Shown in pieces: positions 1 to 64,000 of a stretch of 64,000 nt of DNA. Numbering within the stretch: position 1 is the first letter of the stretch; the number at the start of each line of letters is the position of its first letter. The translations under genes were made by a program, and so were the position numbers. Source of the stretch: Trichomonas vaginalis G3 (Eukaryota; Parabasalia; Trichomonadida; Trichomonadidae); assembly GCF_026262505.1 (NCBI RefSeq), contig NC_067207.1:5960252-6024251 (forward strand). Reading direction: 5' to 3'. Under the pieces are notes generated by a model. The model ran no database searches. It was not told the DNA's origin and was given only the letters and a program-made list of their open reading frames with translations.

Positions 1-245
1 ACTATGATTTTAATGAGTTTATTTGAACAATAGATAAATATAGGAATATTCAGTTTTGATATTTTTGTTCATCTGCAGGTATTCCTTAATAAAGATAGAT
101 ATTAATTTTACATCATGAATATATTTCAATTCCAGAATATTATGAGATTACACCTCAAAATCCTCGAGGATTTCTACAATAAAATACTATCACAATTCTA
201 AATTTTGGTATAGATAAACAACAACAGAGCATTTTATTATGAAAA

Positions 246-1465
246 TTAAACAAAATATAACCAAGGAGATTCCAAAATCTTTTCTGCTGATGGTCTGTTC
301 TTAGGAATTATGAATAAGAGAGGTTTAAGGAACTCAGTGAGTTCCTCAGCATCTTGTTCTGTGAGTCCATATTTAATAAGTAAATTATATAAGCAAGGAA
401 GTTGTTTCTTGTAAGTTGCAATGAGTCCACCATGTCTGTTATAGAGTTCTGGATAGAATTTACCGTTTTTGGCCCAATCTCTTGGTATTGTTCCCAAAAC
501 ATATTCCATCATTGAGAGTTGAACAGCATCAAATAGGTCTCTGTTCTTAGATGTCTCTTCTACATCAGGATCTGGAAGAACGGGGTCGAATAAATGATGT
601 CTTTGGCTAATTCAAAAGTCATACAGCCTAAACTCCAAATATCAGCGGAGCAATCGTAAGGAAGACCAAGAAGTACTTCAGGCGATCTGTATTGACGAGT
701 TTGAATTAAGTCGTTCATGATTTCATCGACAAAACAAGAATTTCCAAAATCTCCGAGTTTGAAATTGATTGTAGACTCATCATCTTCGAGGCAATTAAAT
801 ACTTCTCTATTATCATCCTCAGAAAACGGTCCGTATGGGAAAATTGGCCTTTCTGCGAAGACATTTTCTGGTTTTAAGTCAGTATGAATTGTACCATGCT
901 TGTGCATAAAGTCCAAGCCTTTGAGAGTGTCCAATACAATCTTTTTAACGAGTTTAAGTGGAATTGGAACGTAATTGTCATCGAAATAGTTAATAAACGT
1001 TAAAATATTCTGTGAAACTAATTCAAATACCAAGCAGCAGTGATCCTCGTAATAGAAAACGTCATGAAATAGCGTAATATGCTTTGTTGGATCATCAATT
1101 GCGGAAAGATATGAATTAAGTACTAATTCATCCTCGAATTGTGAATCATCTTGATTTGAATCAAATGCTTTCTTTAATATTTTGATTGCAACATTCTCAC
1201 ATCTTAAATAATCATAAGCAAGCCAAACTAAGCAAAATGTTCCACGACCAATCATTGTTTTGATTTGGTATCTATGAGAGAGAACCATATTTTGATGAAG
1301 TAATAAGTGGCCTTCGTCGAAATCGCTGCGATATAATTTATCAAGCTGGTCCATTTTATCTCCGGAGTAAGTCTTTCCTGGTTCTGTTCCAAAGAAGTAA
1401 GGAGATGACTCATCCTCTTGTTCCTCATGGAAATCTTCTTCCTGGAAGTCTGAACTTGATGCCAT
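246..1465 (-). CDS. SRPK-like (CMGC) Ser/Thr protein kinase, one frameshift
   Basis: Protein kinase that would phosphorylate Ser/Thr, probably SR-type proteins. From the ATG at 1465 an acidic leader of about 60 residues precedes a glycine loop (GRGTF, about residue 73), the VAIK lysine (about 95), the catalytic loop HTDLKPEN, the DFG Mg-binding motif and the TRQYRSPE activation segment, then SADIWSLGC. The short linker with a cluster of acidic residues between HTDLKPEN and DFG recalls SRPK kinases. The frame breaks near 585-600 (minus-strand reading); the C-lobe resumes in another frame and ends at 246. Frames upstream of 1465 are open but lack an ATG. The break may be a base-calling error, since both halves keep kinase-like sequence. 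SRPK is the likeliest class; another CMGC kinase is possible. Confidence 0.8.
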
Positions 1466-1934
1466 TTTTTTCTGTTCACTTTTGGATATCCAATGGACTG
1501 AATTTAACGGTATTGTCCGCAAATACCAAACAATTTATTACATATCATTTATTTCCAATAAAATTATCAAATAAAATATGATAATAATCGAATTTCAAAA
1601 TCAGTTTCAGCGTTTAAAGCTTTTATAGATATGAAGTTGATCTACTAAGTCAATGCATAGCAGAGCTTTCATATATAGATGAACGGATTCTATCCGATTT
1701 CAAAAGCAAATTGCTCGCCTCATTTTTGCAAGAGTTATCATGGTATAAGTAGATAAGATTGGATATGGCACGAATCCCTGAGATATTTTACTCTATTAGT
1801 GATATTCAAGAATCAAATCACATCTTTCTCGTGGACGAGCTTGCAAATAAAAGTTCTCAGAGAATTAGAAAGAGTGGAAGCATATCTACTCGAAAATTTT
1901 TGCTAATTGCTTCTAAAAATTGACAAATTTTGAA
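1466..1934. other. intergenic, divergent promoter region
   Basis: About 470 AT-rich bases between the kinase and the Not4-like gene, which point away from each other. No coding frame with protein-like composition, no tRNA-like cloverleaf and no TGTCACTTTT box was seen. Confidence 0.4.
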
Positions 1935-2771
1935 ATGTCAAGATTTGGAAAAGGACACTTAGACAAGAAAGGTGGCCTTTCCGGACCAGGATCTGGTCGT
2001 CCCAGAGCTCCTTTACCGGAGAGAGCCAACCTTGTAAATTATCGTGTTGTTCAACGCGATCTTGTGTATGTAATCGGCATACCAGTTGAAATTGCGCAAG
2101 AATCAATTCTGGAAAAATACGAGTATTTTGGACAGTATGGACCTATCAAGAAAATTGTTGTAAATTCTAGCGTTCATCAACAAGGATATCAAAGACCTAC
2201 AGTAAGCGCTTTTGTTACATTTTGTAAAATAGAAGATGCACTGGAATGTATATATAGCTTAGAATCTTTCACTTATAATAATCATCCAATTAAAGCATCA
2301 TTAGGTACCTCAAAATACTGCTCTAATTTCCTTTTTGGACAAAAATGCAATAATCAGGACTGCATGTACCTACATCATAACGGAGATCCTAAGGATTCCT
2401 TTACAACAGAAGAAATTCAAGCAAATTCACCCAGATTTACAGAAACAACGCGCCCAACAAGGCCACCAGATTACAACAAATATCCTTTACAGAATTCGAA
2501 AGAAACAGTTTTCCCACCAAGGAGAATATTGAATATACAGATATCAGATTCAGAAGATTCCCAACCCGAGGAAGAATATATCGAGGAGGAAGATGAAGAA
2601 GAAATCCACGAGGAAGAAGAGCCTGATCGCTCTGATTTCTTGAAAGATTTATATAGAAACGGATTTCCAGCTGTTCCTCCTTTACATGTTGATTATTCCG
2701 TCAACATGAGTCTTATGCAGCAGCTCAACCTTGACAGAGCTTCGATTAGATCGTATTTGCATCAGAAATGA
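1935..2771 (+). CDS. Not4-like RNA-binding protein (RRM + CCCH), RING absent
   Basis: Resembles the middle of CNOT4/Not4, the E3-ligase subunit associated with CCR4-NOT. After a basic Gly-rich leader, residues about 42-125 form an RRM (YVIGIP as RNP2-like strand, AFVTF as RNP1-like strand). A CCCH finger follows directly (YCSNFLFGQKC, then C-x4-C-x3-H), the arrangement typical of Not4. The N-terminal C4C4 RING that gives Not4 its ubiquitin-ligase activity is not encoded here, and upstream sequence holds none. The C-terminal half is disordered with a strongly acidic Glu stretch and a conserved-looking tail. The start is the first in-frame ATG at 1935. It probably acts in mRNA decay or translation control as an RNA-binding adaptor without ligase activity; that role is inferred. 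Confidence 0.75.
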   Translation: MSRFGKGHLDKKGGLSGPGSGRPRAPLPERANLVNYRVVQRDLVYVIGIPVEIAQESILEKYEYFGQYGPIKKIVVNSSVHQQGYQRPTVSAFVTFCKIEDALECIYSLESFTYNNHPIKASLGTSKYCSNFLFGQKCNNQDCMYLHHNGDPKDSFTTEEIQANSPRFTETTRPTRPPDYNKYPLQNSKETVFPPRRILNIQISDSEDSQPEEEYIEEEDEEEIHEEEEPDRSDFLKDLYRNGFPAVPPLHVDYSVNMSLMQQLNLDRASIRSYLHQK

Positions 2772-3275
2772 AAAGAATTTGTTTTTCTTTAAGCATTGTG
2801 TGAATATCAGTTGGTAAAAATATTATAAATATTATATCGTTTATTTATTTCAAGTTTTTTCTTACCAAATTTTCTTATTCTGAATTTATCTATTTTCATC
2901 TTGATATGTTATCATAAATCATCTAGTTTAGAAATACTGATCTTATTTTAGAACATTAATGAATTGGATTTGAAATTAATTGATAAAAAATCTTCTGTAA
3001 ACTATTTATCAAAAACATAAATCGTCATAATGACATATAAAATAGTTTTTCTATCATCAGCTTTCATGTGCATAGTTAAAATTTATTGATGAAATGATTT
3101 GTATAAGTAACATCAAAGGGAGCTATATCAATTATACAAATTACGTTTTACCAACATAAGAAATTTACATTTGTAATAATATACTCTAGGAAAAAATCAA
3201 AATTTGAGTTGTAATTTTTTTTATTAGAAAAAAGAAATAAAACATGAAAATAACTATTATATAACAACATTTATT
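2772..3275. other. intergenic, convergent 3' flanks
   Basis: About 500 AT-rich bases between two convergent genes. TAAA/AATAAA-like signals follow both stop codons. No frame, RNA gene or repeat was recognised. Confidence 0.4.
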
Positions 3276-4031
3276 CTAATCACTACTGCTATCACTGCTA
3301 TCGTCATCATCGAACATACTTTTCAGTTTGGATGATGTTTTCTTTGTAACTTCCTTCGATTCTGTGTATTTTTCAAGTTCGTCATTAATTTCCGATATTC
3401 TAGAAGTGATAATCATGTTTTGTTCGGAATGAAATTCAATAAATTTTTCATGAATTGCAATTTCTTGTTGTGTAAATTGTTGGAATAGTGAAAGGTTCTT
3501 GGTGTCATCTGGTAATTCAGTTAATTTCTTTTTGGTTCTTAATAATTCATTTGTTAACTCAAGATAAGTCTGTCCAGCTGCAGAAACATCAATTGTGCTG
3601 TTAGTTGCATTAAGAGTGATATCATTTAGAAGCTCATTGCAATACTCTGGTTGGAATATTGATTTTCTTGAGTAAAAAGCAACAGCTTCCTTGCATTTTT
3701 CAATTGATGGCTGTATCATCGATTTAGATATTTTAATAATAGATGCTTTGATAACTGGTTTGAAGCTTTCGATAAAATTAGGGTAAGATGCTGAGAGTCT
3801 GCTTAGGATATCTGCATTTATGTTAAGTATTGCACTGTGACTTTTATAATCGTCATTTAATGATTCGATAATTTTAAGTAATTCATCAATAATTATTTGA
3901 AATTGAGTTAAATGCATAAAAAGATAACGAGAAATCGCAACATTTGGTTTATTATTTTGAACGAAATATTCTATTGCTTGTTTTAACCTGTTATTAATGT
4001 TCTGGTGGATTTCTTCTTCACTATAATCCAT
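3276..4031 (-). CDS. unknown helical protein with acidic Ser/Asp tail
   Basis: A 251-residue protein with no family I recognise. It is predicted mostly helical: residues 1-180 alternate hydrophobic heptad-like stretches, and residues about 185-230 look like a coiled coil. The last dozen residues are almost only Asp and Ser, a possible casein-kinase-2 target. There is no signal peptide or membrane segment. It starts at an ATG 35 bases from the divergent gene at 4067 and shares that promoter interval. A CTD-interaction-domain or nuclear-import helical fold was considered, but no diagnostic motif was found. Confidence 0.7.
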   Translation of the reverse strand: MDYSEEEIHQNINNRLKQAIEYFVQNNKPNVAISRYLFMHLTQFQIIIDELLKIIESLNDDYKSHSAILNINADILSRLSASYPNFIESFKPVIKASIIKISKSMIQPSIEKCKEAVAFYSRKSIFQPEYCNELLNDITLNATNSTIDVSAAGQTYLELTNELLRTKKKLTELPDDTKNLSLFQQFTQQEIAIHEKFIEFHSEQNMIITSRISEINDELEKYTESKEVTKKTSSKLKSMFDDDDSSDSSSD

Positions 4032-4035
4032 TTTC

Positions 4036-4064
4036 TGTCACTTTTTGATATATTTGTCACTTTT
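4036..4064 (+). promoter_or_regulatory. two tandem Initiator-like boxes (TGTCACTTTT)
   Basis: Two exact copies of TGTCACTTTT at 4036-4045 and 4055-4064, both in + orientation. The second ends two bases before the ATG at 4067. TCACT fits the known trichomonad Initiator (TCA-Y-W, transcription starting at the A), which lies within about 20 bases of start codons. The spacing implies a 5' UTR of about 8 bases. Confidence 0.7.
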
Positions 4065-4066
4065 AT

Positions 4067-5379
4067 ATGATACCAAAATTGCCTTCTGATGATGAAAATC
4101 CTCTTAATATTCAAAAGAGAATTGATGACTCTGATGATTATGAAGAGGATGTATCATCAGAATACGAGTTTTCCGAAATTCAATTTCTTGATTCATCAAT
4201 TGAATTGATAAATCAAGATGAACTTGCTGAAGTCATCAAGTTGGCTAAAAACAAAAACATTCTTCCAGCTTTTACTGAATCAAGTCAACAATATTTATTA
4301 TCATTATTACAACAGGAAGCATGTTACGGAGAATATGCATATCAGTTACTAAAACTGTATCAAAGAGCCAAAATCATCTCAAGTTTAAACTGTATTGAAG
4401 AAATTTGCAAATCCGAAAAATTTAGTAATCCAGAAATCAAATTTATTAATCATTACTGCGGTAACAGAGTCTCTAAACTCATTTGCAACGAAAATTTTAT
4501 ATCAAAACTATTAAATAATTTAGATATATATCCTTCAAAGGATGAATACATATTTGAACTGCTTAATAACATTATACGATTTGCAATCACACAATTCAAA
4601 CCATTTTTGCCAGTTCTTGAAGAAAAAACTTTAATTTCACCAAAATATTTTAATCAGTTTCTTGATGCAATTGGACATTATGCTATCAAAACTGCAGATG
4701 ATGTTTTGGCTCTTTTTCAGTCCAATTTTTTGAAGAAATTATGAAAATTTTCCAAACTAATGCATTTCAAGAGAATATTATATATTTCATTACAGATTTA
4801 ATTGCATCAAAGGCTTTAAATTTCTCTCAGCTATTTCCAATACTTGAAAAATATAATCTTTTTGGATTTTTCTTGGAAATAGAGATATCTGATTCAGATC
4901 TATTCTTCAATCTACTAGAAATGATTAAAGAAATATCAGTGCTCCCTGATTCCTATGATTTTCTTATTAAATCTGGAATAATTTCAAAATTATTTGAAGC
5001 AATGCAAAGTTCAATTTCATTTAATGCAAAAAAGATCATTATAAAGTGCTTTTCTACAATACTTTATTACGCATCAGATGAAGTTATTAATTATTTTATT
5101 GAAAATAATGTGATGGAATATTTAAAGATGAGTCTTGATTTAGTCAGATCCAAAAAGAATTTAGTGCATACACTCAGCTCAATTAGTAATATAGTTGATG
5201 CTTTAATGAAAGAGAATAGAATTGATGAATTAGAAGAAATATATAATGACTCAGACTTGTATTCAAGAGTAGAAGAAATTAATGATAAATATAAAGATAG
5301 ATCCAGTGAAAGGACCGAGGAAATTCGAATTGAAAGCTTTTCATTATATTCGAAACTTCGTGAAATGAACTTAGAATAA
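4067..5379 (+). CDS. ARM/HEAT-like helical repeat protein in two overlapping frames
   Basis: Two frames read as one protein. The first (4067-4744, 225 residues) has an acidic Ser/Asp leader followed by paired helices. The second (4741-5379, 212 residues) continues the same helical-repeat character. They overlap by ATGA. The join lies at a T6 run, read in the first frame as AAT-TTT-TTG, matching the X-XXY-YYZ layout of a -1 slippery site, and a -1 shift leads directly into the second frame. The repeats look like ARM repeats, and trichomonads encode many SMEK/PP4R3-like proteins of this kind, but assignment to that family is tentative. An indel in the homopolymer, a pseudogene or true programmed frameshifting are all possible. 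Both Initiator boxes in front point to this gene. Confidence 0.65.
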
Positions 5380-5470
5380 ATTGTTTGTATATTAGTATTA
5401 GTGTTGTATCTCTTAAACAAAATTCATTTTTTGAAAATTGCGAAAACTTTTATATGCTAATTGCATTTTA

Positions 5471-6004
5471 ATGGACTTTGATTACTTTCAGACAATTTCT
5501 CTTGAGGAATCTAGCCATTATAGTACATTCGAAATCAAAAAAGCTTTTGATTTTAATTTCGATCCATCTGAGTATTGGGTTGCAAACACATATAATGGAT
5601 ATTTTAAAATTTGCTTCCCTTTCCATTATCTTTCAATCGAATCTTTTGAAATCACCACATCAAGCAAAGATTGCCGTCCAGTTAAGATTGCAGCCGAAGC
5701 TAGTGCAAATGGTATAGATTACAGAGGACGCCAAGAGTATGAGCCTCGTATGGAAAAAGGCACTACAAAGCAATTTTTATTTAATTACAATACAAGCTTA
5801 ATTAAATGCTTTAAATTTTATTCTATTCAATCTACATGTCAGGATATGGGAGGTGATATAAATCAATTCGAGTTCTTCGGATACCTTTATGATATTAATG
5901 CGACAATGAAACATTTTGGATGCTACAAAGCAATGCATTTATCTTGTAATTTCCATTATAGTTTCGGGTCAATAGGACTATTTCTTATTTTTTCAATTTT
6001 GTAA
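5471..6004 (+). CDS. F5/8C (discoidin)-like domain protein
   Basis: A 177-residue protein with the pattern of trichomonad F5/8 type C-like domains: a YWVANTYNGYF strand, a central SFEITTSS strand, and QFEFFGYL near the end of the beta-barrel domain. Such domains bind glycans or lipids or mediate protein contacts. The last 25 residues are hydrophobic and could be a short membrane or lipid-anchor tail. The first in-frame ATG is at 5471. The stop lies 22 bases before the TAAATA target-site copy, so the Polinton inserted in the 3' flank and left the coding part whole. Confidence 0.6.
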   Translation: MDFDYFQTISLEESSHYSTFEIKKAFDFNFDPSEYWVANTYNGYFKICFPFHYLSIESFEITTSSKDCRPVKIAAEASANGIDYRGRQEYEPRMEKGTTKQFLFNYNTSLIKCFKFYSIQSTCQDMGGDINQFEFFGYLYDINATMKHFGCYKAMHLSCNFHYSFGSIGLFLIFSIL

Positions 6005-6025
6005 AAAATCTTTTTAATGTTTTTA

Positions 6026-6031
6026 TAAATA
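6026..6031. repeat. left target-site duplication (TAAATA)
   Basis: TAAATA directly precedes the terminal A-run of the element. The same six bases follow the terminal T-run at 29770-29775. Mavericks/Polintons make 6-bp duplications. The A/T runs at both tips leave one or two bases of ambiguity, and in AT-rich DNA a chance match is possible. Confidence 0.6.
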
Positions 6032-6055
6032 AAAAAAAAAAAAAAAAAAGGCAGT

Positions 6056-6088
6056 GGGGCCTCCAGGCACTTCGTGCCCTCTAGCCCC
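6056..6088. repeat. nested tip palindrome, left end copy 1
   Basis: GGGGC and GCCCC form an outer stem and GGCAC-TTC-GTGCC an inner hairpin. The same structure recurs at 6143-6176 and, inverted, at 29720-29752 in the right terminal repeat. Such a fold could serve end recognition or replication priming; that role is inferred. Confidence 0.7.
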
Positions 6089-6142
6089 GAAGATGTTAGT
6101 ATAAAATGAGTTTAGTATAAAATGAGGTTTTTTTGGGTATAG

Positions 6143-6176
6143 GGGGCCTTCCAGGCACTTCGTGCCTTCTAGCCCC
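6143..6176. repeat. nested tip palindrome, left end copy 2
   Basis: Second copy of the GGGGC / GGCAC-TTC-GTGCC / GCCCC structure, about 55 bases inside the first. It is preceded by GGTATAGGG rather than GGCAGTGG, so it is a diverged tandem copy of the element tip. Confidence 0.65.
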
Positions 6177-6263
6177 TAAAATTTTTGTAGAGAACTCAAA
6201 ATAGTATAACTGTTGTCCGGACAAGTAAGGGTCTATCGTCGCTACAGAAAAGTTACGGGCGTT

Positions 6264-6448
6264 CCAAGTAGACTGGACTTTGAGAGACTCTTTAGAAACT
6301 TTAGACGTTTTACATAACCATCCATGTTTTTACTTTACATCCGATAAAAAGTGGTTTGGAAACCGTTATGAGATGGTTAGAGGACATACATGACTATGAG
6401 TTTTAGATAGAATATGAGAAGGTCCTATAAACCGGAGAAAGTGTCATA
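6264..6448 (+). pseudogene. methyltransferase gene fragment inside left terminal repeat
   Basis: This stretch matches, nearly base for base, the minus-strand reading of 28840-28647, the C-terminal half of the element's own D12 methyltransferase gene. It has one extra A in a run and a deletion of about 10 bases, so it is not translatable. Homology stops abruptly at GTGTCATA; beyond that the two terminal repeats agree with each other (ATAAACATCTGTCA) but not with the gene. Confidence 0.85.
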
Positions 6449-6487
6449 TAAACATCTGTCAAAAGCCGCTTTTTAACTTCACTTAAA

Positions 6488-9400
6488 ATGCCACGTAAGC
6501 TACGTAAGAATATACGTAAGAGGAAGAGAGCATTGAAACATCCAATAGTAAGACTGACACCACAACAACAGTTGCAACAACAAATGCTGAATGACCCCAC
6601 TATGTTGCAACAAATGTCAAGCAATCCTATGCTTTTAAACCGAGTCATTGTGTGCACAGAGTGGAGGTTTAAGAGCGGCACTTTTAGCGAAAATGGCAGG
6701 CTATGGTGGAGCTGCAGACGAACAGCCTATAACCCTCAAAGTCAAATGAATTTGAGTTCACTCAAAAATCAAATAGCAGATGTCAAAAAGTCAAACATAG
6801 ACATACAGAAACAAATAGGTGAAAACGAAAAGAAACTAGAATATGACAGACACACAAAGAAACTCAATGAGTTAAACGTAGAGAAAAAGAAGAAAGAAGA
6901 ACAACTGAAAGAACTAAGTACAGAGCAATATGCGAAAAAAGTGTCAGAAAAAGCAGCAGAAGTAGCAAAAATGGAACAAGATGTCATAAATTTGAAAAAC
7001 CATACTACTCAATATAAAGTACTGAAAGATGAAGAGATAAAACAAAAAGCCCTGAAGACATATATGGATAGCGATGAGTATAAAAAAGAAGTTGAAGCAA
7101 ATGTAAAGGCAGAAAAACTTTTACAGTTGCAAAACCAAACCGTACAGTATGAAAACTTAGCACAAGAAAGTAAAAATAACGACGCAGCCATGCAAAAGGC
7201 AATGAAAAGCGCAGAATATATAAAAGCTAACAATGACTGGTTAGATGCCCAAGCCAACGCTAAAGCAGCCCAACTTATAGGGTCAATAAGGACAAAAATA
7301 CAAGCGGATGAAGACAGTTCAAATGAAGCTTTAACAAATGCTGACTTTAAGAACGCCTTCGAAGCTCTTCATAGTAAGGTGAAACTAGTGAACGACTTCT
7401 CATCTGGAAAGAAACTGAAGTCTGAAGGTTTCGACAAAGAGTTAAAAGAAGTAGCACAAAATATGACGAAAATAACAGATGCAGCAACGAGACAGGCAGT
7501 TCAAAGTGCCTATGACGCCGTTAGAGCAACTGTTGTGGAAAGTCAAGAAAAAGAGTTACAACAGACCAAAACAGACCTAGTAAATGCTTTCTTAAGAACG
7601 AAAAGTCAGGTAGGACATTATGCTGCAGATGGAACATATGTGCCAGCTGGTGGAACTTATATACCACCAAACCCTCCAAGAGAAGCACCTGCACCAGGAC
7701 TACCTAGAACATTTACATCGTCACATGGACACAGACACAGGCATGCACCAAAACCAACACAACAACCAACAGTTCAAAACCCTGCACAACAACCAACAGT
7801 TCAAAATCCAGCACAACAACCAACAGTTCAAAATCCAGCACAACAACCAACAGTTCAAAATCCAGCACAACAACAACCAGCACAGCAACCAACAGTTCAA
7901 AACCCTGCACAACAACAACCACAAACAGAGCAAGGACATAAAAGAAGTAGAGAACAAGGAAACCAAGAATTCTTAAAAATGCTTAAAGAAGAGTGTGGTT
8001 TCCCAGATACTGTTGACTTTAGTGACAGATATAAAGAAGCTATTAGAAAGTTCAAGGATGGAAATACTGACCCGAACCTATTTAGCTTTATGGCTCAGCA
8101 CCAAAACGGATATAATCTCAAACCTGGAAAATACAAGCTCGCTAAGAGATATGATTTAATAGCATATCATCCAAATGACATGAACGAATTTACTCCGAGA
8201 TATTTGGTGTCAGAGCTAAATGACAATTCAACTCTCTTCATGAAACGCGTAAAAAATAGAGACGGAACGAAAGAAGAAAGGTTTATGAGTCCGGATGACT
8301 TAGATAGGGAACTTGTTAAAAACGGTCTCGGAATATATGAAATGCCACCAGATGAGGTACAAGAAACTCCACAGGAAGAAGTTCAGATACAACCAGACAT
8401 GGAAGAAATAGTTCAGCAACAACAGCTAGAAGAGCCTGAAGGAAACGAACAAGTCCCTCCTTTGGAAACTAACTTCACAGAACTAGATGAAGATTTAGAA
8501 CAGCCGAAAAATCTTGACCCTCAACAAGTGTATGCGGAGAATATGGAATCTTTCCAAGAGTCTAAAAAAAATTCGGCTGACATAGTAGAAGAATATCGAA
8601 AAATGTTTGCCGACATACAAAAGACTCCAACACCAGATGAAAATATTCAGCATAGAATGGAAGTACTGAAAGAAAATGTAAGCAAATACAACAACTCTTT
8701 TTACTTACGAGCATTTAACGTTCAATCTTTGGATGAACTCGGTGAAAATAAAAGGTTAAATTTCAAGAAAACATATAGAAATGAAACATTGTTTAAAGTT
8801 CACTCAGAACCTAACCAATATGGAAACAAACCTACTTTTGTTTCTGCAGACTATGGAACTACAATGAGATGGGGTCATAAAGCTAACCCGGATAGGTGGT
8901 TCATAAACTTACAACCACAATTCCAAGAAGTTGTAGACGCAATGGAAGTGAATGGTGAACCAGATATAGCTGGTATTTTAAGCGCGGCTTTAATGCCATT
9001 GAAAGATATGAAAGATGCAGATATTTTGAACCAGTATGAAATGAACATGGCTGATGGAAATATAACACCTGACGTTCTAGAACATTTATCTCAAAGAACT
9101 ACCAAGAACCATAAAGATGGTATATTTGGTGAAGAGTTTAGAAAGAAAGTTAGGGAGGAGAGAAGGAAGAAACCTATTGTACATGACCTTGCAAACGAAA
9201 GTTTACAAAATGTCATAAAAACTTACTTTGCAGGCGATGAACTGAGAAGGGATGAATATTAAGAAAACTCAAATGGACAGTACCAAATGAAATGTTAGTA
9301 TTGAAAAACATGTTCCTTGACAAAATAAAACCAACTACAGAAATAAATGACGCAAGACTGAAACATTGGGTAAAAGCTTTCCCATTCACAAAAGATATTG

Positions 9401-9842
9401 TTGGTTAACATGGAAAGAAAACCAGAATGGCTACAAAAAACATATATTTGGAAACGAGCTTATTCCATATGGACAGGCACTGTTTGAAGAGCTTGAACCG
9501 CAAACTCAGGAAAGAGTCATGCAAACAATACGCGAAGACTCAAATACAAACTATGACAAACTCTTTCTAGGATATAGTTACCTGAGATGGGCGACCAGAG
9601 CCCAAAGCAAAAAGGACATGGGAAATTTATACTAGGTGAACATGAGGCAAAGATGCAACAACTTGAAGCAGAGGGCAAGTTACCAAAAGTTGCACCACAA
9701 AGAAGAAGAGAAGAGTTGGAGAAAGTAGTGAAGAAGTAACTTCATCTAGTGAAAGTAGTGACAATGAAGGAAAAAGAAGAGTTAAAAACTCAGTCAGGAA
9801 GAAAGTAAAGCTTGGTCCACGTGGGTTCTATTATGACATATA
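6488..9842 (+). pseudogene. large coiled-coil/repeat structural protein, 3' part frameshifted
   Basis: A 924-codon frame (6488-9262) followed by broken continuation to a stop at 9840-9842. The basic N-terminus (RKLRKNIRKRKR) is followed by Gln-rich sequence. Residues about 90-290 form a long Lys/Glu coiled coil; a Pro/Gln region holds five copies of a nine-residue AQQPTVQNP unit; a folded C-terminal half follows. Between about 6640 and 6747 the frame is wrong: an Ala/Gly-rich peptide reads in another frame, so two compensating shifts occur. After 9262, further shifts near 9265, 9405 and 9620 and one near 9720-9740 separate blocks that still look coding, including an acidic Ser-rich tail. Placed just before the capsid gene, it is probably a virion or scaffold protein. 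No known family recognised. Confidence 0.7.
7760..7914 (+). repeat. 27-bp in-frame tandem repeat (AQQPTVQNP)
   Basis: Five copies of a 27-base unit encoding Gln-Gln-Pro-Thr-Val-Gln-Asn-Pro-Ala, one interrupted by an extra Gln-rich insertion. Copies differ by one or two silent bases, indicating recent unequal exchange or slippage. Confidence 0.85.
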
Positions 9843-9865
9843 AATCCAACTATTCTATATTTTTA

Positions 9866-11474
9866 CCCATATGAAATGTACGCCGCTCAGAATATAACGC
9901 CAACAGTTTTGGATGCCATGAATGGAAATGTTTCCGAATGGTATAAACGAATGCGACAATGCCATTAGAAGGTCAGAAATGTTCCTGGAACTTACGAATA
10001 TACAACTGCTGTTTCTTATGGAAACGTAGGTGAGTTTTGGTGAAGGTTCTTCAACAACAGTAGATATTGCTTGCGACAGGTTTCATATTATTTCTATTGA
10101 CAACTCATTCTTATACGTGGAACAAGACATTGAAATAAAACCTTCTGCCAAGTTGTCTGACAAGAAAGGTTGCAATGGAATTTCTATGTCGGATACCAAT
10201 ATGCTCCAGAAGTTTCATGGGATATAAGATATATTCTAACTCTGACTTAGTTCAAACAGTAACATGGGCAAACTATGAATGGTTCGCTTTGAGAAACTCA
10301 GTACAACCACAACTAGAGAACAAACAGACCAGTATGCAACTATTGAGAAAATAAGAAGACTTGACCCTAACGTTCCAGGAGTTTATGTTAACCTTTCTGG
10401 ACAAACTGCAGCAGCAGTAAACCAAAGTAAAACTGAAACTTAGAGTTCCTTTGTCATCTTTCCTCATCTTCAGGTTTTTTAAGATACTTGCCAAACTGGG
10501 CAGGAAAAATTTCTATCGAACTTACTCCAAGCAAAAATAACTTAGTCATTGCACCAACACAAGACCCATTCACTCTTACAGACGTAAAGGGACAAATAAA
10601 ACGTCATTCGCCGAATTTTGCAAAGACAAAGTTGACTTAGACTTTGGTTCTCAAACCTCAACACTGAAGTAAACTATTATTTCAATGCTGCTGGAGATGC
10701 TTGGGACCCAGTTAAGTTCACATGCGAAAAATTTGAATGCAAGAGAATAGAAAGCAGACTTGCAGTCTATAGTTGGACCCAGATATTTCAAATGCTTTAG
10801 CTGCCAAATATATTGCAGTTCCACTTATTTCCCTATACACCAAATATCTGTCAAAGACTTTGCAGGTGAAGTTGGAAACCAAAGTGCTGACCCAGGTGCA
10901 AGAACAGATATTGCCTTAACAACTGCAATGAAACATGCAGATACTATGTTTGTACTGTTCAGACGAACTATAAATGACTATTCTTGTTTCTACAACCCTG
11001 GTATTAAATATCATATAACACATAGATGGCAAATATTATCCAAGAGAAAATATTCTACAGTGAGGATATGAGGTCATACAACTTGACATAGATGCTATGA
11101 ACTTTAACAACAACTTCACAACAACCATTAACCTGAAATGCAAAGTTCTATTATGCCATATGTGAAAGTATGGACCCATACAGGAGGTCAAAAAACTCAA
11201 TATACAAATGGAGACCGTTCAAACTTTTGCTTGGCATTCCATTTGCTGACTCAGAAGACTTTATGGGTGGTATTTCAACTGTTGGTACAGTTCAAATACA
11301 ATATACTGGTGACAGAGACGGTCAGATGAATTGAAAGCAAAGAAGTTTACAAAACCAATAGCACTTTTCACGGAAGATGCTCTTTTGAAGATTCGTTCGA
11401 TGAAACCTGCTGGAGCTCCTCAGATTGGTATAACGACAGCTTCCATCGAGCAGATTTTGGCAGCAGGTCAGTAA
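9866..11474 (+). pseudogene. probable major capsid protein gene, heavily frameshifted
   Basis: A run of coding-like blocks in changing frames fills the slot where Polintons carry the double-jelly-roll major capsid protein, between a virion-type gene and the penton-like gene. The start is near the ATG at 9871, with an in-frame TAG close to 9970 and a TGA near 10040. Frames then change near 10210, 10310, 10440, 10490, 10610, 10670 and 10780, and again through 11340, before a clean C-terminus ending at 11472-11474. Beta-rich, Asn/Tyr/Phe-rich blocks (for example PNWAGKISIELTP) fit a capsid jelly roll. The identity is inferred from position, size (about 530 codons) and character; no diagnostic motif exists. 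As it stands it cannot give a full-length capsid protein. Confidence 0.6.
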
Positions 11475-11478
11475 GTTT

Positions 11479-11783
11479 TCTTGAACTGACTTCTCTCCGT
11501 CAAATATTGACAGTACGCCAGTTTTGACATAGTATTGTATTATAAACTTACCTTTAGAAATATCGGTCAGTTTGTTGTTATATTTTTGTCAACGTCAAAA
11601 CTTTCACCATTTCAGTTATACCAACTCTCTCTGCTTTATGAAAATATTTGGTTCAGCAAAGACTGCTATTCTATAACTTTTTCCATTGTTTGTGTAAAGA
11701 ACTATTCTATCAATGAACTTGTATTGTTTGTGTGTGTAAACTTTGTTCTGCTTCAATTCGAAGAGATACTCAAATACGTCCAT
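11479..11783 (-). pseudogene. small unknown gene on minus strand, frameshifted
   Basis: Minus-strand reading from an ATG at 11783 gives about 55 coding-like residues (MDVFEYLFELKQNKVY at the start), then a stop. Further coding-like blocks in two other frames run to about 11480. The + strand frame across the same bases is open but Phe/Cys/Val-rich and looks like a shadow. Size would be about 100 residues. It lies between the capsid remnant and the gene at 11802, in opposite orientation. Function unknown; the 3' end is uncertain. Confidence 0.5.
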
Positions 11784-11801
11784 CTTTTTATTCTAAGTAA
11801 A

Positions 11802-12383
11802 ATGTCATTTCCGAAAAATAGAAGCGTAAGTGTTTCAAAAGGTTTAATGGCGGTGGCAGATGTGAAGTTAAATTCACCAACTCAAACAAACAGTCAAAGT
11901 GTTATTGTCAATGTCAAAGACAGAGATGTTGAAGTGGGGAAACCATACAAAGACGAAGATGGTATAACAATAGTTCCTGTAAAAGAACAACCAACATATC
12001 CTGAAGTTAGCAGAGACTTAAGTTCTGTTGCAGATATTCGAAACGACTACATGCAACTTAAAGATAAGCTTAAAACTCAGGAGAAAATAGGCCAAGCTTT
12101 AGGTATAATGTTAAACTTGGTCGAACACAACCCTGTAAAAGTGAACTCATATGTCATCGCACCTCATGAAGTTTTGAAAGAACTATTGAAACTTTTGACA
12201 GAGGCAGACGATATAAACATCAAAGAAATAGAACCCGACATTGCTTGCTGTGGTGTTTCATATAATGTCATTGACAAGATATACGTTATGAAAGGAGGTG
12301 AAACGTTGAACTTAAAATATAGTTTCCCAGACGTCATAAAAATATTTGACGACCACAACATTTCATTAAAATTTACTTGCTAA
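11802..12383 (+). CDS. unknown small virion-region protein
   Basis: A 193-residue protein. The frame is open upstream to 11535, but that part is the mirror of the minus-strand gene there, and the ATG at 11802 is preceded by the usual A-rich leader (AAGTAAAATG). The N-terminal 80 residues are Ser/Val-rich with short strands. A helical segment (about 80-110) is followed by an alpha/beta C-terminal part containing ACCGVSYN. No family recognised. It precedes a similar-sized damaged gene and the penton-like gene. Confidence 0.65.
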   Translation: MSFPKNRSVSVSKGLMAVADVKLNSPTQTNSQSVIVNVKDRDVEVGKPYKDEDGITIVPVKEQPTYPEVSRDLSSVADIRNDYMQLKDKLKTQEKIGQALGIMLNLVEHNPVKVNSYVIAPHEVLKELLKLLTEADDINIKEIEPDIACCGVSYNVIDKIYVMKGGETLNLKYSFPDVIKIFDDHNISLKFTC

Positions 12384-12389
12384 GTAAAA

Positions 12390-12618
12390 ATGTCAAAACT
12401 TCTTGAAAGATGTTTGAAGAAAAATAATAGACTTTATTTCATGTAAAGGACTTTACACACTTTTGAACGATATGAAAGACCCTGTTTTGTTTGTTCGTGT
12501 AGACAAAGGAAAGTTCTATGTCTTTACAAAATATTTGAACTTCTTAGACAGAGAACTTCAAGAAACGCCATGTGAAAGTTTAGATGAAGTTCTTCTCCAC
12601 TTTCAGAAAAACTTTTAA
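12390..12618 (+). pseudogene. small gene, about 75 codons, one frameshift
   Basis: The ATG at 12390 lies six bases after the previous stop. After 13 codons a run of A (12420-12427) shifts the frame; the remaining about 60 residues read in the next frame to a TAA at 12616-12618. The content (VLFVRVDKGKFYVFTKYLNF) is coding-like and resembles in style the end of the preceding protein. Function unknown. Confidence 0.5.
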
Positions 12619-12628
12619 ATATATGTAA

Positions 12629-13438
12629 ATGGCAGAAGACATAGTGGTTTATACTATTACGACTAAAAACCCTGAGTCATATAATTCTATAACAACAAAC
12701 TTACAAAGTCCTCAAGGACGATATTGTAAACTGACCTTAAACACGATGACGACTAAAGCCTGTTTTGCTCTTTTGACACCAGAAGATTTTATTGTTGTGA
12801 ATGGTAAAAAATACTTCTTTGAAGATACTTACTCAGATATACCACCAACAGGTTTTGTTGACTTATTTAATACTTTAAGGACGGATGTAACATGTGCTGC
12901 AACTAGAGCAGGTTTCATTATGTTTGGATGTCCGACTGAGTTTACTATAAACGATATGAGCTATAATACAAAACTTATATCTGGTTTTTACTACCAACAG
13001 CTTCCTATAACAGGAAAAGGTGTCATACAAGGTCTATCCGTTCCATTGACTTTAAGCACACCTATTTTATATATTGTTTCAAACTTAGGTTCAAAGTGCT
13101 ATTCGAATGTCGACAGAAACTACTATGACCAAAAGATACTCATGCGTATAAACAACACATTCTCTGCTGGTCTGCCTATTGTTCATTCGAATGCAGAGTT
13201 TTCAGCTTTAGTAAACTCAAACACTTTAGCAAACATAAACTTAACCTTAGTTGACGCAAACTTTGTTCCTGTAAAACTTTTATGTCCGATGTATTTGTCA
13301 ATGACGGCAGAAAGTTTCGAATTGGAAGATGCAACTGGTGAAAGTATTGTACTACAAGAACAACTTCAACAACAAATAGCTCAAGAACAACAAATGCAAC
13401 AAATGGAACAAATGCAACAACAAATAGCTCAAGAATAA
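12629..13438 (+). CDS. penton-like minor capsid protein candidate
   Basis: Intact 269-residue protein. Residues 1-235 are beta-rich with many Thr/Asn/Tyr and few charged residues, as in single-jelly-roll penton proteins of Polintons and virophages. The last 35 residues are a Gln-rich tail of repeated QQQIAQEQ / QMQQMEQ units. It lies downstream of the presumed major capsid gene and upstream of the helicase, the expected capsid cluster. Assignment rests on size, composition and order; there is no sequence motif that proves it. An alternative is another virion surface protein. Confidence 0.55.
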   Translation: MAEDIVVYTITTKNPESYNSITTNLQSPQGRYCKLTLNTMTTKACFALLTPEDFIVVNGKKYFFEDTYSDIPPTGFVDLFNTLRTDVTCAATRAGFIMFGCPTEFTINDMSYNTKLISGFYYQQLPITGKGVIQGLSVPLTLSTPILYIVSNLGSKCYSNVDRNYYDQKILMRINNTFSAGLPIVHSNAEFSALVNSNTLANINLTLVDANFVPVKLLCPMYLSMTAESFELEDATGESIVLQEQLQQQIAQEQQMQQMEQMQQQIAQE

Positions 13439-13465
13439 AAAAATATTTTTTTTATTTTTATAAAA
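13436..13465 (+). promoter_or_regulatory. A/T block leader before helicase
   Basis: AAAAAATATTTTTTTT followed by ATTTTTATAAAA ends at the ATG of 13466. Similar blocks of A-run, TATTTTTTT and A-rich leader stand before 14739, between 15621 and 15658, before 17352 (inverted) and before 23541 (inverted), so they are likely element promoters. Confidence 0.5.
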
Positions 13466-14701
13466 ATGTACAGAATAGATGTTTCAGATTTTTATGACTT
13501 CCAAGCCTTCAGAAATATGTGTCCATTTAGAGACTATAACAAAGCAGTCGAGAATTTGAAACGTTTAGTCATTTATGTTGACTCTGCCCCAGAATGTTAT
13601 GTCATGAAAGAATGGGATGTAGTCTTTAACAAACCAAGAGCAACCATAGTTTCAGAACAAGAATGTAGACAGAAACTTAAGAAAATAAAAGTCGTACAAG
13701 TTGGTATGAAGATGTTAGATGCTTGGGATATCTTATTGTCAAAACTTGAAGATTTTTCAGTTCGTGGTATAAAGTTTTATACACCTTCTCCAAACTTCTA
13801 TTCTATCTTCACTGGATATAAATACGAACAAGTAGAATGGAAAGAAAATGTTATAGAAGCTTGGTTAGACCATGTCAAAGAAATTATATGCAATGGAAAC
13901 GAAAGAGTCTATGAGTATATCTTATGTTGGTTTGCAAACATCTTACAACATCCAAGTGCTAAAAATGAAACTGCTCTCATCATAATTGGAAAACAAGGAA
14001 CAGGTAAGAACACTTTCTTTACAGATATCTTATGCAAACTGTTAGAGGGCTATTCGAACCCGAATATGACAAACTTAGAAAACATCTGCGGTAAATTTAA
14101 CTCTTCAATAGAGAATATGAAACTTATAGTATGTAACGAACTTCAAAGTATAGATACAACAAAAGTTTTGAACTCAGATGCTTTGAAGAGTCTTATAACA
14201 GACAAAGTTGGAGTTGTTGAAAGAAAATATAAAGACCAAAGAGTTTGTGAAAATGTTGCAAATTTCATCATGGTTTCAAACAATGCCGTTCCGATGAAGT
14301 TAGAAAGTTCTGACAGAAGATATGTAGTTGTCAGAACGTCAGAAGCTCATATGCAAGATACAGAATATTTTGACGACTTAGCAGAAACTTTGACATCTGA
14401 CTTTTACAACCACTTGTTCTCATATTTCATGACATTAGATATTTCAAAGTTCAATCCAAGACAAATTCCACATACCGAAGAGAGACAAACATTGTTAGAA
14501 GCAAACAAGAGTGTATATGAACTGTTCATAGATGAGACTAACTTTGAGTGTTTAGATGAAAGGTCATTGTACGATTCGTATAAACAATATTGTCAAGAGT
14601 ATGGTTATATGACAGCGTCTAAACGAACATTCTTGGCAAATGTCAAAAGTCTTTTAGACGTACAGAATGGTGTATATACAAAGAAAAATTTTTCTGAGTA
14701 A
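13466..14701 (+). CDS. SF3 helicase
   Basis: Replicative superfamily 3 helicase of 411 residues, expected to form a ring that unwinds the element's DNA. Walker A is GKQGTGKN at about residues 175-182. Walker B ends in NE (LIVCNELQ). Motif C is NFIMVSNN, followed by an SSDRRYVVV Arg-finger segment. This matches the virus D5-like / DUF5906 group. The N-terminal 150 residues have no recognised primase active-site motif. The C-terminal 90 residues look like a winged-helix tail. The ATG at 13466 directly follows the A/T leader. The gene is intact. Together with the polymerase it would form the replication module; virophages and Polinton-like viruses carry comparable helicases. Confidence 0.9.
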   Translation: MYRIDVSDFYDFQAFRNMCPFRDYNKAVENLKRLVIYVDSAPECYVMKEWDVVFNKPRATIVSEQECRQKLKKIKVVQVGMKMLDAWDILLSKLEDFSVRGIKFYTPSPNFYSIFTGYKYEQVEWKENVIEAWLDHVKEIICNGNERVYEYILCWFANILQHPSAKNETALIIIGKQGTGKNTFFTDILCKLLEGYSNPNMTNLENICGKFNSSIENMKLIVCNELQSIDTTKVLNSDALKSLITDKVGVVERKYKDQRVCENVANFIMVSNNAVPMKLESSDRRYVVVRTSEAHMQDTEYFDDLAETLTSDFYNHLFSYFMTLDISKFNPRQIPHTEERQTLLEANKSVYELFIDETNFECLDERSLYDSYKQYCQEYGYMTASKRTFLANVKSLLDVQNGVYTKKNFSE

Positions 14702-14738
14702 ATTTTAAAAAAAATATTTTTTTTATCCGATAGAAAAG

Positions 14739-15158
14739 ATGACGAAATTCATCTCAGTAAACAAGTATATGTCAGGACTTAAAGAAGAACTAGACCCATT
14801 CACATATTTGAATGTTTACTTCTACCATTTTGAAAAGTCTACATTTGACAAAGTTTGGAACATCGAACCAGTTAAGTTTGCTATTGTGACTAAAAATGGT
14901 GCGAAATTTGAAGACTTAGACATAGAAGGTTTGTTAACAGTCAAAGAAAGTTTTGACAGAAGGTTTTCAAACCTTAAAGAAGGCAAAGCATACAAACTTG
15001 TTATACCTTATGAACCAAAGAAAGCAGACGACTATGAATATTATGAGTCTAAGATAGTTGAAGTTCAAGGTAAATTGGGTAAAAAGATTTTAGAGTCTAA
15101 GCCAGTGTTTGCTCCTAAAGAGGAAGAGAACATTGACATTGACCCAGAAATGTTCTAA
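14739..15158 (+). CDS. unknown 139-residue protein (replication region)
   Basis: Intact, starting 37 bases after the helicase stop with an A/T block leader between them. Alternating strands and aromatic residues (FTYLNVYFYHFEK) and an acidic C-terminus (EEENIDIDPEMF) recall single-stranded-DNA-binding proteins of phages, whose acidic tails bind partners. No OB-fold signature can be proved by eye, so the SSB idea is only a suggestion based on size, tail and place beside the helicase. Confidence 0.65.
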   Translation: MTKFISVNKYMSGLKEELDPFTYLNVYFYHFEKSTFDKVWNIEPVKFAIVTKNGAKFEDLDIEGLLTVKESFDRRFSNLKEGKAYKLVIPYEPKKADDYEYYESKIVEVQGKLGKKILESKPVFAPKEEENIDIDPEMF

Positions 15159-15174
15159 AAATAAAATTTTATTT

Positions 15175-15621
15175 TTACATGTCATATCTCACCTTCTCTG
15201 GCTCTGGTTCTTTCTTCTCTTCTTCTACTTTCTTTTCTTTCTTTTCTCTCTTCTTCTTCTCTGGTGGAGTCACGTCAAACTTCTCAGAACCATATTTTTG
15301 TAAAAGTGCTTTGTCATTTAATAGCTCTTCTATTCTGTTTTCTATTTCATCTTCAAGAACAGCGCATGTGTCTTCTTTGCATTCTAAGAAGTTTTGTTGG
15401 ACTTCATCTCTCCAAGAGGCGTCATCTCTGTCAACAAGTCTGTCATTGACAAATTTTAAGACTGCTCTGCTTAATGTTTTATGGTTCTTGTCATATTCCC
15501 AGAAACAGAACTTTAGAACAAATTCCCCTTTCTTGTTTACACTATGTAAGATTTTATGGTCGACAGATGTTTTGCTGTCGAAAAGCTTATCTCGAATATA
15601 GATAGCGAAATCGCTAGACAT
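15175..15621 (-). CDS. unknown protein with charged Lys/Glu tail
   Basis: Intact 148-residue protein on the minus strand, convergent with 14739-15158 and divergent from the ATPase. Residues 1-100 are mixed alpha/beta. Residues 115-145 are almost entirely Lys, Glu and Pro (PEKKKREKKEKK). No family recognised. Confidence 0.65.
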   Translation of the reverse strand: MSSDFAIYIRDKLFDSKTSVDHKILHSVNKKGEFVLKFCFWEYDKNHKTLSRAVLKFVNDRLVDRDDASWRDEVQQNFLECKEDTCAVLEDEIENRIEELLNDKALLQKYGSEKFDVTPPEKKKREKKEKKVEEEKKEPEPEKVRYDM

Positions 15622-15657
15622 TTTCTAAAAGATAAAAATTTTAATTTTTCTAAAAAT
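15622..15657. promoter_or_regulatory. 36-bp divergent promoter
   Basis: Almost pure A+T between the start codons of the 148-residue protein (minus) and the ATPase (plus). It contains AAAAATTTTAATTTTT, so both genes probably share one short bidirectional promoter. Confidence 0.5.
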
Positions 15658-16533
15658 ATGTTAGAAAAAAAGTTTGCTGACATTGACAAGAAATTTGAGA
15701 ATGTTTTAAACAAGAACAAGAGGAAGTTGGAAAATGCTCAGATAAAACCCATACATGACAAGTTCTTATTTGCTCAGAATGGTATAACAGGTCTAATCGC
15801 ACCACCTGGGTCGGGTAAGACTTTCACTTATCTTAAAATGGCTGCACAACAACAAGAACTAGATGAGAAGAACCCATTCTATGAGTTAGTAGTCATTTGT
15901 TCGACTTCTGGTCAATTTGACCAAACCGTCAATTCGTTCAAAGATATTATAAAAAAGTCTAAGTTAGTATGTATAAAAGACTCTGAGTTGTTAGATTGGA
16001 TAAAGAAGTACCAAAGAAGAGTTTTGAAGTACAATGCTATAAATGAGTATATAAACTCGAAGTTTAAAGACCCAAATGAGGAAATGCAGAGAATATTAGA
16101 GAAGAAACACTTCAGAAACAAACAGAAAGAGATAGAATACATTTCGAAGAAATTGCAATCTTACGATTGGAAGACTTACCCTCACAGATGTCTTCTTATC
16201 TTAGATGACTTTGCTTCTCATCCTTTGTTAAAGAACAGAGAACAAGATATGTGTCGAATTCTTAAGAAGCTCAGACATTTTAACATCTCAGTTGTCATTT
16301 GTGTACAGACAGCCAAGAGTTTAAGTAAGGATGTTAAAAGAATACTTACTGATATTATACTTTTCCCCGGATTGTCCGAAGACGATTTCATGGAACTTAT
16401 GAAAGAGTCCATGGCAGGTAAGTTTGACAGACATGAACTATGGGAGAAGTACAAAGTCATACAAGACCCTCATACTTCTTTCAGAATTCATATCTACGCG
16501 AACAAAGTTCAAATTGTAAAAAGTCAAGCTTGA
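15658..16533 (+). CDS. A32/FtsK-like genome-packaging ATPase
   Basis: DNA-packaging motor of the PRD1/Adenovirus lineage, 291 residues from the ATG at 15658. The frame is open to 15556, but that part overlaps the divergent gene. Walker A is GLIAPPGSGKTFT at about residues 48-60. Walker B is LLILDDFA at about 177-184, with two acidic residues as in A32-type ATPases. VVICVQTAKSL follows as sensor-like strand. It is a Polinton hallmark and would push DNA into capsids. The frame is intact, but its 3' end meets an 18-base direct repeat (16521-16538 and 16716-16733), and the last residues may have been altered by the segment inserted there. Confidence 0.85.
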   Translation: MLEKKFADIDKKFENVLNKNKRKLENAQIKPIHDKFLFAQNGITGLIAPPGSGKTFTYLKMAAQQQELDEKNPFYELVVICSTSGQFDQTVNSFKDIIKKSKLVCIKDSELLDWIKKYQRRVLKYNAINEYINSKFKDPNEEMQRILEKKHFRNKQKEIEYISKKLQSYDWKTYPHRCLLILDDFASHPLLKNREQDMCRILKKLRHFNISVVICVQTAKSLSKDVKRILTDIILFPGLSEDDFMELMKESMAGKFDRHELWEKYKVIQDPHTSFRIHIYANKVQIVKSQA

Positions 16534-16733
16534 AAAATGTAAGTGTTTGAGTCTTAGTCTGTTGTGGTGCTGGGGCTGTCGGTTCTTCTGGCTTTGGAAG
16601 ACATTCAGGAAGAGGAACGTCAGTCATCCGTTTGTGTCCTGTCGGAAGGAAGGACTCGGAATGCCAGAAGGATTTGACAAGACAATTTACTTTATAGAGC
16701 TACCTGAGCCATCTGAAGTCAAGCTTGAAAAAT
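16521..16733. repeat. 18-bp direct repeat around a 177-bp segment
   Basis: AAGTCAAGCTTGAAAAAT occurs at 16521-16538, at the ATPase stop, and again at 16716-16733. The sequence between carries an antisense gene fragment. This looks like an insertion or a duplication that changed the ATPase 3' end. Confidence 0.7.
16540..16670 (-). pseudogene. antisense fragment related to the Pro/Gln-rich gene at 18105
   Basis: On the minus strand, about 40 codons encode HKRMTDVPLPECLPKPEEP and then a Gln/Thr-rich stretch. The N-terminus of the protein at 18105-18695 has HKRMSHVPPTESIPKPEKP. The two share the HKRM-xx-VP-x4-PKPE pattern, so this is a truncated paralogue or an old copy. It runs into the ATPase 3' end without a proper stop or start. 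Confidence 0.6.
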
Positions 16734-16740
16734 AAACGCT

Positions 16741-17352
16741 TTACATGTATTTTTCAGCAACTTCGTCAAATAATTTTATAGCACTATCTATCTCATCTAC
16801 TTCAAACGTTTCTTTACCTTTTATGGGAGCACCATACATTTTCTCAAACTTTTCAAGTAGTTCTGTTTCAGCAGCTCTCATATCGTTAACAAACACAACC
16901 TTAACTCTATTGACTGTACTGTCATATCTTTGAGTTATATTAAATGTTCTTCCTATCTTATATCTCTTTGTATTGAAGTCCTTCGGTTTCTGAACGATGT
17001 AAAGTAAGCCTTCACTGCAACGTTCCGTATCGAATGAACCATATGTTATGAAATTATATCCAACAACTGGGTCAATCCATAACAAAACTATTGGTATAAG
17101 ACTTTTGTCAATGAGATATGCTGTAGTTCCACAGAATCTTACCGATATCATAAGCTCAGGATTTCTTGTCAAAATTTTCTGAGTTGAAGCAATTCCAACC
17201 CAATGGTATGTTTTCTTTCCAGATGGAGATATAATGTCTGACAAAGAATATTTGTTGTATTTCTTTGAGTATCTTACGTTTAAATCACCAATTCTAACCA
17301 CTTTGGTGTCATTGTCTATCTTTTTAACTGTTTCAAACTCAATGTTTGTCAT
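16741..17352 (-). CDS. KilA-N-like plus T5orf172 (GIY-YIG family) protein
   Basis: A 203-residue protein with two parts. Residues about 15-100 resemble the KilA-N DNA-binding domain of large DNA viruses (YSKKYNKYSLSDI, then YHWVGIA). Residues about 118-203 match the T5orf172 domain of the GIY-YIG nuclease superfamily (GLLYIVQ, then YKIGRTFNITQRY, then AAETELLEKFE). This pairing is common in giant viruses, baculovirus-like and phage genomes, and would act as a DNA-binding nuclease or regulator. The frame is intact. It is convergent with the ATPase and starts behind an AAAATAAAAAAAATATTTTA leader shared with rightward sequence. Confidence 0.75.
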   Translation of the reverse strand: MTNIEFETVKKIDNDTKVVRIGDLNVRYSKKYNKYSLSDIISPSGKKTYHWVGIASTQKILTRNPELMISVRFCGTTAYLIDKSLIPIVLLWIDPVVGYNFITYGSFDTERCSEGLLYIVQKPKDFNTKRYKIGRTFNITQRYDSTVNRVKVVFVNDMRAAETELLEKFEKMYGAPIKGKETFEVDEIDSAIKLFDEVAEKYM

Positions 17353-17425
17353 TTCCTGTTCTTACATACAAAATAAAAAAAATATTTTATAAAAAACTAA
17401 CTTTTTTTTATTTTGTATAAAAGAT

Positions 17426-17596
17426 ATGATTTCAGGAATTTTTTTGACGAAGAGTAAAAGTTCACTTCGTCAAAAAATACAGTTATATCATGAAATTTGG
17501 TCATTTTTTCACGATTTTCATAGAGTTTTGGCGACTGGGTTTTTTTACCTACTCGCTGTTCTTCACGATTTCAGGGATTTTTTTTACGAAGAGTAA
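17426..17596 (+). CDS. short open frame over duplicated leader, doubtful
   Basis: A 56-codon frame from an ATG placed after TATAAAAGAT. It spans most of a duplicated leader sequence, and its composition (Phe/Leu-rich) is weak evidence. It may be merely the first copy of the leader of the gene at 17651. Confidence 0.2.
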   Translation: MISGIFLTKSKSSLRQKIQLYHEIWSFFHDFHRVLATGFFYLLAVLHDFRDFFYEE

Positions 17597-17653
17597 AAGT
17601 TCACTTCGTAAAAAATAACAGTTATATAATGAAATTTGGTCATTTTTTTCATG
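17426..17653 (+). repeat. duplicated leader with hairpin, about 88 bp x2
   Basis: Copies at 17426-17512 and 17565-17653 are about 90% identical. Each contains the inverted pair GACGAAG...CTTCGTC (TACGAAG...CTTCGTA in the second), flanked by T- and A-runs, then GAAATTTGGTCATTTTTTC. The second copy ends exactly at the ATG of the gene at 17651, so a promoter/leader unit was tandemly copied. The compensating base pair in the stem suggests that the hairpin is kept. Confidence 0.75.
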
Positions 17654-17839
17654 TCAGAAGACTCGAAGGTGCAACACTTCCAAAATACCGACGAACTCAG
17701 AAGAGCAGCATGGCAGTATGTTCTTGACAACTTCTTTGAGTTCTCCAGGTACACCTTGGAAAATGCTGAAGAACTCCGACACAGAGAATTTGGAGAAATT
17801 GCGCTCCAATACTACCTTGACAAACAAAGGGTAAAATAA
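17651..17839 (+). CDS. small unknown protein, 62 residues
   Basis: Starts at an ATG directly after GGTCATTTTTTTC, an Initiator-like leader. Acidic and aromatic (WQYVLDNFFEFSRYTL), predicted helical. It is followed 36 bases later by another small gene on the same strand. No family recognised. Confidence 0.5.
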   Translation: MSEDSKVQHFQNTDELRRAAWQYVLDNFFEFSRYTLENAEELRHREFGEIALQYYLDKQRVK

Positions 17840-17875
17840 GACTAAAAACTTAACGTTTAAAAAGTGACATTTTTA

Positions 17876-18076
17876 ATGAGCTCCGAGTCACCGAGAAAAC
17901 TTGGTCAGATGTTAGCAGCTTACTTCCCTGAGGAGGATGGAAGCGTTACATACGTAAGGTTCAAAAACAACGAACCTGGAATTGCGTACCAAATTCGCGA
18001 TTACATGACCGTGGAAGAGTACGAAAGGTTCCTACAAGAGAAACCAGCTCTAAACAACTCAGAAAAGAAAGAATAA
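17876..18076 (+). CDS. small unknown protein, 66 residues
   Basis: Starts at an ATG after GTGACATTTTTA. Compact alpha/beta composition with a charged C-terminus ending in SEKKE. It is convergent with the Pro/Gln-rich gene at 18105-18695. No family recognised. Confidence 0.5.
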   Translation: MSSESPRKLGQMLAAYFPEEDGSVTYVRFKNNEPGIAYQIRDYMTVEEYERFLQEKPALNNSEKKE

Positions 18077-18104
18077 AAAGTTTAACTCGTAATTGTTTAT
18101 TTTT

Positions 18105-18695
18105 TTACTTGTATGGGCAAGCTGCAAGAATGAAGTCGACTATCTCAGTCTTTGTCTTGACGAGCTGGACGGCTCTTGCGAGTACGTCTGTTTTGCGGTC
18201 TCCAGCTGGTGTCTGACCTTCGTAATTGCGCATGTTCTTGAGAGCTCCAACTGTAAATGGTTGTAGGATGAAGAGTCTCTCAGACTGCTTGAGGTAGTCG
18301 TCTCTGTCTTTGACCGAATCTGTGGTACGAGTCGAATCGGTCGATTTGAGGGAAGAGACTGAAAGCCTGTCTTCTTCCATTGGAGCTGTAGCATACTCTT
18401 TGCGTAAGCGGTTCAGACCTTCTTCGAAGTCTTGGTCTCTCTTCGATTGGGATTGAGATTGGAATTGCTGGGGTGGAGCTTGCTGGAACATCCAAGGGTT
18501 GGGGAAGTAAGGCATAAGCTGAGGAGGAGGGTAGTTCGGGAAGCCTTGTGGTGGGTAGTAACCTTGAGGTGGAAATTGGTAGTAATTTGGTGGAAGTACT
18601 TGCTGGAACTGAGGTTGCTGAGGAGACTGTTGTGGTTCTGCAGCTTTCGGTTTTTCTGGCTTGGGAATGGACTCGGTTGGTGGGACGTGGGACAT
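18105..18695 (-). CDS. Pro/Gln/Tyr-rich protein with helical C-terminal domain
   Basis: Residues from the ATG at 18695. The frame stays open to 18722, and the HKRM stretch there is conserved in the 16540-16670 fragment, so the true start may lie a little upstream or have been damaged. Residues about 10-90 are Pro/Gln/Tyr-rich, with PPQGYYPPQGFPNYPPPQ. A charged linker leads to a helical domain ending LARAVQLVKTKTEIVDFIL. It resembles virion or assembly proteins in style, but no family is recognised. The DNA is close to half C+G, clearly above the flanking element genes. Confidence 0.6.
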   Translation of the reverse strand: MSHVPPTESIPKPEKPKAAEPQQSPQQPQFQQVLPPNYYQFPPQGYYPPQGFPNYPPPQLMPYFPNPWMFQQAPPQQFQSQSQSKRDQDFEEGLNRLRKEYATAPMEEDRLSVSSLKSTDSTRTTDSVKDRDDYLKQSERLFILQPFTVGALKNMRNYEGQTPAGDRKTDVLARAVQLVKTKTEIVDFILAACPYK

Positions 18696-18757
18696 TCGTT
18701 TGTGGCTTAACCGTCGGACCACAACGATAAAAATCTCTGCTACTAGCAGTACTGCTA

Positions 18758-19052
18758 CTGACAGTAGCAGTACTTTTACTGACAGTAGCAGTACTTTTTC
18801 TGACAGTAGCAGTACTTTTACTGACAGTAGCAGTACTTTTTCTGACAGTAGCAGTACTTTTACTGACAGTAGTAGTACTTTATCGTCGAAAACCCTCTCA
18901 AATTTTCCTTTTTACTGACAGTAGCAGTACTTTTACTGACAGTAGCAGTACTTTTACTGACAGTAGCAGTACTTTTACTGACAGTAGCAGTACTTTTTCT
19001 GACAGTAGCAGTACTTTTACTGACAGTAGCAGTACTTTTACTGACAGTAGCA
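18758..19052. repeat. 21-bp tandem repeat array, 13 copies
   Basis: The unit is CTGACAGTAGCAGTACTTTTA, with T/A variation at the last position. Six copies run from 18758 to 18883. Then comes a 31-bp non-repeat insert (TATCGTCGAAAACCCTCTC and following). Seven copies run from 18915, the last one ending in CTGACAGTAGCA directly against the ATG at 19053. Each unit contains two small palindromes, ACTGACAGT and AGTACT. Both strands are open across it because 21 is divisible by three, but the low-complexity peptide is not credible. It fills the divergent space between 18695 (minus) and 19053 (plus), so a repeated promoter, operator or replication-origin array is likely. Confidence 0.9.
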
Positions 19053-19418
19053 ATGGTCGAGGTCGAACCTACCGACGAGGCAATTTACCTAATTGAAATT
19101 AACGAGCTTGTTAAAGACTTCCTCAGGCAGAATGTAAAAGGCAAGCTTGTTAACGGTTGGATAACGGGAAGGGCTGCCTTGAATCTTGAGACTTCGACCG
19201 GAATTCCAATTCAAATACCAGAAAACACTCCTTTCGACGACATAAAGCAAGCAAAGAAGGAAGCCATTATAAAGTTCTTTGCCAAGCGTCCTTGGATACT
19301 ACTTCCAAACAGAGAGAACCCTTTCCCAAGAATGAACCAAATTCTCAAGGGTCTCCTTCACTTCTCGGGTCAGCCGTTCTACATAACCTGTGAAGGCGAC
19401 ATCCAACCAGTTCAGTAA
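19053..19418 (+). CDS. unknown 121-residue protein next to repeat array
   Basis: The first ATG abuts the last repeat unit, so its 5' UTR, if any, is made of repeats. The protein has mixed alpha/beta content with an internal KKEAIIKFFAKRPWILLPN segment. No motif recognised. The frame is intact and codon use matches neighbouring genes in the C+G-richer block. Confidence 0.55.
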   Translation: MVEVEPTDEAIYLIEINELVKDFLRQNVKGKLVNGWITGRAALNLETSTGIPIQIPENTPFDDIKQAKKEAIIKFFAKRPWILLPNRENPFPRMNQILKGLLHFSGQPFYITCEGDIQPVQ

Positions 19419-19460
19419 ACCTTAACGTTTAGAGTAAAAACATTTTTTTCATTTTTTTGA

Positions 19461-20046
19461 ATGAAGCAAGTTAAATTCGTCCCACACCAATCTCAATGGA
19501 CCGATGAAGAGTTTCAAGCTATGGTTGAAGGTGTTGAGAACGACATAGACGGCGAACTTGAAGGAGCTCAAATCACAATTGCAACCAAAATTGCAGAAGT
19601 CAAGGAACAGATAGCTCCACTTAAAGCTACCAAAGCTACTCTTGACCTCATGGATAGTTACCGTTTAGATGTCAAGAGTGGAATAAGACAATTAAAATTA
19701 AAACTTCTAAACTACGAAGCTATACTCCAAAAGTTAGCAGAAATGAGAAGACTTTACCAGAGCTACTTACATGTAAGGGACTTACCTTCAAGCAGTCCGA
19801 CCAAAGATGAATTTGTTGACATTGTCCCAATTTTGTCCGAAAGTCAGCTCAGATGTTTCGAACTGCTCCCAACATATCCAGAATATGAACGTTTGCCTGA
19901 ACTCTTCCGCAATCTCAAAAAACGTTTTTTTGGTTCTCATGTTCGAAACTTTTATCGGAAGAGACAACAAACGTTCAGAAGAAGAACAAGATATTATTTT
20001 AAACTTGTTGTATGACTTAACTGTCATAACAAGCTTTTTGAAGTAA
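19461..20046 (+). CDS. unknown helical protein, frameshift near 3' end
   Basis: Starts after TCATTTTTTTGA. Residues 1-155 are helical with a coiled-coil section (about 35-100). At the T7 run near 19925 the frame goes astray: the present frame ends in a basic Arg-rich tail at 20015, while the next frame gives a smoother acidic/hydrophobic ending (NLLYDLTVITSFLK) stopping at 20044-20046. A one-base indel is likely. No family recognised. Confidence 0.5.
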
Positions 20047-20078
20047 AACCGTCATTCTCAAACCACTTCATTTTTTCG

Positions 20079-20776
20079 ATGTCCGAACAAGCACCGAAGC
20101 CAAACTCGATGGCAGATGTCCTTTCAAGGTTGCCAGACAAGCGCCCAGTTCAACTTCAAATTGTCCAATTGAACGCTCATCTGACAAACACCATTAAGAC
20201 TATCCAAAGTAGTCTTATGACAGAGATGACCAATCTCAAAGGTGAGTTCCTCATGAACCAAGCTTCCAATGAGAAATGCCTGAACGATTTCGCAGAAACC
20301 TTGCGCAATTACGAGAGAGAGAACGAGACCTTGCCAGACATCTCATCTACCGTTTCTTCGAAGAGATAGACGCCATCTGGAAGGTACTCGGAAAGGACAG
20401 AACATGCAACACCGTACTTCGTGAGTACCAAATTGAAGAAGGAATTTTCGAGGAAGAAGAGAAACACGAAGAAGAAGAGGAAGAAGAAGAGAAACACGAA
20501 GAAAAGGAAGTTTGGGCAACCCTTGTTGCCGATGACGGTTATGAAATTTCACAACCCTACCCATACAAAATCCGCAACAGGGAGACCGGCAAGGTTCTTA
20601 CCCCAGTCCTCAACAACTTGGGACACTTGAGCCTTACCCTTCGGAATTACGGTACAATTTCCATGGGAAGGCTTGTCGGTATGCAATGGGTTCCAAATCC
20701 AGGTAAGAAGACGAAGGTCAGACACATTGACGGTGACAAGCTCAACAACCGTAAGGAGAACCTCGAGTGGTTCTAA
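20079..20776 (+). CDS. HNH (NUMOD4-type) nuclease-like protein, one frameshift
   Basis: The first frame (20079-20369) gives a helical N-terminal region. Near 20325-20345 the reading moves by one base into a frame ending at 20776. That part has an acidic Glu/His-rich linker (EEEKHEEE), then YEISQPYPYKIRNRETG, a GRLVGMQW strand and HIDGDKLNNRKENLEWF at the very end. This is the pattern of NUMOD4/HNH_3 homing-endonuclease-like proteins of phages and large DNA viruses, with the H and the two N positions of the HNH present. The protein ends right after LEWF, shorter than many relatives. It starts behind TTCATTTTTTCG. It may be a nuclease or only a DNA-binding remnant. Confidence 0.65.
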
Positions 20777-20825
20777 GAGTAAAAAAATTTTATTTTAGGG
20801 GGAAACCCCGAGTAAATTTAGGTGT

Positions 20826-21089
20826 TTATTTAGATAAGTAGGTTAAATTAATGGTAATTTGCAAAATTAGTTCCCGACCTTTGAATTGGACTCTTTCGTT
20901 ATCCCAGTTGCGTAGGAGGTCGTCCCAGAGGAGTTGGTAGAATTGCCAATCCAAGGACGATTTGTCCTCCCAGGCATTGAGGATGTACTGCTCGTAGAGT
21001 TTCATGACCTCTGCCTTGCACCAGACACCCTCTCCCTTGGAACGTAAGGCTTCTTCGAAGTGCTCGAATGCGATTGGCTGCTTGACCAT
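20826..21089 (-). CDS. small unknown protein, 87 residues
   Basis: Starts at the ATG 21089, preceded on the minus strand by GTGTCATTTCGG, an Initiator-like leader. Trp-rich and acidic (WQFYQLLWDDLLRNWDNE), predicted helical. Divergent from the next gene with only 30 bases between starts. No family recognised. Confidence 0.5.
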   Translation of the reverse strand: MVKQPIAFEHFEEALRSKGEGVWCKAEVMKLYEQYILNAWEDKSSLDWQFYQLLWDDLLRNWDNERVQFKGRELILQITINLTYLSK

Positions 21090-21119
21090 CCGAAATGACA
21101 CTTTTTGTTCGTTTGGTCA

Positions 21120-21331
21120 ATGTTCGTGTCTCGTGCCATAGTCGACGAAAATACAGACAAACAGGTTATATATGAGTTTGAGACCAAGAATGGTGTAACT
21201 CGACCTGTCCGATTCAAAGACTCCGAGGGCGACCATGAAATTAAACGGAAATTAGCTAGGAAGGAATATAAAATGGACTGGTCGCACCACCTCCACCTCC
21301 ACCACCTTTACCTACTTCCTCAAGTAAATAA
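21120..21331 (+). CDS. small protein with poly-Pro tail, frameshift
   Basis: From the ATG at 21120 about 50 residues are charged alpha/beta sequence. Near 21270-21280, in a run of A, the current frame turns into a His/Leu-rich ending, while the neighbouring frame gives seven prolines and PTSSSK, stopping at 21329-21331. The poly-Pro ending is the more natural one. The current unshifted frame would end at 21380. Confidence 0.45.
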
Positions 21332-21387
21332 GCCTTTCACGTTCCCAAGAATTCTCACATTTAAATTCAAATTCGAATAAAAATTTT

Positions 21388-23541
21388 TTATTTCATGCAA
21401 TGTTTTATTTCTGTGCCGTCTTCAAGTATGCCCCAGTACTTACGCTTGGAGAGGACATGAACTTCGGTGAAAATTTTGTCCAATTTGAATTGACCCATCT
21501 TTTCACCGACCATACCCATTTCAATGAGTTTGTCATACCCTTCTTCGTTCGTCATGAGTGCGTCAATGTTCTCATAGTAAACCACAACTTTCGATTTGAC
21601 TTCGGAGAAGAATTTGTTGTAGTTGTCAAGGACTGCCTTTGCGAACTGAGGGTACGACCAATGTTCGACAATAGGTTTTAATGTGGTTACTAAGCCATTT
21701 TGACCTTGAGTAAATTCGTACTTCAAAACAAAAGGAGAAAACCTTTCAACAAAGTTGTCGACCTTCTCATAGTGTTTACTCTTCATCGTTTGAGGTTTCT
21801 TAATGGAATATCCCCATGTCGAATTCATAAGCAATTTGAGTGTCATTGCAAGTTTGGGGTTTGAAGCTTTCCTAATATCATACAGTTGTTGTATGACTTT
21901 TCCAACTGTATAGTTCCTTCCCGGGAACTCACCATCTTCGTTTGGAATTCCAGTCGGAATATATTGGACAAACCTCATGTACGCAGCGTTAAGGTCGACA
22001 TAGTATATTTTTTCGTTTGAGTCGAACTTGTCGCAATGAATCGGCCCAGTTTGTGGAAATTCAAGTGAGTCTCTTATCTTCTGAGAAACTTCTCCTGTTA
22101 TCTCATAAACATCGTCGAAGCAACCTGTTTCATATAAAACCTTCTGACCTAACTCAGATGCTCTCCAATACAATTTGACGTCAATTGGATGTCTCAATGG
22201 AAGTTTGTTTATAGCATCTTGAAGTTCTTGCAACCTCATTGGAAGTTCTTCTGGTTCAGGTTGGTATCCGAACAATCCAACTCCTTGTGGAACTGTGTAC
22301 TTCTTTTGTACTATAACTTTGTCTGGAACAACTTTTGGTCTTGCTAACAATGAAAAGTTTGTTTCGTCTTTTGGTACAAAAGTTTCTGTCAGCTTGTCAT
22401 CTGGAATTGGTTCCAACAAACCTTTCTCGAAAAGAATGTTAACAGCTCTGACAATGTTGCACTTGCCTTTTCCGAACAATGGGTTTGTAAGACTTTCGTT
22501 CAACATGAAGTGGTTGTGGACAATTACAATCTTCAACCATGGTAAGTCTTTGTCAACAACATAGTCGTCATGTGAAGAACCTTTCTCAGTCGGTATGTTG
22601 ACTCGGATATTCACATTTGCCAACGGTGCAACTTTTGCCAATTGACCTCTAAGAATGTACCTTGTCTTCACACATGACTCAAGATACTTCATTTTCTCAT
22701 CTGTAACAAGACCAGAGTTCCTGAGACATGTAAGAATACAAGGTTCATTGACAATTGTTTCAATTGAATTGTAAATTCCATACCTTGTCAAGTCAATGTT
22801 AGACTTATTTCTGAACGGGAAGTATCCAGCATGTTGTCTGACTGCTTGAGGGTTAGGTTGGTACCATTCGAACTTCACACTTGCAATTCCTTCAATTGCA
22901 TTCAAAATGTCTGAGTCGGAGTCAACCATTTGTTCTCTCTTTGTAGTCTTGAAAGCGTCAAGAAGTTGTGCGGCTGTTGTGACATTGCCATGTGCATAGT
23001 AAATGTGGCCGTCCAAATCTGTTATGGTCAATCTGAGGTTATATCCTTTCTTATTTCCGTCTTGAATTGCAGCAAGTACACCCATGAAGCCTTCTTTGTT
23101 CTTTCCTTCGTCAAAGTTTACTGTAAAGGTTCGACCAGATGTAATTTGACTTCTAACTTCACGATACTTTTCATATGCATATCTTGTTCTTTCCATGGGA
23201 GCATGTGTGTCTTCACCTTTTCCTTTTTTCCTTCTCAAAGGATGCAATTGTTCGTCATGTTTCCAGTAGAATCTGGCAAAGCCGTCGTGTCCTTCAACTT
23301 GAGGTTCACTAACATCGAAAGGCATGTCCATAAGACGTTCTTCTTCTAACCTCTCTAGTCTGTTTGGATAATTGGCACGTGCTGTTTCCAAATCCATTTC
23401 GTAGCGAAGACCAGACAATTTGTCATAGACTTTTATGGGTCTTCCCTTCCTATATTTAAAATTCTTCGAAACTCTCCAACCATATCTTTGCAACTCTGCT
23501 TTTATTCTAGCAGATTTTCTATCCATTCTATATGGGGGCAT
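21388..23541 (-). CDS. family B DNA polymerase, divergent
   Basis: Replicative polymerase of the element, 717 residues, intact. Motif A is YYVDLNAAYM (Asp at about 516), motif B KLLMNSTWGY (about 567-576) and motif C YYENIDAL (about 654-661), where family B usually has Y-x-D-T-D-S. The second Asp, the metal ligand, is kept; the first is Asn. Only about 57 residues separate motifs A and B, too few for the TPR2 insertion of protein-primed polymerases. I cannot find ExoI/II/III motifs in the first 340 residues, so proofreading may be absent or very divergent. It starts at an ATG behind an A/T-block leader (23542-23570). The intact frame suggests selection or recent activity. Confidence 0.85.
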   Translation of the reverse strand: MPPYRMDRKSARIKAELQRYGWRVSKNFKYRKGRPIKVYDKLSGLRYEMDLETARANYPNRLERLEEERLMDMPFDVSEPQVEGHDGFARFYWKHDEQLHPLRRKKGKGEDTHAPMERTRYAYEKYREVRSQITSGRTFTVNFDEGKNKEGFMGVLAAIQDGNKKGYNLRLTITDLDGHIYYAHGNVTTAAQLLDAFKTTKREQMVDSDSDILNAIEGIASVKFEWYQPNPQAVRQHAGYFPFRNKSNIDLTRYGIYNSIETIVNEPCILTCLRNSGLVTDEKMKYLESCVKTRYILRGQLAKVAPLANVNIRVNIPTEKGSSHDDYVVDKDLPWLKIVIVHNHFMLNESLTNPLFGKGKCNIVRAVNILFEKGLLEPIPDDKLTETFVPKDETNFSLLARPKVVPDKVIVQKKYTVPQGVGLFGYQPEPEELPMRLQELQDAINKLPLRHPIDVKLYWRASELGQKVLYETGCFDDVYEITGEVSQKIRDSLEFPQTGPIHCDKFDSNEKIYYVDLNAAYMRFVQYIPTGIPNEDGEFPGRNYTVGKVIQQLYDIRKASNPKLAMTLKLLMNSTWGYSIKKPQTMKSKHYEKVDNFVERFSPFVLKYEFTQGQNGLVTTLKPIVEHWSYPQFAKAVLDNYNKFFSEVKSKVVVYYENIDALMTNEEGYDKLIEMGMVGEKMGQFKLDKIFTEVHVLSKRKYWGILEDGTEIKHCMK

Positions 23542-23572
23542 TTTTATAAAAATAAAAAAATATTTTTTTCCT

Positions 23573-24153
23573 TTACTTTACATAACCGCCTGCTGCCATA
23601 AGTCTTTGACGCCAACCCATACCAGCTAATGAAGGTTGACTTGGTTTAGTTTGGAAACTAAACTTTGGTTTTGGTTTATCTTCAGTTTTTTTTTCTTCTT
23701 CTATGGTTTTTCGTCACTTTTTGGTTCCTCTGACTTTACCTCACTTGCAGGAACAGTTGTGTCGTCAACATCTTCATAAATATCATATGCCATTTGTTTT
23801 TGTTTTCCTTTCAACTTTTTGTGTTTGTTGTAAAGTTTAGAATATTTCGACTCTAAGTCAATGAGATGTTCTATAATGAACTGTTGGTCAGTGAAGTAAA
23901 CTTTTCCATCTGTTGTCTCGAAAGCTCCTTCAGACTTCAATATTTTATTTGTGAGAGTCTGTTTCTTTTTTGAGATACTAGCCGTTCCATTTTTATGAAA
24001 AGTGACTTTGTAGTTAGGGTTTGTATTTCCAGACCTGGCACTTTCTATTATTGAATTTTTCTCTTCATCTGTAAGTTCTTTGACAGGTTTTGACAATGGT
24101 TCTGAACTTTTTGTTTGTGGTGTCAAATCTACCGTTTCAACTTCTTCGGTCAT
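23573..24153 (-). pseudogene. small structural-type protein, one frameshift
   Basis: From the ATG at 24153, 150 residues: acidic Ser/Thr/Pro N-terminus, central alpha/beta part with FHKNGTASISKKK, then Lys-rich helix. A stop occurs at an A-run near 23700-23705. In the next frame about 40 more coding-like residues follow to TAA at 23573, ending with GMGWRQRLMAAGGYVK. One missing base explains the split. Its start and that of 24328 share a GAGATGAA leader. Function unknown; a virion protein is likely from context. Confidence 0.55.
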
Positions 24154-24172
24154 TTCATCTCAGTAAAAAATT

Positions 24173-24328
24173 TTAGTTTGGTTTGTTTTCAACTGGTTGT
24201 TTAGGTTTTTTAAGTCGGTCTAAAACTTCCTGAGGTATAGGAAGAACTTGACAAACACGTGGTGGTGTAACTGCTGGAAGCCGACAAATCCATCTTGAAC
24301 CCATTTGTCTCAATGCTGCATTGTTCAT
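24173..24328 (-). CDS. small unknown protein, 51 residues
   Basis: Short frame from an ATG at 24328 after TTTATTGAGATGAA, almost the same leader as the next gene downstream. Pro-rich and basic (RLKKPKQPVENKPN at the end). It fits between two similar small genes with 20 bases on each side, so it is probably real. Confidence 0.5.
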   Translation of the reverse strand: MNNAALRQMGSRWICRLPAVTPPRVCQVLPIPQEVLDRLKKPKQPVENKPN

Positions 24329-24347
24329 TTCATCTCAATAAAAAACT

Positions 24348-24747
24348 TTACATTCCCCACGTTTGAGGCGGTTGAGGTTGGTTATTGTTTACCCACTGTT
24401 GTGCATGGTTATATCCTCTGTTAAAGAATCTTTCACCTTGGTCCATATAGTGCCCTGCTTGGTTATAGTAGTCATTTGCTTTGTTATAATAGTTTCCTGC
24501 TTGTCTTCCTACATTGTCCATCCATCCTTGAACTTTTCCTCTTGTTTCAGGATTTGGAATAAGATTTGTTGCATCTCGTGCTACCTCCCAACCTTTCTGT
24601 ACAGTTTGTATAATAGGTTGTGCTTTCTCTTTAAGTATACCTAATGTACTCAAAATCTTCCTTCCAATTCCAAATGCACCTCTGGCTATTGTTCCCACTG
24701 CGGGTAAAAATCTAGATGACTCCTGCTAATGCGCCAAATAAACCCAT
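24348..24747 (-). pseudogene. amphipathic Gly/Asn-rich small protein, frameshifted near start
   Basis: The ATG at 24747 gives MGLFGALAG and then a premature TAG. One base away the frame continues with a Gly/Ala-rich amphipathic helix and a Tyr/Asn/Gln-rich tail ending at 24348. The N-terminus resembles that of the gene at 27842-28085 (MGFFGRIG). Small Polinton and adenovirus-type virion proteins (pVI-like membrane-active proteins) have comparable amphipathic N-termini; this parallel is inference. The Gly at position 2 could be myristoylated. Confidence 0.55.
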
Positions 24748-24763
24748 TTCTTATGGGTTAAAA

Positions 24764-25716
24764 ATGACGAATTCAAACAAGGACCCTATGTTTCTAAAGC
24801 AACAAAGAAAGCACTCATGATAAAAATCTTTAGTTCAACACCAAATGCTTGGTTTATGGATATCTTGGAAAACATTCCGAGTTAGAGAAGATGGACCACC
24901 ATACTGGCTAATATTTGTTGGTCAAAACACAAGATACTGTGAAGCCATACCATTAGTCCAAAAATATTTTAGATGTGAAAACTGCTTTGACAATATTCGT
25001 TGACAAATACCATCCAACAAAACTGACATCTGACTATGAAAGTTCTTTCAAATCAGATGATATTAAAAACTATCTGCGTTCAAAAAATGTAAACCAATAT
25101 TTCATTGTCGACCAAAACCATTCTGCTCTTGGTGTCATTGACGGTTGTATAAAAATTAAGAGACTTAAACCAACCACAAGGTGGTGAAGCAAATGAAATG
25201 TCATATGACGACAAATATAGACACTTCTCCATGGCAAAGATGAGACAAGTTTTAAATATTTACAATAACCGTAAACAAAAAGGTTTGGGAAACCACTCCC
25301 CCGAAGAAATGAAAAACAACCCTGACTTAGAGAAAGACTATATATTTAATAATTTAGTCAAAAGAGACAAACAAGAAAGAATGCCGGGCTTCAAACTTCA
25401 GAAAGGTGACAAAGTAAAAATAGAAATACCTAAACGCGACCCATATGAAAATACTATTGACTATGACAACAATGGGAACCCGACAGGTACTCACATTCGT
25501 GTTCGTAAAAATAGAAGAAAGTATACAAGAGAATATTATGAAGTTTTAGGCAAACATGGCAAAATGTACACACTGCAAGCAGAAGATAAAACTACTATTG
25601 TCAGACCTCGTTTCAAACTTGTCAAAGTTCAAGGTGGTATACTTTCAAAGACAGTTCCTAACAAATATAAGACAACTCCTGACGAATATGCTAAAGAAGT
25701 TGAAAATGACGACTAA
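24764..25716 (+). pseudogene. retrovirus-type integrase (rve, DD35D), broken
   Basis: Polinton integrase that would join element ends to host DNA. The catalytic core has FMDILE (first Asp), LTSDYESS (second Asp) and, 35 residues later, HSALGVID, where the third acid is Asp instead of the usual Glu. After the core comes a C-terminal domain rich in Lys/Arg with KLQKGDKVKIEIPKRD, chromodomain- or SH3-like. The frame is interrupted just after the ATG at 24764, near 24870-24890, near 24970-24985 and near 25160, so it is not translatable as it stands; the last 172 codons (25198-25716) are open. No N-terminal HHCC finger could be made out. Its start is 16 bases from the divergent gene at 24747, and its stop overlaps the stop of the tail-fibre gene. 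Confidence 0.8.
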
Positions 25717-26967
25717 GCAATTCTATACCATGCGTAAACTGTCATGTAAGGTGGCATGTATTCTTTACTTTGTCCCGTTGTTTGCGTATATCCTGAAACG
25801 AAATGTGTATGGTTTCCTTCTCCCTGAGTGTCACTCCAGTAACAATTTATAGCAAACTTAACTCGTCTTTAACATCATATCCTTTACCTTTTGTCATTCC
25901 TGACCAATCCCAATATCTATGCTTATGCCAACCTGCTTGAGATGTACTTAAATCTATGTAGTGACTGTGTGCAGGTAAATTTTCACCTGAAATCGTTTTA
26001 CTTCCACCTGTTTCCTTTGAAGAGTTTGCACAATACAAAAACCTGTCGACTATTTGAGTCCAAGTTCCAAAACCAAGTACTACTTCTGGTCTGGTAGAGT
26101 TCATTGACGTATAAATAGAACCTATAGGATATACTGTTTGAAGTATTTCTGTCTTTAATGTTTGAAGCTCTGTTTTGTCAGCTTTTTTATCATATAAATC
26201 TTGAGCAGTGAATTTAACATTGTTTTCATCCTCCATGACATAGACATTTCTACATCTAGTGTATTTCATCGTCGTTATGTCATCCTCCGATGTTAAACTT
26301 GTGGAAAGTTAGGAGGTTTCCAAGTAGTATATCCCCAGTTTCTTCAACCGTTCCTTCAATATTTTCTATACCAACAGTTGTAAAACTTGTATGTGTATGG
26401 TTCTTATCTGCTTTCTTTTCAAGGCTAACGTTTAAGTCTGTTATTTCAGAAGATGTATGTGTATGTCCAACGTCACTTTTCCTGTTTAAGGTTTCTTGTA
26501 AGTTTTGTAATATTTGCAATGGTATGTGTATGAGTCTTTTTAGAATATTCGTTTTCAGCTCTTGTCACTTCACTTGACATTTTATTGTCAACATATGTTT
26601 TGTCTGCTAGTTCAGGATGATGAGTATGTTCTTTCGTTGCATATGTTGCATCTGCTCTGTCATTTCCTTGAACTTTTTCAATGACATACTCTTTGTCAGC
26701 TTTGTTGTCAACATCTGCTTTCAAAAGAAGTTCATCTATAGGTTTCTCGTTTAAATTCCTTTTGTTGGATTTATACAGACAGTATGGTTCCTATTGTCTT
26801 GAAACAGAAACTCATCTGTCATTGGGTTCATTGTCAGTTTTAAGTTTCCTTCTTTCAATGACTCATATCTTAGAATAGTTTTGAAAAGTTTGTTGTGTTC
26901 TTATTTAGAGCTTGCACAATGAGTTGTCGGTTGTGTTGTATCTCTCATAGACGCTGTTTCATTTGAC
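25713..26967 (-). pseudogene. bacteriophage-type tail fibre / tail-collar protein, broken
   Basis: Minus-strand gene of about 415 codons in several frames. After an ATG at 26967, the middle carries repeated K-A-D-K-x-H-T-H-T units (EHTHHPELADKTYVDNK, KKADKNHTHT, VGHTHTSSEITDL), typical of trimeric phage tail fibres. The C-terminus has YPIGSIYTSMNST, FGTWTQIVDRFLYC and LPAHSH, and after a shift a final YMPPYMTVYAWYRIA. This is the collar / T4 gp10-gp12 type ending. Breaks lie near 26900, 26760, 26510, 26270 and 25858. It shares two stop-codon bases with the convergent integrase. It would be a receptor-binding spike of the virion; unusual in a eukaryotic Polinton. Confidence 0.8.
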
Positions 26968-26985
26968 ATTTTTATTCTAGATAAA

Positions 26986-27300
26986 ATATGCTTTCAATAG
27001 AAAAAGAAAATTCTAGAGTTGCTAACAACTAAACCATTAGATGAACTTTTTACTAACGTCGGTCAAAAGTTTGAGACAGAGACCGTAAAGCATGAAGGCT
27101 ATCGTTTTGAACTACCATTGAGATGGCTAAGAGACCCATCCGTCACAAAAGCTGTTGGCTTTCGTAGAATGAAGTTCATTTCAGAAGCCATACATGGTTT
27201 CCCATTTACGGTCGGTTTTGAAGTTCGATACATAACAAAGAAAAACGTGCGTATGAGAAATTTGAACAGGGAAAACTTTTACAAGTTAGTTTGCTTGTAA
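26986..27300 (+). pseudogene. small unknown protein, frameshift near start
   Basis: The ATG at 26986 is followed after six codons by an A-run (about 27000-27010) where the frame shifts. The rest, about 95 codons ending at 27300, is open and basic/aromatic (PLRWLRDPSVTKAVGFRRMKF). It is divergent from the tail-fibre gene with 18 bases between starts. No family recognised. Confidence 0.5.
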
Positions 27301-27356
27301 ACTAGAAAACAACTCTTCAAGCTTTTCAAGAAAAAAAAACGATATCTATCTCGAAT

Positions 27357-27800
27357 ATGCAAAAACAGTACAACATTGACGAAGGAGAGTACCATCTCGA
27401 TATTATATATGACAGGAAAAATGCAACTGTTAAAATCGATAGAATAGAAGACCTTGGAGAAAACGTTTATATTTCTACAAAATATAACAACTTGGCATGG
27501 TATAGATTTTTGAGGATGTTAAATCAGCCTGCAGAATATCCAGTACACCCGAACTTTTATGAAGTCGAAAACCCTAATGGAACATATGAAAATGTTTTCG
27601 ACCAAGATGCTATTATAGTTCATGCTTCATTTTCTGGCGCCCAAAACTCTTTTTTATGCTTGGCAAATGACTTTTACGAAAAAACCTACAAAGCTATATG
27701 AACCGCCGAGTGGAAGTATTTCAGACTTTCAAGTATGGTTTACTACAGATGGAAGAAAGAGAATAATTCCATTATACCACGCGTTTTACTTAGAACTTAG
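27357..27800 (+). pseudogene. unknown protein with in-frame stop
   Basis: 114 codons from the ATG at 27357 to a TGA at 27699-27701. The same frame then continues with 32 more coding-like codons (WKYFRLSSMVYYRWKKENN) to TAG at 27798-27800. A single substitution creating TGA explains it. Mixed alpha/beta, aromatic-rich, no family recognised. Confidence 0.5.
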
Positions 27801-27841
27801 TTTCATATACAACTACTATCGAACGGTAAAAATATATATTT

Positions 27842-28085
27842 TTAATACGGTTGAGGTGTTGGATTTGGTTGCCAACTTGACTGTGGTGCAGGTTCAGGCT
27901 GTTGTATAACAGGAGCTTGTTCTTCTGGTTCAGGGTCTTTAGGTATAATACCAACGAACTGACCTACTCTTTTACCAATATTTTTGACACCGTTCCAAAT
28001 TCCTCTTCCGACAGATTTATATTCCATTCCATATACCTCTTCCAACATTTCGAAAGAAGTTTCCTATTCTTCCAAAGAAACCCAT
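27842..28085 (-). pseudogene. amphipathic small protein with internal duplication and frameshift
   Basis: From the ATG at 28085: MGFFGRIGNFFRNVGRGIWNG, a stop, then in the next frame VGRGIWNG again, followed by KNIGKRVGQFVG and a Pro/Gln-rich tail (NPTPQPY). A tandem copy of about 30-35 bases that is not a multiple of three explains both the repeat and the shift. The start resembles MGLFGALAG of 24348-24747; both may be membrane-active virion peptides (inferred). Confidence 0.55.
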
Positions 28086-28103
28086 TTTACTATATGTAAA
28101 AAT

Positions 28104-28463
28104 CTAATGTCCGCCTAGTCTCTTACGTTTCCTGTTGTTCCATAGCATTCTTTAACTGGAGCTCATACATTCTATTTCTCTCTGGTAGAAAAACATATTC
28201 TGGGTCAACTCCTGTGTTCGCGTCATCTGCATAGAGTTGTTTATATTCCACTTCAGGGTTTGTATAAAACTCTTTCCATCTCATATTTGCATACCATGGT
28301 GGCAAACCTAACGCAGCGTCATTTGACATGGCAGTTTGCATTTGTACATCTGTTGGCACTTGACCATAGTTTGCCATTGCAGTTTGTATTCTAACTTCAT
28401 TTGGAATATTCTCTGGTTTGGTTGTCCAGGTTGCTGTGCATTCGCTAAGTTCTGTGCGTCCAT
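28104..28463 (-). pseudogene. small virion-type protein fused by frameshift to methyltransferase frame
   Basis: An ATG at 28463 opens a Gln/Asn-rich N-terminus (MDAQNLANAQQPGQPNQ). A shift near 28410-28420 moves into the long frame that also reads back into the methyltransferase. The body contains PNEVRIQTAMANYGQVP and a near-repeat DVQMQTAMSND, then LPPWYANMRWKEFY. The open frame ends at 28123, but one base away a basic ending (NRKRKRLGGH) runs to a stop at 28104. No family recognised; its small size and place suggest a virion component. Confidence 0.5.
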
Positions 28464-28486
28464 TTAATATTAGATAAAAATATCTC

Positions 28487-28621
28487 TTACGAGTACATAT
28501 GCTGAACATTTGCTGGCATTGGTTCATCTTCATATTCTCTATATCTTTCTGCCACGTCAAATAAGTAAATGAACACAATGGAAAAAAACCTAAAACAAGT
28601 AGTCCTATTTCAAACCAACAT
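28487..28621 (-). pseudogene. tiny single-span membrane protein, frameshifted
   Basis: An ATG at 28621 begins in the last codons of the methyltransferase. A hydrophobic stretch (FEIGLLVLGFFPL, then VFIYLF) is split over two frames and leads into an acidic/Pro tail ending HMYS at 28487-28489. About 44 codons. Function unknown. Confidence 0.4.
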
Positions 28622-29424
28622 TTACTTACCAATAAAATTTCTTTGTTATGACACTTTCTCCGGTTTATAGGACCTCTCTCATATTCTATCTTGTCATATC
28701 TAAACTCATAGTCATGTATGTCCCCTAACCATCTCATAACGGTTTCCAAACCACTTTTATCGGATGTAAAGTAAAAGCATGGATGGTTATGTAAAACGTC
28801 TAAAGTTTCTAAAGAGTCTCTCAAAGTCCAGTCTACTTGGTATTGAAAATCCCATGTGTTATAGAACGGCGGGTCCACTATAAAGAAAACATTTTCCTTG
28901 TCTTTGTATTTTTCATACAACTCTGTCCAATGACATCTCACAAACTCTATACCCTCAGTATATTTTTCTATGTTCTCTTTGAAAACATTTTTATAGTTAA
29001 GATATAAAACTTTTGACATAAGTGTTTCAATGTCATGAACTCTTATAGAACCACTATATAATAGTCTAGCAGATATACTATCCCAGTCAATATATTCTGC
29101 TTTTTTCAAAACCTCTCTCACAATATTTTTCTTATCTAATGGTATACTTTCCATCTTACCTATAGGTATCTTTTCTTTTAACTCTTTCAATATTTTGTTA
29201 GTGTCTGGTATATGTTTGAGACGGTCCATATAGTTGTCGAAGTCATTGCATATAATCTTTGAGTCTGGGAATACGGTATGGCACAAATGGGACATATAGA
29301 AACTTCCACCGAACAAATCTACAAATGTTAGACCATTCGGTAGTTTCTTAAGTTCTCTCAATAGAATATCTTTACATCTACTCTTATTTCCAAAGAAGGG
29401 TAACGGTGGTTTTGTAAAATTCAT
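28621..29424 (-). CDS. D12-class DNA adenine methyltransferase (Dam-like), read-through 3' end
   Basis: N6-adenine methyltransferase. From the ATG at 29424: LPFFGNKSR (motif X / start signature of D12 enzymes), FVDLFGGSF (SAM-binding motif I), IICNDFD, and FFIVDPPFYNTW (catalytic DPPF, motif IV). About 265 residues to the natural end EILLVSK, where a stop seems lost and the frame runs on to 28123 through two other genes. It may protect element DNA or mark it; target unknown. Two TGTCACTTTT boxes (minus orientation) lie 32 and 43 bases upstream. Its 3' half is also present in both terminal repeats. Confidence 0.85.
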
Positions 29425-29455
29425 TTTATATATATAATAAAAATGTTTTTTCCTG

Positions 29456-29476
29456 AAAAGTGACAGAAAAGTGACA
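29456..29476 (-). promoter_or_regulatory. two tandem Initiator-like boxes before methyltransferase
   Basis: AAAAGTGACA twice (29456-29465 and 29467-29476), the reverse complement of TGTCACTTTT, oriented toward the methyltransferase. The same box precedes host genes at 4067, 37776 and 39606, so this element gene appears to use a host-type promoter. Confidence 0.65.
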
Positions 29477-29600
29477 GATGGAACACATACTTTTGCAGTA
29501 AGGACATATGGGGTAGAAATGAGGTTAGAAATGAGGTTAGATCTAACCATCTACCCTAAAATATATTTTTGCCGAATTCTGTATAAAATTCTGAGTAAAA

Positions 29601-29769
29601 TGACAGATGTTTATATGACACTTTCTCCGGTTTATAGGACCTCTCTCATATTCTATCTTGTCATATCTAAACTCATAGTCATGTATGTCCTCTAAACTTC
29701 ACTTATACTAAACATCTTCGGGGCTAGAGGGCACGAAGTGCCTGGAAGCCCCACTACCTTTTTTTTTTT
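29601..29769 (-). repeat. right terminal inverted repeat
   Basis: Inverted counterpart of 6032-6460 with an 11-T tip. It keeps the tip hairpin (29720-29752) and about 85 bases of methyltransferase-derived sequence (29613-29697), but lacks about 250 bases present on the left. Confidence 0.85.
29720..29752. repeat. nested tip palindrome, right end
   Basis: Inverted copy of the 6056-6088 structure, with GGGGC/GCCCC outer stem and GGCAC/GTGCC inner hairpin around a 3-base loop. Confidence 0.7.
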
Positions 29770-29775
29770 TAAATA
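29770..29775. repeat. right target-site duplication (TAAATA)
   Basis: TAAATA directly after the terminal T-run, matching 6026-6031. Six bases is the expected Polinton duplication length. Confidence 0.6.
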
Positions 29776-29871
29776 TTGCTGTTTTCTAAATATAATATCT
29801 GGTTAGTGAAAGATAGAGTAGAATTTTAGACTTTATAAACAAATTAAAATAAAATTAATGTAAATATTAAA

Positions 29872-30903
29872 TTATTCCTTGAACAAGTTCATCTTATCAA
29901 GTACGAAATTCCATAAGATCATGAATGGAACGAATAAGATTGTTGACCAAAGGACCATTGTTGATGCAACACCAACTTTTATACCTGTACCTTGAGTAAT
30001 AGGATAAACAGCTGTAGAAGATGTAACAAGACACATTAAGAGGCATTGTCTGATCTGTTGGTTTGTTAACTTAATTGCATAAGAGTAAACACAAGAAAAG
30101 AAAGGCATAACAATGAATCTGAAGCCAATAGCAGTGAAGAACTCCAGCCATGTACATGATATGAGAGAAGTCTTGGCTAAAAACCCTCCAGCAGAGAAAA
30201 GAGCCAATCCAACACAAGATGCTTGGATAGTATAGAGGAAACGATCAAGATATATAGGAAGTTTCAATGTAGAAAGTGAGTAGATCATGACAACAATAAT
30301 GCCTTGAATAATTGGACTCTTAAAGACATTTAATAAAATTTTTCCAAAGTCTTTAATCGTAAATTTCTTTCCTTCTGTAACATCTTCGCCATCTACTTGA
30401 TTTTCTGCAGCTTTTTTGGCAGCTTCTTCTTTAGATTTGCGTACAGAGAATAATGATGCGCAAGTTTGATAAATAGGAATGATAACGATATCGTTACTCA
30501 TAATAATAACTGATGTAATTGCATTATTGGCTTCTCCCCATATTGAATTGAATAATGGAACGCCAATAATAACGTAATTTAAGTAGACAACAGGTAAAAC
30601 TAAACCTATAAACGTTTCGAATTTATTTTGTACTGGAATAACAGCTACATAGATCGCTAACAGTATTTGTGTTGTTAAACTCATGCAAACACAGCCTAAT
30701 AATGGTTTAAAACTCATAGAATACAAGTCTTTAAGCGCAAATGCTCGACACATTTGCGCTCTGAGGGTTAATTGAATTACATATTTATTTACTGCGGCAA
30801 TATGCCTTGATCTTGTGACTTTTAGCTTTTTGGCAATGAAACCTGCCGCCATAATAAGTAGGAATGCTACACCTACATTGATGACGGAGGTATAGTTCAC
30901 CAT
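29872..30903 (-). CDS. PIN-like / auxin efflux carrier family membrane transporter
   Basis: A 343-residue polytopic membrane protein of the membrane-transport (auxin efflux carrier) family: about five hydrophobic helices, a charged cytoplasmic loop near residues 158-190 (KSKEEAAKKAAENQ), then about five more helices. The second helix bundle contains LFSAGGFLAK and VTSSTAVYP, the crossover-type motifs of this family. It probably exports small organic anions; the substrate is unknown. It starts at an ATG at 30903, and its stop is about 100 bases from the Polinton end, so the insertion is in its 3' flank. Confidence 0.8.
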   Translation of the reverse strand: MVNYTSVINVGVAFLLIMAAGFIAKKLKVTRSRHIAAVNKYVIQLTLRAQMCRAFALKDLYSMSFKPLLGCVCMSLTTQILLAIYVAVIPVQNKFETFIGLVLPVVYLNYVIIGVPLFNSIWGEANNAITSVIIMSNDIVIIPIYQTCASLFSVRKSKEEAAKKAAENQVDGEDVTEGKKFTIKDFGKILLNVFKSPIIQGIIVVMIYSLSTLKLPIYLDRFLYTIQASCVGLALFSAGGFLAKTSLISCTWLEFFTAIGFRFIVMPFFSCVYSYAIKLTNQQIRQCLLMCLVTSSTAVYPITQGTGIKVGVASTMVLWSTILFVPFMILWNFVLDKMNLFKE

Positions 30904-31053
30904 GTTTTATGAAAAGATTTTAGTGACCATCGTCAAAGAAGCGATTTTATGAACTTTTGTTGCAAAACAAATAATTATTATTACATACTTATTACGTTGA
31001 ATTTAACCATTCATAACTTTAACACGATTATTTCATAAAGGGAAATCTCTGTA

Positions 31054-32062
31054 AAGGGTGTCCAACAAAAAAATGAAAATTTTGGGTGACACTATTTAAG
31101 CATTTTCTCGATGAATATAATGTTCTGTAAGAACTTTCTACGAGAGATATATGGGGAGTATAATATGCCATTGATTCATATGAAGCATCTGAATGAACGT
31201 CTTTGATTATTGAATATATCTTTGATTTACAAAATTTTCAAACTAATCCGAAAAAAATAAATGACAATAATAGTGGATTGTTTTATTAATATTTATAACG
31301 AGAAATTTTTGGAACTAATTTTTTAACATTGGTTTTTTGAAACCAATAGTATTACAAGAACATAGTGTAATAGGATAATTGGTTGGTGATAGTAAGAAGT
31401 AAATCCTAACTTAGGATTTTGGGATACGAATTTGATTTTGATACTCATAGGATGGAAACAGGTATTCATATATGCATAATGCATTAATGGTTTTGTATGG
31501 TTGGTTGAATGGATTAGAATAATAGAATAAAATACAGAAATGATCATTTTGCAAATTATGGGAATGTGATAAGAATAACTCTTTAAATTTTGCAACATAT
31601 AATAATCGAACATAAACAAGCATATTTATTGAAATAAATTCAAAATTTCGATTCGAACGTCATCAAATTTCAGGTACCTTCGAATTAATTAAATAGTAAC
31701 AATAAAATCGAATTTGAAAGTTATAATGCTGTCTCAATCGTTATAATTAATTTTGTGTATCTTCTTTCAATTTTCTCTCATCATTTACATTTTTTGCTTT
31801 TTTATTTTTTCATTTATATTCTATTACTAATATTTCTTCTATTTTACGATTTAGATTTTACATAAATACTTTTCTAATTCCAAATTTCTAATTTTATAAA
31901 AAATTCATAAAATTTTCCGATCTTTTCCTCAGTGATTTTATATTTCATTTTCCTAAGTTACGTTTCCTTAGTTCTCATAACCGATATAATTCCCAATGGC
32001 CCCCTTACGCACACACAGAGTTTCAAGCCAAAATCAATGTTAGATTTTTGTTGGACACCCTT
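31054..32062. mobile_element. Tc1/mariner-type inverted-repeat element without transposase
   Basis: AAGGGTGTCCAACAAAAA at 31054-31071 is repeated in inverted form at 32045-32062, and each copy is flanked outside by TA. Beyond the TA the flanks also share CTCTG in inverted form. The interior of about 970 AT-rich bases has no transposase-like frame, so this is an internally deleted or decayed element, or a MITE. Autonomous trichomonad mariners are about 1.3 kb. It fills most of the gap between the transporter and the glycosyltransferase. Confidence 0.65.
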
Positions 32063-32178
32063 TATCTCTGAAAACAGATGATCGCAGTAAGGTTTACAAT
32101 CCCTGAAAGGAATAAGTGAAATTGATAGTAATGTGATTAATATCAAATCTAATATTTAACAAATAACAAAAAATATAA

Positions 32179-33861
32179 TTAATAAAACCTTCGAATATAT
32201 TGAAGAGCATTATCAAATACTGGCTTGAATGATTTGAAGTCAACAATAGTTGGCTGATCTCTTAACATTTCATGACATTTATCTTTCAGACATGAATTTT
32301 CTTCTTCTTTGCATTTATCATAGTTTTTCATATCCAATCTTCCTTGAAATGAATTCTCCGGTATCTTATTGATCCAAAAAAAATATTTAATTCCCATTCC
32401 TTTCGCAACATGTTCATACCAGTCTCTACAGTCATAATTATATGGGAATATTTCTATTATTGCTGATCTATTCCTTCTCATCCATAGCATATGAGACAAA
32501 GCACTGCCATGAATCGAAATTATTAAAGATGCGTTGCAAAACTGAGCGATTTGCTCACCAATTGTTTGATTCGTATATACAACATAGTCAATATCAACAT
32601 CCGGGGCCCATTCTTTCATTTTGTTGATCAAATCTTGACTATTTATGATATATCTTTTATTTGTATCGCGATTAATGAAAATAACTCTTGGTTTTGTTGT
32701 TTTCCCGCATAAAGAATTATTTACATTATATGTGGATATAGAATGTTCTCTAAATTGGTGAAATGCGATGTCAGCAAATTCATAAGGTAATTGATATCCA
32801 TTTGGCCATTTACTTGGTGTTACTTCTAATTCTGTTTTAGGAACACCTAATATTATACTAGAAAAACATGTCTTGTTATGGTATTTTTCATCTAATTTTA
32901 TGTTAATTACATTTTTATGGGTCAGAATATCAATAAACTGATATCCTTTTTCTGTATTCTTGTTCTCATCAATAACCATAACTCTGTCTTCATCATTATG
33001 TCCCCAAAACATTTGTTTCGACCACCAAATTGGTAATGTAAAGTCAAACAAAGAATGCCAAATGTGTTGCATGCCATACCATCTGCATGTAATGATGCAT
33101 CTTTCTGTAAATTTATTTTTATATTCAAAACTATCGAAACTTTTGTTTTGATATAAAAATCGAATTACTCTTCTACAACATGGATAATCACGTGGAATAG
33201 GTCGTGAACCTGGATAAAGGATCTGCGGAACTAAACTGATACGTAAATTCGAAAAGAACATGAATTTATTGTTATCATAACAAGAATTATTCACTTGGCA
33301 ATATCTGTCATTAAAATCTTTGCCGTAACAAAACATTGTGGTATAATTCTTGCTTGTAAGTGAGAGATCGTTGTTCGAATATAAAAATTGACTAACAATA
33401 AAATTCGATATAATTATTTTTACGAACCATGGTCCATTAATTGGTATTATGAATTCTGAAGTAAAAATATTGTTCTTGTAATGATTTAATTTGTAATCTG
33501 AAGGTAAAAATGTAATGTTACCAAAATTCGATGAAAAAAGGAATGTTGGCAAGAGTTTTTTAACTGTGTCTATATTCGATGATGTTTCGAAGTAAATAAT
33601 AAGTCTGTTATGGATTGTTGAATCGTATTTAATTGTTTTAATTGGATATCTGGAAAAAATCGGTCTTGTCCATGCTGTTTTAATGACGCCTGCAGAATTA
33701 GTCGTGAATAATATGTAAATAAGAATTATTGTGCAAATGATTGCCCAGTAAATTAAAGATTTTATAATGAAATCTCGATTTGAGTTATCTTTCTTGGAAA
33801 GAGCGGCCGGCCTTCTAGTCTTATAAGCACTACCTAGCAACAATGTATTGGTTTGATTCAT
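32179..33861 (-). CDS. GT61-like (DUF563) type II membrane glycosyltransferase
   Basis: A 560-residue protein with a cytoplasmic tail of about 30 residues, one membrane segment (about 31-53, SLIYWAIICTIILIYILF) and a large lumenal domain. The C-terminal third has the GT61 signature: RVIFINRDTNKR, then IISIHGSALSHMLWM, then IIEIFPYNY. It would act in the Golgi on glycan chains; donor and acceptor are unknown. Cys pairs and several N-x-S/T sites suit a secreted domain. It starts at the ATG at 33861. The frame is intact. Confidence 0.8.
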   Translation of the reverse strand: MNQTNTLLLGSAYKTRRPAALSKKDNSNRDFIIKSLIYWAIICTIILIYILFTTNSAGVIKTAWTRPIFSRYPIKTIKYDSTIHNRLIIYFETSSNIDTVKKLLPTFLFSSNFGNITFLPSDYKLNHYKNNIFTSEFIIPINGPWFVKIIISNFIVSQFLYSNNDLSLTSKNYTTMFCYGKDFNDRYCQVNNSCYDNNKFMFFSNLRISLVPQILYPGSRPIPRDYPCCRRVIRFLYQNKSFDSFEYKNKFTERCIITCRWYGMQHIWHSLFDFTLPIWWSKQMFWGHNDEDRVMVIDENKNTEKGYQFIDILTHKNVINIKLDEKYHNKTCFSSIILGVPKTELEVTPSKWPNGYQLPYEFADIAFHQFREHSISTYNVNNSLCGKTTKPRVIFINRDTNKRYIINSQDLINKMKEWAPDVDIDYVVYTNQTIGEQIAQFCNASLIISIHGSALSHMLWMRRNRSAIIEIFPYNYDCRDWYEHVAKGMGIKYFFWINKIPENSFQGRLDMKNYDKCKEEENSCLKDKCHEMLRDQPTIVDFKSFKPVFDNALQYIRRFY

Positions 33862-33885
33862 TCAACTCAGTAATCCATTCGATTT

Positions 33886-33895
33886 TGTCACTTTT
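33886..33895 (+). promoter_or_regulatory. orphan Initiator-like box
   Basis: TGTCACTTTT in + orientation, pointing away from the glycosyltransferase. The first ATG downstream (33946) opens only 28 codons, so this may be a remnant promoter or start a noncoding transcript. Confidence 0.4.
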
Positions 33896-34082
33896 TATCT
33901 CAACATTCATTACTCTCCTGAGTTCACAGGCATTTGTGAAGTAAAATGGCATTAGTAACAAACAAAAAAGCAATTGTTTGGGTTATATTTGAGTTTTCAT
34001 TCTCCAGAATAAAAAGTCAAGTAATATTTTAGTCTTTACAAGTAATATTCTAACTAATTAAATGCAATAAACACAAAATAAG

Positions 34083-34850
34083 TTATGTATGACGGTTTCT
34101 AATCGCATCAAGGACGATTTGGATAGAATCATCAGATAATTCTGGTATAAGAGCTAAAACTGCTGCAAGCATCGCGTCATCCGCAGATCCAGGAGCCATC
34201 ATAGCTCTAGGTTGCATTTGACGAGGTGGCGGCTGATTTTGATGATGATTATGTATTTCTCTTGGAGGAATCTGCGGATCTTGCCAAGTTTCTTGCCTTT
34301 CTTCATTATGCATGCGCGATGAGTTGATTCTGCGGCCAGAATTTGGTGGATTCATCTGTAAATTTCTTTGTTGTTGTGGTGGTTGCTGTTGTTGTTGGAA
34401 TGCGTTCTGTGGAATATTTAGCATAGGTCCTGGATTGTATGATGCATCTGATGAAGAAATATCAATATCATCGAGTTTTTCTAATCTTGGAAGTGTTTTA
34501 GCGACATATTGACGATAATTTGGCAATTCCGAAACCGGATTATCACGAAGCATTAAAGCTCTGAGATTTGGAAGTCTTGCTAAGTAATTGATTTCAGAAA
34601 GATCTGAAATTTGGTTTTGTCTAAGATATAAATTCTTTAAACTATAGCAATTTCCGAATGGTTTTAATGTTGTGATCTGGTTTAATGAAAGAGAAATAGT
34701 CTCTACGTTGGGCATTTTCTCAACAATTGAAACATCTGTAAGTTCAAATCCCCACATATTGAGAGTTCTGACATCTGCGAGACTAGTAGTATGAGTTTTC
34801 TGGAAAATCATGTGCTCTTTCAAAATACCGCGCGTGTTCTTCTCTTCCAT
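34083..34850 (-). CDS. CFAP410 (C21orf2)-like LRR protein
   Basis: Leucine-rich-repeat protein of 255 residues from the ATG at 34850. LRRs at about residues 20-125 carry LNMWGFELTDVSI, ISLSLNQITTL, NLYLRQNQISDL and LMLRDNP, ending in an LRR-cap TLPRLEKLD. This order, including the N-terminal LN-x-WG, matches CFAP410/C21orf2, a basal-body and cilium protein. A Gln/Pro/Asn-rich linker leads to a conserved-looking C-terminal helix (AMLAAVLALIPEL), also a CFAP410 feature. Trichomonads are flagellated, so the role fits. Frame intact. Confidence 0.75.
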   Translation of the reverse strand: MEEKNTRGILKEHMIFQKTHTTSLADVRTLNMWGFELTDVSIVEKMPNVETISLSLNQITTLKPFGNCYSLKNLYLRQNQISDLSEINYLARLPNLRALMLRDNPVSELPNYRQYVAKTLPRLEKLDDIDISSSDASYNPGPMLNIPQNAFQQQQQPPQQQRNLQMNPPNSGRRINSSRMHNEERQETWQDPQIPPREIHNHHQNQPPPRQMQPRAMMAPGSADDAMLAAVLALIPELSDDSIQIVLDAIRNRHT

Positions 34851-35982
34851 AGATTTTCTGTTGATTACGTTTTTAATTTCCAAAAAAATCTACAGACAAA
34901 TTTTTGAAATTTTCCATCCACTCCGCTACGAGAAGAAAAAGAATTTCATTAATTCGTTGATAAAATTTTTGAAATAATTTTGTCACTTTTCGCGAATATT
35001 CTCATTACATTTTCAAAATTTTACTTGTTTCGTTGATATTCTCGAAAGCTGGTAAGAATAACAAGCATTGCATATCTATTTCCTTACTGATTTTTATATG
35101 AAAAAGTCTCAGATTCATGTTATCATAATACACGAATAAAAATAAAGAAAAAATCTCCCGAATATTGCATTTATGCTTCTCAGATTGCTTGTTATTAAAT
35201 TTCATGGCTAATCTTATTAGGTTGCGGCTTTTATAAGCTGAAATTGATCGATATACAAACAAAAAAAATCTCTTTCCTCCACTTGGAATGCAATAAATTA
35301 TCGATGCTTTGAGAATATAATATATATTCTAAAAATGAATTGATTCTAATATTTTTTCGAATTAGATAAATTGAAAATTCTGAAATGGAATTATATCTCG
35401 GCACACAATAAGTCAATTTAAACTATAATACCTTTGGATCTTAATAGAATAAATAATATATTAATTATCAAATGAAAATACTGACTTGAATGGAAGTTTG
35501 ATATAACAGTTATGAATTGTCATCAATAGATATGAGAAATATCGTGGAAACAAGTCTGCCCAAACTGTAACAGATTTCATGCAAAAAAATGAATCTTTCT
35601 GAGCAGTTTATTAAGTCATTACCCAGCAGATTTATTTAGCTACCATGTTCGTTTTATTCACTATATACGGTTACGTTTAGAACAGTAGGTTGCGTGCGTT
35701 ACATAAATAGACAGCAACTCATATAATAAAAAATTCGATGTATTATACGCCATCGAATAAAGTTAGCTACTGTAAGCTTAACATTACATTGTGCTTATTT
35801 AAATCCTCGATTACTAATCTTTTCAAATTATTCAATTTCCCAGTAAGTTCGTGTTTTCAAAATATAAAATTGTACCTGAAAAAAATTATGATAAAAATGA
35901 TGTGCACATCAAGTAGCGAGAATTATAGTATCAAGGAAGTCCACTTTTTGAAAGCCCACCAAAAAATTTGTCAAAAAATTCA
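34851..35982. other. intergenic, 1.1 kb
   Basis: Divergent gap between the CFAP410-like gene and the Myb gene. Contains an isolated TGTCACTTTT (+) at 34981-34990 without a credible gene behind it. Short open frames here are Ile/Phe/Asn-rich noise. No RNA gene seen. Confidence 0.4.
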
Positions 35983-37089
35983 ATGGGTAGGAAATGGGAT
36001 GATGCTGAAGACAATTTATTAAGGAAACTCGTAGCTCAGCATGGTAAGCAATGGAGTTTGATTGCTTCTAAAATTCCCAATAGAACAGCATCTCAGGTTT
36101 CTTCCCGTTGGGAAAAATGTATTGATCCTGCTTTAACCAAAGGACCATTCAGTCCAGAAGAGGATGCAGCGATCATAGAATATGTTAATAAAAACGGTCC
36201 CACAAGCTGGCCTAGATTGGCAGAAATATTGCATCAACGTTCTCCAAAACAGTGCAGAGAGAGATGGTTTAATCATCTTGATCCCAGCCTTTCCAAAGAA
36301 TCATGGACGAATGATGAAGATATCATAATTTTTGAGCACTATCAAGTTTTGGGACCGAAATGGTCTGCAATTGCAAAATATCTACGCCATCGATCTGACA
36401 ACTCAATCAAGAATCGTTGGAACTCATCCATTTCAAAGCGAATAAAGGTGGATGCAAACGGAAGAAAAATACTTGTTGGAGAGCCATCGAAGAAAAATCA
36501 TAAAGTAAAGAATCGCCACAAACCAGCTCTCCAGCCCCTCCCCATCCCTCCCGGCCCTACCGCTAACAGATTAAACATCGAAGTTACCCAAAACGGCGCT
36601 CGTCAGCAAGATCAATATTTACAGATGCCACCGATGATTAATTATCCTGGATATCCGCCTGGCCTCCAGCCAATGCCAATTCCACAGCAGGCTCAGTCAA
36701 TGCTTCAAATTCCACAGTTTATCAGCCAGCCTCAAATTCCAAAGCAACTCGGAACACCATTGCAAGCACAGATGCCTCAACCAATACAACAATTACAACA
36801 GATACAAATGCAGCAGCAACAGATGAGTAAAACTCTTGGACAACTTACCCCTCAGATTCCAGTACAGAATCAATTGGCTTCACAAATAGGCCAACCAACA
36901 CCTACAATACCAGCCCAAATTGCTCAAACTCCAGTTGGAGAAGCTACAATCCCATATCCGTTATTCGCCACCACTGGAACACCAATTCCCGATCTTTTCT
37001 CTCCAACATCTCCATTCGGTATTGGTGGGCCATTCGCGATGCAGTCCCCTGCTGTTACAAAACCAAGCGAGGCAAATGTTTTCAAATAA
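35983..37089 (+). CDS. three-repeat Myb (R1R2R3) transcription factor
   Basis: From the ATG at 35983, three Myb/SANT repeats: about residues 3-50 (RKWDDAEDNLL, Trp-spaced), 55-103 (KGPFSPEEDAAI, then QCRERWFNHL) and 107-152 (ESWTNDEDIII, then SIKNRWNSSI). Each keeps the tryptophan ladder and recognition helix. After a basic linker the C-terminal 200 residues are Gln/Pro/Ile-rich, like an activation domain. Trichomonads have many such Mybs, some controlling promoters and adhesin genes. A longer frame upstream lacks ATG. Intact. Confidence 0.9.
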   Translation: MGRKWDDAEDNLLRKLVAQHGKQWSLIASKIPNRTASQVSSRWEKCIDPALTKGPFSPEEDAAIIEYVNKNGPTSWPRLAEILHQRSPKQCRERWFNHLDPSLSKESWTNDEDIIIFEHYQVLGPKWSAIAKYLRHRSDNSIKNRWNSSISKRIKVDANGRKILVGEPSKKNHKVKNRHKPALQPLPIPPGPTANRLNIEVTQNGARQQDQYLQMPPMINYPGYPPGLQPMPIPQQAQSMLQIPQFISQPQIPKQLGTPLQAQMPQPIQQLQQIQMQQQQMSKTLGQLTPQIPVQNQLASQIGQPTPTIPAQIAQTPVGEATIPYPLFATTGTPIPDLFSPTSPFGIGGPFAMQSPAVTKPSEANVFK

Positions 37090-37239
37090 ATTGTTAATTT
37101 TGTGTTTATTTTACTTCAAATTCTTAAAATATTTTTATAAAACTTGATTTAGAAATGGTTTATTTATTATTATAATTATAAATTTTATTTATATATATTT
37201 TGAGTTTGACAATAAAAATATAAAGAAATAGATTTGTAT

Positions 37240-37776
37240 TTAGTTGTTCTTCTTGTTTTTGGCCTGCTGTTGCAGCTGAGCTTGCTCTTTTTGAAGTCTT
37301 TCCATTTCTGCTTTCTGTTTTTCAGCGAAAGCTTTCATTTTCTCGCCTAAATTCTTTGGACAAATGAATTTCTTAAGGATGATGAATGCTGGTATGATTA
37401 AATACATAAAATTGCTGAAATCTTGGGCTTTGGTGAGTGGATCACTAGCGGAAGCTAACTTTGGATGTCTAATTGGAATTGGGTATTTCTTATAAGTTAC
37501 TCCGTCAGAACTTGCTTGAACAAGTCCATTTTCATTGACTTCAAATTCGACTTTATGAAAATCGCACCATGGATGTAAAAGTACAGCTAAATGCTTACCT
37601 GGTTCTACTAATACATGTGTTTGGTTCTTGTTAAGTGTTGGAATTAATTCTTTTTCGTTGTTGTCTATCATTAAAAAGGCCAATCTCGGATCATAGGTGC
37701 ATGAAGATGTGTACTTGACTTGAAATGCTACATCAACTTTTGCAGCAAGACTTAAATGTGATAATAAATAAAACAT
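37240..37776 (-). CDS. EMC7-like ER membrane complex subunit
   Basis: A 178-residue protein: short hydrophobic leader (about 1-14), a lumenal beta-sandwich of about 95 residues with HVLVEPGKHLAVLLHPWC, one membrane segment at about 122-138 (FMYLIIPAFIILKKFI) and a Gln/Lys-rich cytoplasmic coiled tail. This order matches EMC7 (DUF2012), a subunit of the ER insertase complex. The AAAAGTGACA box at 37787-37796 lies 10 bases upstream of its ATG. Intact. Assignment is by architecture and moderate similarity. Confidence 0.65.
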   Translation of the reverse strand: MFYLLSHLSLAAKVDVAFQVKYTSSCTYDPRLAFLMIDNNEKELIPTLNKNQTHVLVEPGKHLAVLLHPWCDFHKVEFEVNENGLVQASSDGVTYKKYPIPIRHPKLASASDPLTKAQDFSNFMYLIIPAFIILKKFICPKNLGEKMKAFAEKQKAEMERLQKEQAQLQQQAKNKKNN

Positions 37777-37786
37777 TTGGAATCAG

Positions 37787-37796
37787 AAAAGTGACA
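37787..37796 (-). promoter_or_regulatory. Initiator-like box of EMC7-like gene
   Basis: TGTCACTTTT on the minus strand, 10 bases before the ATG at 37776, the spacing expected for a trichomonad Initiator. Confidence 0.65.
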
Positions 37797-37842
37797 GATC
37801 ATTCAAGCCAAATTATCGAAAGTTAGGACGAATTCAGCTATT

Positions 37843-38135
37843 TCTCATGTTTTTCATATAAACAAAACTACAGATTTGATTTTCAGCTTTTAAAATACTT
37901 TAAAAATGCAAGTGCTGGTGATGATTATTTGAATGCATTAAATCAGCTTATATTGCAGATTATTAACATAGAGGATGGACAACAAGGTAACACATATTTT
38001 ACAGATATATTCCTTGATCAATTTGAAAAATTGCAAGAAATCGCAGAAGATTCGGAAAAAGATCTACTAGATCTGGCACTTGCAAAGTTAGGAGAAATCT
38101 TTAATAGTAGAGAAGAAGCTAATTCTAATAATTAA
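37843..38135 (+). CDS. small acidic helical protein without a clear start
   Basis: An open frame of 97 codons from after a TAG at 37840-37842 to TAA at 38133-38135. The last 80 residues are acidic, helical and coding-like (LEKLQEIAEDSEKDL-type composition) but there is no ATG in this frame. ATGs in other frames end quickly. A lost base near the start or an unrecognised short intron could explain it. No GTATGT donor was seen upstream. Function unknown. Confidence 0.35.
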
Positions 38136-38375
38136 AATCTCATTTGTTATTTTACTTTTGTTTTATAATAAACTAGCATGTTATCTGTTTATTTAGTTGC
38201 ATTTTAAAACTGAAGACAAAATATTAATAGAATGATTTCTCAAATCTCTCAATTTTGAAAATATTCGACCACAAAAACACATTTTAATTTGTCTAAAATC
38301 TGAATTAATTGATTGTAAAAGTAAGTTGACAAACTGTTATCCATATTTTTAATGTTTTACAATTTTGACTAAATA

Positions 38376-39176
38376 GTGAAAAATGAGGAAATATTTCAAT
38401 TTGAAAATATCACATATTCGATAGTAGATGTATTCCGGAGAGAGATTCGTGTTGGAACTGGAATATTCAACGAATCCATTCCGAACGCAGTCAATGCAAG
38501 TTATAGTGGTCAACTTCTTATTCCTAATTTTATCACATATTCTAATAAGCTTTGGCGTGTTACCGAAATAGGTACATGTGCATTTGTTTATTGTCAATCT
38601 ATCACATCAGTTCGAGTAGGCTATAACGTTGAAGTAGTAAGACAACAAGCTTTCTTCCGATGCAGAAATATCGTTAACATCACATTTGAGAAGAATAGTC
38701 TACTCAAAACTCTTGAAAATGCATGCTTTTATGATTTATATGCTGTGGAAAGTATAGAATTCGGTTGTGACAAACTCCAAACTATTGGCGATTGGGTATT
38801 TGTATATACTTTTGTGCTCAAAAATATAAGATTTCCGGCTTCTGTCAAATTTATGGATCAAAGATCATTAAGAGGAATGTTTACCTTAGAAAGGATTGAT
38901 TATTGTAGTAAATCAGCAGTTACAAAAGATGTATTTTATAGAGGTGAACCAGATGAACATATAACCCCAACAAATCTGATTATTAAAGTAACTACAGGCT
39001 ATGGTTCAAGTACATTCGGAATAAATGATAATATTGATATTGATGATTCAATAAATTGCTATTTCCCTCCTGCAATTTCGGATAACGATCTAAATTGCAG
39101 AACTATATATGGGAAAAACGACTATCGCATTGCTTATTCGTTGGTCTGTGTTTTTATTTTAATGTATGACTCTTAA
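38376..39176 (+). CDS. BspA-like LRR_5 surface protein, start damaged
   Basis: Residues across the frame show LRR_5 / TpLRR-like repeats (IGTCAFVYCQSITSVRV, VRQQAFFRCRNIVNITF, LENACFYDLYAVESIEF, IGDWVFVYTFVLKNIRF), about four units, as in trichomonad BspA-like surface proteins that bind host or bacterial cells. The end (YSLVCVFILMYDS) is weakly hydrophobic. There is no in-frame ATG before the repeats. A nearby ATG at 38382 is one frame off, so a small indel at the 5' end or a truncated pseudogene is likely. Confidence 0.65.
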   Translation: MKNEEIFQFENITYSIVDVFRREIRVGTGIFNESIPNAVNASYSGQLLIPNFITYSNKLWRVTEIGTCAFVYCQSITSVRVGYNVEVVRQQAFFRCRNIVNITFEKNSLLKTLENACFYDLYAVESIEFGCDKLQTIGDWVFVYTFVLKNIRFPASVKFMDQRSLRGMFTLERIDYCSKSAVTKDVFYRGEPDEHITPTNLIIKVTTGYGSSTFGINDNIDIDDSINCYFPPAISDNDLNCRTIYGKNDYRIAYSLVCVFILMYDS

Positions 39177-39605
39177 ACAAATGAAATTTAAATTTTTCTA
39201 ATTTCATCAGTAAATCTGTTATATATTAGAAAGTATATATGAGTTGTGAATTTCTTTTAGAATATATATGAATATATAAGTAATGGCAAATTTCTATGCA
39301 AAAATCACAAATATTTCAATCTAAAATTGATTTCTAAGCTTAAAACTGCTTTCAACGAAGTGAGATATTTATGAATCAATTGTCGATGCGAATTCAAAAT
39401 AAAATTCCTATAAAAGAACTGAATATTCAAAAAACATTATCTTGATTAGAAAAGAATTATGGTATGACATGTTAACAACACGAAAGGACATGTATTAAAC
39501 ATTACTATCGCAATCATTAAAGATATGTCAGTAGAAATCTTCAGGCCAATTGATCCAAACAACTCAAATTTTTGTCACTTTTGATAAAAAAATAACGAGG
39601 AAAAA
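39177..39605 (+). other. intergenic with Initiator-like box
   Basis: About 430 AT-rich bases. TGTCACTTTT at 39573-39582 lies 23 bases before the ATG of the phosphodiesterase and is its likely Initiator. Nothing else recognised. Confidence 0.55.
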
Positions 39606-42600
39606 ATGAATTCAGGGCGCTCAATGCTTCCTGTTCTTCCTCCTTTAAATAATGCTAATCCATCAACTATAGACTATAAAACTGTCTCTGAGAACCCCGA
39701 TAAGGTTGTAGATTTAGTTGATCAATTATTTGATCAAATTATGGAGTTAGCGCAAGTTAATACTGTTGTCTATGCAATCCAAACTCTTCTCGCACCACTT
39801 TACAATACAAAAAAGATAACATTGTGGCATTATATTGAATCTCATAATACATTCTTTTCGCAGACTTACAAAATACATGAAGCAGTTGAAGGATCAATAC
39901 TTCAAGAAGCATTTACAGAGAAAAAAGTTGTATATATTCCATACGAAAAAAGAAATCAAAAGAAATATACTCAAAATGAAAACATTTCGTGTGAACAAGA
40001 TAATGTATTAGTAATTCCTATGGTTCCTCGTACAGGTACTGTTGGAGCTGTCATTGAAATTGCGATTGATCATCATAAAGTTTTTAATACTGATCATTAT
40101 CAAATTGCTCAACTTCTTATGTCTAAGTTTAAGAGTTATTACAGCTATCTTATTGATGAAGATCCATTAGATAACGAAGCAATTCAATTATTAGTTTCTA
40201 CATCTTTACCAGAAACATATAAACGAATTTCAGGTCTTTTATCGAAGTTTTATGCTGCCAGAGTTGTTGAATTTTGGATGTTGCGAACACGAGATAATTC
40301 CATCTTAAAAGTCTTTGATGAATCAGAGAATCCGACAAATGTTGAGCAAGATATGGCTGGTATTGCAGGGTATGCACTTGAGCACTTTGTTGTTATCAAC
40401 GAACGCTACATGAAGAATAATAAAAATTATAATTCCCAAGTTGATGGCAATGGTGACTATTCCATGCTCTGTGTTCCATGCCAATTAGATGATGCTCGCC
40501 GCTGGGCCATTGTTTTACGTGGCAGAGTCTCTCCACCTCATTACAGCAGATGTGATGAACATACATTACTATCTCTCACTCCATTTGCATGCAAATCCAT
40601 CTCCGCAGCGATTCTTCCTCCAAGCGAACTTCCACAGTTTGATGATTTCGAAACAAGATTTCAAGCCTTGTTAGAGATCGCCATGACACTATCAGGTCAA
40701 TTAGACATAGATAACTTGATTCCTATGATCATGTCTCGAGCATGTTCTCTTCTTAATGCGCAACGTTGTTCATTGTTTTTGATTGACCGAGCAACAAATA
40801 TGTTAACAACACGATTTGCTAATGGTGTTGACAAAGGTCTTCAAATTCCAATCACACAAGGTATTGTTGGCCAGACAGCAACAACAGGTGCCATTCTAAA
40901 CATTCCTGATGCATACTCAGATCCACGGTTTAACAAGCAGATTGATATCGAAACAGGATTTCGAACTAACACTATCTTAAGTGTTCCCATTGTTAACAAT
41001 CGAGGTGAAATCATCGGTGTCACAGAGATGATCAACAAAAAGTCCGGATTATTATTTGATGACGAAGATATTCGTATGATGACAGCATTCAATGTTTTCT
41101 GTGGTATTTCATTAGATAACGCTAAACTTTATCAAGCTTCGCTTGATCTCTCCAAACAATTAACAATCTTCACAGAGATGTCCAGTGCAATTAAAGAAGA
41201 TTCCAGTGACCAAACACTTAAATCCATCATCATGAATGCTAAGAACACATTGGGAGCATCAGGAGCTGTTCTTTATATATATAATTCAGATGATAAATCC
41301 TTCCAAGTTAAAGACCAAGTCGGAAAAGGTGCAACATATGGTACAACATTTGCCGAGAAAGCAGTTCAAGATCGCGAAGACAAAATCTTCCAACCAGATG
41401 ATATCGACAACCTTCTTTTCCCTGCACAATCAAATAACAACTCCAAACTTGGAAAAGACGATTCTTATGACAGTTTCGACTCTATTTCAAGTCGACCAAT
41501 CACACCTACTAAACCAGGAAAGACAGGAAGTGCAAGAGTATCAATGCTCCTTTCTACAGCAACAACAGCACAACTTCCAGATGTCAACATTCGAGAAACA
41601 ATTGTTTGTATTCCTTTGGTTAATAACGAAAACACCATTTTAGGTGTTATTCAGTTGACATGTCCATGGACAGTTATTCCCGAAGATGTGAAGATGCTTA
41701 AGAGTTACGCTGTTTTTGCATCATTGATTATCGAGCGCCAGAACTTGAAAGGAATTGCCGAATTCGGACAAGATGAAGTCGAAATGAACACATGGATGAC
41801 GAAAGAAGAAAAACATAGTATGACAGAAATTCCTTCTAAACTGATTATCCCAGAAGATGTCCTTAAAAACAACGTCTTCACCATCAAATTCAATTCATTG
41901 GAATGGGATGGCATTGGTCATTTCAAAGTTTTGTTTGCTATTTTCCATTATTTCGATTTCTTCCAAATTTATAAGATCACGAATGAAAAGTTTTTCCGAT
42001 TCTTATATGCTATCAGAAGTATGTACAAGAAAGTTCCATACCATAACTGGCGTCATGCAGTTGATGTCACACAATTTGTTACTTATCAGATCATGATTTC
42101 TGGTCTTGAAAAAGTTTTCACTAAATTTGAATTATTCAGTTTAGTTGTTGCTGCAATTTGTCATGATGCAAATCATGATGGTTTCACTAATATCTACAAC
42201 GTCAAAGCTGAAACTCCACTTGGTATTCTTTACAAGAACCAGTCCGTCATGGAAACACACCATTGTTCAATTGCAATCCAAATTATGTCACACGAAGAAA
42301 CAAATTTGTTGGCCGCATTGAACCAAGACGAATACATCGAAATTTGGTCATTGATCATCCAATACATCCTTGCAACAGACATGGCACGTCATTTCGAGAT
42401 TCTGAAGAGATTCAATGATATCTATGATGGTGGTGATTTCACAATGCAACGCCATGATCACCGCGTTATGTTGTTGTATATGATTCTTAAATGTGGTGAT
42501 ATTTCAAACGTTTCTCGTCCATTCGAACTTGCAGATCGATGGTGTGATGTTTTGTGTGAAGAATTCTTTCGACAAGGCGATTTAGAACAAGCGCAAGGCA

Positions 42601-43168
42601 TGGCTTACACATCCGATTTGAATGATCGAAGCCATTTAGATAAAGCTAAATCACAAATTGGTTTCTACACATATGTTACACTTCCTATGTTCCAAGCTGC
42701 AGGAAAAGCAGTTCCTGCATTAGATGTAAACATGCGACAGTTTTGTCTAATCTTTCAGTTTGGAAGAGAAAACACGCAGAAGAACTTGAACTTCAGAAAG
42801 CTGCCCTTGCTGCTGCGTCAGATAAACCTAAGACTGATCAAACACAACAGCAACAACAAACTAATAATACTAATCAACCTGCTACAAATAATAATAACAA
42901 TAATAATAACAACAAATCAGAAAACAATTCAACATCAGGTGGCGGAACTAAACTTGGTCAAGGTCCAGCACCAAAAGACAACAACAAAGATAATAAAGAA
43001 AACAAGGATGAAGATACAATTGGCGAAGAATTACTTCTTGATGAAAACGGAGATCCTATTGTTGATGTTAAGATGAGTATTTCTACATTACTTCGAGAAA
43101 GTTCAGAACATATTAAATGTTATCCAGGTGATGACAAAAGAAATGATTTTGATATTTATTTTTATTGA
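39606..43168 (+). CDS. GAF-domain 3',5'-cyclic-nucleotide phosphodiesterase, frameshift near 3' end
   Basis: Hydrolyses cAMP or cGMP. Tandem GAF-type regions occupy about residues 45-180, 200-340, 355-505 and 520-700. The third is the clearest (CSLFLIDRATNML, then FRTNTILSVPI). The PDE catalytic domain covers about 745-1040: HNWRHA (about 812, catalytic His and first metal site), ICHDANHDG (about 852, HDxxHxG), ILATDMARH and CGDISN (about 962). At about 42740-42750 the frame slips: the current frame ends in Leu/Ile-rich noise at 43076. The next frame gives WKRKHAEELELQKAAL, an Asn/Gln-rich tract and an acidic tail to 43168. A one-base indel is likely. The upstream Initiator box is at 39573. 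Confidence 0.9.
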
Positions 43169-43686
43169 ATTTGTTTATTTATTAAATATTTATTTAAAAT
43201 AATTTTTCAAATGTTTTGTCAATAAAATATCATTACACTGACTAGACATCAATAACATAATAATGAGATTAATAGAATTCTTAGATTTAAGCTCAAAAAA
43301 TGTATGTTGAACATGAGGATAAATTTTTCATTATACACAGATAAAAGTTTACTACTCATAGTGATGTTTTGGATTCCTAAAAAAATATATTCAATACTTT
43401 AACTGTAAATCATTGATGTGAGAATCAAATTAGAATTATCATTTTTCTTGATTTACTACAGATATCTCTCAATAAATTAGAATTTTTAATGTTCAAATAA
43501 TAACCATAATACGCTCTATAATTTTGATTTCAATATTTAAAAAATTTGAGGAAACTTGCACGAGTTTTTTAAGGGTGTGCTTTCCACTTTCTGATATGTT
43601 CTCATAAAAATAATTCATCTTTATTATAATAGCAAAAAAAGTATAACATCTGTATTGGGTGTTATTCGGTGATTTATAATAATAAA
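43169..43686. other. intergenic, convergent 3' flanks
   Basis: About 520 AT-rich bases between two convergent genes. AATAAA occurs after both stops. No frame, repeat or RNA gene recognised. Confidence 0.4.
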
Positions 43687-45078
43687 TTATTTGGCTCCAA
43701 TAGATTTTAGATAATCTCTGACATTATCTTTTGCATATGAGAGTGCAGTTTTTCCAGAATTGGTCTTTGCTTCTTTGTTGGCTCCAACTGAGATAAGATA
43801 TTTAACAACTTCAAGATGACCTTTCCATGATGCCCAAATGAGTGGAGTATATCCATCTTTATTCTTTGCTTCTTTATTAGCTCCAACTGAGATAAGATAT
43901 TGAACAACTTCAAGATGACCATAATATGATGCAAGAATGAGCGGAGTATATCCATCATTATTCTTTGCTTCTTTATCAGCTCCAACTGAGATAAGATATT
44001 TAACAACTTCAAGATGACCATTTAATGATGCAATAATGAGTGGAGTATATCCATCTTTATTCTTTGCTTCTTTATTAGCTCCAACTGAGATAAGATATTT
44101 AACAACTTCAAGATGACCATAATATGATGCAAGAATGAGTGGAGTATATCCATCATTATTCTTTCCATCTTTATCAGCTCCAACTGAGATAAGATATTGA
44201 ACAACTTCAAGATGACCATAATATGATGCAAGAATGAGTGAAGTCCATCCATCTTTATTCTTTGCTTCTTTATTAGCTCCAACTGAGATAAGATATTTAA
44301 CAACTTCAAGATGACCATTCCATGATGCATATACAAGTGGTGTATTTCCAAAAGAACTCTTTAAATCTTTGTCGATGCCATATTCAATAAGAGATTTAAC
44401 AAGAGAAAGATTTCCCTTTTCACTTGCTACATGAAGTACATGTTCTATATCATCTGGAGATTTTTGGTATTTCTTTTCTAAAAGTCCTTCGTCACATGAT
44501 TTTGAAATCATTTTGCGATTGCCTTGGGATGAAAGCTGATCAAGGAAGTTGTAAACTCGTTCAAAATCATTAGATTTCTTAAGTTCTGAAATTTCTGCAA
44601 GAATTTCTCGCTCTTTACTGTTCTTTTCATTAATTTGATTGAGTTGGGAATTAAGTAATTCAAATTTTTTGTCACTTTTTGGTGGTTGATTTTGAAATGT
44701 TTCTTCTGATTGAGGAGTCTGGATTTTCTCTGAGGAAGAAGATATTTCTTTATGCGTTTGTATTTAAAAAAATTAATAACGCCATCAAGTATTCGAAGTT
44801 TCATGTATTTCTGGAGTGATTTCAAAATTGAAACGATATCTTCAAAATTTTGGACAGAAATATTTGCATTTCGAGTACACATATATAATTCTTTTGCTTT
44901 GGTAGAAGAACGAGATTGATCCATAACAGTAATGAAGTCATTTGTTGTCAGGGTTGTTAATTTCATGATTTTTTTTGATGTCGTTTGTTTCGAAAGTAGA
45001 AAACAACTTGTCCTCATCGATGTAATCTTTAATGTGTGCAGCAATATATTCGAAATTATGAATAAGGTCTTGGCTCAT
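43687..45078 (-). CDS. DUF3447-type ankyrin repeat protein, two frameshifts
   Basis: The ATG at 45078 begins MSQDLIHNFEYIAAHIKDYI, the usual start of trichomonad DUF3447/ankyrin proteins. Frames change near 44970-44980 (A7 run) and near 44760. The last 274 codons (from 44511) are open. They carry about eight ankyrin repeats, six with the nearly identical GHLEVVKYLISVGA core, ending in DYLKSIGAK. The repeats serve protein binding. Repeat copies are so alike at the DNA level that other frames also stay open. Either a recent pseudogene or assembly indels. Confidence 0.8.
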
Positions 45079-45635
45079 TAAATTTGCCGATAGCTTAAAA
45101 ATGTTGGCAAAAAATTATTTCACTCATTTATAGTTCTACATATAGTATAAATATGATGATTCACATAAGGAATCTAAATATTATGATATTTCTCTGATTA
45201 CATCGTAAATTGCTAAAATTTTTCTTGAATTTCATTATTTTCCTCGTTTTTAACGCAACAATATATATAGCTTTTTCTAATGATGGGGCCATATGAGATG
45301 AAAATTGTGTGTGATAAAGAACATTCCTTCATTTTTTAGAATCAAAGTTCAATTGTATATACTCATTATCAGTTTAAAAACTTCATCGTATTATTAAGAA
45401 AAGTAAAAGCATGTTTTGTTTTTTAAAAAGTCTTCAATTTTTTTAAATCTAAGATCAATGTTTTGGTTAACATTTCCACTTAGTTAAAGAGTTAAGGGAT
45501 AAGTGGAGGTAAGATCTTATTATAATAAAAGTTGCTTCAGAATCATAAAATGCAAATGTTTTATTTGTATATTGAAACAAATTCCTACAAACTTTGAAAC
45601 ATAATTTACATTCTTTTTTCAATTATTTTTGGAGA
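45079..45635. other. intergenic divergent region
   Basis: About 560 AT-rich bases between the ankyrin gene and the HMG gene, transcribed away from each other. No box, repeat or RNA gene recognised. Confidence 0.35.
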
Positions 45636-46205
45636 ATGTTTCGATGGAATGGTGATTCTGATATCTCAAACATCACACCAAGATCGATTCACAATCCTGC
45701 ATATGGATTCTTTTATGATAAGAAATCTACAAATAGAAATCTTTCAGTCGCAGATTCAGAAGGAATTTCTCAATTCCAAATTTCTCTTGTAGATCATAAA
45801 AATGAAACTATGAACGTCGAGTATAATCCTTTAGATGTATTTCTAAACGCAAAACGGCTTAATACTTCAAAAATTCCTCCACCACCAATTCCACCAAAGC
45901 GGCAAAACTTGAGATCGGGATATACATTATACATGAGAGAAGTTAGGCCGATAGTTCATGAAAGAAATCCTGACATTCCTTTTGGTACAACAACAAAAAT
46001 GGTTGCAAAAAGTTGGAATGAGTTAACACCAGCAGAACAAGAGGAATACAACATAAGAGCACAAAACATGCCAGATTTACAAGAAGATTATCACAATGAA
46101 ATGGAACAACAAAACGAATTTTATGGAATCAGACAACAGATACCTCCGCTTAATCAGGATAACCAAGGACACTCTCTTTACGATATTAATCATTTTCAAA
46201 ATTAG
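45636..46205 (+). CDS. HMG-box-like protein
   Basis: A 189-residue protein from the ATG at 45636. After a Pro-rich linker (KIPPPPIPPKR), residues about 101-155 look like an HMG box: SGYTLYMREVRPIVHERNP, then MVAKSWNELTPAEQEEY, then a third helix. HMG boxes bend DNA in chromatin or transcription. The rest is disordered and Gln/Asn-rich. The upstream part of the frame lacks an ATG. Intact. Confidence 0.75.
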   Translation: MFRWNGDSDISNITPRSIHNPAYGFFYDKKSTNRNLSVADSEGISQFQISLVDHKNETMNVEYNPLDVFLNAKRLNTSKIPPPPIPPKRQNLRSGYTLYMREVRPIVHERNPDIPFGTTTKMVAKSWNELTPAEQEEYNIRAQNMPDLQEDYHNEMEQQNEFYGIRQQIPPLNQDNQGHSLYDINHFQN

Positions 46206-47081
46206 TTCGCAAAAAAATTATTATTCAATTCGAATTTTATTTAATTAATTCTATATCACTCCGTCCTCTCAACAAATGCATGCATCCCTTCTATTCTTAT
46301 TTAGATATTTTCAGAACAAAATTTAATTTTTCACATATTTTGCATTCCAAGCCAACTGTCCTGTTCCTACTTAATGAACAAGATGTTTATTATTTGAATA
46401 GTTTCAAATTTGTTTGACTTTTTCGATATTTATTTGTTTGATATTATTTTTACCTAAAAATAAAAATTTATAGTTTTTAACAAATAGAATGTACCTATGA
46501 TAAGACATTGGGAAGGGCAGGCTCTTCCATATTCATCATCATTTTTATTCCGGAATTTCAACTTGAATTTTTCATTTAAAATAGGCTTCGATATGAAAGG
46601 CCTGTCTTATAGTTGGCCTTCAGGCAAAATAATTGCTTTGAATAGATTCTGAAATCTGGAAAATAGTCATAAAAATGACTGTAAAGAATAAAATTATATG
46701 TATCATCTTATTCTGAGATAAGAATTTCATAAAATAAAATGATGTAAACTGTATCTCACAAATATCTGAAATTGACTAAAGACGTTTAAAATCAGAAATC
46801 AAATAAATAAAACCAAATAACCGAGTTTTGTTTTGAGAACAAATTAATCCTCTAAAATGAATCTTATTTCCGATGAAATTTGCATTTTCCAAAAATTTCG
46901 CATAAATTTCATTGGAATTGAACAATAACCCATTCGGCATTAAAAATCTTGAGGTAGGTTCTATCAGAAAGCAAAAGTAAACTGTGAAATCCCAACAACA
47001 AAACTATATGTTTATTGACAATAATTTAGTGAAATAGTATAATTCATAGATGACATACGAAATATATACAACTAATCGAGC
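46206..47081. other. intergenic, 0.9 kb
   Basis: AT-rich, convergent flanks of the HMG and Myb genes. Contains a short pyrimidine/purine-mixed stretch near 46500-46600 without a frame. No repeat or RNA gene recognised. Confidence 0.35.
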
Positions 47082-47621
47082 TCACTCTGAAAACATTGAC
47101 TCGAGTCCAAAACCCTTTACATCTTTTTCAGTCCATAATTGCTCGATCAAGTCTTCAGCCATATCCTTTGCCGGCTCGTGCTCTATTTTAGGTGGATCTG
47201 GCAGTTTTTTAGGTTTCTCCATGGATATTTTCTTTTTCCGCATGATGTGAACGTTATATCTATTCTTGAGTGAATTGGGAGATCTTCCTTTAAAGAATGA
47301 AGAAATTTCTACCCATTTAGGTCCGAATTGCTGGACTTTTAATATGATTTCTCGGTCTTCATCTGGTGAAAAATCATCGTGGCGAATACCGGGTGCCAAA
47401 TATGTAGAATATCTTTCGCGGCACTGCCTACTTGTTTTAGATAAGCAGTACTTTGATATTACTTTCCAGTTTTCTGTTCCGAAAACATCAACTAAAAATC
47501 TCAAAAGATTATCTTCTTGAGTGGTGAAACGTTTTTTATTTGTGATTGATTCTTCCAATGTTAGCTTGTTACACTGCCCAAGCAGATTGTTATATTCATT
47601 GATTCTATCATGAGGAATCAT
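47082..47621 (-). CDS. two-repeat Myb protein
   Basis: A 179-residue protein with two Myb repeats at about residues 29-77 (KRFTTQEDNLLRFLV, then SRQCRERYSTYL) and 82-128 (DDFSPDEDREIILKV, then SLKNRYNVHI), followed by a short basic segment (MRKKKISMEKPKK) and an acidic tail. This size and layout are typical of the many small trichomonad Mybs. ATG at 47621. Intact. Confidence 0.85.
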   Translation of the reverse strand: MIPHDRINEYNNLLGQCNKLTLEESITNKKRFTTQEDNLLRFLVDVFGTENWKVISKYCLSKTSRQCRERYSTYLAPGIRHDDFSPDEDREIILKVQQFGPKWVEISSFFKGRSPNSLKNRYNVHIMRKKKISMEKPKKLPDPPKIEHEPAKDMAEDLIEQLWTEKDVKGFGLESMFSE

Positions 47622-48763
47622 GGAATATTATTGAATTTCTTATTTCTTGATGTTTACGTAATTCAATTTTTGAGAATAGTTTTGAATTTTGTTCGAGATA
47701 ATCGTTTTGATGTGGGTTTCCATTTTCAATGAATCATAAACAGCCACGAGAAAGAGATTATTGCATAGTGGTTGAAAGTATTTCAAAAATAAATTGGATT
47801 TGAGAGGATGACCTCACACATTCATTATAAAATTTGCAAGCCAAATTATCGTTGAAAATAGTTTACGATGCCTTCCTATAAGTTTTCGTATTTTCATACA
47901 AGAATTTTGAAAGGAAAAGTAATTTTCTCTTAATTTATCCATGATATGTATGTTCTATAATGATTGCCTTTCAATAATATTTCATAAATTAATTAATGAT
48001 GAAATCATAAAAGTGACAACGATACATCAACTATACCTGGATTAGTGATAGTATTTCTATTTATCGATTATCTTTAATTTTTGAGAACTTATTCAATTCA
48101 TAAGACCAAAAAATGTTGTATAAAAATTAATATATTAAAAATTAATAGATCAAATTAAATTTCAATTAAAATCTGAATTATTTCAAAATTCAAAATCGAA
48201 ATTTATCAAATGGTCAATGAAATTGAATTTGAATTTCGAATACCACCACAAATAATCGAGAATCTCCTGATTGGATATCTTAAAATCGCAATTTTCAAAA
48301 TAATCTTTATTAAGGGTTCACTATTTTCCCGAATAAATCATCAAATTGTATTAGCTGTCGCCTATAATAGACCGCTCGGGTTATTAAATCCCAAAAATGC
48401 ATATTGAGATTTTTCAGATTCAAAAATCTAGCTTCTGTTTCAATTTCATGATTTCAAATAATTAAGGCAGATATGTCTGTATTATAATCATATCATTTGA
48501 TTGAAAAAATTAGCAAATTTGCATTTCTAAAAATTTCTTCGTAATTTGCATCAAAATTGAGAAAAATATATCCTTCGTGTACATCAATTTTGGACATGTA
48601 ATTCATTTCAAATAAGATCAAAAATCAATCTGAAACTTCTTCTTTCTCAGTTCGAACGATCTGTTTTTAATTTATTAGGAACGAACAATAATTTTAATAC
48701 TCTCAAACCCAAAACTGTGAAGAATGGCATAGCGTGGCAGTTTTTTTTCAACTCTACAAGAAA
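47622..48763. other. intergenic, 1.1 kb, orphan Initiator box
   Basis: AT-rich divergent gap. AAAAGTGACA (minus-oriented Initiator-like box) at 48009-48018 lies about 390 bases before the Myb start, too far for the usual spacing. A 65-codon frame at 48210 is Ile/Phe-rich noise. Confidence 0.35.
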
Positions 48764-49435
48764 ATGAACTATCCTCAAAAGAATCAGCAAATTCAAGGAA
48801 ATATGCAATACGATCCTAAAAATAGGATGTATGCTTCTCAACAAATGTATTTAGATATGCATACTGCGCAAATTCCATATCAAAATTCATATAAAAGCCC
48901 TCACAGCAGTAAAGTAGCAATTTTGCAAACACCTCAGATGATGATGACTCCACAACAACAATTAAATCAAAACCTCGTCAATCAAATTCCATTTCAAACT
49001 TTAAATGCTCAGCAGCAAGCCTATATATCACAAGCTATCCTCAGCCAACAGTCTATGATGCAAGCAAATCCATTAACTTCTCAAACACCCCCACAATTAA
49101 TTCCTCAACAAAATTTGGCCGCACAGCAATCAACATTATTAGCAATTCAACCACAATATCAAACGACAAGAGGATATGATCATACAAAACGACTTACCGA
49201 TTCAGCAAAGCAAAAAATTGATAAAACAGAAATCCCACAACAAGTAATAAACATCCAGACACCGATGACACCTAAAAGTACTCCACTAGATTCTTCACCG
49301 AAAAATTCCGATGAACCAAAAACAAGTGCAAAACAAAATTTAATGTTTTTCACTCCTTCACCTCCTACTGGCTGCTTTACAATAGTTCGTCGTGGAAATC
49401 TACCAGAGATTCGTTTTGAATACCAAGGCCTCTGA
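48764..49435 (+). CDS. Gln/Pro-rich low-complexity protein
   Basis: A 223-residue protein from the ATG at 48764. It is rich in Gln, Asn, Met and Pro (for example MMMTPQQQLNQN), with a Ser/Thr-Pro region (TPMTPKSTPLDSSPKN) and a more ordered end, PTGCFTIVRRGNLPEIRFEY. The last part suggests a short binding motif. It resembles transcription co-regulators or RNA-granule proteins by composition only. Confidence 0.55.
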   Translation: MNYPQKNQQIQGNMQYDPKNRMYASQQMYLDMHTAQIPYQNSYKSPHSSKVAILQTPQMMMTPQQQLNQNLVNQIPFQTLNAQQQAYISQAILSQQSMMQANPLTSQTPPQLIPQQNLAAQQSTLLAIQPQYQTTRGYDHTKRLTDSAKQKIDKTEIPQQVINIQTPMTPKSTPLDSSPKNSDEPKTSAKQNLMFFTPSPPTGCFTIVRRGNLPEIRFEYQGL

Positions 49436-49540
49436 TTTCCATATGTTATTCCAAAATTTTTATTCATAAATTGTCTTAATTTGTTTTTTAAAATTTAAAA
49501 AGATTATGTTTTTACTCAATTCTATTTTTATGTATTGGTT

Positions 49541-50767
49541 TTACATCTTACTTTGGAATTCAACAATTCTTTTAACGGCATCTTCGATCTTTTCATCAAA
49601 TTTAATGTTCTGAAGAGCGAATTTCATTGATTTGGCGAAATATTCAGCTTCACGTGCTGGGAAGTGCGATGGCATGAAGTTGTATCTGTATTTAAGGAAT
49701 CTTCCGGCTTCGCTCTCAACTGTATGAGAAAAGATCGTAGCTTGTGGGGAATAAGGATTTTCAAACATTTCTGTATGGATTGTAACGTTTGAAATTGGTC
49801 TCTTGAATTTCAATTTTCCGATATGAGACAAAGCGAGGAAAGAATAGTTTCCTTGCTTAGCCCATCCCTTGAATCCCTTTATCTCCTCCTGATTTGTTGT
49901 TTGTGTGAGTCTAAGACCAGGAGTATGGAACTTTCTTTCGAAATTCTCGCGCATTCTTGCAGCGAGGTCTCCAACCTTCTCTGATGGCTTCGCATCGGCT
50001 ACAACATCGATATTTGACATCTGAAGTGGGTGTGATGGATCAAATTTGTCGGATTTGCGGAGATTAACGCAAGTCATGAGTCCCAATTTATCGTATTCGC
50101 CATTCATTGCAACAGCAGCAAGCATTTCGGATGTCCAAAGGGATTCTGTTAATTTGGAAACTTTTTGGGTTCTTTTATTGTAGCAGGAAAGTTTTTCGAA
50201 AGGAATCATCTTCTGGATGAATTGGTTTGGTCTGTGATGTGGTTCATCTTCCTTGAAATGATGGTTAAGATGAGATAAATCTGTAACATTTGTTTCTGGG
50301 AGTGGACGGTTCTTTATTTCTTCTTCAAAGAGGCTTTCTTGGCTGTAGAACTTTGTAACAGGTTCTTTTGGAATGCTGCCGTTCTGTAATGCCTCAACTA
50401 ATTGAATAATAAACATTCCATCGGTGACTGAATGTGATGCGTCGACAACAATCTTGTTATCGCTTACAAACATTGTCGCAAGAGCTTCTGTATACGGTGT
50501 TCTGTTCTTAGAAGCATATGTTGTTGCTAATTCAAGTGAATTATCAGCGAACTTTGGGATTCTTTTGATTGTAATAGGATCTTTGTTTTCAGCAATCTCA
50601 TCCTTTCCAACTAATTTTGTGTGAAGGCCAGCAAAGGAACGATCGACCATTCTAATATAGTCTTTTACAACAGATTTATCAGAGAATTCAAGACCAAACT
50701 GTACATGACAGTCAAATGGAATCAAACATCCTTCTAAGAATCTTAATTTTCTGTAGGGTTGAATCAT
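49541..50767 (-). CDS. HxxxD acyltransferase-like (alcohol acetyltransferase / condensation fold)
   Basis: A 408-residue protein of the CoA-dependent acyltransferase superfamily. The catalytic HSVTDG (HxxxDG) is at about residues 111-116, preceded by a beta strand NKIVVDAS. The C-terminal lobe has VTIHTEMFENPYSP and TVESEAG. It resembles alcohol acetyltransferases and the trichomonad condensation-like proteins. Substrate unknown. ATG at 50767. Intact. Confidence 0.7.
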   Translation of the reverse strand: MIQPYRKLRFLEGCLIPFDCHVQFGLEFSDKSVVKDYIRMVDRSFAGLHTKLVGKDEIAENKDPITIKRIPKFADNSLELATTYASKNRTPYTEALATMFVSDNKIVVDASHSVTDGMFIIQLVEALQNGSIPKEPVTKFYSQESLFEEEIKNRPLPETNVTDLSHLNHHFKEDEPHHRPNQFIQKMIPFEKLSCYNKRTQKVSKLTESLWTSEMLAAVAMNGEYDKLGLMTCVNLRKSDKFDPSHPLQMSNIDVVADAKPSEKVGDLAARMRENFERKFHTPGLRLTQTTNQEEIKGFKGWAKQGNYSFLALSHIGKLKFKRPISNVTIHTEMFENPYSPQATIFSHTVESEAGRFLKYRYNFMPSHFPAREAEYFAKSMKFALQNIKFDEKIEDAVKRIVEFQSKM

Positions 50768-51049
50768 TTTTGAAAAATGATGTCAAAAAATGTTGATAAG
50801 CAATTCATCAAACTCATCGGATGGATAAATCGCATATTTTGGAATAATCCCAATGCACTAAATGACTCTCAGTAATTCTATATAAATTGACTGCGGATAT
50901 CGAATCCAAAATTTATGTTCTCAGAATTCAAAACCTACTTAGTGTACTAATATTATAAAAATATTGTGTATAATTCATATACTTCATAACAAACAATAAA
51001 TGACACTTTATAATTACAAACACATAAAAATCTATATAAAATAGCATGA

Positions 51050-52342
51050 TTAACGAGGTTTTCTTCCACGCGCACGTGAAAATGTTTCTTCTGGATAGTT
51101 CTGTTTGGCGATCTCTCTTAGATCTATCCATGTATTGATAGGAATTTTCTTTGGCGGCAAAGGCTCTGCTGGAGGAAGGAGAGGAAGAAGTTTCTGGGCT
51201 TCTTCCTGCACAATATCACACCAGTGTTCTTCTGCAGCTGCTTCAACTAGGTATCTTATTTCCTGAATATTATTGTTTCCTATAAAAGGTATTGTCTTTT
51301 TAATAAACTTAAGGCTCTCTATCGCAACTGGCATGTAAATAGAACTTGCTCTACTTGAATATTTCTGCCAGACATCAAAATCTACTGGTGGACCGATTTT
51401 GCATATCTTCTTAGCTTCTTTCATGAATAAAGCACATTTAGGAGGGTCTTCAACAGGCCAATGATTCAATAAAAACGGTCTCATTTCGATCGCGTAATTT
51501 TCATTTCTTTTGAATAAAGATTTAAGGACATTTATAAGTGGATCAAAGAATGTTGCATAGTGTGATGCAAAATGTATGAGTTTTATTGCTGTGAACAATG
51601 GGTTTGTCGGTAATTTTGGATCATTTTGCGGAAATCCATCTAAAATCTTTGTGATCGTTTCAAGTATGACAATCATCCCATGAACTGGAGGTGGGACTAA
51701 CATGGATGTTATGTTAGATAAAATTATTGGAAAATATAAATTTGAATCGAGAGAAATAAGCATATCTCGTGCAGTTTCTCTGTCGCTAACAGATGCCGAT
51801 GATAGCCGTCGTACTAACGCTTTAATTAGTCGTGGCGGAATTATTTTTGGAAAAACCGGTATTAACTTCTGAAGTATTCCATAAGCATATGATATATCAG
51901 TTGTATGTCTTTTTGCTGGAAAAACGATGATTTTGTAATAAACAGATGGTTCAGCGTAAGGAGGTGGTGCTTCCATAACGAATGCTAATCCTTGATAGAA
52001 AAGATCAATAGAAGCAGTACTAAATCTCAATAAGCTCTGTGTAACGAATGGATATAATGCATTTAGAACGAGCGCTCTCTTTTCATGATCTTGGTTGTCT
52101 GTTAACATCAGCCTTTTTAGTAAAAGGACTAAATTCTCGCTTGTTGGTGATATAGCTCGCTTAGATCCCTGAGATTTTGGTAACGTTGGAAGATTATCTG
52201 TACTTTTTTTGGAAACGTCTGTTTGCTTTGTTATATAATCTGCCTTTATCTGAATCGGCATATTAGAGTAGCTATGCGATGCAGTGAGGGTGTGTGGACC
52301 ATGCCGTGGCCCTCTAGGAGTACCAACGGTATTCACACTCAT
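51050..52342 (-). CDS. PP2A B56-like regulatory subunit
   Basis: A 430-residue protein from the ATG at 52342. A disordered Ser/Thr/Pro leader of about 90 residues precedes HEAT-like helices. FLLNHWPVEDPPKCALFMKE resembles the B56 signature of Leu-x3-WP followed by a lysine/phenylalanine-Met segment, and later parts keep the B56 helix pattern (RETARDMLISLD). B56 subunits direct PP2A to targets. Trichomonads encode many such divergent subunits. The basic end (RARGRKPR) is unusual. The frame upstream to 52399 lacks ATG. Confidence 0.65.
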   Translation of the reverse strand: MSVNTVGTPRGPRHGPHTLTASHSYSNMPIQIKADYITKQTDVSKKSTDNLPTLPKSQGSKRAISPTSENLVLLLKRLMLTDNQDHEKRALVLNALYPFVTQSLLRFSTASIDLFYQGLAFVMEAPPPYAEPSVYYKIIVFPAKRHTTDISYAYGILQKLIPVFPKIIPPRLIKALVRRLSSASVSDRETARDMLISLDSNLYFPIILSNITSMLVPPPVHGMIVILETITKILDGFPQNDPKLPTNPLFTAIKLIHFASHYATFFDPLINVLKSLFKRNENYAIEMRPFLLNHWPVEDPPKCALFMKEAKKICKIGPPVDFDVWQKYSSRASSIYMPVAIESLKFIKKTIPFIGNNNIQEIRYLVEAAAEEHWCDIVQEEAQKLLPLLPPAEPLPPKKIPINTWIDLREIAKQNYPEETFSRARGRKPR

Positions 52343-54974
52343 CGTAAAAATTTCAAAAACTTTATTTAGAATTTCTAAACATCCTTGAGCAATTTTCAAT
52401 ATTTGGGTGTTTAATTATATGTCAAGTTTAGAGCCTATATTACTCAAGATATATCAATTTTTCTCTCCATTTGGAATATAAGGAAGAAAAAAATTAAAAC
52501 CTTTAGCCGAAATAGGGTAGATTATGTTTTTCAGTAGGTTTCATCATTGATACTTCATTCTCCAGTAAGTCAAATAGAAAAGTATTACATGAATTGCTCA
52601 ATAAGCATAAAAGAATATATATTTCGTTTTCAAATCCGTGTAAATACACTGTAATTCACTATGTAAATAGTTGTGCGCTGTTAATTTACTCCTATTTATT
52701 GTTTACACATTTTTCATATATTTGCCAATTCAAATTTTAGAGATATGTCATTCTAATTTTTGGTAAAGGTACATTCACTAGGCGATAACAGTAAAATGGG
52801 ATGAAAATAGGATAAATAGCATCCCTATATAGTGCCTAACAATATTTATACGGGCCAAAAAAAATTTGGCTAGAGATTTGGCGAGTTATAAAACTTAGAA
52901 AATTGAGAGGGATTTTTATTTTTGAATTTTTTTTGGAAAGTTAAAATTGCGATTAAAAATCGATTTCCGGGAGAACTAAGCATCTCATCATATATTTAAA
53001 TCGATAAAAATATTAAATAATAGTTGAATAGTATAATTACATGAAATTATGGCTGAATATACAGAAAAAATGAACATATTTGACATTTTTGAAAATTCAT
53101 ACGTTAGATGGTGACAAACTCATAAACTATACTTTAGCTAAGATTGATATATGGTTTCAACAACACATGGTTAAAATCGTAAAAATATTTTAGATTTCAA
53201 AAAGATATATATGGTAATATAATGGAACAGAGTCAACAAATAGCATGTAAAATATGTTATAATTAACTTTTTATTAGATCTAATAGTATATATCGAATGG
53301 TTTCCAGCTTTATGGTTAATTATTTTCTTTTCGAGCTTCTCTTTAACTGTTGTATTAAGGTTGTAAATTTTTGATGCTAGAAACTATGGAATCTTCTTTG
53401 CTGCTGCATTTTTCTTGAGAGTTCTTGCAATTTCGAATATATCTGCGCATTGTATGAAATGGGGGCTTTAAAATATCTTGAATCATAATAGGACTGCTTT
53501 TCCAAAGGAATGCTTATTTGTAAATCAGAGAGTTTCAAAATTGAGTGCAAGATTATCATCATAACTTAATAATTTTGTAGCATTTTTCTAAATATGCTAC
53601 AAAATTATCATTCTCAATTGAATGATGAATCGAAAGAATTTTGTAGCGTACGATTATTTTCCCTTGAAAAATAAATTAAAAATTTTTGTATATTTAATCA
53701 TACTGTTTAATGAGCATCCTAATTTACTAAAAATAAAAAGACGATAGAAAATATTCAAAAAACTTGATGGCTTTAGATAGTCTTTTCGAGGAGTAACTTT
53801 TTCAGTGAATCGTCGAACGCTATCCACTCTCATAACATGTCCTCTTAATGTCCAAGGATATGCAACTTTTATCCCCATATTCATTGATCTTCCAAAATTT
53901 CAATATCAAATTAGGCTTCAAAGTTCCTAAAACTTTAGCCATGAATAGGATGTCAATCTTAAAGTCATTTCCTACCTCCTTCATACATGAAATTAAGAAT
54001 AAAAGTTAATTTTTTAAAGTTTTTTAGTGATAATTTTTCAATGGAAAATAATCGTATGCTACAAAATTTTCGATTACTGATCGGGTGAGAATTTTGATTT
54101 TGGTGCAAAAAAGGAAGACAAGCTATTAACAAATCATTTACTGTTGTTCATCAAAAGAAGAAAACTTTGATAACAACTAATGATGATAAAATCAAGCTAT
54201 CTTTTAATATTTTAAATTGATAAGACATTCAAAATATTTGAATGGTTTAAAATATTTTCTTTTAATTTCTATAAGATATTATCATGATTATATAATAAAA
54301 TTTAAATTTTTATTCAAAAAGGCAATATTTCAAACTTTTAATTTCAAAAATCTTAATTCTGCAATAAATGTATTTAATTGTAGCAAATTTAATGATCCTT
54401 CGTCATGCTTAGCAATTTGGAACTCATAAATTAATGATTTCTTCAAGTAAAATTCTGCATTATTTCAAAAGTCAATAATTCTCTAGTAACTTTTCTTCAA
54501 ACCCTAACCATTATATTATAGGTATAATGGAGAATAATTGCAAAGAAAGATAGCCGAATTTACTGGGTAGTTCTTGTGATGCGAAATAATTGCAAATTAA
54601 CACCTAGTTTTAACAGCATCAATCTCTTTTTGCTCTCATTTAAATGCATTCGCACACTTTAATTTTGAAATATAAGAGTTTTGGAAATTATCAAATTTAT
54701 CTGCTCAAATACTATAGATCTTCATAAGTGTTAATAGAATCATTAGCCTTACATATAGTGTTTAATATAATGATGCACATTATACTGGGATTCATTCCTT
54801 ATTCATCTAGTTATTATAAGATTTACAACCCCATGAAAATTTAAAATTTTGTCAAAAATAGTGAATGTACCTTTTTTTGGTTTTGATGTTACCACATGTT
54901 TATGGTTCTACGAACATGAGCCTCTAATTCTTACATATTCTATCGTCTTATGACGCAAATTTACATCATCAAAT
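52343..54974. other. 2.6-kb gene-poor region with inverted repeats
   Basis: Very AT-rich. It holds an inverted-repeat unit (53631-54072) and a smaller palindrome (53572-53605) described separately. Minus-strand frames at 53377-53562 and 53654-53884 are short; the second (KVAYPWTLRGHVMRVDSV near its start) looks somewhat coding-like and may be a gene or transposon remnant. No complete gene or RNA gene recognised. Confidence 0.4.
53572..54072. repeat. MITE-like inverted repeats with TTTTGTAGC motif
   Basis: A 42-bp segment at 53631-53672 is repeated inverted at 54033-54072 with about four differences; both contain GATTATTTTCC. A smaller palindrome, ATTTTGTAGCAT at 53572-53583 with its complement at 53594-53605, uses the same core. 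Such ends about 440 bp apart suggest a small nonautonomous element holding a gene remnant. Confidence 0.55.
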
Positions 54975-55825
54975 ATGGACGCTCCTGAAATTGCTTTCTT
55001 TAGCAGGAAACGCCCTACGAGTTCAAGTCAAAACTCGACAGAAACTGATGGTGTTAGTTCAGATAATGCTCCAAATGAAATGCAATTTGGCTCTCAATTA
55101 ACAGCATTCCAATCAATGGAAAACACTGACGACGAAGTACTAGAAATTATAAAGTCTGTAGGTCCTTCTTCACGAGATATTTCACAGCTTAATTCAATGA
55201 ACTCAGCAGAATCATGGGCATCTTTTGCATCTTTTGGCCGCGCTGCCAGAGATGCGGCAACCCTTGTGGAAGTGATGTAATCTATTTCGAAAATCTTGCT
55301 TTTCATAAAAGACACTTTACTTGCAAGAAATGCAATCAGCCTCTGATCGAACCTGTATTAATTGGCAAAGAAGTTTACTGCTTAACTTGCTCTCATGGAG
55401 ATAAACAACCTGATATGCCAGAAGATTACGGTTGCTGCATTTGTAGCAAACCTTTCTGCGAAACTTCAATTATTATTGCTGGAAAATGCTATTGCCAGGA
55501 ACATTTCAGATGTGCTACATGCCACAAACAGTTAACAGTTGATAATTATCGTCAAAGAAAGGGTCATATTTACTGTATCGAACACGCACCTCAACGACCA
55601 ATTACAAGTTGCGCAGAATGCGGTGGAGAAATTACTGATAAGGCTATTACCGCGATTGGACAGCATTTTCATCCAGGATGCTTCTGCTGTGTTATATGTA
55701 AGACAAACTTAGCTAATCAAGCTTTTGCGGCTTGGAAGAACAAACCTATTTGCCAAAACTGTTTCAAGAGACTTCCAAAACATATTCGTGCGATTATATC
55801 AAAACAGGTACACACTGGATTTTAA
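54975..55825 (+). CDS. three-LIM-domain protein, one frameshift
   Basis: The first frame (54975-55280) is a Ser/Asn-rich leader of about 85 residues. Near 55235-55245 reading must move by one base to enter a second frame ending at 55825. That frame has three LIM zinc-binding domains: CQRCGNPCGSD...CKKC...CLTC, CCICSKPFC...CATC...CIEH and CAECGGEITD...CVIC...CQNC. LIM proteins link the actin cytoskeleton and signalling complexes. The overlap of the frames (55214-55280) contains no T. vaginalis-type GTATGT intron donor, so an indel is likelier than splicing. Confidence 0.8.
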
Positions 55826-56162
55826 ATTACAATAATATCTTGTTCGAATCTTATAAACACATGTTACTTTATCTCTATTTTTTATTTTTGTTTAATTTTT
55901 TGAAAATATTTTTTTTTTAATCGATAATGAGCATAGGGGAATACGCATAAATAATTGCTTATTTGTTTTGCTTTCAATGGAAAATAATACCTTCTTCACA
56001 GCTGCATTTTGATATCATCATATTTTGATACGCACCAAGATTTGGTTAGTTTTCAGTAATTCTCTAAATGGAAAATTCTACATTAAATTTGGAAAAGGAA
56101 TAATACCATATTCACATAGAAAATAGCTAGACATCGTATAAAATTTTCGGTCGTTTTTTATA
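55826..56162. other. intergenic
   Basis: About 340 AT-rich bases downstream of the LIM gene; the leader GGTCGTTTTTTATA stands just before the ATG at 56163. Nothing else recognised. Confidence 0.4.
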
Positions 56163-59053
56163 ATGATAACAGACAGAAACGAGGCTTTCAAGCACAACTC
56201 ATGTAAAAAAGTTGCACAGTTGTCGAAAGTCATCGTTTCTATGCGCAATATATCAATGGATCATGCAGCCATGTTGTTATCAGTTGCAAACAGATATGAA
56301 AACACGATAACGCAAATTTTCATAGATCATCGTCAACAACTTGAAGATATAAACACTAGACTCTTCAACTTTCGAAAAGCAACAATAGATAACGAGTGCA
56401 GAAAGTTTGCGCAAAAATATAAAGCTGCGAAAACAGAATACAACGAATTGGTTACGTCCAGAGTGGAAACAGTCAACAATATATCAAAAGAAGCAAAGGA
56501 TCTTACAGAAATAATTGCTCAATTACGAAAACAGAATTTCCAATCTGCAGACCCCGTTATCAATTCTGCAGACAAGTTCAAGGCAGAGTTCATGTCTACG
56601 AAGAAAAAACAAAAGCCGAAATCAAAAGCAGAGGTAAATTCAGCAGTTAATCCTCTCAAAGAAAAAATGAAGCAATTACAGGCCGAGCACGATGAGGAAA
56701 TGACTAAAATGGCGAATGAACACAAGTCATTGGTTAAATCTTTGATGAGAGAAAAAAACGTACAATTATTCAACGAAATTATTAAACGTAGACCAGTCTT
56801 AGTTTCATTACTAACAAAGATAAAACGCGCTAAAGATGCAAATAATCAACTTTTTAGCGATCTAAGTAATTACAGAAACACAGAATCTCAATTAATCAGA
56901 CAATACAGACAAAATTTTTCGGATTTTTTACAACAGTATACATCTAGCATTGCCAAAAATAATGCTCAGATACAAGCTATTCGTGGCAAAGCAGCAGCTT
57001 TAGTAAACACGTTTCAAGAAGAGTTAGTGAACGAAGGAAAAGTTCGTGCTCAAAAACAAGCCCACATGAAGAATGAGATTGCATCCCTGATTTCACAAAT
57101 CAACCAAATTAAATATAATAACGAACATCTTGTTGAAACGAAAATGGGCGATATAAGCAACCAGCAGATGCAGATAGCCGCCTCTCAAGCTGAATATAAG
57201 CAAGTTCTTGAAAAAGAACAATATTTTGAATCATTAATTCAAGAATCGCAATCTAACATTGATAGCTTAGGAACATCAATACAAGTTGTTAAGGATAACT
57301 TTTCTGAATCATTAAAATCGATGTTTGCTTCAATTTATCAATCAAAAACATATCTTCAGAATCAAATTGGCTCTGAACTTCAAAATTTTGAGAAAAGACT
57401 CAAAGAACTCACAGTTAAATTTGATAAATACGAGACAGATCAGTTTTCCAATATCACAGGTGTCATTAATACTTCAAATGAAATTGGAAAGAACAAAACT
57501 CGATCAATTCAAACAGAAATAGAGAAATCCCAAGGTGACATCAGGCGTCTCAATCAAGCCAATCAAACAGAAATCAACCAAATTGAACAGAAAAACAAAA
57601 CGAAAATTTCGGATTACGAAAAAGCAAATAATTGTAGATTGGATGGTCAAAAGTCCGAAATAAAGCAAGCAGAAACAAGAAAAGAGACAGAAAACAAGAA
57701 GAAAGCCGAACAAGTTTTATCCGGATTTAGAAAAGATTTGCAAGACAAAAAAACTAAATCAAAAGAAACATTTGATAAGCAATCAAGCGATAACCTCGCA
57801 AACCTAGCCAAAAGTACCGAGAAAAGTGGCGCTTTAATCGAACATGAAAAAGAAGTTGAAGAATTACAAAGAAAATTACAGGTCGCGGAAGAATTAATAA
57901 ACAAGGCAAATATTGAGTCTCAGAACAAGTCATCGGCATTGAATGCTATGATATCAAACACTGAGAAACTCATCCGCCAGCACCAGAGATCAATTAAATC
58001 AGAAACAGAAGAAATTGGAAAAGAATATGATATTAAAATCCAATTTGAACAAGTTGAGCTCCAAAATAAGATCGAACAACTCTCAAAACTATTCGATGCT
58101 GAAGAAAACAAAAGAGCTTTCATGGTCATTGATCAAATTCGAAAAATTAGGAACGTACAGAACAGAACTCAAGATATGATTAACCAAAGAAAGAGATCAT
58201 TAGAACAGATGAAGAACCAGAACGAACAGAAAGTCAAAAAAATGCAACAACAATTGGAATCTGCTAAAAACGGAGATAAGTTAACAAAATTACAAGAAGA
58301 CTTTAAACAGAAACAAACTGAAATGGAAAAGAAAATTGCTGACGCAAATAAACAGTTAGAAGATGATAAAACCAAAATTTCGAATAATTTGACGAAAACA
58401 AAGAAAGAATTTGAAGATGAAAAGGTAAAAATAGAAAAGAAATACCAAGACGATGAAGCATCCTTCAAACGAGAGATAGAAGTTAATAAAAAGAATAATG
58501 ATGATTTACAAGCCGATATCCAAAAGAAGAAACAAGAGATTATACAAAAGATTGAACAGCAGAAACAAAATCTTCTAGAAGAACACAAGAAATCCCTTTC
58601 TGCTATTCAAAGAAGAATTGAATCGGTGAAATCTTCTCTGACAGAACTTCAAAACTTTGCAATGATGAATATGATAAGAAGAAGAATGTTTTAGACGACA
58701 ATCTTTCTAAAAGATTAGTTAAAGATGACCAATATATCCAACAAATGCTCAACACATCAAATGAACGTAGCCAGCAATTGGATAATGATATAAAGAGACT
58801 CTGGGAATACAGGGGATCTTTGGTTGCTCAATTCCAAGACCCAGAAATGGCAAATGACGAAAAACAAAGAATTGCTGCTAAAAAGAAAGAATGTGAAGCA
58901 GCATTGCAAAAAGTGAATGAGGCACAAAGCCAGTTTATTGATGTAATAACTGGACTTGAAATGCATTCACAGTCATTAAATTCAATGTTGATTTCTCCTC
59001 GCACATCAATGAGATCACGCGGAAAAGCAAGAATTATGTCACCGCATATCTAA
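56163..59053 (+). CDS. long coiled-coil protein, one frameshift
   Basis: About 960 codons. From the ATG at 56163, a short N-terminal domain (about 90 residues, SMRNISMDHAAMLLSVANR) leads into nearly continuous Lys/Glu/Gln coiled coil to residue about 840. Near 58660-58670, in an AAGAAGAAG stretch, the frame shifts: the present frame stops at 58694. The next frame continues the coiled coil (about 110 more residues, ending in SRGKARIMSPHI) to 59053. Likely a cytoskeletal or scaffold protein; no specific family. Confidence 0.75.
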
Positions 59054-59947
59054 CCATGTTATTTTTATTATTCTCATTATATATAAACTTTTTGTTTTTA
59101 TTTTGATTATTAAATTACAAATAACCTTTATTGTTTACATCGACCTTGATTCAAAATATCAAGCAGGCTCACAATATTCATTTCCATCAATTCTGATTCC
59201 AAAGGTTATTTCATTGTCTTTTCGTAAGCAATGTCAAATCGATAAATGTCTAATGATTTTATGCATTGCATTGATCATAAGCATAAATATTAATTGCAAA
59301 AACGTTTTATTGCAAGACTATATTGAAAAAAATTATTATTTAATAGCTTTAATACACCCTGATTAATGATTTATAAGCGTCATATCCTTAAATTAAATAA
59401 TCCACTTCAAATTGAGTTATCTGACATTTGACCTTATTCGATCAAATCTATCAATCTGAATCTGATTAATAATATGTGTCTTTTCAGATTGTATGCATTA
59501 TGTAGCGTTCCGAAACAAAATTGTAATTCGAATTAATCAAACTAGATCTTAATTTTCAAAAGACAATAGAGTTCCGTTATTCAGCAATATGCAGTAGCAT
59601 TGTACACTCTGCGTATTAATTAAATCTTGCAGTATTTAATTGAACACCTCCATAACAAATCGCGCAAATTTATTATGAATTAGCATAAAACACGTTATCA
59701 CTAATTAATTTACCATTCTCCATATATGAGAATGATTTATCACTATTAAAACTTCGATGTTATTTATTTCAAAAGTTTACGAATAATCTCAAATCGCCCA
59801 CTTGTCAATTCAATTTCGAATCGACTACCCGTCCCAGATTTTTTCCACAGCCCATGAACTGTATATATTAATATTTTTATAAAAAATAGTTGAGCCAATT
59901 ATCTTCTCACATTCAATTTTTTCAATGATTGTTATTAAATTTTCAAA
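59054..59947. other. intergenic, 0.9 kb
   Basis: AT-rich spacer in front of the channel gene. An 87-codon frame at 59103-59366 has low-complexity Ile/Leu content and no motif. No repeat or RNA gene recognised. Confidence 0.4.
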
Positions 59948-61380
59948 ATGCTTAGCCCTCAGCAATACAATCGGTATACCGAAATATTAAAGATCGTTCC
60001 CGATGATCCAGGAGAAGAAGTTAAGTTCTATACTAAGTTGATGAAGAACAATGAGCAATTTAAGAAAACAGATCGAGATTTTGAAACATGGAAGAACGAT
60101 TATGTAGTTCCATGGAGCCCTCTATTCGATATTGCGATAGTTCTACTGTATGTGTTCTTTGCGCTAACGTTCCAGACTACAAAAATGGCCATGTTCCATA
60201 ATTTTAATACGATATTCGATAATTACTTTATGGGAGATGCAGACGAAGATGACGATGGACTTACATATATCTATTTCAAGAGCGAATTTGTCGAAATCGT
60301 TAAAAATGTCTCTGAATTATTTTTCACATTTACTGACTCATTCCCAGCGCAATCAAATTTCACTCGTAGTTCTAATTTGACAGCAACCTTAATTGAAAAA
60401 GGTAAACAAAATTCAGTTTCATATTTCTGTCAGGAAAATGCATCTGAAGCTAGTGAGATTGCAAGTGCTGCAGTCCAAACTCTTAACTTTAAAGAACTAT
60501 TACTTGAAGTTGATTACTTGATAGAAGAGTTTACAGAAAAAACAGAATCATTGATCACTGTCAAGTACTCAATGTCATTCAAAGATGTCGATAACTTAGG
60601 CATCATTGAGTGGAGATCGAAGTTTAAGAAGACAGAAGTTCAATATATTGGTACAACAATGTTCATTGATGCATTACACAACGAAGTATTCCCAATTGCA
60701 ATACTTTTTGTCGATGCTTTTGCATTATTGATTACGATTTCAAGGTTTATGACCTTTATTAAATTTGCCCAAAAATATTCCAAAGAAAATTACGTCAGTT
60801 TCGCAAAATCCTTTTATGGAATGTTAACGGATGGGAATTTTTCAACCTCTTTTACCAATCTTTGACTCTTGTCACTATTATTATCTATATTTTGATTGTT
60901 GATCCTAATTTTGGTGGAGAAAGATGGCTGCTCTTCCTTCTTGGATGTTCTGCTTTCATTCATTCACTTGGTTTGTTCAGATATCTTAAGATGAAACCAG
61001 AATTGTGGATGGTCGCAAGAATCACAGGTAGATCATTAAGCAAATCATGCATATTTGCTGCTGGTTTTATTCCAACATATATTGGTTTCGTATTCATGGG
61101 AATCTCCTTCTTTGGATACTTCTGTAACGTATTTAAAGGATTCTTGAGAACAATTAAGGTTTTGTTCTCAATTTTCCACTCCGACATTGTCATGGATACT
61201 GAGGAATTGGTCAAAGAAGCAGCTGTTTGTCCAGATTGGCTTATTTATACTTATATCTTCGCATGGACTAATTTAACAAACGGAATTATCATTAACTCAA
61301 CAATTTCATTTGTTGAATGTACAATTGATTTCCTCATTGGTGCCAAATGGAAGAAATATGGTCGTCCAAACGTTACTTAA
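59948..61380 (+). CDS. mucolipin-like (TRPML) cation channel, one frameshift
   Basis: About 475 codons in two overlapping frames (59948-60865 and 60862-61380); the shift lies near 60830-60845. Order: short cytoplasmic N-terminus, first membrane helix at about 57-74 (FDIAIVLLYVFFAL), a lumenal loop of about 165 residues, then five more helices. Between the last two is a VLFSIFHSDIVMD pore segment. This layout, one helix plus a large loop plus five helices, is that of mucolipins, endolysosomal Ca/Na channels. The pore has HSD where animal mucolipins have NGDD. The C-terminal tail is short. Confidence 0.75.
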
Positions 61381-62495
61381 CAAATTTACTATAGAAAATC
61401 AATTGTTCTGCGATAAAATGATTATTGTTGTTTATTAGAGCCTTAATAGAGATTATTGAATAAAATTGTTGCTATCTATTCGTTATAAAAATATTTTTTT
61501 TCTAAAATTGCACTGAAACTATTCATCCGTACAGTTGTGCATATGGAAGATATGTGGGGTAGTTCTGATTTGAAGGAATTATATATTTAATAAATTCATT
61601 AAATATCAAGTTAATTTCAAGCATCAGAATGTTGTAAACAGAAATTCATCAAAAGTGACACCTCAGAAAAGCTAAAATATTGAATTTTTGGAACTTTTGA
61701 TAGAGCACGTTTTTAAATATTAATTTAAGTAAATGTATATTTTGTAAAGATTCTTTTTAATAAAAAAATAAAATTTTGAAGAAGAACACAAAATCTTCTG
61801 AAAAATAATATCACATAAACTCATATTATTTTCTAATATATAACTATTTTATATAAAAATCAAATTCAATGATCTTAAAAGCGAAGGATAAACCTCAAAA
61901 TTTACGAATATAATGAGTGGGAATATAATGCTTATCTATCATAAAACCATATGAAATATTCCCACTCATTATATTCGTAAATTTTGAGGTTTATTCTTCG
62001 CTTTTAAGATCATTGAATTTGATTTTTATATAAAATAGTTATATATTAGAAAATAATATGAGTTTATGTGATATTCTTTTTCAGAAGATTTCATTCTATA
62101 TGCCTATGAAAAGTACTCTCAAAACTAACTTTTCCTAATTATAATTAAATCTAGAATATTGTATTATGCTTAGTATTATTTCATTTTTCTCATTCAATTT
62201 AGAATTTACAAATGTCAAAAAATTGAGAGCTGTCACTTTTGATGAATTTCTGTTTATTACAAGAAATGTCGGACCATGTAGCAAATCATTAATTACTGAA
62301 TTTAAATGATTGATGCTTATCATTCCTTTCATTCAAGCAAAATTTATTTCTAATCTTGATGATTTGTTTGGTTTTGGTCTTCTTCTCAACTACTTTCAAA
62401 TAAAATAATTCTGAATGAGCAGTCAGACCATCAAAAAATTAAAATCGAAATGTAAAATAAACGGAAAATTTCAATATGCGCACGTTTAAAAAATA
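61381..62495. other. intergenic with large foldback
   Basis: Gap between the channel gene and the next coiled-coil gene. Mostly occupied by the foldback repeat (61635-62256). No other gene recognised. Confidence 0.5.
61635..62256. repeat. large foldback (inverted repeat) with Initiator boxes at both ends
   Basis: Inner arms 61792-61926 and 61957-62092 are about 97% complementary around a 30-base loop. Outer arms 61635-61660 and 62231-62256 are perfect 26-bp complements, each containing the TGTCACTTTT box followed at once by GATGAATTTCTGTTTA, like a gene start pointing outward. Both outward starts open only 10-16 codons. It may be a foldback transposon, or a palindromic duplication of a gene's promoter and 5' end. 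Confidence 0.8.
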
Positions 62496-63599
62496 ATGCT
62501 TGGGCGAAGTTCTGACGTATTTGCTGGAAATTCTATGGGAAAATCCAAGCTAGAGAAGATACATAAGGAAGCAAAAGAAATTATAGCTCAGAAAAACAAA
62601 GAAATCATGAAGTATTCGAAATTAATAGAAGATGCAGAAAATCAATTATCCGAATTGAAAGCAGAATTACAAGAGAAAACAAACAGAATCAATAATATGA
62701 AAAATGAAGATATAAGTTACAACGTAAATTCAATCGAAGATGAAATAACTGCATTAAGCACTCAGCATATTGAAGAAATGAAAGCACTCGAAGAAAAACA
62801 TCAAGAAGATATGCAAACATATAAAATGAAATACGCAAAATCACTTAAAGAAGCAGAACAATGGACCGAGCAGCATATAGATACATTAGCTGTTGAGAAG
62901 CAGGCCAAATTACAGATGGCACAGCAAGAACTGAAGACAGCTAAAGAAAAAGCACAAGCTTCTAAACTTGCTGCAACCGCAGTCAAATCTAATTTCTATC
63001 AGAACAATAAAACAGCCCAATTAATGAATACCCAACGTATTGAATATCTTGAATCTCAGTTATCAGAAATCACATCACTATCTAGAGAAGAAATCAGAGA
63101 TATCCGCGGAAAAGTCGAAGAATGCCTTGCAACAATAACTGTTCGTCAAAAAGAATACGAAGCACAGATTGCAAAGTGTAAGAAGGAATTAAAAGAAAGA
63201 GAAACCAAATATAATGATCATATAGAAGCTTTAACAAACCAATATAATACAGAAAAAGCAAGATACCAGAATCAAATAAACGCAGTGAATGAAAACATCC
63301 AAAACTTAACACGCGTAATTAAACAAATGGAAACGCATCATGAACAACAACTAAGATCAACAATGAAAGATCTAGAAAGAATGAAAACAACTATATATGC
63401 TTCTAGATCAATGAGAACAACTTCTCGTGATGAAACAATAACTAATGCTAGAGAAACAATGTCAATCCAAAATCAATGTATGCAAATGAAACAAGAAATT
63501 GCTGTCATCAAAGAAGAAATAGATGAACTCAATGCCGAAAACGATGAACTCAGATCTCAATTGCAAGTCCTTGATCGAAGTGTCTATGGTGGATACTAA
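62496..63599 (+). CDS. coiled-coil protein
   Basis: A 367-residue protein, nearly all Lys/Glu/Gln coiled coil from residue about 15 to 300, with a Ser/Thr/Arg-rich break (SRSMRTTSRDETIT) at about 303-316, a second short coil, and the end RSVYGGY. It has no membrane segment or catalytic motif. Probable cytoskeletal or basal-body scaffold. The frame is intact. Confidence 0.7.
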   Translation: MLGRSSDVFAGNSMGKSKLEKIHKEAKEIIAQKNKEIMKYSKLIEDAENQLSELKAELQEKTNRINNMKNEDISYNVNSIEDEITALSTQHIEEMKALEEKHQEDMQTYKMKYAKSLKEAEQWTEQHIDTLAVEKQAKLQMAQQELKTAKEKAQASKLAATAVKSNFYQNNKTAQLMNTQRIEYLESQLSEITSLSREEIRDIRGKVEECLATITVRQKEYEAQIAKCKKELKERETKYNDHIEALTNQYNTEKARYQNQINAVNENIQNLTRVIKQMETHHEQQLRSTMKDLERMKTTIYASRSMRTTSRDETITNARETMSIQNQCMQMKQEIAVIKEEIDELNAENDELRSQLQVLDRSVYGGY

Positions 63600-64000
63600 T
63601 TTCTATCTTGTATTTTTTAAAAATATTTGTTATTTTCTTATATTTATATACTTTAATCCTTATCTTCATATAAATTCACTATCAAATTCATAATTGCGAA
63701 TATTGGGTTAGGATATGTATCAAAAGTAATCATATGTTCACTTTGAAATTAATCAAAGTCCGGGATAATATATAAATAAGAATCAAACAAAGGTAAGCCG
63801 AACAAACCCATAACTCAATGTATCGTAAAAACTCTCTTTTTATATAGTTCTGTAAAGTAATTGAATAATTGTCGATAATTTCCTGAAAAATTCAAAAACT
63901 TTCCCTGTGTTATGATTGAGTGTTTTTAAAGAAGTCTTTTAAATTCTTAAGGACAGAAACAAAGAAAAAATAAATAATTTAAAATTATTTTTCTTTAAAA
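63600..64000. other. 3' flank, no gene seen
   Basis: About 400 AT-rich bases after the last stop. No frame, repeat or RNA gene recognised; the window ends inside this spacer. Confidence 0.4.

What the first reader, a model, noticed from the sequence alone, without database searches (positions are those of the whole stretch)
25713..26967. Bacteriophage-type tail fibre/collar gene inside a eukaryotic Polinton
The minus-strand frames show repeated K-A-D-K-x-H-T-H-T units and a C-terminus with YPIGSIYTSMNST, LPAHSH and YMPPYMTVYAWYR, features of T4-type short tail fibre, collar and gp10 proteins. Polintons are not known for such proteins. It would give the virion a phage-like trimeric receptor-binding spike, perhaps acquired from a bacteriophage in the mucosal or gut habitat. 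It sits convergent to the integrase and inside the terminal repeats, so it belongs to the element. It is frameshifted here.
Basis: partly seen in the sequence, partly recalled or inferred. Interest (0 to 1): 0.9.

Follow-up and report, generated by a model that had tools for sequence, protein, structure and literature searches.

The report
Swappable phage-type fibre in Trichomonas Polintons
The virus-like Polinton elements that fill the genome of the parasite Trichomonas vaginalis carry a gene for a bacteriophage-style tail fibre; the copy here is dead, but many others look intact and have exchanged their tips between distantly related elements, as phages do.

Summary
Minus-strand pieces at 25713-26969 are a dead Polinton gene (at least four frame changes, one in-frame stop) for a fibre with phage tail repeats (PTR) and a T4 gp10 C-terminal-type tip (Gp10_C, E 7.8e-18); the tail-collar profile PF07484 is not met. 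It is not contamination: a tip-core motif occurs 2,137 times in the genome (control 0), and 14 of 20 loci read are intact end to end. What I did not find in print is the anatomy: three fibre bodies, four tip-head classes, a 22-residue shaft repeat of varying number, and recent tip transfer between lineages whose other genes are about 26-33% identical (tip dS 0.28, other genes saturated). Tips are under purifying selection (w 0.20-0.31). Best reading: a modular receptor-binding fibre kept by selection for spread between cells. Expression, virions and receptor are not shown; structure prediction failed.

The parts
26901..26993 (-). N-terminal piece of the broken fibre gene (ATG at 26969), ends in an in-frame stop
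   Evidence: resembles by eye the N-terminus of intact class A paralogues
26751..26900 (-). anchor-region piece (SLKEGNLKLT...)
   Evidence: 89-92% to L073-L075
26473..26790 (-). shaft piece with ADK/HTH units
   Evidence: PTR PF12789 22.7 bits, cut-off 27
26280..26564 (-). shaft piece with SDVGHTHT and KADKNHTHT units
25847..26308 (-). stalk end plus most of the Gp10_C tip
   Evidence: PF21939 E 7.8e-18; 93-97% to L073-L075
25713..25868 (-). C-terminal end of the tip (YMPPYMTVYAWYRIA)
   Evidence: the same ending closes intact paralogues
25153..25716 (+). integrase C-terminus, convergent to the fibre
   Evidence: 97-98% to the same gene in L073-L075; the rve (PF00665) integrase of L077 matches this stretch and the bases just before it in three pieces of 25-41%
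6038..6461 (.). left inverted-repeat arms of the element
28702..29770 (.). right inverted-repeat arms of the element
6488..9262 (+). DUF4106 protein, named as the major capsid protein by PMC10120064
   Evidence: PF13388 E 6.6e-255; capsid role from the paper, not tested here
15556..16533 (+). Pox_A32-type packaging ATPase
   Evidence: PF04665 E 8.7e-07
13466..14701 (+). D5/VapE-type protein
   Evidence: PF19263, PF05272, PF03288
21388..23541 (-). DNA polymerase B fragment (motifs recognised by eye; no Pfam match)
   Evidence: NCBIfam none
27357..27701 (+). DUF7777 gene next to the fibre
   Evidence: PF24992 E 1.2e-37

Best explanation
The region is a dead copy of the Polinton's fibre gene. In intact copies a short N-terminal anchor (different in each of three fibre classes; inferred to dock on the capsid) leads into a shaft built from PTR or related KADK units and ends in a T4 gp10-type tip whose middle part, the head, is inferred to bind the receptor. 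The head behaves as a cassette. Four head classes were seen, and the same anchor or body is found with different heads. Tips and the stalk next to them have moved between Polinton lineages whose other comparable genes are diverged to about 26-33% identity. The shaft changes length by adding or losing near-identical 66-nt units, each with one HxH motif (inferred metal site, by analogy recalled from T4 gp37). The gene is kept by purifying selection, with a head that seems to change faster, which fits use in attaching virions to new cells. Shown: domains, intact copies, synteny, module exchange, selection below neutrality. Inferred: trimer, capsid docking, receptor binding, infectivity.
For: Domains: profile of 13 tips to T4 gp10 chains, E 2.6e-20 to 3.7e-20, positions 1-148 of 148; PHROG tail families. 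Synteny orf150-orf116-INT-fibre-orf93-orf114-methylase in 3 of 3 window-like loci fetched at about 8 kb, with PolB at the edge in 2 of 3 (L073-L075); in class C element L077 an rve integrase lies beside the fibre. Long frames: 110 of 150 scored rows have an open frame of at least 380 aa; 14 of 20 loci read are intact end to end. Module exchange: tips of L076 and L077 95.7% aa, dS 0.28, while the one other gene they recognisably share is 26% identical and saturated; stalk L073-L077 dS 0.19 while integrase is 33% identical and saturated; B-anchor fibres carry heads 0, 1 and 2, C bodies heads 1 and 2 (177 of 205 proteins parsed); among 11 class C fibres, pairs with different heads are 54% identical in the head (mean) but 98% in the N-terminus. 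Selection: tip A w 0.31 (0.17-0.55), tip B 0.20 (0.13-0.30); core 0.15 and 0.10, head 0.56 and 0.33. Repeats: 0-4 units of one exact motif in 82 proteins; compared units identical in nt in 6 of 7 arrays, 98.5% in the seventh (the last unit of each array left out).
Against: PMC7845603 found only 25 of 38,656 TE ORFs expressed and 1 of 3,907 of the gene class named after phage tail fibre, so Maverick genes are nearly silent in the culture studied. Neither structure model was usable (mean pLDDT 30.6 and 41.5), so trimer and head surface are not shown. Head and core rates overlap in the codon bootstrap, widely for type A (0.19-2.23 against 0.04-0.38) and slightly for type B (0.16-0.67 against 0.03-0.19). 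Integrase w (0.245) is like the fibre's, so fibre selection does not stand out. ATPase w is far lower (0.016), but its 15 copies, like the 20 class A loci, were picked as the best protein matches, which lowers w. A-anchor fibres carried only head 0 (96 of 96 parsed; most came from head 0 queries). Exchange between lineages was dated in single pairs, not genome-wide.
Confidence: 0.7

Rival explanations
1. Relic: the elements now spread only inside the genome, and the fibre is a passenger that still looks intact because the burst of copies was recent.
For: Very low expression of Maverick ORFs (PMC7845603, passages), which also calls the expansion recent. The 123 scored ATPase copies (of 5818 candidates, picked as the best) are 99-100% identical in protein. 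The window's own copy is dead, and 6 of 20 loci read are not intact.
Against: Tip w is below 1 in both tip types, and across tip types the core has dN 0.14 against dS 2.7; exchanged tips kept an open frame in the pairs studied; shaft length and heads vary while frames stay open.
Confidence: 0.2
2. The protein is a host-cell adhesin spread by the elements, used by the parasite itself on human or bacterial surfaces rather than in a virion.
For: The parasite is known to use large repeat families of surface proteins (recalled). One copy family is called 'keratin-associated protein family' in GenBank.
Against: No stretch of transmembrane strength in 4 of 4 proteins checked (max 19-residue hydropathy 0.98-1.33; signal peptides were not tested with a program); the gene sits at the same place beside the integrase in 3 of 3 window-like loci.
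Confidence: 0.06
3. Bacterial or phage contamination of the assembly.
For: The tip is closest in kind to phage proteins, 30-36% identical in the 40 listed of 146 phage records.
Against: 2,137 exact tip-core motifs (1061 forward, 1076 reverse) in the 181-Mb assembly, control 0; flanked by Polinton genes; single clade apart from phages.
Confidence: 0.01

Closest known systems
T. vaginalis Maverick fibre genes in print (PMC7845603 Table 2; PMC12220804 section 13; GenBank names)
   Same: Same species and element type; PTR shaft, collagen in one class; thousands of copies.
   Different: The text I read does not mention the Gp10_C tip, head cassettes, tip exchange between lineages, shaft-repeat number or selection. 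Whether the Table 2 class is this gene could not be checked.
T4 baseplate protein gp10, C-terminal domain (PF21939; PDB 2fkk, 5hx2)
   Same: The tip profile aligns over its whole length.
   Different: None of gp10's N-terminal domains (PF07880, PF23618, PF22670), which the T4-like control has, was reported in the intact fibres scanned.
Lactobacillus delbrueckii phage antireceptors (Ld3 and kin)
   Same: Gp10_C tip of 84.9 bits in Ld3; Lactobacillus phages listed are 31-36% identical.
   Different: The N-terminal part of Ld3 is Prophage_tail PF06605, not an anchor plus PTR.
Polinton-like virus fibres tipped by the endosialidase chaperone (Peptidase_S74; PMC12220804)
   Same: Phage-type modular fibre on a Polinton-type virus.
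   Different: No S74 match in this genome; the paper also says parabasalids lack it. Here Gp10_C takes the tip position.
Organic Lake virophage OLV18/OLV19 (Phage Tail Collar domain; PMC3671162, passage read)
   Same: Related small DNA virus with a phage tail-type protein thought to serve adsorption.
   Different: Named after the Collar domain; PF07484 has no match in this genome.

Membership tests
Gp10_C (PF21939) | Profile match over the curated cut-off | tested here: met
   66.2 bits in the broken window piece, cut-off 27; 91-92.5 bits in three intact full-length paralogues, 62.3 in a truncated one
Gp10_C (PF21939) | Trimeric C-terminal domain fold | tested here: inconclusive
   Sequence profile aligns over 148 of 148 positions to T4 gp10 chains; AlphaFold2 monomer models failed
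PTR phage tail repeat (PF12789) | Profile match over the cut-off | tested here: met
   172.5, 85.4, 77.0 and 104.1 bits in 4 of 4 class A paralogues; 22.7 bits, under the cut-off of 27, in the window piece; not reported in the class B fibre L076
Phage tail collar (PF07484) | Profile match | tested here: not met
   0 matches in the whole genome, 4 of 14 control genomes ring
S74-tipped PLV fibre | Peptidase_S74 (PF13884) at the C-terminus | tested here: not met
   0 matches in the genome, 1 of 14 control genomes rings
Polinton/Maverick | Retroviral-type integrase | tested here: met
   Window piece homologous to the rve integrase of L077
Polinton/Maverick | Protein-primed DNA polymerase B | tested here: inconclusive
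   Motifs recognised by eye in 21388-23541; no Pfam or NCBIfam match
Polinton/Maverick | Packaging ATPase and capsid protein | tested here: met
   Pox_A32 and DUF4106; DUF4106 as capsid protein is from PMC10120064
Polinton/Maverick | Terminal inverted repeats around a long element | tested here: met
   Arms about 22-24 kb apart; the arms are patchy
Receptor-binding fibre | Binds a cell surface | not testable with these tools
   Inferred from domain kind and rate pattern only

The most novel reading that the evidence does not exclude
The Polintons of this parasite are, or were until lately, infectious viruses with a shared pool of phage-type receptor-binding heads that recombine freely between lineages. 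The boldest form is that the heads still bind bacteria, so that virions ride into the trichomonad on the bacteria it eats (that trichomonads eat bacteria is recalled). The tips are of the same kind as the antireceptors of phages of Lactobacillus and gut Firmicutes, and a virophage tail protein study (PMC12724248, title and abstract start seen in listings only) reports binding to a cyanobacterial lipopolysaccharide.
Probability: 0.1. Interest if true: 0.9.

Novelty: new variant of a known kind. Interest (0 to 1): 0.55.

Why it matters
PMC10120064 (passages) says that the high copy number and lack of capsid genes in T. [quoted passage not shown] A fibre has no obvious use inside a cell, so selection on it and exchange of its heads bear directly on whether these thousands of elements spread between cells. 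The heads also give a concrete protein to test for a receptor, and the exchange between lineages suggests that different elements met in the same cell lines.

Tried and rejected
Contamination was rejected. The tail-collar and S74 families were rejected. A close virus relative in IMG/VR was sought: single-protein query, none; alignment of 13 tips, not accepted as too diverse; alignment of 6 tips, 13 loci of 25-53% identity. I listed open frames for 6 of the 13 (L060-L065) and judged by eye that they look like tailed phages; the gene content of the other 7 was not inspected. The search of 5.8 billion proteins returned 648 hits, but the listing stops at 120, all named T. vaginalis G3, so other trichomonads could not be judged. 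Asp-box-like repeats in class B suggested a beta-propeller; the 15 hits found are all T. vaginalis and the model failed, so no fold is claimed. Matches of the PTR region to leucine-rich-repeat chains in the PDB (best E 5e-7) outscore the tip's own match there (0.016); I took them as repeat composition, by judgement. A TCTA late-promoter idea failed: by eye no common motif upstream of 18 window genes. Within the window lineage distance matrices were only partly concordant: Nterm-INT r 0.14 p 0.16, tip-INT 0.25 p 0.13, stalk-INT 0.52 p 0.01, Nterm-stalk 0.26 p 0.03, Nterm-tip 0.38 p 0.001, stalk-tip 0.43 p 0.003; I draw nothing firm from this. An early identity figure between orf269-like genes of L076 and the other elements proved not significant and was dropped. 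The head figure was cut at the wrong place for some rows and was redone. Rows dropped before counts: 28 of 205 proteins with no parsed head; 6 of 50 loci with no complete tip; 6 of 20 loci not intact; 2 of 13 class C proteins. Rows are not independent: by place L002=L073, L010=L074, L011=L075, L028=L076, L043=L077, and 8 loci encode a listed protein letter for letter.

Full report
What is there. Searched apart, one piece matches Gp10_C (PF21939, E 7.8e-18) and one PTR (PF12789, below its cut-off). The copy changes frame at least four times and has an in-frame stop. It lies inside the inverted repeats of a Polinton of about 23.7 kb that also carries DUF4106, a Pox_A32-type ATPase, a D5-type protein, a T5orf172 protein and an integrase piece. 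I call it T. vaginalis because a fibre read from it (L018) equals TVAG_234840 letter for letter.

Copies. A search of the 181-Mb genome with the tip gave 4671 first-look candidates, of which 150 were scored and matched. The open frame is at least 380 aa in 110 of 150 rows (the window's own row included) and under 300 in 26; a long frame is not always a whole gene, and of the 20 loci read, 14 are intact from start to the usual end. The exact tip-core motif occurs 2,137 times, and its reversed control 0 times. Three window-like elements read over about 8 kb keep the same gene order around the fibre.

Anatomy. The 14 intact class A proteins are 403-504 aa. They have an N-terminal anchor, spaced HxH motifs, a stalk (PPNFPQGLTS...) and the tip. 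In P0001 HxH motifs fall at 148, 170, 192, 214 and 236, exactly 22 residues apart, with three more in the tip. In seven arrays that could be compared, the compared 66-nt units are identical in nucleotides in six and 98.5% identical in one. Unit number varies: of 82 proteins, 9 have none of this exact motif, 44 one, 14 two, 11 three and 4 four. Longer arrays exist: PTR matches run without a break over about 670 nt at C1:5143883-5144554. Class B has a different anchor and, in many copies, an Asp-box-like module for which the search found only T. vaginalis proteins (15). Class C, about 950 aa, has a weak collagen match (23.8 bits, cut-off 27.2, in L077), PTR and the tip; the precomputed Pfam column shows collagen in most of its listed relatives. 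It is the best candidate for the collagen-PTR fibres mentioned in PMC12220804.

Exchange. Heads fall into four classes at 60% identity (177 of 205 proteins parsed). Class A anchors carry head 0 only (96; most came from head 0 queries). Class B anchors carry heads 0 (9), 1 (7) and 2 (1). Class C bodies carry heads 1 (16) and 2 (4). The fourth head class was seen in a single protein. Among 11 class C fibres, 8 have head 1 and 3 head 2: between the two groups heads are 54.2% identical on average (lowest 51.6) while the first 130 residues are 98.1% (lowest 96.2); within a group heads are 90-93% on average. Between lineages the contrast is sharp. L076 (class B) and L077 (class C) share tips at 95.7% aa, 93.5% nt and dS 0.28, while the one other gene that I could recognise in both is 26% identical (E 5e-7) with saturated synonymous sites (pS 0.79). 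Four other pairs of tips compared have dS 0.21-0.45 (L025-L077, L026-L031, L028-L034, L026-L030). The stalk of window-lineage L073 and of L077 differs by dS 0.19, while their integrases are 33% identical and saturated (pS 0.77). That L076 is a Polinton rests on a 29% match of that gene to the window's element (E 6e-6) and on polymerase motifs seen by eye (no PDB, Pfam or NCBIfam match); L077 has rve integrase and matches to the window's ATPase and to orf269.

Selection. By Nei-Gojobori counts with codon bootstrap, tip A (17 sequences) has w 0.31 (0.17-0.55) and tip B (27) 0.20 (0.13-0.30). Core is 0.15 (0.04-0.38) and 0.10 (0.03-0.19), head 0.56 (0.19-2.23) and 0.33 (0.16-0.67). Integrase C-terminus (13) is 0.245 (0.09-0.64), packaging ATPase (15) 0.016 (0.002-0.039). 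Between tip types the core has dN 0.14 and the head 0.87. Site entropy over 120 proteins is 0.09 bits in the core, 0.32 in the head and 0.16 in the C-terminal part. The method ignores phylogeny and recombination, and the type A, integrase and ATPase rows come from loci picked by protein similarity to the window, which lowers w for the picked protein; type B rows were picked by profile score. The numbers show constraint but not its timing, and the head-core difference is a tendency, not a proof.

Relatives. A profile of 13 tips matches the T4 gp10 C-terminal domain over its whole length (E 3e-20) and, weakly, T4 gp37 (E 0.04). In 50,697 phage records the B tip matches 146; the 40 listed are 30-36% identical, among them Dorea, Blautia and Lactobacillus delbrueckii phages and T4-like gp10. 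The ten T. vaginalis tips used form one clade (99/99); the place of its sister among phages is open. Phage relatives carry other N-terminal modules, so the tip is joined to varied bodies there too.

Known or new. PMC7845603 (passages) lists a Maverick gene class named after viral structural protein S1, PRD1 capsid protein and phage tail fiber protein: 3,907 analysed, 1 expressed, 3,104 covered by small RNA. I could not check that it is this gene. PMC12220804 (section 13, first of two parts) reports collagen-PTR fibres in 20 T. vaginalis elements. PMC10120064 (passages) names DUF4106 as the capsid protein. PMC4642659 and PMC11071308 were searched for fibre terms without a hit. None of the text I read describes Gp10_C tips, head cassettes or their exchange in these elements. 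The library lacks most subscription papers, so this is no proof of novelty.

Limits. Other trichomonads could not be searched. Nothing here shows expression, particles or a receptor.

Noticed in passing
G000 C5:7577031-7612629: Four fibre tips spaced about 11.73 kb apart on the same strand, as in a head-to-tail array of element pieces.
   Followed up: no
window 17352 (-) upstream; L077 6811 upstream: A leader with TTTTATTTTGTATGTAAGAACAG stands before the T5orf172 gene and before the KilA-N gene of a distant element; D5 and PolB share another leader. Possible Polinton promoters.
   Followed up: partly
P0137-P0141, P0146-P0148, P0150: GenBank calls these class C fibres 'organellar and viral DNA polymerase type B'; most carry Gp10_C and PTR in the Pfam column.
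   Followed up: partly
L076:5746-6706: What looks by eye like a mariner-type transposase lies on the minus strand, not far from the class B fibre gene.
   Followed up: no
window 28123-29550 (-): A DNA adenine methylase-like gene (DPPF motif by eye, no Pfam match at E 0.1) overlaps the right inverted repeat.
   Followed up: no
G000 C1:5143883-5144554 and C2:71262-71933: PTR arrays of about ten units in open frames of 555 and 537 aa, longer than in the proteins counted.
   Followed up: no
P0123 residues 282-556: Seven loosely Asp-box-like motifs in a class B fibre hint at a propeller-like module; the search found it only in T. vaginalis.
   Followed up: partly
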